30,244 nt of DNA from a virus, in the IMG/VR virus record IMGVR_UViG_3300035698_017805, positions 1-30,244 of that record; one strand, given 5' to 3'. Positions within the stretch are counted from its first letter, which is position 1. Each line of letters begins with the position of its first letter. Under the pieces are notes generated by a model. The model made no database searches. It worked only from the letters and a program-made list of their open reading frames with translations, and was not told where the DNA came from. The position numbers were made by a program, and so were the translations under genes. Shown here piece after piece: positions 1-30,244 of this stretch.

Positions 1-3000
1 TAGTCTACAGGTTGCATTTGATGCCCCAAACACAATGGCAGAGTTAGCTTCAGGAACTCTATCATCCCCAAAAGTAGTACCACTGTAGGTTAACTCATTA
101 GCACCTAAAACATCCAGATAATTATTTGAAAAATTATACTTTCTGATATAATCAGTAGGCATACCAGTACTTGCAGACAGTGGGGTAATTACAGGAACTT
201 GTTCATCTTCAACATCAACTTGGATATGTTCTAAAAACACCCCATCAAAGATTGATATTGCCCCTGCGTTGGTATCACCCCATACCGTAGTAAACTTAGT
301 CTCTTCGTGATAGAGGATTTCAACATCTTTCACCCCATGATCGGTCTGTGCATCTAAATGATGCTGATTATTATATCTGATTTCAGTGATACTAATGGGA
401 GTAGGAAAGGTAACATTCAGAACTTGATTAGTAACTGTCATATTACTAAACAATGCTGTTTTATCTGTAGCCGTACCTATTTTGGATAGAGAGGTATCAA
501 AAGCGTATTCAGGGAGGTAACTTGCACTGTAAAGAGAAGTGCCCTCGCACTCCCATGATACATCATAAAGTATTTTATTTGGGCCATTATAAAGATCAAT
601 TGCTCTTATTCCCATATACTCAGGTGCCCCATGATTAGTGGCACACCTAAACGATAGGCTCTTTATTAAAATAGATGCCCCACCACCATTTAATAATATA
701 CTTGATGTATTTGCTTCAGTCCCTATTAAGGCATCGTCAATTAAAAGGCTGATGTCATTTCCAGATTTGCTTAATGTAATAAGTGCTTGTTCTCCGTTTA
801 AAGTTGATGCGGGAGTTTCACAATTTGATAGAGAAGTGCCATCTACAGATATGCCCAGATTAGTAGAGTCAACGTGACCTACCACAAGAGCATCAGAGTT
901 AAAAGACAGAACCTTACTTAATGTTAAGGAATCCACATAGTCTAAAAATACAGAAAACGCTACGGAAGTAATAGTGGACAAAGGCTTATCCACTAAACTT
1001 GAAGGGAGTTTGCCTTTAATTACACTACTGGATGAATCAAGTGCAATTTCAGTCCCTATAAAATTTAAACTTTCTCCAGTTATTGCACCCTCATAAATAC
1101 CCGTTGCAGAATTAAAAAGAGTATCATTAGAGGGTTCTGGAACATTATACACAGATAAAAAAGAAGACCCGTAAGGGAGACTGTTTCCCATAAAACCAAG
1201 AGCATATTGATCTACATTTGTTTTAGAAATCTTTATAACAGTATCACCAACTGTCGTAACAGTAGGGACAACAACAGTCATTGATACCTTCTTTTTATGT
1301 ATATCCAAAAGAATAGGTATGAACGTATTAACAGTTCCTAATTTTGCTTTTGCACCCTGTATAGTACCTCTCCCAAACACAGTAAAGGTATCAGGTATAT
1401 TTGTGTTTGTAGATGGTATCTTATTATATGGATTACCTAAGATTTTAAGAATATGACTCGACATAGTAGCAGTAGACGAACCGTTGGAATGATAGTTCAC
1501 ATACTTTATGTCATCTATCTCAATAGGTTCTGGAAATGTGACAACAATCACTACAGGTTCGTATACTCCAACTATAGAACGATCTCCCAGAAAAAAATCT
1601 ATTGGAAATGCTCCATCTGGAGAGACATCAGAATCAAAAATGTATGTAGCATTATACTTTGTTGCATCTTTTATAAACTTTATAGGAGCATCTATCTCCC
1701 AGTCAGTAGTGTATTTGTGTAAAACACCCCTTCTATAAAAACGTAAGGCTCGTACACAACTCCTAATATAATCTTGACTATAAAATTCAAATCTTAATGA
1801 TTTTACTTTTACTGATCCTTTTAATGGTGGTGTTGTAGGATACAAAGTGCAAGGTGTCCACGTATCTCCAAATGGTGTACCTAAGATAACTTCGCCGTGT
1901 TCAATAGTATCTACTGGATGAGTCGTATCATTCACAAAAGCAGTTGTTTCTGAAGAAAATAGTTCAGCCTTATGTACTGACCTCTCTAGGTAAGATGTGG
2001 TACTATGACCGGGATGCCAAATCATACCTGTTATTGTTTTTGCTACAGGGAAAGTAATAATTACAGTAATAGGCAATCCTGTCACATAACCCTGCCAATC
2101 AGTATTAGAACTCGATCCTGTAGTAAGTTGAGTAGTATCAAAAAGATTAATAGCATCGTAAGTGCTACTGTATACACTACTTGCAAAACATGTCCATGAA
2201 GAGTCGTAAGGAATTACTTGACCTGCCTCATCTAAAAATTGGACAAGCCTTCCTGCAACATAATTTAGATCCCCATTATTTTCTGAGATCAACAGCTTTA
2301 CACTTAATGCTGTAAAAGGAGATGGGGCTTGTACCTTATCTACATGAGTAACTTCTGCATTTACTTGTGTGGCTCCTACTTCCACCTTCCACATTTTCCA
2401 CGAATCTTCATATAAATTATCAAATAAATGAGGGTATTTAATGCTGTCTAATTCAAGATTGATTGGAACATTACTCTCATCTGTAGAAGTAGTCCCTGCC
2501 GGAATAGTAGCAGTAACATACCTTTCGTCTATAGGGAAAGTATCACTCACAATTTCCAAGGATGGAACATCAGACCCTTTAAAGGGAAGAAAGCCCTTAG
2601 TATACCCAACATCAAGTGCAGAGGTGTATACTCCATTCTGTTTATTATGTATCCCTCCAGAATACTCTGGGGAACCTGCAAGCACCCTACTAATGTTATA
2701 CTGAGCATAGGATGGTTTGGTTTTGTTATCAACATAAATAGCCAAGGCTTCTGCGGTAATTATTGGTCTATTAAACAAACGTATATTATTCAATATAAGC
2801 GTATTATTTTGATTAAGAATGACTCCATTTGGGCCTATAATAAGTCCAGAAGTATTACGATCCGCCTCACACCTCATATCTACTTCACTGGTATAATTAT
2901 AGACATTAATACCGTTTTTAAAAACCTTCAGTCCACCTGAGTCAGAGATGGAAATACTCATATCTACTACTGATCCAAATGGTAATACAGTCATAAGTCT

Positions 3001-3990
3001 TCCAGTAGATCCACCTGTGCTACTATACACTTTAATGTATAGGGATGTGTAATAATGATAAACCTCTAACTGCCACGGAATAGATATAATTCTACCGTAG
3101 GTAACTAAGCTTCGCATTAGTTGCATAGTAAAAGATATGGTTAATGATCCATCATTCCTGTCTTGATAATAATCAGTTAAAAATCCTTGACTTGTTTCCC
3201 CTTCTACCATTTGCATAAGATACTGAGATCCAAACCACAAAGGTTTTATACCATCATCAAATACTTTTATACCTTTCCCTGATAATGATCCGTGTATAGG
3301 CAGTAAAGCAACATTTGATCCGTCACCTAAAACATCATAGGTTAAACCTTGTGAACAAAGTTCTGTTTGCACTTCTACAGAATCAGAAGACCCGTCCTGG
3401 GCAGTTATGGCAATTACTATTATAGGATTATCAGTTCCTGGAACATATAAAGTGCTTCCTACCGGTTGGGGTGCAACAGGAGTTCCAGCCACTTCAAAGT
3501 GCCCCATAGTATCAGAATCAAACACAAAGTATAAATCATCAACTACTTTATCATGTGAGAACATACGCACCATTGAGTTATTCCGATGTGTAGTACTAAC
3601 CAATGGATTTACATGAGAGTGACTATGTATTCTGTTCGCCACATCGCATAAAATAGCTTGGTATTCACTATCGGTTACTGAAAAAGTACCAGTACATAAG
3701 CTAATCCTGTCCAGTGCGTCCATGTTGTACTGATCTGATTGATCAAAACATAAAGCAATAAGAGACTGATCCTCATAACCATTGGGTTCTAAATAAATCA
3801 CAAAAGACTTATCGTCCTCAACAACTGTAGAACCTGCGTATAAATAATCATAATCAACCTTATTTAACAGAACTATGTGACGATCAGAAGCATTATCAAC
3901 TTGCACTGTTCCAGAGTATGTCATTTTACTAATAACAGTATCAGGTACTTTTCCAAGTAATAAAGTTGTCATTGTATCAGAATTAATCAT
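1..3990 (-). CDS. Giant tail adhesin/fibre-like protein, 3' end outside window
   Basis: An uninterrupted minus-strand reading frame of 1,330 codons starts at ATG 3990 and is still open at base 1, so the C-terminus lies outside the window. The start has a strong ribosome site (AGGAAGGGGG, 7 nt upstream) and overlaps the previous gene by 8 bp. Residues about 250-423 resemble a LamG/concanavalin-like lectin fold (DMSISISDSGGLKVFKNG, then LILNNIRLFNRPITAEALAIY minus its last residue). A second LamG-like stretch lies at about 995-1137. Regions around 500-740 and 1180-1270 look like discoidin (F5/8 type C) sheets (ITVIITFPVAKTITGMIWH). Lectin and discoidin folds bind glycans, so a role in host-surface binding at the tail tip or fibre is inferred from these folds and from the position after the tail genes. 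The domain calls come from reading by eye. Confidence 0.8.
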   Translation of the reverse strand, partial: MINSDTMTTLLLGKVPDTVISKMTYSGTVQVDNASDRHIVLLNKVDYDYLYAGSTVVEDDKSFVIYLEPNGYEDQSLIALCFDQSDQYNMDALDRISLCTGTFSVTDSEYQAILCDVANRIHSHSHVNPLVSTTHRNNSMVRMFSHDKVVDDLYFVFDSDTMGHFEVAGTPVAPQPVGSTLYVPGTDNPIIVIAITAQDGSSDSVEVQTELCSQGLTYDVLGDGSNVALLPIHGSLSGKGIKVFDDGIKPLWFGSQYLMQMVEGETSQGFLTDYYQDRNDGSLTISFTMQLMRSLVTYGRIISIPWQLEVYHYYTSLYIKVYSSTGGSTGRLMTVLPFGSVVDMSISISDSGGLKVFKNGINVYNYTSEVDMRCEADRNTSGLIIGPNGVILNQNNTLILNNIRLFNRPIITAEALAIYVDNKTKPSYAQYNISRVLAGSPEYSGGIHNKQNGVYTSALDVGYTKGFLPFKGSDVPSLEIVSDTFPIDERYVTATIPAGTTSTDESNVPINLELDSIKYPHLFDNLYEDSWKMWKVEVGATQVNAEVTHVDKVQAPSPFTALSVKLLISENNGDLNYVAGRLVQFLDEAGQVIPYDSSWTCFASSVYSSTYDAINLFDTTQLTTGSSSNTDWQGYVTGLPITVIITFPVAKTITGMIWHPGHSTTSYLERSVHKAELFSSETTAFVNDTTHPVDTIEHGEVILGTPFGDTWTPCTLYPTTPPLKGSVKVKSLRFEFYSQDYIRSCVRALRFYRRGVLHKYTTDWEIDAPIKFIKDATKYNATYIFDSDVSPDGAFPIDFFLGDRSIVGVYEPVVIVVTFPEPIEIDDIKYVNYHSNGSSTATMSSHILKILGNPYNKIPSTNTNIPDTFTVFGRGTIQGAKAKLGTVNTFIPILLDIHKKKVSMTVVVPTVTTVGDTVIKISKTNVDQYALGFMGNSLPYGSSFLSVYNVPEPSNDTLFNSATGIYEGAITGESLNFIGTEIALDSSSSVIKGKLPSSLVDKPLSTITSVAFSVFLDYVDSLTLSKVLSFNSDALVVGHVDSTNLGISVDGTSLSNCETPASTLNGEQALITLSKSGNDISLLIDDALIGTEANTSSILLNGGGASILIKSLSFRCATNHGAPEYMGIRAIDLYNGPNKILYDVSWECEGTSLYSASYLPEYAFDTSLSKIGTATDKTALFSNMTVTNQVLNVTFPTPISITEIRYNNQHHLDAQTDHGVKDVEILYHEETKFTTVWGDTNAGAISIFDGVFLEHIQVDVEDEQVPVITPLSASTGMPTDYIRKYNFSNNYLDVLGANELTYSGTTFGDDRVPEANSAIVFGASNATCRL

Positions 3991-4999
3991 CGGAATACCC
4001 CCTTCCTGAAACAAGAACTAAAAATCCAGCATTTGTAGTGGCTGTAACGGTATACAAAAAATGATGGGTTTGTCCACGGTCAACTCTTGTAAATGATGGC
4101 ATTATTACATTGTACTGATTTCGTACTATCGGCTTTCTAATTCCAGGAATTTTACCTAAAATTCGTTGACTTGCAACAGCCGAACCAACCCACCCTGCAT
4201 CAACAAGTGGTATTTCAGACCCATCCTCATACAATGTAGCATGATTTGTTGCCTCATAATAGGGGTATAAACTGTTGGCAGTACCTCCAGACCATGAGTC
4301 GAACTGAACAGAACCTACAGCATAAGAGTAATCCCTCATCATGTACCTACACTGATCCGTTATCGCATCAAAAGATGCGAGGTAATTCGCAGTTTGTGCT
4401 GTAGTATTCTGCTGACACCACACTATAAAATTAAACATATTGTTCGCATCATATTTCTGATAGTCACCAAAAAAATAGGGAACCCATGTCCAATGCTCCT
4501 TAGCTGTAGTGAGAGGAAACCTAAGCATTCCTGCCCTTACTATAAACCAAAAAGATTTTGAATCACCTATAACTTTCCATTCGTACTCCCCGGCGTAAGA
4601 AGATGTTGAGTAACCTATGCTAATGAATTGGTTATTAGCATACTTATCGTTAGGAGGGCATAATCCAGTTCCATTATCAATATCAGAAACAGCCTCATAA
4701 CCTTGCACCCTACAAGTATTTTCTTGCTTTGCCAAAGTGGTTGTCCAATCACCTGAATGATTAAACCTAAGATAATGACCTGAGCCTTCTATATTTCTTA
4801 CTATGATCTTCTTAACATCCGCATCCACCTCAGAGTCTTTTAAATGCAGGTTCCATCCAAGAGGTTCTTTGTAGTCACCCCCTGTACCATACCCATCGCA
4901 TAATATTGCTCTTAACGCCCTTGCAATACACCCTACATCCTTACCATTAATTATAGGGGCGCCTACATCTGTACTCTCTCTTAATAATCCTATTCCCAT
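3983..4999 (-). CDS. Conserved phage tail/virion protein of unknown function (338 aa)
   Basis: The gene starts at ATG 4999 with an AGGAGAAGAA ribosome site and ends in TAA overlapping the next gene by 8 bp. The N-terminus (RESTDVGAPIINGKDVGCIA, followed by LRAILCDGYG) matches my memory of a structural protein found downstream of tape measure genes in several siphophages and prophages. The rest is rich in Trp, Tyr and Gly, with motifs such as HYLRFNHSGDW and WKVIGDSKSFWFIV that suggest a beta-rich virion protein. There is no signal peptide, membrane segment or recognised catalytic motif. A tail-tip or baseplate role is inferred from its position between two large tail proteins. Confidence 0.65.
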   Translation of the reverse strand: MGIGLLRESTDVGAPIINGKDVGCIARALRAILCDGYGTGGDYKEPLGWNLHLKDSEVDADVKKIIVRNIEGSGHYLRFNHSGDWTTTLAKQENTCRVQGYEAVSDIDNGTGLCPPNDKYANNQFISIGYSTSSYAGEYEWKVIGDSKSFWFIVRAGMLRFPLTTAKEHWTWVPYFFGDYQKYDANNMFNFIVWCQQNTTAQTANYLASFDAITDQCRYMMRDYSYAVGSVQFDSWSGGTANSLYPYYEATNHATLYEDGSEIPLVDAGWVGSAVASQRILGKIPGIRKPIVRNQYNVIMPSFTRVDRGQTHHFLYTVTATTNAGFLVLVSGRGYSDD

Positions 5000-5052
5000 T
5001 TCTTCTCCTATCAGTTAACTATAAGTTCAAGGTTAATATTAATTTAAAAATT

Positions 5053-8000
5053 TTATGAGGAATCCCCTCTTATCTCAGTAACGTAATTATCAATACTCTC
5101 ATCAGAGGGACCTTGTAAAGTAGTCCTTACAAACCATAATGGGTAATTTGCGGCCTTAGAATTAAACCTAAAACAATCACCAGTTGACCATCCTATTCCC
5201 CATCCTCTACTATCTATAGTAAAATATGCCTGGGCTGTCAAACTGTTTGTTGGGGAGATATTACCAGTAATCGACTCCTCTGCTATAATACCTAAGTTTT
5301 CTCCGATTATCTGAACTGTAGTAGGACTAACAAATATAGCAACAAATCTTTCCTCTACAGCATCACGGTTATTTACTGTTATAGGGTAATTCACCAAATC
5401 ATAATTTGAAAGTGGAGCATCTCCTATCAAAGCATTTGACCATACATCTGTCCAGGTATCTTGAACAAACTCATTCTCAATTCTGGAATTTAAATCCTTA
5501 GAGGGAAGCACACTGGAGACAAGGGTTCCACTCACATCATAATCATGTGTCACCGAATTAGCTAAAGCGATATGACCCGTTACCTGGACATCAGAACTAA
5601 GTATCATATCCTCTATTCTATTGATAAGAAATAATGGCTTACTGGCATAATTATTCATTGCGGCTGAATCAACAACTGTCATTGTACCTGCTTCTATATC
5701 TACCGAATAATGCCCAACCTCAGGAACCATAGCTCCTACAGTGTCAATCACTCTTATGATACTCACTGGATCTCTTCCTACACTGATAACATCACCATTA
5801 CTCAATGTATCTGCCAGTGCCTGAGACAGAGTATTATGGATAAGAATAACCTCACCATCTCGAAATATGGGAACTTTACCATCAATGGGTAATCTTACGG
5901 GGTCAAGGCCTAATAAATCAGGATCAAGTGGTATGTGAGAAGTCACAACACAATTAACTAACATGGTTGCGGCTTTTACTAATATTGGTATCCAAACAAA
6001 CCCATTGTCTACCATAGAAGCGTCATATTCAGCTAATGCCTGGGCTGTGACATCATCAAGTACCCACTCACCAAACATTACAGCACAAGTACCAGATAAG
6101 TGGTCTATAAACCCCTTTACATTAGTTCCTATAATTTCTCCGGATGTGTTACTGGAAGCTGATAGTGCATTGCCTTCAATATCTTCACAATCAAAAGTTA
6201 AACTGTTTGTTCTAACAGGAGCTCCTGGGGTTCTAAACATAACTTCTGACATTGGTTCTGCACCAGTAACCCCAAGACCATGTGTGGTTATTAATGGGAG
6301 GTTCTGAGTGGCATCTACAATAGTGGTATCAGTTACAGAGGCTTCAAATTTTTCATAATCAACAGTTCCTATTGCAACACGAGTGTCCACAGAAGGCAAA
6401 TCACCTGAAGCAGGAATTTCGTAAAGAACTCCATTCATATCTCCTATGGTTTTGGAACCAATAGTGCCTCTAAAGGAACCTACAACAAGTTCTAATCCTT
6501 CAACATTATCCGCCACGTCATATTTTTTATGAAACGATGCTGTGTAACTATTCCCAATTGTACCTGATAATTCTGAATACCTTACAGAAAATGTACCTGA
6601 TACATACTCACCTAAACTCATAGCCCCAGTTGGGACACCTTCAGAATATCTATTACTGCCTGCTCCATAACTTCCTGACCCACCACCCACAACTGTGTAA
6701 CTTCCACCGAATGTGGCTCTTGGAGCACCTGCAACCCAGGAAAAGGATCCTTTGTACAAGTAAGCATATTTATTGGGGGAAAAGATAACTGAACCACCTC
6801 CAGCAGTATACACTATTCCACCAGGTGTAAAGTCTGGTGAAGCCGGTATGGTATCCGTATCACCTTTAAAAGTTCCATCTCCATTATCTCTTAACTGAAA
6901 ATTATACACTTTTCCATTGTGGGTACGGGTATAGTAAACTTTGACAGTTTTAGGAATTATAGCGGCTGTATTGGTTAACAGTAAAGTACACCTATTGGTT
7001 CCTACAACAGGAGTGAGAAAAGTATCACGGGCTGACTCGGTGACTGAACCAAAGCTATAGGAAATAGAAAAAACTTCTTCATCTTCGGGGGTTATGGGTA
7101 AAGCTGTGACCTCAATTTCACCATCAACATAATCAATGGTTCCTACATCTGCAAGAGTTAATGCGGCTCCTATATAATAATCAAGATTTCCACTCCCATC
7201 ATCTTTAATAGATCTGGCTGTTCCATCATCCCATGCCATAACAAAAGTGCTTGGATCTATTTCAATATTCTCTAAGGACTCTACATATTTAAAAGGATGT
7301 TCTGTTGCACTGGCTATGTCAACAAATTGTGTGCCAGAACCCCAGTATACTATTATAAGTGAACCTAAATCAGGAAGGTACCCTAAAGTTATTCCAAGAC
7401 TTCCAGTATCAAAATTAAGTTGTGCTGTACCTAAAGAAGGATCTACACCCACAACCTTGCCAGTTCCATCATCCCATAATGTGTACCATTTACCACCTGA
7501 TAAATAATCAACTCTTACTGTGCCAGGATCAGGTATTGGTAAGCATCTAAATGTATGTGTCCTTGAACGAGTGGTATCACTATCAATATCAATTCCAGAA
7601 GTATACATAACTCTGGCCTGGGGTACGGCAGGGTTATACGTGGCATTAGTAAGAGCAAGACCAACAGAACCATACGTTATAGCACCCCACTGAATTGTAC
7701 CTGAAGGGTAATCAATACTTCCTACAACATCAGAAAAACCTGTACGCCTCATATTACCCTGGGAATCGTCATAAAACTCACCACTATTTAAAAGAAGTGT
7801 GTTAGGTGCAACCGCCTCCCCTAACAGTACAGTTCCATTAGATGTATACAAGCAAGCAACATTACGAGTAACTTCTTGAGATACTCCTTGAGCAAGCATT
7901 TGTTCCCTTTGGTAACCTACACCAGAATCAACAATACCTGTCTCAGATTGTGCAGAAGGAACCAATGAAGTGAAAATAGAATCCACCTGTATTTGAAGCT

Positions 8001-8748
8001 CTCCAGTTGTAATAGGAGAAGCTAATTTAGCAACCCCATAATATTTTGAAGCATCTGCAACAGAAGAGGTATACACCTTGGTTTTAGAGGAAGTATACTG
8101 AGAGTAGGGGTTAACTTCTTCCCCAGGGAAATCTATTTCCAAACCTGTTCCAATAGAAATATATATAGCCTGCTTCAAATAAGATCTACCCTGATCATCT
8201 ACATAAGTCCTTTCTTCAGAACTTACATTCGTGAGTCGCACAAATTGAGTATATTCTGTAATTGCATCACCATCAAGATCCTCTTCGGTAGTCATTACAA
8301 GGACATCACCTATTGCAGGTGCTGTTTGATCTAACTCACAAAGAAAAGTGATAGTTCTTGTTCCTTGATAATGGTCAGCATACAGTTTGCCTGCAAAAAA
8401 AGGACCTTTTACCATGTAAGCCTCAATTCTATCTTGTGCTTCTTTACGTGTATCAAACCAATCTTCCGTAGAGAAGAAACACACACTTACTCTGGGATCA
8501 AGAGCTTGCTCTGTTATGACTGTATTTGATCCATAGTAGGTTGCTCTGTTTGTCGTTTGTATAGACAAAAAGCATTTTCTCATAGAGACTCTACCATACA
8601 CCCTATCAAATCTGGAAATGTCAGGAAATAATTCGTTAACCACACCATCCACAACCTCATCGGTGGTCATCTGACCACCGGCATAATCAGTATCATCAAG
8701 CCTCTGGGATTTCATTATCTTTACATCTGAACTGTTTATATCTGCCAC
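5053..8748 (-). CDS. Large tail-tip/baseplate-like structural protein (1,231 aa)
   Basis: The start is GTG 8748, chosen because GGAGG lies 6 nt upstream and the N-terminus MADINSSDVKIMKSQRL follows directly. The first in-frame ATG is 11 codons later and lacks such a site. Residues 1-115 (VVDGVVNELFPDISRFDRVY, RVSVCFFSTEDWFDTRKEAQ) resemble a phage tail protein family I have seen beside tape measure genes; its biochemical role is not known to me. The remainder is beta-rich, with recurring modules around G-S/T-I/V-D-Y-x-x-G-x-I (about residues 340 and 533, a looser one near 790), each preceded by DDGTG- or DDGSG-like loops. No enzyme motif is seen. A structural role at the distal tail is inferred from position and repeat character. 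Confidence 0.7.
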   Translation of the reverse strand: MADINSSDVKIMKSQRLDDTDYAGGQMTTDEVVDGVVNELFPDISRFDRVYGRVSMRKCFLSIQTTNRATYYGSNTVITEQALDPRVSVCFFSTEDWFDTRKEAQDRIEAYMVKGPFFAGKLYADHYQGTRTITFLCELDQTAPAIGDVLVMTTEEDLDGDAITEYTQFVRLTNVSSEERTYVDDQGRSYLKQAIYISIGTGLEIDFPGEEVNPYSQYTSSKTKVYTSSVADASKYYGVAKLASPITTGELQIQVDSIFTSLVPSAQSETGIVDSGVGYQREQMLAQGVSQEVTRNVACLYTSNGTVLLGEAVAPNTLLLNSGEFYDDSQGNMRRTGFSDVVGSIDYPSGTIQWGAITYGSVGLALTNATYNPAVPQARVMYTSGIDIDSDTTRSRTHTFRCLPIPDPGTVRVDYLSGGKWYTLWDDGTGKVVGVDPSLGTAQLNFDTGSLGITLGYLPDLGSLIIVYWGSGTQFVDIASATEHPFKYVESLENIEIDPSTFVMAWDDGTARSIKDDGSGNLDYYIGAALTLADVGTIDYVDGEIEVTALPITPEDEEVFSISYSFGSVTESARDTFLTPVVGTNRCTLLLTNTAAIIPKTVKVYYTRTHNGKVYNFQLRDNGDGTFKGDTDTIPASPDFTPGGIVYTAGGGSVIFSPNKYAYLYKGSFSWVAGAPRATFGGSYTVVGGGSGSYGAGSNRYSEGVPTGAMSLGEYVSGTFSVRYSELSGTIGNSYTASFHKKYDVADNVEGLELVVGSFRGTIGSKTIGDMNGVLYEIPASGDLPSVDTRVAIGTVDYEKFEASVTDTTIVDATQNLPLITTHGLGVTGAEPMSEVMFRTPGAPVRTNSLTFDCEDIEGNALSASSNTSGEIIGTNVKGFIDHLSGTCAVMFGEWVLDDVTAQALAEYDASMVDNGFVWIPILVKAATMLVNCVVTSHIPLDPDLLGLDPVRLPIDGKVPIFRDGEVILIHNTLSQALADTLSNGDVISVGRDPVSIIRVIDTVGAMVPEVGHYSVDIEAGTMTVVDSAAMNNYASKPLFLINRIEDMILSSDVQVTGHIALANSVTHDYDVSGTLVSSVLPSKDLNSRIENEFVQDTWTDVWSNALIGDAPLSNYDLVNYPITVNNRDAVEERFVAIFVSPTTVQIIGENLGIIAEESITGNISPTNSLTAQAYFTIDSRGWGIGWSTGDCFRFNSKAANYPLWFVRTTLQGPSDESIDNYVTEIRGDSS

Positions 8749-8749
8749 A

Positions 8750-9130
8750 CTAAACCTCCATTAACTTGATTGAAGTTACTTCAAAATATTCACTAACACC
8801 AAAATCGTTATACCCTTTTACAGTCTTTAAGTCAAGTGCTGTATCATCATGTCTAAAGATAACATTGAATGTTCTTGCATCCTGAAGTGTTAATGTCATC
8901 TCTGTCCCCGGCACATCTCTTAGAACTACCAATAAATTTAATGTTGCTCTTGTTATCCATGCCATATCACTCTTTCCTGCGAGAGTAATGAATCTTCCTT
9001 TGGATTTTAAATTATTTTGGACATGTAGAGATCCAGTAAATCCATAATTTGATGCTTGAGCAACTGGACTCCAGGAATATTCATCAACCCATTCCAAGTC
9101 ATCGGGTATTTCAATAGCATTTAATAACAT
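8750..9130 (-). CDS. Small conserved tail protein downstream of tape measure (126 aa)
   Basis: The start ATG overlaps the stop of the tape measure gene in a TAATG junction, and the stop TAG sits just before the GTG of the next gene, so translation is probably coupled on both sides. The protein has an N-terminal stretch DDLEWVDEYSWSPVAQ and a C-terminal FNVIFRHDDTALDL. I recall this pattern in small tail proteins that sit between the tape measure and the large tip protein in other siphophages. Size and position would suit a distal tail or tip-attachment protein, but this is inference. There is no membrane segment or catalytic motif. Confidence 0.6.
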   Translation of the reverse strand: MLLNAIEIPDDLEWVDEYSWSPVAQASNYGFTGSLHVQNNLKSKGRFITLAGKSDMAWITRATLNLLVVLRDVPGTEMTLTLQDARTFNVIFRHDDTALDLKTVKGYNDFGVSEYFEVTSIKLMEV

Positions 9131-12100
9131 TATGCTCTCCCTTGTGCTGTTTTCATTTCTAAAATAAAACTATCCATTGTCATACCATTACCTTCAAACG
9201 GGCCAAACTCTTTTCCACCCAGACTAAAATTAAGCTGATGTTTAACAACACTTCCTATGTCTGTGGCTTTCTGAGCAATACCACCAGAGGCCATTAAACC
9301 ATCAGGAATACGTATGTTACCCAAAGCATTATTTAGGTTAGATTGTAATACAGCACCACCTTCAGCAAACTTAGGAATACGTAGTTTGCCGGCATTTAAA
9401 AGATCAAGCCAACCAACACCAAACTTTTTAACAGCCGATTTCTTCAGTACGTACTCCCCTTTCATTAACATAGCTGGAACATCATCTTTATTACCATCAC
9501 CGGGAATATGTTGTTGTACCCGTTTAAAATTAGGGGCCACATTTCCACCTGTAGCATAACGTCTGGCAAGCTGTGTAGTTCTCCTTTGCTGATCTTCAAA
9601 CTCCCATGCTTTTTTAGAAGCTTCAGCCTCCTGTTTATTTTCAGCTATAAGGCGAGCTTCGGAAGCCCTGTACTCATCTTCAAGTGTCTTGAGATCGTAC
9701 TGAAGATTAGTTGTCAGGTCTGTTATATCCTTAGCAGTATGCTCTTGTATAACACTTCTGGAATCTTCTGATTCAAGGTATATGTTTGCTGTCTGATCAT
9801 CTGAATCTCTATTTGAATCAAACACACCACTATCACGGGCTGATCTGGCAGAATTTACACTGGTCTTGTTTGCTAAGGTCAATTTGGCTAATTCTTTAGC
9901 ATGGTCTGTTTCTGCTCTGTCATCTGCCTTATCATAAGCGGCTTCAGCTTTTGAATTAATTTTATTACCAGAAGATATTTGTTTATCCAGATCCTTAATC
10001 TCACTTTTTACACCTGGCAAAATCTCTATGGCATCGTACATCCTTTGCATAACCCTATTATAATTCGCAAAACCAGATGATCCATAAGCGGCAGGTTTTG
10101 CTCTCTTAGCCTGAAAGATTAGTTGATCCAAATCTTTCTTATATTTCTCAGCCTTTCTTTTATCCCTATTTAATTGTTTCTCTTCTGTGTTCCATGTTTT
10201 ATCTTCTTCTTTCCATTCAGCCTTTAATAAATCCTGTGCTGAATCAAGATCCATTTGCAGTTGTTTCTTTTCTGCCTTAAATTCATCATTAAGTTCCTCA
10301 ATGGCAGATTCCATCTCTTCTTTCAAGGCTTCTAATGAAGACGCTAATTCTTCCTGTACCTTTAAAAGTTCTAATTGTTCTTCCCTTAAAACTTCAGCAT
10401 ACTCAAAATCTTCATCAGCATTAGCCTGCTCAATGGCTTTATCATACTCCCTATTAATAAGATCTTTATCAATGGTGAATGTGTTATTGAGATCCGTCTT
10501 ATCAAGACCTAATCTGCTAAGTCTATCGGCTGTAGATTTTTCTCTTTCTGCTTTTATCTGTTTTGCTTCTAAGGCATCATCAGCCTTATCTGAAGCCATC
10601 TGTCTGGCTATCTCAGCATCATTCTCCGCTTTCTCTCTGGCTATCTCTGCGGCTTCTTCAGCCTGCTCTGCGGCCAACTCTGCGGCCAACTCTCTGGCAT
10701 CATCTGCGGTTGAATCATACTCATAATCGGAATCAGAAAGGGATGAATAATCAGAACCAGAATCACCGGCGGCATCTCTCAAAGCCTGTTCCTTGAGTGC
10801 TTGCAATCTCCGTTGTTTTTCTCTTTCTCTTTCAAGTTGTTCTTTTTTCCAAGCTGACAACCTCGCCATTACAGAACCACCCATCGCAAAATGAGGAACT
10901 TCTTCACTTTGAGCATTTCTTACTGGAGCAAGATCATTGGAGAAACCTAAGGGGTTCAAGAAGAAATCAATTTTCTTTTTTATGTTCCCAACTACCCCAC
11001 CTTTAGCAAAAGCGGGTGCGGCTTCAGCGACACCATTACTTACACTCTCCTTGACATTATTAAGTGTTTCCAATAAAGGGACTCCCAATTTATCAACAGC
11101 AGATTTCTTTATAACATATTCACCTTTAGTAAGCATTGCAGGAACATCATCTCTCTGACCAGTCCCGGCACTGATGAATGGTCTTATAAGTTTCTTGAAA
11201 ACCTTTCCACCTTTAGCAAAATTGGAGTAGTTGTTTTCGGAGAGTTCATCATCATACTGAGAACTTCTGATTTTATACTCATCCTCAAGTGCCTTTAGAT
11301 CTGATTTGAAATTAAACTTTAGTTCATCTATTGTATTTTCAACATTATCCTCAACACTTTCTAATTCGTTTTTCCTGGCATACTTGGTGATGTCTGTATC
11401 TTTGTCAGCTTCCCTCTTGGTTGTAGAGACATCCAATTTATTAGTTACTATAACTCGTTTAGTTGAAACCTTGTTTTCTTTTGTTGCTTCAGACAGATCA
11501 TCGGAGTATTCTTTTTTAACAACATTGAATTCTGAATCCTGTTTCCTCTTTTCTGCCAAGTATTCTTTTTTTAAATCCTTTGCATTTTGCTTTAACTCTT
11601 TTATTTCCTCTTTCTTTGCTGGCATTGCTCTCAAACCTTGACCAACCTTAGCCATATGTCTATTGTAGGCATTGATAACAGACATACCGCCACCTTTAAA
11701 TACTTTACCTTTGGTCTGTGCTATTGATTCCATGTCTTGATATTCATGCTCAAGAATGTTTAACTCTTTTCTCATTCCTGCTTTTTGATCATTATAATCA
11801 CCGGATAAATTTTTCTTACCATCTTTAATATTAGAATTAGATGTATCCAGTTCATCACCTAACATATTTTTTGTATCTTTATATTCACTATTCAAGCTAC
11901 TTAACTCAGCCTTTAATTCAGCCTTTAAAGTAGCAAGAGTAGTTTCTAACTCTTTGGCTATAAAAGTGAGGTCTAATTGTTCTTCTCTAAGGACTTGTGC
12001 TTTATCATAATCACCTTCGTCTTCAGCTTGTTCGATAGCTTTTCCATAATCACCATTGATGACATTTCTATCTATTTCAAAATCACGTTTCAAGGCTTCT

Positions 12101-15100
12101 TTGTCAGCTTGTATTCTTTTAGCTTCAAGTCTTGATTCCTCAATGAGTTCAGCTTTTCTTTCAGATTCTTCCTCTGCCCTCTCACGTAATCTTTCAGCCT
12201 CTTGGTAAGCTCTCTCTTCTTCCTTTACAGTTTTAGCATAGGCTCTCTCTTCTGCCCTTACAGCCGCCTCCATTTCTCTTTCCTGACGTTTCTCGGCGGC
12301 ATTTCTGGCTCTCTCTGCTTTAGCTTCAGCTTCCCTTTTAGCTCTCTCTGCTTTAAGATCAGCTATCCTTTGAGCTTCTATTTTAGCTCCTACTATACCA
12401 CCAGAAGCAAAATTCTCTACTTTACTGGAATAATCTCCCATCATATTAGATAATGATTGTATACCCAATGGGGTACCTATATTATCCATTTTAGCTGAAA
12501 CACTATCACTGGAAAACTTATGTTCCACTTTTACATCAGGATTAAGAAAGAGATCAATTTTCTTTTTAATATTATTTAATCCCATTACCTTCGGCATGAG
12601 TTTTAGACTATCAACCATTCCACCTTTTGCAAACTTGGGAATAAATGATTTGGCATTATTATTTAATCTCTCTAATAAGGGTAGTCCCAGTTTATCGACT
12701 GCTGATTTTTTGATAACATACTCACCTTTGGTAAGCATTGCGGGAACGTCATCTCTCTGCCCACTACCTGCACTTATAAACGGTCTTACTAATCTCCTAT
12801 ATACAGAACCTCCGGTTGCAAACCTTGCTACTCTTCCACCTTTACTATACTGGGCATCCGCAGAAATAGTAACTTTTTTATTTCTTATTTTAGCAATAGC
12901 CCTTGCTAATCTAAGGACATCCCTAATACCTTTTACATCTGCGACAATATCTACATTTTTACTTACTACACTGGAGATGGCTGATGCTAAAGAGTTTACA
13001 AATGATTCGCCTTTTACATCAACATCAACATCCTCGTCTACACTATCTATTTGATCCATTGACTTGTTTATACCTTCTACGTCAATAGATCCTACTGTTT
13101 TTACAGAAACTATAGCACTTTTATCCTCAACTGCATGGGATGAAACAAGTAGATCATCCACATCATCTTTGCCTTCTACAGTTACACCATAGGTGGCTTC
13201 TTTATCTACAATTTCGTGAGAAGTTACAAGCAAATCATCAACATTGGCTTTCCCTACAACTTCTGCTGTTATTGTGGAATCCACATCTTCAATTTCACTG
13301 GAAATGGCCACAAGGTCAGCTACACTCTCTTCACCTTTAACCATTGCTGTAATAATTGAATCTATATCTTCAATCTCATCAGATATGGCTACCAGGTCTT
13401 CTACATCACTCGTTCCTTCAACATTTACATCATAAGTGGTGTCTTTATCTACAATTTCATCTGCGATAGCTACAAGATCTTCTACTTTCTCCTGTCCATT
13501 TACGGAAACTTCATAAGAAGCTTCTGCTTTTATAGGTGGAATCAAAGCTTCTATTTTTGCTTTCTCAGCTTCAGAATCTTGAACTTCTAATTCTGTCTGG
13601 ATGGTTACTTCTTCAGGTACTTCATCATAAAATGGCTTCATGTCAGGAGTATTTATCCTAATCACTACACCATCATCAAAAACCTGAGTTAACTGCCCAA
13701 ATTGATCTTTAACAATTTTAAAAGCAGGTTCAGCAGATTCAGAAATTCCATCAAATATGGCTTTCCCATTTTCCCTTGCTGAATTAGCCATTTGTTTCGT
13801 AGCGTTTCTTTCAGCATCCGTTAAATCTGTGAATACCTTTATTCCGTTTTCTTCAATAACTCTAAAACCGTTTTCAGCAATTTCCCATATTTGTTTTTGA
13901 GTTTCAGAGATAGCCTCTTTATTTGCATTTAATACAGTTTTTGTAGAATCAACGGAAACTATATTTCTTTCCTGTATCTTTTTACTTTCTTGATCAATTA
14001 AATTCTCTTTATAATCAGAAACCTCTTTGGCTATCTTCTTAATTTCTTCACCTTCTTGTTTTGCCAGATCAGAGGCAGATGAAGATGAAGCATTATTTGA
14101 TGAAGTGCCACCTGCTATTTGTGTTTTTTCAATTTCTACTTTTTCTTGTAATTTCACAATCTCTTTTTCAAGATCATCCATTACTGCTTTGTGTCTTTTA
14201 GCTTCCTCAGTAAGAGCTGTTTTGTTAACCTTTACATAAGCGGCTTCTTGTTCATTGGAGGCTTCTTTAATACGAGTTAATTTTAAATCATGAGCAGATT
14301 GAAGGTCTTCTTTTTTACCTTCACTTTTGGTTTCTTCTTCTTTCCTTGCTTTTACAGCTTTAGCTACAGCTTCCTCAGCCTCTTTCTTTAAAATAAGTTC
14401 TTCAATCTCACCTTCAATATTTCTGGCTTTCTTTAAAGCCTTTTCTGCTTTTTCGATATTACTAATAGCTGTACGTTCATTTTCAAGACCTGATGCAAGA
14501 GTTTGTGCTTGTTCAATAAGATCTACACCTTGGGCAAGTTTCTGTTTGTCTTGTTCAGCTTCAGCTTGTGCTATGAGTTTAGAACCCTCAGAGAATTTTT
14601 CTTTCATAGCTTTTCTGTTACTGTTATTTACTTGCTCTTCCGTCATGCTCTTTTGACGTATGGCTCTTATCTGATCTTCTGCATCTCCCTCAATCCCTAA
14701 TATGTCTGCGGCAGTTTCTTGCTTGTTTTTTAAAGTCTTTTTAGCTATCTTCTTTAAATCTTCAGCCAGTTTTTCATTTATTTTTTTAATTTTTTCAGCG
14801 AGGGCTTCTTCTATCTTTTCTACCTTTAAGGCGTAACTTTCATTTTCTTTTCTTCTGGCCTTAAATGATTTCTTTTCATTTTTTTCAAGAGAATCGGTTA
14901 ATTTAGTATTTGATTTTTTAATGACATCTGCATTTTTATCATTCTCAGTTACCCTCTTTTTTTCAATACTAATAATTTCATCAACACTCTTTTGAATTTC
15001 CTGATTATGTGCTGAATTATATTTTTCAAGTTCCTGATAATATTTCTTCTCTGCGGCCAAGGCAATTTTGTGCCTTTTTTCATAATCATCTGCATCATTC

Positions 15101-18100
15101 TCTTTATTGGCAGATTTAAAATATACTTTAGCGGCTACTAATAATTCTTTATAGAAATTTAAAGTTGATTTCTTTTTGGAGTCTTCACCTTCTTTGTATG
15201 TTATGTCACTCTTTGTAACAAGGGCATCTATTTTTGATAAAGATTCAGCATGAGCAGTTTCTTTTTTTCTTAGAGATTCTTCATAAGCCTTTTCCTGACT
15301 AAGAGTATTTTCGGGTCTATCTTCTTCTAATCTCTTAATTGTTTCCAAGAAATCATTATGTGCTTTAGCTTTAGCTTTATTTAAAGCATCAGTATTTTTT
15401 AAGATACTTCCCGAAATATTATTTTGCTGAACTTCATAGGCTTTTAATTCAGATTCAAATTTTTCAGTGAGAATAGCTGATTCACTGGAATTTATTTCAT
15501 CTTGAAAAGCAAAAGCTTTAAGAGTTAATTCCCTTTTTTTCCTATCATATTTTTCATAAGCTTCTGTTTTTTCTTTTTCATTCCCTTGAGCGGCCGAAAC
15601 CTCTGTATTCTTTGTTTCTTCTATTTGTTTTAATTTTGCAATAAATCCTAACTTCCTACTCTCAAACCCCTGTAATTCTACAATATTTATTTTCTCTTGT
15701 AGACCTTTGTGGTCTTTAAGAGATTTGGTTAAGTTAGTTAAGTATTTAGGATCTTTATCAGTATCCCATTTTTCTATTATGTTTGTGAATGTAACGTCAT
15801 TCACTTTTTTGAGTATTTTAAGATGTTCAATGATACCCTCTAATTCCATCCCAGTGTACTTTGATTCCTTGGCAAGGTCTATTATAGCCTTTAGAGGTTG
15901 ATCTAAACTAATATCATTAGAAGCAATTAAAACGTCAGCCCAACCTTTGGTTGATACATTTAAAGTTTCAAAACCTTCTTTTAGAGTTTCTTGCTGTCTA
16001 TTTAACTTTAGACCTGACCAAGAATTTACAGTGTTCTGAAATTCTTTAAAGGATACTTCATTATTACTAATTGCCTTTGAAAAGTCGAATGCATCTGTTA
16101 TTGAATCATCTATAGACCAATTTAACAATTCATCCATAATTTTATTCAAATTTCTGGTGGCAAAATCAGTTTGTTTGGTGATAAATTTAGTGGCTTCTTC
16201 CAATGCAGTTGCAAGCTCTATTTTTTTCAACGCATTCAACTTATCAACAACTAAAGTTAAAGCTTCACCTTGGTCTTTTAATTTACCAGTTAAAGGATCT
16301 ATTTGGTTGGCGGCATTTAAAGCTTCTGTTGATACTGATCCAAATTTAGAAGCCAGATCATGTAAGTCTGTCCTTAATGATAAACTTCGTTGTATTAATT
16401 CTTTTGATCCCACAGAAAGATTTGCTGTGGACTCCATATAATTTTGAACTTTCTTAATTGCTCCTTGGTAAGCATCAGCCATACCTCGGGCGGCATTTGC
16501 GGCATCTGTTGTTGCATCTTTTAAGATATAAAACACACCTGCAATAGCACCTACGGCTATTGCGGCAGGTACAAGGATAGCAAGGGAAGCTATTAATATT
16601 TTTGTGGCTGAGGCTGTTCCAAGTAAAGCAAAATCTACAGCAAGCAATTCTGCTATAAGGGAACCAAATATAGAAGCGGCAAGTAGTGCTTTTAATTTTA
16701 AGAATGCAAGAGTTAATCCACCTACTATAACTGTAAAGGCTGATATTTTTATTATTACAGCACCTACAGAGCTATTTGCCAAGTAGGTCATTACATCAAC
16801 AACCTTTCTTGCCAAATCAATAAATAGTTTCATAACACCACTTGCACCACCTTCTCCTATGGCAACTGCAAACAATCCTACTTTATCTTTTAAATTCTTG
16901 AAGGATACTCCAAGACCTTCCATCTGAGTTGCGGCCATTCTTGCGGCTGTTCCAGTATCCCCTACAGTAGCTAACATGCTTTGAAAAGAACCTGTTGAAG
17001 ATGATAAAGCTAAGGCGGCTGAGGCTCCTCTTTTTCCAAAAACATCAAAAGCTACTGATGCATCATTTACAACTAAACCTAAATTTTGAATAACTTTGCT
17101 GTAACTTGTTACTCTTGGGTCAAGTTCTTCTAAAGAAACACCCACATCCATTGCGGCTTCTTTTAATTTCTTAGAAGGATCAATTAATTGAGAGAAAACA
17201 TTCCTTAAACCAGTACCTATGGTACTTGCACGTAAACCATTATTTGCAAGAGTCATCATGGATGCAGACAATTCTTTGAACGATACTCCTGAATCTCTGG
17301 CTACAGGTCCTACATAATTCATTGCTGTTCTGAGTTTATCTACTGTAAGTTTTGATCTATTCACAGCATTTGCAAAAACATCAACTATCTCACTTGACCT
17401 TGTTGCATCAATTCTAAACACCCTCATTGTGGTAGTAACAAGATCCACCGTACTTGCCATTGTTGAAAGTGTACCAGTTGCAAGGTCGGATACTGCTTGC
17501 ATGGTTTCCACTGCTTCTGTTGCAGAAAAACCAGCTTGTCCAATTGTTCTCATGCCCTCTGCTACTTCTGAGGCTGAAAATTTGGTGGAAGAGGCGACTT
17601 CGATTATCTTTTCACCCATTACCCCTACTTCGTACTCAGTAGCACCAGTAATGGCTTGCAGGTCTTTCAAAGCCTGATCATACTCTATAATGGATGTTAC
17701 TCCCTCACTGAAAGCAGTTCTAATACCTTGTAGGATACTTGAAATTACACGGAATTCAGCAACGGTTCTGAAATTATCTCCAAAACCTCTTACTTTTACA
17801 CCCGCTTTTTCTGCGGCATCTCCAATAGAACCATATGATTGTTTAACTTTATTTGTAGCGGCAGAAGATTTGTCAAAAGCGGCACTTAATTTATTTACAT
17901 CTCTGGCAAATGTTCCGAATGTTGTTAAATTTGTTGATTTTCCAATTTTATTTAAAGATATATTTAACTTGTTTAGTTTATTAGATAATTTATTTAACTC
18001 TAATTCACTTAATTTCTTTATTTGATTTACAAAAGGAGTAATAGAGGCTATTTTTACATCTTTAAGTTTTAAGAGTGAAGCTGTAAAACTTGCAATGTGC

Positions 18101-18729
18101 TTGGGTTGCCCTACTTTATTTAAAAGTTTAAAAGCTTTAGCAACCTTTATTAGTTTGTCAGGACTAGGAATAGTTTTAAGTCCTTGAAGAGACTTAACAA
18201 AAGGTCCAATAGATGCAACAGATGGTATTTTTAGGTTTTTAAGGTTTCCAAGTTCTTTTACATATCCTGCAAGATTCTTGGGTGGACCTACGTCATTTAG
18301 AAGTTTAAAAGCTTTAGCAACGCCTTCCAATTTTTCAGGACCGGGAATACTTTTAAGTCTTTCAAGAGACTTAACAAAAGGTCCAATAGAGGGTACTTTT
18401 AAATCTTTAAATTTTTCAAGCTCTGCTACATACTTTGAAATATCCTTAGGGGGATGTACATCATTTAGAAGTTTTAAGGCTTTAGCAAGACTTTCCAGTT
18501 TTTCAGAACTGGGAATACTTTTAAGCCCTTTTAAGGCCTCAACAGTAGAATTGAGGCCCATGGGTGGTTTTATACTATCCAAAGAAACTTTAAGGTCAGT
18601 CAAAGAAGTCTGAGCTACCTGAACTGATCCCTTTACACCTTCAAAAACGGTACCTAACTCTTTTATGCCTTTACCATCAAGACCTGTTACTTTTACAGCA
18701 ATTTCAACTTTTTTTGTTATGTCGGCCAT
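9130..18729 (-). CDS. Tail tape measure protein (about 3,199 aa), internally repeated
   Basis: It sets tail length and is presumably ejected with the DNA. I place the start at ATG 18729 (MADITKK), because GGAGG lies 5 nt upstream; an in-frame GTG at 18741 is the alternative. Order of parts: three roughly 60-residue repeats (about 45-245); a TP901/PhageMin_Tail-type core (about 310-670); hydrophobic, membrane-like helices (about 650-740); a very long Lys/Glu coiled coil (about 740-1640); about eight beta units of 27 residues (1739-1960); then a C-terminal third with three copies of a DDVPAMLxKGEYVxKKSAV motif (near 1990, 2524 and 3078) separated by coiled coils. That motif is known from tape measure C-termini, usually once. 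No lysozyme or peptidase domain is seen. The stop is coupled (TAATG) to the next gene. The protein is exceptionally long for the family. Confidence 0.95.
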   Translation of the reverse strand: MADITKKVEIAVKVTGLDGKGIKELGTVFEGVKGSVQVAQTSLTDLKVSLDSIKPPMGLNSTVEALKGLKSIPSSEKLESLAKALKLLNDVHPPKDISKYVAELEKFKDLKVPSIGPFVKSLERLKSIPGPEKLEGVAKAFKLLNDVGPPKNLAGYVKELGNLKNLKIPSVASIGPFVKSLQGLKTIPSPDKLIKVAKAFKLLNKVGQPKHIASFTASLLKLKDVKIASITPFVNQIKKLSELELNKLSNKLNKLNISLNKIGKSTNLTTFGTFARDVNKLSAAFDKSSAATNKVKQSYGSIGDAAEKAGVKVRGFGDNFRTVAEFRVISSILQGIRTAFSEGVTSIIEYDQALKDLQAITGATEYEVGVMGEKIIEVASSTKFSASEVAEGMRTIGQAGFSATEAVETMQAVSDLATGTLSTMASTVDLVTTTMRVFRIDATRSSEIVDVFANAVNRSKLTVDKLRTAMNYVGPVARDSGVSFKELSASMMTLANNGLRASTIGTGLRNVFSQLIDPSKKLKEAAMDVGVSLEELDPRVTSYSKVIQNLGLVVNDASVAFDVFGKRGASAALALSSSTGSFQSMLATVGDTGTAARMAATQMEGLGVSFKNLKDKVGLFAVAIGEGGASGVMKLFIDLARKVVDVMTYLANSSVGAVIIKISAFTVIVGGLTLAFLKLKALLAASIFGSLIAELLAVDFALLGTASATKILIASLAILVPAAIAVGAIAGVFYILKDATTDAANAARGMADAYQGAIKKVQNYMESTANLSVGSKELIQRSLSLRTDLHDLASKFGSVSTEALNAANQIDPLTGKLKDQGEALTLVVDKLNALKKIELATALEEATKFITKQTDFATRNLNKIMDELLNWSIDDSITDAFDFSKAISNNEVSFKEFQNTVNSWSGLKLNRQQETLKEGFETLNVSTKGWADVLIASNDISLDQPLKAIIDLAKESKYTGMELEGIIEHLKILKKVNDVTFTNIIEKWDTDKDPKYLTNLTKSLKDHKGLQEKINIVELQGFESRKLGFIAKLKQIEETKNTEVSAAQGNEKEKTEAYEKYDRKKRELTLKAFAFQDEINSSESAILTEKFESELKAYEVQQNNISGSILKNTDALNKAKAKAHNDFLETIKRLEEDRPENTLSQEKAYEESLRKKETAHAESLSKIDALVTKSDITYKEGEDSKKKSTLNFYKELLVAAKVYFKSANKENDADDYEKRHKIALAAEKKYYQELEKYNSAHNQEIQKSVDEIISIEKKRVTENDKNADVIKKSNTKLTDSLEKNEKKSFKARRKENESYALKVEKIEEALAEKIKKINEKLAEDLKKIAKKTLKNKQETAADILGIEGDAEDQIRAIRQKSMTEEQVNNSNRKAMKEKFSEGSKLIAQAEAEQDKQKLAQGVDLIEQAQTLASGLENERTAISNIEKAEKALKKARNIEGEIEELILKKEAEEAVAKAVKARKEEETKSEGKKEDLQSAHDLKLTRIKEASNEQEAAYVKVNKTALTEEAKRHKAVMDDLEKEIVKLQEKVEIEKTQIAGGTSSNNASSSSASDLAKQEGEEIKKIAKEVSDYKENLIDQESKKIQERNIVSVDSTKTVLNANKEAISETQKQIWEIAENGFRVIEENGIKVFTDLTDAERNATKQMANSARENGKAIFDGISESAEPAFKIVKDQFGQLTQVFDDGVVIRINTPDMKPFYDEVPEEVTIQTELEVQDSEAEKAKIEALIPPIKAEASYEVSVNGQEKVEDLVAIADEIVDKDTTYDVNVEGTSDVEDLVAISDEIEDIDSIITAMVKGEESVADLVAISSEIEDVDSTITAEVVGKANVDDLLVTSHEIVDKEATYGVTVEGKDDVDDLLVSSHAVEDKSAIVSVKTVGSIDVEGINKSMDQIDSVDEDVDVDVKGESFVNSLASAISSVVSKNVDIVADVKGIRDVLRLARAIAKIRNKKVTISADAQYSKGGRVARFATGGSVYRRLVRPFISAGSGQRDDVPAMLTKGEYVIKKSAVDKLGLPLLERLNNNAKSFIPKFAKGGMVDSLKLMPKVMGLNNIKKKIDLFLNPDVKVEHKFSSDSVSAKMDNIGTPLGIQSLSNMMGDYSSKVENFASGGIVGAKIEAQRIADLKAERAKREAEAKAERARNAAEKRQEREMEAAVRAEERAYAKTVKEEERAYQEAERLRERAEEESERKAELIEESRLEAKRIQADKEALKRDFEIDRNVINGDYGKAIEQAEDEGDYDKAQVLREEQLDLTFIAKELETTLATLKAELKAELSSLNSEYKDTKNMLGDELDTSNSNIKDGKKNLSGDYNDQKAGMRKELNILEHEYQDMESIAQTKGKVFKGGGMSVINAYNRHMAKVGQGLRAMPAKKEEIKELKQNAKDLKKEYLAEKRKQDSEFNVVKKEYSDDLSEATKENKVSTKRVIVTNKLDVSTTKREADKDTDITKYARKNELESVEDNVENTIDELKFNFKSDLKALEDEYKIRSSQYDDELSENNYSNFAKGGKVFKKLIRPFISAGTGQRDDVPAMLTKGEYVIKKSAVDKLGVPLLETLNNVKESVSNGVAEAAPAFAKGGVVGNIKKKIDFFLNPLGFSNDLAPVRNAQSEEVPHFAMGGSVMARLSAWKKEQLEREREKQRRLQALKEQALRDAAGDSGSDYSSLSDSDYEYDSTADDARELAAELAAEQAEEAAEIAREKAENDAEIARQMASDKADDALEAKQIKAEREKSTADRLSRLGLDKTDLNNTFTIDKDLINREYDKAIEQANADEDFEYAEVLREEQLELLKVQEELASSLEALKEEMESAIEELNDEFKAEKKQLQMDLDSAQDLLKAEWKEEDKTWNTEEKQLNRDKRKAEKYKKDLDQLIFQAKRAKPAAYGSSGFANYNRVMQRMYDAIEILPGVKSEIKDLDKQISSGNKINSKAEAAYDKADDRAETDHAKELAKLTLANKTSVNSARSARDSGVFDSNRDSDDQTANIYLESEDSRSVIQEHTAKDITDLTTNLQYDLKTLEDEYRASEARLIAENKQEAEASKKAWEFEDQQRRTTQLARRYATGGNVAPNFKRVQQHIPGDGNKDDVPAMLMKGEYVLKKSAVKKFGVGWLDLLNAGKLRIPKFAEGGAVLQSNLNNALGNIRIPDGLMASGGIAQKATDIGSVVKHQLNFSLGGKEFGPFEGNGMTMDSFILEMKTAQGRA
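12850..13515 (-). repeat. About eight 27-residue beta repeats inside the tape measure
   Basis: The encoded repeat has the pattern V-x-V-x-G-x-x-x-V-x-D-L-V-A-I-S-x-E-I-x-D-x-D. The units begin at YEVSVNGQEKVEDLVAIADE, YDVNVEGTSDVEDLVAISDE and TAMVKGEESVADLVAISSE, and decay towards the last unit (VADVKGIRDVLRLARAIAKI). They sit between the long coiled coil and the first GEYV motif. Similar 'x-V-x-G-x-x-x-V-x-x-L' units occur in other tape measure proteins; their role is not known. Confidence 0.75.
18000..18590 (-). repeat. Three roughly 60-codon tandem repeats at the tape measure N-terminus
   Basis: The repeat unit reads L-K-x-I-P-x-x-E-K-L, then A-K-A-x-K-L-L-N-D-V-x-x-P-K, then S-I-x-P-F-V-K-S-L. 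DNA identity is still high: a run beginning GACTTAACAAAAGGTCCAAT (plus-strand reading) is present near 18191 and again near 18369, about 178 bp apart. This suggests recent duplication. The third unit is more diverged (SFTASLLKLKDVKIASITPF). Confidence 0.75.
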
Positions 18730-18730
18730 T

Positions 18731-19087
18731 CTAACCTCCACCCATTCGTTTTTTTAGGCGTTTCCAATCATCCTGTACTTTATCTTTAGGAATCTCCTTC
18801 TTAGCCACACGATCTTTGTAGGTGGGATCTATGCCATTCAAAACATTTAGTAAACCTTCGTATTCCAAATTAGATCCCATCCAAGTTTGTGAGAGTTTTT
18901 CAACCCTCTTGTCCATTTCTGTTAACATTACCGTTTTGAAAAACATACCTATCTCAGATAATGTATACTGTTTAATGCTTGACCACGAATGCCCATTAGC
19001 AATTAGGACTTGGATTGCTGTGGAGATTCCTGTTTTGCCGCTTTCTGGTCTATCAGAGGACGGAAAAGTGTCGTCAAGCTCTTTGAG
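18731..19087 (-). CDS. Tail assembly chaperone, frameshifted 'T' part (G-T fusion)
   Basis: This frame is -1 relative to the upstream chaperone gene and is open from the slippery site to TAG 18731, giving 118 residues. Joined to residues 1-128 of the upstream frame it makes a fusion of about 246 residues, analogous to lambda gpG-T. The extension carries NGHSWSSIKQYTLSEIGMFF, where the 'W-x-x-I-x-x-Y-T-L-x-E-I' pattern is typical of the T-like domain in these chaperones. An internal ATG at 18946 could start a 71-residue product, but the conserved-looking part begins upstream of it, so the fusion is favoured. The gene ends 1 nt before the tape measure start, as expected for a chaperone that binds the tape measure and tail tube during assembly. 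Confidence 0.85.
   Translation of the reverse strand, partial: LKELDDTFPSSDRPESGKTGISTAIQVLIANGHSWSSIKQYTLSEIGMFFKTVMLTEMDKRVEKLSQTWMGSNLEYEGLLNVLNGIDPTYKDRVAKKEIPKDKVQDDWKRLKKRMGGG
18734..18738 (-). promoter_or_regulatory. GGAGG ribosome site that fixes the tape measure start
   Basis: The minus strand reads GGAGG, TTAGA, ATG, placing an ideal site 5 nt before ATG 18729. The in-frame GTG at 18741 contains this GGAGG in its own following codons, so it has no comparable site. I therefore start the protein at the ATG. Confidence 0.75.
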
Positions 19088-19470
19088 TTTTTTTCGAAAT
19101 TTTCCTTGGCTTTCAGGTTGACTTCGATAACTTTATCAATGACTGTAACAATGACATCAATAGGAAGTTTAATAAGGTCATCTTTGTGGATATCTGAAAG
19201 TTCTTCAAGGACTTCAGGAAACTGTTTGATAAGGACTGTAGCCATTGTAAAAAGATTTTCAGGCTGGTTGTAATTGTCCCAGGTAACTCCCTGATCGGCA
19301 AGTACTGTGCCATAACCTTTGGCTTTTATTGTGAGGATTGCAATTTGCTCCGCTACGAGAGGGCGGATAAGGACTTGCTGATCTCCAATCATTAGAGGTT
19401 CACCTGGAAAAAGTGCTTCTAAATCAATGGTAATTCTTTGTCTTTGTTTTGGTGCGGGTGTTGTACTCAT
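19003..19470 (-). CDS. Tail assembly chaperone, 'G' part (155 aa)
   Basis: The gene starts at ATG 19470 with an AAGGA site about 10 nt upstream and ends at TAA 19003. It is a small acidic and hydrophobic helical protein (IDLEALFPGEPLMIGDQQV, IKQFPEVLEELSDIHKDDL), in the place between the tail tube and tape measure genes where siphophages encode their tail chaperone. The last 27 residues lie beyond a slippery sequence and are replaced when ribosomes shift. Its role would be to keep the tape measure soluble and load tail tube subunits; this rests on gene order and the frameshift, as the sequence of the family is poorly conserved. The terminator just upstream may set its expression apart from the tail tube gene. 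Confidence 0.85.
   Translation of the reverse strand: MSTTPAPKQRQRITIDLEALFPGEPLMIGDQQVLIRPLVAEQIAILTIKAKGYGTVLADQGVTWDNYNQPENLFTMATVLIKQFPEVLEELSDIHKDDLIKLPIDVIVTVIDKVIEVNLKAKENFEKNSKSLTTLFRPLIDQKAAKQESPQQSKS
19087..19093 (-). promoter_or_regulatory. Programmed -1 ribosomal frameshift site A AAA AAC
   Basis: The minus-strand heptamer A AAA AAC lies in the zero frame as GAA AAA AAC at residues 126-128 of the chaperone. It is a classic X XXY YYZ slippery sequence. After a -1 slip the next codon is CTC, and the frame stays open for 118 codons. A weak stem (GACG pairing with CGTC, 9 nt loop) begins about 13 nt downstream and could stimulate the shift; I see no strong pseudoknot. Confidence 0.88.
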
Positions 19471-19505
19471 AACATTTACATCCTTCTTTTAAGTACTGTG
19501 GTTTA

Positions 19506-19547
19506 AAAAGTGGGTTGGATTTTTTCTTATTCTACCAACCCACTTTT
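19506..19547 (-). terminator. Intrinsic terminator after the tail tube gene
   Basis: A perfect 13-bp stem (AAAAGTGGGTTGG at 19506-19518 with CCAACCCACTTTT at 19535-19547) has a 16-nt loop. On the minus strand it ends in a run of five U residues. It sits between the tail tube stop (19571) and the chaperone start (19470). Because both arms carry A/T runs it could act in both directions. It probably lowers transcription from the abundant tube gene into the chaperone and tape measure genes. Confidence 0.85.
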
Positions 19548-19570
19548 ATTTATATTATATTACATTGACC

Positions 19571-20560
19571 TTACGCCATTCTAATATCCATGTAAGGAGA
19601 ACTTGGATGGTTAGTATCATCTTTCAGGATCTCACCTGCAAATCCCAGAGTAGACCAATCATCACCAATCATTGCAGTATCACCAGATGGAGTTAAAGAA
19701 ACTCTCCATACCTCAAGCTCTTGATCAACACCGGCAGGATTATCAGAAACAAATCGCAGTCTACCTTCAATCTGAGTATTCTTAAACGCCTGGATCTCAT
19801 TGTAGGTAATTGGGGCATAACCGTAAGTTATTGTTATAGCCTCTCCTTCTACGACAGTACCACCAGATAGCATTTTAACTCTACCAATGGTATCATCTTT
19901 CAAGGAAGTCTCAATAACGTAATCTGTTCCTGCAACGAAAACACCTGTACCCTCTACAAGTACAGTAGGAGTACCAGTTGCCAGAACCTCAGCACCAGTT
20001 GCAGAAGCGGCTCCAGAACCATCTGAAGCAAGAACTTCCCCAGTAAATCCTGGAGTAGTCAGAGCAATAGTCAGAGTTCCTGAAGTAGAGTCACCTGTTA
20101 CAGCAAGAACTATACCTGCACCAGTTGCACCAGTTACAGAATCACCTGCGGCAAAAAGAACTGTACCTGTAGCATAAGCAAGAGTGTAAACTGCAAGGTT
20201 TCTGAAAGCAAGATCTAAACGGTTACCAAGATGAGCTACGTGAGCCTCTTCAACAACTGTACCTGCGGTCTGAACAACTTCATTGATGTCTGCAAGAGTG
20301 AGCAAGGCCAAATTTTCTTTGTTGATTTCATCAAGGGTAAAGGAAAGTCCAGGAGTAATCTGTGAGATTATTTCCTTATCTTTCGCTTTCAATCCACCTC
20401 GAGAACTGTAATGCTCAAGTTTTTCAAGAGCAATGTTAAATGTAAATGCGGGTGCATTTCCAAGATCACGTTCACCCTGATATACAGAGCTTACTAATTG
20501 ATCAAAGTAGACAACGCCTTTTCCTAAGGTATAATTGTCTGTGTTTGGGGAATTGGCCAT
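19571..20560 (-). CDS. Major tail tube protein (329 aa)
   Basis: The gene starts at ATG 20560 with GGAGGA upstream and is followed by a strong terminator, as is common for highly expressed virion genes. The N-terminus (NYTLGKGVVYFDQL, then DLGNAPAFTFNIALEKLEHY) and the C-terminal IEGRLRFVSDNPAG to WRVSLTPSGD stretch fit siphophage tail tube proteins that stack as hexamers around the tape measure. Residues about 130-240 are a Gly/Ala/Thr/Val-rich insertion (TGATGAGIVLAVTGDSTSG) that looks like an added beta domain, perhaps exposed on the tail surface. The insertion makes it longer than a typical tube protein of about 200-250 residues. Confidence rests on gene order plus these motifs. Confidence 0.85.
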   Translation of the reverse strand: MANSPNTDNYTLGKGVVYFDQLVSSVYQGERDLGNAPAFTFNIALEKLEHYSSRGGLKAKDKEIISQITPGLSFTLDEINKENLALLTLADINEVVQTAGTVVEEAHVAHLGNRLDLAFRNLAVYTLAYATGTVLFAAGDSVTGATGAGIVLAVTGDSTSGTLTIALTTPGFTGEVLASDGSGAASATGAEVLATGTPTVLVEGTGVFVAGTDYVIETSLKDDTIGRVKMLSGGTVVEGEAITITYGYAPITYNEIQAFKNTQIEGRLRFVSDNPAGVDQELEVWRVSLTPSGDTAMIGDDWSTLGFAGEILKDDTNHPSSPYMDIRMA

Positions 20561-20563
20561 TTT

Positions 20564-21010
20564 TTAAAATCCTCCGTCAAAATAAATTAAGTCCAAAACG
20601 AGCCTCATTCCTAACAATTTAGGAAGCCCGTAACCTGTGGGGCCTTCTGTCCGGTTTTCTCTGATAAAAGTTGTACTGTTAACCAACCGGGGATTGATTA
20701 CCGGAGGATCAGATTCTTTTTCTGTAAAAACCACACTTCGTAATTGTCTATATAGTGCTTTAATATCTATATCTTTTTTTGCAATAATTTCAAGGGTTAC
20801 TTCAAGTGCCCTATGACAAGGGTATCCATGACTATTTCTTGATGTGGACTTTACAATGTAGTCATCGCCCTCATGCATTATAACGCATGGTAAGTTCCTT
20901 TGATTAATGGGACTTGTTGGAGTTCTCCGAAAAGATTTAAGACCTAACGTATCTTGCTTTAACTCGATACGTTCAAAAATCTCAATCAATCCATTTTCTC
21001 GGTCTTCCAT
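20564..21010 (-). CDS. Tail terminator-like protein (148 aa)
   Basis: The ATG overlaps the upstream stop in a TAATG junction; the stop lies 3 nt before the tail tube start. The sequence includes LPCVIMHEGDD, then RALEVTLEIIAKKD and a C-terminal LGMRLVLDLIYFDGGF. The alternation of a short helix with edge beta strands, the size, and the position right before the tail tube gene fit tail terminator proteins (lambda gpU or HK97 gp-like), which cap the tube and join it to the head. There is no enzyme motif. The assignment is by context and overall pattern. Confidence 0.65.
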   Translation of the reverse strand: MEDRENGLIEIFERIELKQDTLGLKSFRRTPTSPINQRNLPCVIMHEGDDYIVKSTSRNSHGYPCHRALEVTLEIIAKKDIDIKALYRQLRSVVFTEKESDPPVINPRLVNSTTFIRENRTEGPTGYGLPKLLGMRLVLDLIYFDGGF

Positions 21011-21465
21011 TATACCCTCTCCATTATTCCATTAGCTATTGATCTGGCTATTTTGGATTGTCTTGATGGTTTGTTAATCAAAACAGGCCCTATAGCACCA
21101 CCTTTTGTTAAAGCTTTACCTGGGTTTAATCCACCTGCCCAAACACGACCATTATAAATATGCAATTTACCTGTTTTCTTTTTCGATCCAGGGTAATACC
21201 AAGGTGCTTCATTTTTATCTGCACCAAATTCCATCCATTCTGCTTTTGGATCATCATTGAATATTCTAATACCAATAGAATTGCTATTTCCGAATTCACT
21301 TTTATCCATTCTCCACCTACTTCGGTAGACTGAAGTATCTACAGGGGAACGGTTTTCAAAATCTTTTTGGAGCAAAGTACCTTCTTTGTGCAAAGCTATT
21401 CTGGCCCCTGTCTGCATTCTAAAAGGCATATCTCTAAGATCTTTTATGATTTCGTCTAAATTCAT
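21010..21465 (-). CDS. HK97 gp10-like neck/tail completion protein (151 aa)
   Basis: Both ends are coupled by TAATG overlaps. Residues about 20-50 (ARIALHKEGTLLQKDF, then RSPVDTSVYRSRWRM) match the HK97 gp10-like pattern of an N-terminal helix followed by 'SPVDTGxYRxSW'. The centre has a Trp/Gly-rich part (APWYYPGSKKKTGKLHIYNG) and the end is basic. Members of this family sit at the neck of siphophages and take part in joining head and tail. Its place between a head-closure candidate and the tail terminator agrees. Confidence 0.75.
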   Translation of the reverse strand: MNLDEIIKDLRDMPFRMQTGARIALHKEGTLLQKDFENRSPVDTSVYRSRWRMDKSEFGNSNSIGIRIFNDDPKAEWMEFGADKNEAPWYYPGSKKKTGKLHIYNGRVWAGGLNPGKALTKGGAIGPVLINKPSRQSKIARSIANGIMERV

Positions 21466-21836
21466 TAAACTTTCCTAAGCAAAAAAGTATACATAACGGT
21501 CATTGGGTCAATATCAAAATCTACAACTGAAAATAGTTTTTCTCCCAAAAGAGTATCTTGTATGAGGATGGTATCACCTGAATTCACCTCTCCAATTATA
21601 TCTACAAATGGAACTAACCCTTTTACATCGGTAGGCTGGATATTTTCAGAAAAAGTTAAAGTTTCAACATCTTTCTGGGTAAATGTTTCTTTTATGATTC
21701 TAATGGAACCACTATCTTCAATGTCTTCCTCAAAACCTGTATCAGTCACAATAGTGTATGATCCGGCTTTTACAGCATCGTTCATAACATTGAAAATAGT
21801 CTCAACACCCGATAAGAATGTATCTCTTAATCCCAT
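21465..21836 (-). CDS. Head-closure/adaptor candidate (123 aa)
   Basis: This small beta-rich protein is coupled by TAATG overlaps to genes on both sides. Visible parts are an N-terminal helix (RDTFLSGVETIFNVMNDAVK), then strands such as SGSIRIIKETF and NSGDTILIQDTLLGEKLFSV, ending VMYTFLLRKV. The order connector, this gene, gp10-like protein, tail terminator is the usual siphophage order, and size and fold pattern suit a head-closure (SPP1 gp16-like) protein that seals the portal exit. No motif proves it. Confidence 0.55.
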   Translation of the reverse strand: MGLRDTFLSGVETIFNVMNDAVKAGSYTIVTDTGFEEDIEDSGSIRIIKETFTQKDVETLTFSENIQPTDVKGLVPFVDIIGEVNSGDTILIQDTLLGEKLFSVVDFDIDPMTVMYTFLLRKV

Positions 21837-22339
21837 TAGGTCCTCATCAATCGAACTATACCCATAGTTCCCTTAGTATAGAAATCAGATAAAATTTTCC
21901 ATATTTTTTCAGGTATTGCTTTTTTGGCGGTGGAATTAGTATCCCCATTGTCAGCTTTAATCATCAAAGAACCTGCTTTTATTTGTTCAATACCTGCAAG
22001 GGGATCCTCTGATGTTCTGTCAGCGGCAATTGAAGATAAAGAAAGTTCATATACAGCTACTTTAACTTCAACAGGAATGGAGTCTTCATCAACAGAATCC
22101 CCATTCTGCCTTACAACACCGGTGGCAGGAAAATGCAATGATTGCTCTGACGATGCTTTTGAACCCTTCCATTTAATATACCAATCTAACATTTGAGTAG
22201 ATGTTATCAAAACTTCATTTTGGTAATCAAATGTGTCCCAAGCTAACGCATGTACACGATCAGAAAAATATGCATTAGCTTCAGCAAGGGTTACATAAGA
22301 ATTGGAGTTTACTCCACCTACAGTAGCATCAAGAGCCAT
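21836..22339 (-). CDS. DnaT-like/gp6-type head-tail connector (167 aa)
   Basis: The gene starts 4 nt after the upstream stop, with AAGGAAT as ribosome site. The N-terminus (GGVNSNSYVTLAEANAYFSD) and the stretch LITSTQMLDWYIKWKGSKA with LHFPATGV are characteristic of a phage family often annotated 'DnaT-like ssDNA-binding protein', in which 'NSYVSLAEADAYF' and 'WKG' recur. In head-tail clusters this family occupies the adaptor position that binds below the portal. I infer an adaptor role here rather than DNA binding. Confidence 0.75.
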   Translation of the reverse strand: MALDATVGGVNSNSYVTLAEANAYFSDRVHALAWDTFDYQNEVLITSTQMLDWYIKWKGSKASSEQSLHFPATGVVRQNGDSVDEDSIPVEVKVAVYELSLSSIAADRTSEDPLAGIEQIKAGSLMIKADNGDTNSTAKKAIPEKIWKILSDFYTKGTMGIVRLMRT

Positions 22340-22343
22340 CTAC

Positions 22344-22634
22344 TTATTCCTTTTTAGATTTTTTCAATTTAATTCTTTTTTTAACTTTAACAGGAGTTTC
22401 AGTTTTTTCTTTAAGTTCCTGAGGTTTCTCTGGTTCTTCTTCCAGTTCTTTCTCAGGTTCTGGTTCTTCTTCCAGTTCTTTCTCAGGTTCTGGTTCTTCT
22501 TCCAGTTCTGGAAGTTTTTCCTCAAGTTCTGGTTCTTCTTCCTGTTTTGTTCTACTCCATCCAGAAGCTAACATGATTGTCAATTGTTCTGAATCACAAT
22601 TAGCTTCCATTCCTTCTTTGTTGTATATCTTCAT
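22344..22634 (-). CDS. Small acidic-repeat protein after the capsid gene (96 aa)
   Basis: It starts at ATG 22634 with AGGAGAT upstream. The first 30 residues (MKIYNKEGMEANCDSEQLTI, then MLASGWSRTK) follow a pattern seen in small phage proteins encoded just after the capsid gene ('YNKDG...ML..GW'). The middle is almost only Glu, Pro and Leu, with a PEPEKELEEE repeat, and the last 20 residues are Lys-rich, giving a strongly dipolar and probably disordered tail. The acidic part is encoded by a 30-bp DNA tandem repeat. Function is unknown; a head-assembly accessory role is a guess from position. Confidence 0.7.
   Translation of the reverse strand: MKIYNKEGMEANCDSEQLTIMLASGWSRTKQEEEPELEEKLPELEEEPEPEKELEEEPEPEKELEEEPEKPQELKEKTETPVKVKKRIKLKKSKKE
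22431..22510. repeat. 30-bp tandem repeat in the acidic-protein gene
   Basis: On the plus strand the unit TCCAGTTCTTTCTCAGGTTC plus TGGTTCTTCT occurs exactly at 22441-22470 and 22471-22500. Partial copies on both sides give about 2.7 copies. The unit length is ten codons, so copy-number change keeps the reading frame. Confidence 0.9.
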
Positions 22635-22674
22635 TTAACCTATCTCCTGTTAAGTGGTTTTAATTAATTACTTC

Positions 22675-23853
22675 TTATGAGGTTGTTTTCCCCTGTGCAA
22701 GAAGTGTCACTCTTCGAGGATCAAGCATGAACGCACCAATGAGTAAATCCATTGATAGAGTGGTCTTTTTGGATGTCATGTCATACCCTTTAACGATACG
22801 GATACTAACACCATTGTTTGAAGCAGTAGCGGCAACTTTGTCATCTGGAAGATCCAGTATTGGAAAAGCCACAGCAAGAGAACGATCATCAAAAATTGCA
22901 CCCTGATAAGTAAGATCATCACCAGCACCAATAACAGTAATAGCGGCATCATCGGCAATGACTTCCATGATAGGATCTACCAGAACTATCTCAGTAGCGG
23001 CAGAGGCATCAGCAATAGTTGTTTTAACAATCAGAGGTCTACGACATCCTGCAACTGTCAATCTATCTCCAGCCTGGAATGGAAGCTCTGTTCCTGCATC
23101 ATAAGTAAGAATGGAAAGACCAATCTTATTCTTAGTTGCCACTGTACTGTTAACAACGGCTGACGCAGTACCAGTGGTATGTGCTGTACTGTTTGTTGGG
23201 AAAGCAATGGACGTATACCAATCCATACCCATAACACGACCCAACTGTGCTTCTTTTAAAGTCTGCTCACCCTGAGATCCACGGGTCTGCGACTGATTAA
23301 ACCAGGTCTGTCCCAAAAGTTTTGCTTCAAGATCAAGATCAATCAATGAAAATCTTCCAGTTGTGCTTAACTGTTGTAGAATGGCATTTTTTCTGGCAAG
23401 AGCCATGTCTGATGCACTACTCATAAGGCTGTCATCACCGGAAGTAGAAACATAAAGACCTGCACCCTGGAGAATTTTTGTTCCAAGATAACTATCTACT
23501 GTTTCCGCAAGACTGTAAGTTGCCGGTTTAATAACCTGTTCGGAAAATGAATCCAAATCAAGTGTAGATTCAGCAGATGTCAAAGCAACAGAAATATCAT
23601 AATGCTTTTCAATTGTCATTGATCTGCTTGCAGTCTGGATGTCCTGAACTGCAATCGCAGTTGTGAACGTATTTACTTCGTACTCACCATGTGTCCTGAA
23701 GGAAACAGTATCACCTACTTTCCATCCATTTGACTTAGTGGTGAATTCGCTCGTTTTGTCTTTTGCACAAAGAGGGCCAATTACTAAAGCATCCTCAAGA
23801 TGTCCTAAGGCCTCTGAAGCGATTACTGAGGGATGTTCCCAAATATTTCCCAT
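22675..23853 (-). CDS. Major capsid protein, P22-coat-like (392 aa)
   Basis: The gene starts at ATG 23853 with AGGAGG 8 nt upstream. The N-terminus (WEHPSVIASEALGHLEDALV, then IGPLCAKDKTSEF) and the motif GWKVGDTVSFRTHGEY match the P22 coat family (PF11651 type), an HK97-fold capsid protein. Other family-like parts are the helix LAETVDSYLGTKIL and a C-terminal LLIGAFMLDPRRVTLLAQ. Residues about 220-300 (beta-rich, LPFQAGDRLTVAG) could correspond to the insertion domain of the P22 coat. It is shorter than the P22 coat (430 residues). The scaffold gene lies directly upstream and no protease gene is seen, which fits a non-cleaved coat. It has its own promoter and a long leader. Confidence 0.88.
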   Translation of the reverse strand: MGNIWEHPSVIASEALGHLEDALVIGPLCAKDKTSEFTTKSNGWKVGDTVSFRTHGEYEVNTFTTAIAVQDIQTASRSMTIEKHYDISVALTSAESTLDLDSFSEQVIKPATYSLAETVDSYLGTKILQGAGLYVSTSGDDSLMSSASDMALARKNAILQQLSTTGRFSLIDLDLEAKLLGQTWFNQSQTRGSQGEQTLKEAQLGRVMGMDWYTSIAFPTNSTAHTTGTASAVVNSTVATKNKIGLSILTYDAGTELPFQAGDRLTVAGCRRPLIVKTTIADASAATEIVLVDPIMEVIADDAAITVIGAGDDLTYQGAIFDDRSLAVAFPILDLPDDKVAATASNNGVSIRIVKGYDMTSKKTTLSMDLLIGAFMLDPRRVTLLAQGKTTS

Positions 23854-23884
23854 TTTTAAAACCTCCTAAAAATAATTAAAATTA

Positions 23885-23951
23885 TCACCGAAAGAAAGGG
23901 TCGGTGACTATATACTACATAAATTGTTCTTATTTTCCGACCCCCTGGGTC
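23885..23951 (-). promoter_or_regulatory. Capsid mRNA leader with competing hairpins
   Basis: Three stems compete. TCACCG (23885-23890) pairs with CGGTGA (23902-23907). GGGTCGG (23898-23904) pairs with CCGACCC (23937-23943), sharing bases 23902-23904 with the first. GACCC (23939-23943) pairs with GGGTC (23947-23951), competing with the second. On the minus strand the first stem is followed by TAATTTTAATTATTTTT and then AGGAGG, so it resembles an attenuator or a hairpin protecting the 5' side of the ribosome site. The stems are read directly; regulation is inferred. Confidence 0.5.
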
Positions 23952-23993
23952 TTCCAAATGGTATTTCCCAGAAACACCTTTATACTTTATACT

Positions 23994-24026
23994 ACCTGTT
24001 CTATTAGACTATATAATAGAACAGGT
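23994..24026. repeat. 13-bp inverted repeat over the capsid promoter start
   Basis: ACCTGTTCTATTA (23994-24006) and TAATAGAACAGGT (24014-24026) form a perfect inverted repeat with a 7-nt centre. It covers the -10 box and the expected start point of the promoter at 24013-24042. It could be an operator for a dimeric regulator. It is not followed by a U run on the minus strand, so I do not call it a terminator of the scaffold transcript. Confidence 0.75.
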
Positions 24027-24042
24027 TTAATCCTTATGTCAA
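24013..24042 (-). promoter_or_regulatory. Sigma70-like promoter for the major capsid gene
   Basis: On the minus strand TTGACA (24042-24037), an 18-bp spacer and TATTAT (24018-24013) make a near-consensus promoter. It starts 10 nt after the scaffold stop codon. Expected start is near 24006, giving a leader of about 150 nt before the capsid ATG. It would boost capsid synthesis over portal and scaffold. Confidence 0.75.
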
Positions 24043-24051
24043 GAGGAAATG

Positions 24052-24807
24052 TTACCCTTTTCTCTTTTTAGCTTTTAATCTTCGGTATTCTTTCTGATTA
24101 CCCGCTTCCGCCGCTTTGGTAATAGCCGCATCAAGATCACTCATATCGGACTCTCCTCTGGCATCTATACCTGCTGAACTGGGCCAATAATGAGGGGCCA
24201 CTTTTTTCAATGATTCTATCCAATTTGTTGGTGTCAGAACTTTATCATCTTCAGTTTTACGTAATTTTCCATCAACATCACGGGCCTCAACAGAAGAATC
24301 TTTAGCCAGGGTGAATACACTGCCACCACGAAGAAGGATGTCAGAAAGAGCTTCAGGACGAACTTTAGATTTCAAAGCCGCATCTCTTAAAGAATCATCA
24401 ATCATTTTAGATTCATACAGTGTTTGAAAAGTATTTCCATTGGCAGAGACTTCTTTCAATGTGGTATTCAATTCAAGTAAAGCGGCCTCATGATCTGACG
24501 TAAGGGTAGAAGTCCTTTTCAGGATGACATCTTCAATTTTCCCATCTTTGATCATCTGAGCTTCTTCATTGGTATCCAGAAAATTTAAAGCATCTCTTGC
24601 CGCATCAGGATCAATGTTATCAAAGTTTTTCAGAGTTTCCGCAATCTTTTTCTTTTCATCCAACAATTCAATATTTTTGTCTTTTAAAGGTTTGACAGCC
24701 TCTTCAATCTTTGCATCAATCCCATCAGTCACAAGTTTCATTTCTGAATTGTAATCTGCTTCTGCCTTTGTTCTTACTGTATCATCTTCAATAAATGTAA
24801 AATCCAT
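24052..24807 (-). CDS. Capsid scaffold protein (251 aa)
   Basis: The gene starts at ATG 24807 behind a GGAGG site and sits between portal and major capsid genes, the standard scaffold position. The N-terminal third is a charged helix likely to form a coiled coil (KIEEAVKPLKDKNIELLDEK, KKIAETLKNF). The middle carries SKVRPEALSDILLRGG and a Trp-containing TPTNWIESLKKVAPHYWPSS, which recall the 'W-x-x-x-L' segment of phage scaffolds. The end is strongly basic (KEYRRLKAKKRKG), like scaffold C-termini that bind the coat. No Ser/His/Asp protease signature is visible, so I do not think it is a fused protease. It would be lost from the procapsid when DNA enters. Confidence 0.8.
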   Translation of the reverse strand: MDFTFIEDDTVRTKAEADYNSEMKLVTDGIDAKIEEAVKPLKDKNIELLDEKKKIAETLKNFDNIDPDAARDALNFLDTNEEAQMIKDGKIEDVILKRTSTLTSDHEAALLELNTTLKEVSANGNTFQTLYESKMIDDSLRDAALKSKVRPEALSDILLRGGSVFTLAKDSSVEARDVDGKLRKTEDDKVLTPTNWIESLKKVAPHYWPSSAGIDARGESDMSDLDAAITKAAEAGNQKEYRRLKAKKRKG

Positions 24808-24852
24808 TTGGTATCCTCCTCAGGAGATGTGTAAAGCCCTCTGGGCCATACG

Positions 24853-26400
24853 TTAGGTTAATTTGTCTTCAAGTCCGCCTTCCTCTTTGGCATTGATCTT
24901 GCTGACAGGTACTGTTTCTTCCTTCACGACTTTTTTCTTATTCCCATTCTCATCCAATTCACCCTCGGGGTTATTTTCAGAGTTTAGTTTATCCATCTCA
25001 GCTTTTTCAGCTAACTTACGTTTCCGATCTTCTGCCAGTAGGGCCATGTAATCTTCAAACCCTATTGTCTGGTCAATAAGTCCAGATGTAACGAGATATC
25101 TATGTACAACGGTCATGGGAATAACTGTTTGACCGTATCCTTCAATAATTTCTTTAAGTACAGATGGATCAGGAATACCCTGAGTCAATGCTGTAGGAGC
25201 ATCAATTTTTACATCATCTTCATTGTACCCAGCCCATTTACACATAAGAATAATGCCTTGTTTAATGGCATTTAAAGCTGATAGGTAAACAGAGTAGATA
25301 GATGCTGATTGAGTTGATTGCCTAATCCTTAATGCTTCAGCCGCTTCAACTCCCTTCCGAGCATCCAAGATAGCTACACCATGACGGATGGCTTCTTCGT
25401 ACAAATCTTTTATATGCTCTTTTACATGGGTTAAAGCCGCTGTGTCTGTCTTGGTATAAAATACTCTTGCTAATTCGTTTGGAATAACCATCATAACAGA
25501 AGATCCTACCACATTAGGCAGTTGATCATCATTTGATGCACCAACTACCACCAAAGTGGGATTGCATGATAGGAATTCTGAGTTTGCGAGATCCGCTTCT
25601 TTTCTGTAAATCTGAATAGAGCAATTGGCTACAGATATCAAAGGTATTGGTTGCATATCAAAACTATTATTAATTGAACCTGCAAGAAATAAAGGAATCT
25701 CTGACATTGTAGATCCCAAGAAAACAGGAGTTACATTTGAATCATTGTAGTTTTGGGAATTTTTAGCAAACAATTTAGAATTGAAAACACCTTTCTCATC
25801 TAAAGATAAAACACGATATACTGTATCCGTGGAATGAGAAAAAATATCTGTTGATTGAGGTCTGGTTTCTTCTAACACACCTAAAATAAGGGACTTTTCA
25901 GTACCCACTACATTGCTTTTCCAATTTATAAAGGATTCAGCTTTATATTGAACAAATCGGAATTCATTGTTTTCTACAATGTCAACTAAAAGGGGAACTC
26001 TACCTGTTTGAAAAATCTCAATAACTACATCAAGAAATAACTGTTGCAATGACCTACCATCTTTGGTGGCTTCTTTTAAAAGGTATTCCAGTTGTTTAGG
26101 TACATTAAATTCAGGTAATTTTGTAACAACAATTCCTAATGCACCAGAAAGAGCATAAGAAGTCACAAGAGGGAAATGAGCCCTTTCTTTATACGAATCA
26201 TAAGCATCTGCATAATCACCTGACATTCCTCCAGGTCGTGGAAGATAAGTTTCCGATTTACCCTTAATGGTATCTTCACCCTCCATACAATCTCTGATCT
26301 TTAGCCAAGATTTTGAATTTTTAGCATACCCAGGATGATGTTCATCCACATTTTCTGAACCAGTAACAGACTGATTTAATTTCCCTTTATCACCATCCAT
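24853..26400 (-). CDS. Portal protein, DUF4055-like (515 aa)
   Basis: The start ATG overlaps the terminase stop in a TAATG junction. The N-terminal region has the order seen in DUF4055 phage portal proteins: Trp-32 in KSWLKIRDCMEG, YLPRPGG at 52-58, Y-x-x-Y-x-x-RA at 67-74, then a hydrophobic SGALGIVVTKLPEF and FQTGRVPLLVDIV. The portal forms the dodecameric ring at one capsid vertex through which DNA is pumped by the terminase. Residues 455-515 are a charged, probably flexible tail (KLAEKAEMDKLNSENNPEGE). It is much shorter than the P22 portal, so the P22-like coat is here paired with a different portal family. Confidence 0.85.
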   Translation of the reverse strand: MDGDKGKLNQSVTGSENVDEHHPGYAKNSKSWLKIRDCMEGEDTIKGKSETYLPRPGGMSGDYADAYDSYKERAHFPLVTSYALSGALGIVVTKLPEFNVPKQLEYLLKEATKDGRSLQQLFLDVVIEIFQTGRVPLLVDIVENNEFRFVQYKAESFINWKSNVVGTEKSLILGVLEETRPQSTDIFSHSTDTVYRVLSLDEKGVFNSKLFAKNSQNYNDSNVTPVFLGSTMSEIPLFLAGSINNSFDMQPIPLISVANCSIQIYRKEADLANSEFLSCNPTLVVVGASNDDQLPNVVGSSVMMVIPNELARVFYTKTDTAALTHVKEHIKDLYEEAIRHGVAILDARKGVEAAEALRIRQSTQSASIYSVYLSALNAIKQGIILMCKWAGYNEDDVKIDAPTALTQGIPDPSVLKEIIEGYGQTVIPMTVVHRYLVTSGLIDQTIGFEDYMALLAEDRKRKLAEKAEMDKLNSENNPEGELDENGNKKKVVKEETVPVSKINAKEEGGLEDKLT

Positions 26401-27848
26401 TAGTACCTCACTTTTCTTCGTTTAATTTTTGTTAATTTACGAGCAAGGAGGTATCTTAACGAATCCATTAAATGATCTTCAAGATCTGTATCAATATCCT
26501 CTGGTTTTTTTACATCTCTTTGCATAAGTGGTAAAGTCCTTATGTGATTCTTTGCTCCTGCCATAAAGTACAAATGAGGCATTTCTAAATCACCCCGTTT
26601 TGCCGCACCTAACATCTGTCTTATTAAAGACCATCCTGAAATTCTTGATCCTGATCCCTTATATGCTTTTGTCCAACTGCAATTTAAAGCTGACAAATTA
26701 GCACCAATTGAAGTTCCATCTCTTACCTCATATATAGAAGTATCAGCAGGACCAGGGTGTACTTTTATACCATACTCATTTAATATAAGGTTGTCAACAC
26801 TCAAAACCCTTCCTGCTATTTCAGAAGAAGTTGCCCTGTCACCCTCATTTGGTTTTCCTGTCCATCCATATATCTCAGTAGGTATTATTACTGAATCTTT
26901 TGGAATGTATGGAATATCTTCTTGTTCTGGTTGTTCCCCGTTTGTTTCAAATCCATATGTCACACCCCAAGGTTTTGATGAACCCCAGTCAAAACTTCTT
27001 ATTCCTCTCCAAGTTGTAGGTGGATAAAAATATGGTAATACGTGGATTTTTTTATCCCATACATCTGTAAAAAATCCACCAAAAACAAGATCCCATGAAC
27101 CATCAATCCATGCTTTCCTTAACATTTCATCATCTTTGGTAAGTTGATGTATCTTTGCAATGTAAAGGGGGTCAGCAAGCATTAAGGATTTGTTCTCTGA
27201 AGCATACGATTGAATATGTGTTCTGGTTATCTGCAATGTTTTAGTTACATCATTTCCATCAGGATCTGGATAAGTAACCACTACATCTTCAATGTGAACT
27301 TTTCTTGCTGGGACTGTATCTATAAAACGTTGTTTCACCCATCCATGCCCAGGTCCTGATGGATTGCATGTGGATCTGTACTTTAAAGGTATACTTGGGT
27401 TTGATGATCTGTTACAAGACATCAACTTTAAATAGATATCATCAAATGGATGATTTGTTAATTCCTCCCATCCAATCCAAGGATATTCATGTCCATGATA
27501 CTGATCATAATCGGCTTCTACTCTGGCATAATTTAACCACAATGTTTCCCCGTCTGCAAAAGTCCATATTTTCCTACTGGCATTATATTTAGCTGAGGGA
27601 TGTATTCTTGGTATCCACTTACGTGTTTTTGATATTACATCACCTAACTCAGTGGTAGCCTCTCTTAAAAGGAGACCTTTGTAATCAGCTCCGTACCCTC
27701 TTCCAACACCTTGCAAATAATCCATAACAAGAACATCTGTTTTTCCTCCACCTCTATTCCCGTGAAGAAGACATTCCCAAGCAGGACAAGCCAAAAACAA
27801 TTTCTGTGATCCTGGATAGGGATCCCATACTACATTAGGTTTTGCCAT
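26400..27848 (-). CDS. terL: Terminase large subunit (482 aa)
   Basis: This is the ATPase and nuclease that cuts concatemers and packs DNA through the portal. Walker A is GNRGGGKT at residues 30-37, a Walker B-like segment YPWIGWEEL lies at 122-130 with Glu-128/129 as candidate catalytic acid, and the coupling motif STCNPSGPG lies at 159-167. The C-terminal RNase H-like nuclease shows its acidic residues in SFDWGSS (Asp-287), PGPADTSIYE (Asp-369) and DHLMDSLRYLL (Asp-458/462). The length is normal for the family and all motifs are intact. Its ATG at 27848 has no strong ribosome site (only TGAG), and lies just after the upstream stop, so it is probably translated by coupling. Confidence 0.95.
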   Translation of the reverse strand: MAKPNVVWDPYPGSQKLFLACPAWECLLHGNRGGGKTDVLVMDYLQGVGRGYGADYKGLLLREATTELGDVISKTRKWIPRIHPSAKYNASRKIWTFADGETLWLNYARVEADYDQYHGHEYPWIGWEELTNHPFDDIYLKLMSCNRSSNPSIPLKYRSTCNPSGPGHGWVKQRFIDTVPARKVHIEDVVVTYPDPDGNDVTKTLQITRTHIQSYASENKSLMLADPLYIAKIHQLTKDDEMLRKAWIDGSWDLVFGGFFTDVWDKKIHVLPYFYPPTTWRGIRSFDWGSSKPWGVTYGFETNGEQPEQEDIPYIPKDSVIIPTEIYGWTGKPNEGDRATSSEIAGRVLSVDNLILNEYGIKVHPGPADTSIYEVRDGTSIGANLSALNCSWTKAYKGSGSRISGWSLIRQMLGAAKRGDLEMPHLYFMAGAKNHIRTLPLMQRDVKKPEDIDTDLEDHLMDSLRYLLARKLTKIKRRKVRY

Positions 27849-27849
27849 T

Positions 27850-28344
27850 TTATAATGAACTCATTTCAGATTCAGTTATCACACCACAATAATCGTTTAT
27901 ACGTGGAACTTCTTCATAGGTTATTAATTCTTTTACTTTTATATGTGCTTTTTTACGCTTTTTTTGCATTTTTTTAATTAATTCTTCTTTGTACTCTGGA
28001 GTTGCTTTTTTATCCCACCATTGTTTTGCAAGTTTACTTATCTCTTTATATTTTGCTTTTTTAGCCTCTGGAGTTATATCTTGGAACTTAAAATCTTTTC
28101 TACCTTTTCTTGATGGTCTATTCTCAACCCTTTTTTTAGCAAGTTCTGTATATCTCTCATAAGAAAGATTTTCAATAGTCTCAATTCGAGTTTTTGACAC
28201 CTTTCTATTTATTTCTTTCTTCCTTTCGGGTGACATCTCCCTGAGTCTTTTCTTTGCACCTTCAGATATGGCTTTACAACGTCTTGCTCTTGCTTCCTTA
28301 GTCATATTTGTCCAAGAATTCACCTTACGTTTCTTTTTAGCCAT
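27850..28344 (-). CDS. Very basic repeat protein, NUMOD3-like, between terminase genes (164 aa)
   Basis: I start it at ATG 28344 (MAKKKRKVNSW), 2 nt after the upstream stop and preceded by GGGAGAGGAA; the in-frame GTG at 28374 is less likely. The protein is extremely rich in Lys and Arg and repeats one pattern: a turn beginning T/S-x-E-x, then a helix A-x-x-K-A/E-I-S-E/K-x-A-K-K/Q-x-W/L (TKEARARRCKAISEGAKKRL; SPERKKEINRKVSK; TPEAKKAKYKEISKLAKQWW). This resembles NUMOD3-type DNA-binding modules that accompany phage homing nucleases, but no HNH or GIY-YIG catalytic motif is present. It may be a DNA-binding packaging accessory or the remnant of a nuclease. Function is unproven. Confidence 0.6.
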   Translation of the reverse strand: MAKKKRKVNSWTNMTKEARARRCKAISEGAKKRLREMSPERKKEINRKVSKTRIETIENLSYERYTELAKKRVENRPSRKGRKDFKFQDITPEAKKAKYKEISKLAKQWWDKKATPEYKEELIKKMQKKRKKAHIKVKELITYEEVPRINDYCGVITESEMSSL

Positions 28345-28346
28345 TT

Positions 28347-28967
28347 TTATTGTTCCTCTCCCGCTTTTTCCCACTCTTCAATGCTCATTGAATTAGGAAC
28401 AACGAGTACACCATGAAGATTTTGATTCATATTTAGGTTTTTACTCTCAATTTTCTCAGAATAACCCAATTTATTACCAGTTAAGAATTTATACAAGTGA
28501 GTATTGAAGTTTCTACTATCTAAACCCTCTTTTCCTTTCTCTAACCACCAAGCTTCATGGAAAGCCTTACCAATTTCAAAGGCAAGACCAAACTCAGAGA
28601 ACTTTTCACTCCATTGTTTCAATGTACTTACAGCTATTCCGAATTTAGATGCTATTTCTACATCACTACACCCATCTTTACTGAGTGAAATGTAAGCTAT
28701 AGGGTGATATTCAGGTTTAAACTTACAATTAAATCCTGATTTTGTGAGATATGTTTGTGTTTCGGTAACAGTAAGAGAAGTTTCAGGAACTAAAGGATCT
28801 CCACCATGTATTTTACATAATGTACTCTTACCCACAGCATTTCTGGAACATTGTTTACCATTTTCAAAGAACATACACTTCATTTTTGTGTACTTTTTCT
28901 TTATAATACGTTTCTCTTTATCTTTGAGTTTACTGAACTTCTTTTTTAGTTTCCTTTTAAGAGTCAT
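28347..28967 (-). CDS. Terminase small subunit-like DNA-binding protein (206 aa)
   Basis: The ATG directly follows the TAA of the previous gene, with GAGGTC as ribosome site. After a Lys-rich N-terminus (1-30) comes a Cys/His cluster C31-x8-C40-x10-C51-x2-H54 ending in CKIHGG. This pattern is known from phage small terminases and related DNA-binding proteins and probably holds zinc. Residues about 98-120 (DGCSDVEIASKFGIAVSTLK, then QW) form a clear helix-turn-helix. The C-terminal part (GLAFEIGKAFHEAWWLEKGK) resembles the oligomerisation region of small terminases. It would recognise the packaging site and recruit the large subunit encoded one gene further on. Confidence 0.7.
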   Translation of the reverse strand: MTLKRKLKKKFSKLKDKEKRIIKKKYTKMKCMFFENGKQCSRNAVGKSTLCKIHGGDPLVPETSLTVTETQTYLTKSGFNCKFKPEYHPIAYISLSKDGCSDVEIASKFGIAVSTLKQWSEKFSEFGLAFEIGKAFHEAWWLEKGKEGLDSRNFNTHLYKFLTGNKLGYSEKIESKNLNMNQNLHGVLVVPNSMSIEEWEKAGEEQ

Positions 28968-29282
28968 TTAGAAAGACCTCATCAAAAATTTGTACATTTT
29001 TCTATCTTTTTTAGAAAGTATCTTGTTAATCATGCATTCTGTAATGAAATCAGACAATCCCTTAGCTGTATTATGCTTCCATTTAGATAATGAGTCATAT
29101 ATGAAGTCTGTTGTTTTATTCATCAAAATACCACCAAAATCTAAAGGATCTTTTGGGTCTATCTTTAATTTCATTCCAAACATGATCCACAGGAGTATTA
29201 TATTCTTTTTCAATGTTATGGATGTAGGTCTATCTTGTACTCTTATTGAAAACTTTATATGAGCGTTATGGGTATCTGACAT
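28968..29282 (-). CDS. Unknown small protein, possible ribbon-helix-helix (104 aa)
   Basis: The gene starts at ATG 29282 with AAAGGT upstream and its TAA abuts the start of the small terminase gene. The N-terminal half reads KFSIRVQDRPTSITLKKNII, where 'RPTSITL' followed by a hydrophobic helix recalls a ribbon-helix-helix DNA-binding core. The second half is helical (FIYDSLSKWKHNTAKGLSDF, ITECMINKIL) and basic at the end. I do not recognise a family with confidence. As one of the first genes of the operon and a neighbour of the repeat array it could be a DNA-binding regulator, but that is inference. Confidence 0.6.
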   Translation of the reverse strand: MSDTHNAHIKFSIRVQDRPTSITLKKNIILLWIMFGMKLKIDPKDPLDFGGILMNKTTDFIYDSLSKWKHNTAKGLSDFITECMINKILSKKDRKMYKFLMRSF

Positions 29283-29291
29283 TTCGTACCT

Positions 29292-29543
29292 TTAAGCTTT
29301 AGGGGTAAACATTAAACCACAACAAGAATCATTAGATCCATATACTGTAGGTTCAAGAGGAGACATATTCAAGAGATACAATATGCTATTCTCAAAACTG
29401 GAGTTGTATTTTTCTATAATTCGTTGTATTTCTTTTTTGGACATTGTACTTTCCCCTATGAGAACAGAAGGGTCTAAAGTATAGTGGTCATAACGAGTAT
29501 TATTAACAAAGCCACCCTTTTCATATTTTTCTTTATGATCCAT
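29292..29543 (-). CDS. Unknown small protein, first gene of the operon (83 aa)
   Basis: It starts at ATG 29543 with AAGGA 8 nt upstream and lies about 50 nt downstream of a near-consensus promoter. I do not recognise it. It is mixed-charge, with a predicted helix MSKKEIQRIIEKYNSSFENS followed by ILYLLNM, and a C-terminal SNDSCCGLMFTPKA with two adjacent cysteines. There is no signal peptide or membrane segment. It is spaced 9 nt from the next gene, so it belongs to the same transcript. Confidence 0.6.
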   Translation of the reverse strand: MDHKEKYEKGGFVNNTRYDHYTLDPSVLIGESTMSKKEIQRIIEKYNSSFENSILYLLNMSPLEPTVYGSNDSCCGLMFTPKA

Positions 29544-29821
29544 GTGATCAATCCTTGTATAGTTAATAGTAAATAAATTAATAAATTAATAAATTCCATC
29601 ATACAACCTCACAATCCTGGTTGTCAAGCATTAATTTTACAATTATACTACAAGGGGTTTTATAAAAATAATTATACATATACCATTGAGGTAATTCAAG
29701 TGGGTTATTGTAAGGGAAAGATACTATGTCCACATACCACAATACCACTTAAAAAATTCAAAAAACGAATACCAAACGAGAGGCCCACCCCACCATTTTG
29801 AACAATGGTGTTCATCACTCA
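29544..29821. other. AT-rich gene-free stretch before the repeat region
   Basis: Apart from the promoter at 29598-29627, this stretch holds one short hairpin, CACCATT/AATGGTG (29791-29797 with 29804-29810, 6-nt loop). No U run follows it on either strand. I see no open reading frame of note and no tRNA. Confidence 0.6.
29598..29627 (-). promoter_or_regulatory. Sigma70-like promoter of the packaging/structural operon
   Basis: On the minus strand TTGACA (29627-29622), an 18-bp spacer and TATGAT (29603-29598) form a near-consensus promoter. The expected start is near 29591, leaving a leader of about 48 nt to ATG 29543. CAACC (29604-29608) and GGTTG (29619-29623) form a short inverted repeat inside the spacer, which may be an operator or chance. 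Confidence 0.8.
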
Positions 29822-30012
29822 CGAAGTTATGCGGTAATAATAAAGTTATGCGGTAATAATAAAGTTATGCATGCATAACTTTACATAGTAGTAATTATAA
29901 TGTTTGGTATACATAACTTTATATGTACTACTATGTAAAGTTATGCAGTAAATATTTTATTATGCATGACTAATAAAATTTAATCTACTATGTAAAGTTA
30001 TGCATGCATAAC
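29822..30012. repeat. Palindrome-rich region built on GTTATGC cores
   Basis: AGTTATGCGGTAATAATAA occurs exactly twice in tandem (29825-29843, 29844-29862). Next is a perfect 24-bp palindrome (29860-29883, half-site TAAAGTTATGCA). A perfect 22-bp inverted repeat joins 29872-29893 with 29926-29947 around a 32-bp centre, and its arm recurs at 29985-30002. A 9-bp hairpin (ATTTTATTA at 29954-29962, TAATAAAAT at 29971-29979) has TGCATG in its loop. A 16-bp palindrome GTTATGCATGCATAAC lies at 29997-30012. All are read directly. The density suggests a protein-binding region such as an origin, partition site or operator array. Confidence 0.85.
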
Positions 30013-30244
30013 ATAATGATTCATGCATAACATAATGATTCATGCATAACATAATGATTCATGCATAACATAATGATTCATGCATAACTATATCATTCAT
30101 ACATAACTATATCATTCATGCATAACTATATCATTGATACATAACTATATCATTCATGCATAACATAATGATTCATACATAACTATATCATTCATGCATA
30201 ACATAATGATTCATACATAACTATATCATTGATACATAACTATA
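30006..30244. repeat. 19-bp tandem repeat (iteron-like) array, runs off window
   Basis: Twelve complete 19-bp units and a partial thirteenth follow without spacers. Type A is GCATAACATAATGATTCAT; type B is RCATAACTATATCATTSAT. Their order from 30006 is A A A A B B B B A B A B, then partial B. All keep CATAAC at the same phase, and junctions with a leading G create ATGCAT. The unit length equals that of the GTTATGCGG repeats at 29825-29862 but the core is in the opposite orientation. The array continues beyond base 30244. Confidence 0.92.

Follow-up and report, generated by a model that had tools for sequence, protein, structure and literature searches.

Most evidence that tape measure proteins (TMPs) govern tail length has come from engineered deletions and duplications. 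In TM4, the loss of 114 aa from the TMP shortened the tail by ~20 nm (PMC1796659), and in TP901-1 a series of TMP deletions changed tail length in proportion (PMC5099701). The TP901-1 TMP contains 11-residue repeats, and the authors of that study suggested that such repeats ease duplication and deletion and, with them, changes in tail length (PMC5099701). TMPs with a PhageMin_Tail domain (PF10145) combine this N-terminal domain with a giant coiled-coil protein, encoded upstream of the tail tip genes, and a C-terminal GEYV-type domain. The TMP of mycobacteriophage Douge, gp16 (PDB 8zdo, 1699 aa), contains two GEYV-type domains (E 1e-12) spaced by 448 residues, and its C-terminal segment is held in the hub in trimeric form (PMC13033339). 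The TMP described here follows the PhageMin_Tail plan and extends known biology; it is no new kind of system. It carries three GEYV domains, one more than Douge, and two modules of ~540 aa, a repeat unit far larger than that of TP901-1, whereas its closest kin have one GEYV domain and no module.

The window, meaning the whole stretch of 30,244 bases analyzed here, is an IMG/VR virus record from an uncultured bacterial virus. Its TMP gene lies between the major tail and chaperone genes and the tail tip genes. Upstream are genes for terminase, portal, scaffold, major head, connector, and major tail (phrog_807) proteins, and downstream are tail tip genes with matches to phrog_4408, phrog_6128, and the tail assembly family phrog_9600. 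Stenotrophomonas phage S1 has its tail genes in the same order, which together with these neighbors indicates an ordinary siphovirus-type tail cassette. The PhageMin_Tail domain was found at TMP aa 377-554 (E 3e-37; 128.8 bits against a curated cutoff of 33.2). The start codon is listed as GTG, with an ATG 4 codons downstream. Two features of the gene set the frame for what follows.

9130..18741, minus strand: TMP gene, 3203 aa, identified by Pfam PhageMin_Tail and by many PHROG tape measure families
12823..13536, minus strand: array of eight or nine 27-residue beta-alpha repeats, TMP aa 1736-1973, detected by autocorrelation

The beta-alpha array, with autocorrelation peaks at lags 27, 54, 81, and 108, lies directly ahead of the first GEYV domain. 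Nearer the N terminus, aa 50-245 (18007-18594) hold three to four further repeats of ~56 to 59 residues, LKSIPSPEKLEGVAKAFKLLNDVGPPK-like, that are 69 to 75% identical in DNA. The tail assembly chaperone open reading frame (ORF) preceding the TMP gene (19003-19470) likely undergoes a programmed frameshift of the G/GT type: a slippery heptamer, A AAA AAC, lies near 19093, close to the end of the ORF, and from it the -1 frame (19103-18731, minus strand) stays open until 18731, just short of the TMP start.

The GEYV motif occurs at TMP aa 2006, 2540, and 3095, and the spacings of 534 and 555 residues agree within one residue with those in a preliminary description of this DNA. A degenerate-DNA search of the whole 30,244-base record returned exactly three matches to the motif, all in the TMP gene, and none to a reversed control pattern. 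Self-BLAST of the whole TMP returns only the self hit; the protein was therefore cut into segments at the motif domains, and these were compared. With composition correction, module 1 (cut as aa 1960-2495) and module 2 (2496-3055) aligned at 32% identity over 528 aa (E 1e-63), and the third part resembled both over only ~75 aa. The whole block thus recurs, which rules out repetition of the short motif only. The motif had first been described as triplicated. Three GEYV domains are indeed present, with two rather than three modules, followed by a terminal motif domain of ~70 aa and a C-terminal segment.

11221..12822, minus strand: module 1, TMP aa 1974-2507, with GEYV domain 1, NIKKKIDLFLNP, an FASGG loop, a charged helix, a hairpin, and a coiled coil; aligns end to end with module 2
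9559..11220, minus strand: module 2, TMP aa 2508-3061, with GEYV domain 2, NIKKKIDFFLNP, an FAMGG loop, a charged helix, a hairpin, and a coiled coil; aligns with module 1, its sister in the module tree (100/99)
12607..12822, minus strand: GEYV domain copy 1, TMP aa 1974-2045, from the motif search; the only copy in the window with a preceding beta segment
10987..11220, minus strand: GEYV domain copy 2, TMP aa 2508-2585, 66% identical to copy 1
9349..9558, minus strand: GEYV domain copy 3, TMP aa 3062-3131, 54% identical to copy 1, with no module after it

Coiled coils can resemble one another through composition. The coiled-coil parts of the two modules, however, aligned with a score of 369, compared with 114 ± 14 (z = 18) in 500 shuffles that kept 7-residue blocks (heptads) intact, the highest of which scored 169. 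A score so far above heptad-preserving shuffles indicates a likeness beyond coiled-coil composition. In the DNA, likeness between the copies is found mainly in the GEYV domains (165 nt at 75% and 88 nt at 66 to 73%), indicating that the duplication is old; this divergence also rules out an assembly duplicate as the source of the repeat.

The flanking features noted at the outset were all recovered, namely, the FATGG, FAKGG, FASGG, and FAMGG loops, the NIKKKIDLFLNP (aa 2057) and NIKKKIDFFLNP (aa 2586) stretches, and the KAIEQA hairpins. The hairpins read KAIEQA...DYDKAQVLREEQL in module 1 and KAIEQA...DFEYAEVLREEQL in module 2, and a hidden Markov model (HMM) built for them has the consensus Y...I..A...GN.E.A.IL..E...L...A.EL...L..L..EY.

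11890..12081, minus strand: helical hairpin of module 1, TMP aa 2221-2284, hairpin HMM 74 bits, predicted helix-turn-helix (pLDDT ~78-88)
10288..10479, minus strand: helical hairpin of module 2, TMP aa 2755-2818, hairpin HMM 71 bits

AlphaFold predicted this part as two helices, the second of them long, joined by a turn at EGD; confidence in the module model was low outside the helices, and a structure search with it gave a best match of E 4.6. The suggested resemblance to a UVR helix pair proved to be one of shape only: Pfam UVR (PF02151) matched 1 of 10 hairpins, at E 0.75, and the others had no match, so homology was rejected.

One role that such modules might have is in genome delivery. 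TMPs are thought to exit the tail and form a channel across the cell envelope, as proposed for Douge from cryo-electron tomography (PMC13033339), and the modules sit at the end of the TMP that would exit first. GEYV-coil units could then bridge or line the envelope, with extra units giving reach across it rather than tail length as such. We regard this role as unlikely, since Pfam recognized no enzymatic or other known domain in the modules, and the idea would be compatible with length determination as well.

Loci of relatives were fetched in two ways, by GEYV motif and by N-terminal TMP domain irrespective of motif. A scan with the whole TMP as the query found no relatives; those analyzed were recovered with the N-terminal domain and with motif alignments. 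Among complete TMPs of the N-terminal-domain set, zero, one, two, and three GEYV domains were found in 8, 30, 6, and 2 cases, respectively, where the set comprises strong N-terminal matches plus one weaker match (L011), a few of its multi-copy members were contributed by the motif-based fetch, and near-duplicate rows are included. One-motif TMPs in this set are 1383 to 2432 aa long, two-motif TMPs 2637 to 4585 aa, and the two three-motif TMPs 3203 aa (window) and 3404 aa (L016), with no overlap between one-motif and multi-motif lengths. TMPs in which no GEYV copy was detected measure 1281 to 2351 aa, and these weaken the overall rank correlation between GEYV number and length (rho 0.36, p 0.014). 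On the same N-terminal domain, TMPs with one motif lack the block, those with two have one block, and those with three have two, so that module number matches TMP length class. Relatives with one or two modules had been proposed as a test, and TMPs with zero, one, and two modules do exist.

The hairpin follows the same rule. By the HMM, each of the nine hairpin-bearing TMPs that are complete and distinct has one hairpin fewer than it has GEYV domains (three GEYV domains with two hairpins in two TMPs, and two with one in seven), and the HMM found no hairpin in one-motif TMPs. The window TMP, with three and two, thus belongs to the class of multi-GEYV module TMPs as we define it here. The only other triple-GEYV TMP, that of the uncultured phage IMGVR_UViG_3300002026_000180 (L016), shares with it the N-terminal family and the two hairpin modules.

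The motif had been said to occur normally once. That holds for the closest relatives only; across motif-bearing IMG/VR TMPs, two copies are commonest, and four and five occur. Of the complete motif-bearing ORFs, 31 had one GEYV domain, 76 had two, and 2 had three, and single ORFs had four (L231) and five (L235), in a sample that pools both kinds of search and leans to motif-rich proteins. Outside the TMP family of the window, 73 of 79 complete motif-bearing TMPs have two or more copies, up to five. The GEYV domain is widespread and conserved, and in the literature collection searched, no paper mentioned both GEYV and tape measure protein in its full text. The four-copy (L231, 26-10366) and five-copy (L235, 2081-12163) IMG/VR TMPs have no hairpin module.

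The order of events can be read in part from a beta-strand segment found ahead of the single GEYV domain in short relatives. Most multi-copy TMPs have a recognizable copy of this segment before their first GEYV domain (E 1e-3 to 6e-21; the exception is L169, E 0.2), and a search before their later copies found it before none. Its restriction to this position indicates that the first GEYV domain is the ancestral single copy and that modules were added downstream. In the module tree, the two window modules are sisters (100/99), as are the two L016 modules (100/99); the program warns of long branches, and the higher identity within each pair shows the same within-phage joining. The duplications are thus lineage specific. 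This pairing within each phage favors independent duplications over a single old triplication. In the GEYV domain tree, L016 copies 2 and 3 pair within a terminal-type clade (98/91), and in an internal-type group window copies 1 and 2 come out closest to each other, with weak support (85/27). In the N-terminal tree, L016 is placed apart from the clade (99/93) that holds the window, in which every other complete TMP carries either a single motif or no motif. Taken together, these pairings and the separate N-terminal positions make it most likely, as judged from sequence comparison, that the triple architecture arose independently at least twice.

The C-terminal half of the window TMP seems to have a more complex history. 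Its closest N-terminal relatives (up to 72% identity, within the 99/93 clade) are one-motif TMPs, mostly of 1627 to 1803 aa, and they carry a different type of GEYV domain, for example, GGGDRRPILAEDGEWIINK. This difference suggests that the C-terminal half likely recombined with another TMP lineage. In the GEYV tree, which is weakly resolved, copy 3 falls among the internal-type domains and not among the terminal ones; gene conversion or recombination with another TMP is a possible source of its internal type.

Beyond the third GEYV domain, the TMP ends in a segment that occurs once.

9133..9249, minus strand: single C-terminal segment, TMP aa 3165-3203, two strands and a helix (prediction), aligned in 15 relatives; candidate tip anchor

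Its strands and helix were predicted at pLDDT 65-78 within a C-terminal model that is weak overall (mean pLDDT 57.9). The segment is positioned like the TMP ends that have been modeled in the tail tips of Douge (PMC13033339) and lambda (PMC10721106). In the Douge baseplate, residues 1658-1699 of 1699 are modeled, as a trimer in the hub (PMC13033339), and in the lambda tip, gpH residues 818-842 (PMC10721106) of an 853-residue chain. The GEYV-like stretches of these proteins, at 972-1028 and 1420-1472 in Douge (E 1e-12) and, doubtfully, at 739-775 in lambda (E 0.59), lie upstream of the modeled segments, with the proviso that a region unresolved in a structure can still make contacts. In TP901-1, the last 30 TMP residues are required for tail formation (PMC5099701).

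These observations bear on the initial suggestion of three stacked binding sites for tip proteins. Each GEYV domain would then dock on a tip or hub protein, and the repeats would raise avidity for the tip or fix a succession of docking positions. In favor of this reading, no part of the module is better conserved than the GEYV domain (66% identity between copies 1 and 2), and all copies are in the C-terminal, tip-facing part of the TMP. The tip-modeled residues of Douge and lambda nevertheless lie beyond the GEYV-type domain, and copies ~540 residues apart would, if helical, be tens of nanometers up the tube. A copy of the C-terminal anchor in each module was also sought and rejected: profile comparison with hhalign gave E 0.17 and a score of 9.4, below the best column-shuffled controls (14.5). 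That the candidate anchor is single and unrepeated in the modules argues against three tip-binding sites, which we consider very improbable.

We favor as likely an alternative in which the ruler grew by module duplication, its distal part being a repeatable GEYV-coil module that lengthens the tail and ends in a single C-terminal anchor. The repeatable unit would comprise a GEYV domain, glycine loops, the helix-turn-helix hairpin, and a long coiled coil. The ancestor of this ruler would have carried a single GEYV domain beside the tip anchor and would have gained a coil and a second GEYV domain, and the lineage of the window would have copied the module once more, yielding GEYV-coil-GEYV-coil-GEYV-anchor. 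The added coils would be housed in a TMP trimer within the tail tube, and the anchor at the extreme C terminus would stay single and do the tip binding. By a rule of ~0.15 nm per TMP residue, we infer that each module would add ~80 nm and that the whole TMP would give a tail of ~480 nm. Growth of the tail by module duplication had been proposed at the outset. The self-alignment, relatives that carry no, one, or two modules, and the sister placement of the window modules bear out the duplication; the link to tail length is indirect, through TMP length classes and tails engineered elsewhere. Among the latter, TP901-1 with a duplicated TMP segment is reported to have a tail ~30% longer (PMC5099701). 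Without its spacers, the window TMP still measures ~2105 aa, compared with ~1650 to 1800 aa in close kin; multi-module TMPs are longer outside the modules too, so the modules explain only part of the length difference.

Module number might instead have drifted without a selected function, if rulers tolerate a duplicated coil. The same TP901-1 duplication phage is reported to be unimpaired in titer and plaque size (PMC5099701), and duplications arose at least twice among these TMPs. Against this, the hairpin and GEYV sequences have been kept in both window copies despite linkers only ~30% identical, which indicates constraint on each copy. We therefore consider neutral drift rather unlikely.

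For growth of the ruler by duplication, the relatives with zero, one, and two blocks suggest that rulers lengthen by adding and copying the block, and its separate duplication in two lineages suggests that it offers an easy route to a longer tail. The second instance is the L016 duplication, which differs from that of the window in that GEYV copies 2 and 3 there belong to the terminal type. The zero-, one-, and two-module TMPs form a natural series on one N-terminal domain for studying tail-length evolution. A broader proposal, which we put forward only tentatively, is that the GEYV domain and hairpin coil form a general, exchangeable extension block that several lineages duplicated independently, with GEYV as a joint between trimeric coiled-coil segments and tail length evolving stepwise.

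Two other repeats were noted in the window. Just downstream of the major head gene, a small ORF (22344-22634, minus strand) encodes glutamate/proline repeats (EPEPEKELEE) and contains a perfect 30-base tandem repeat. At 30003-30244, an AT-rich array of ~12 copies of a 19/38-base unit, CATGCATAACTATATCATT, reaches the end of the record and could be an origin-like or terminal repeat.
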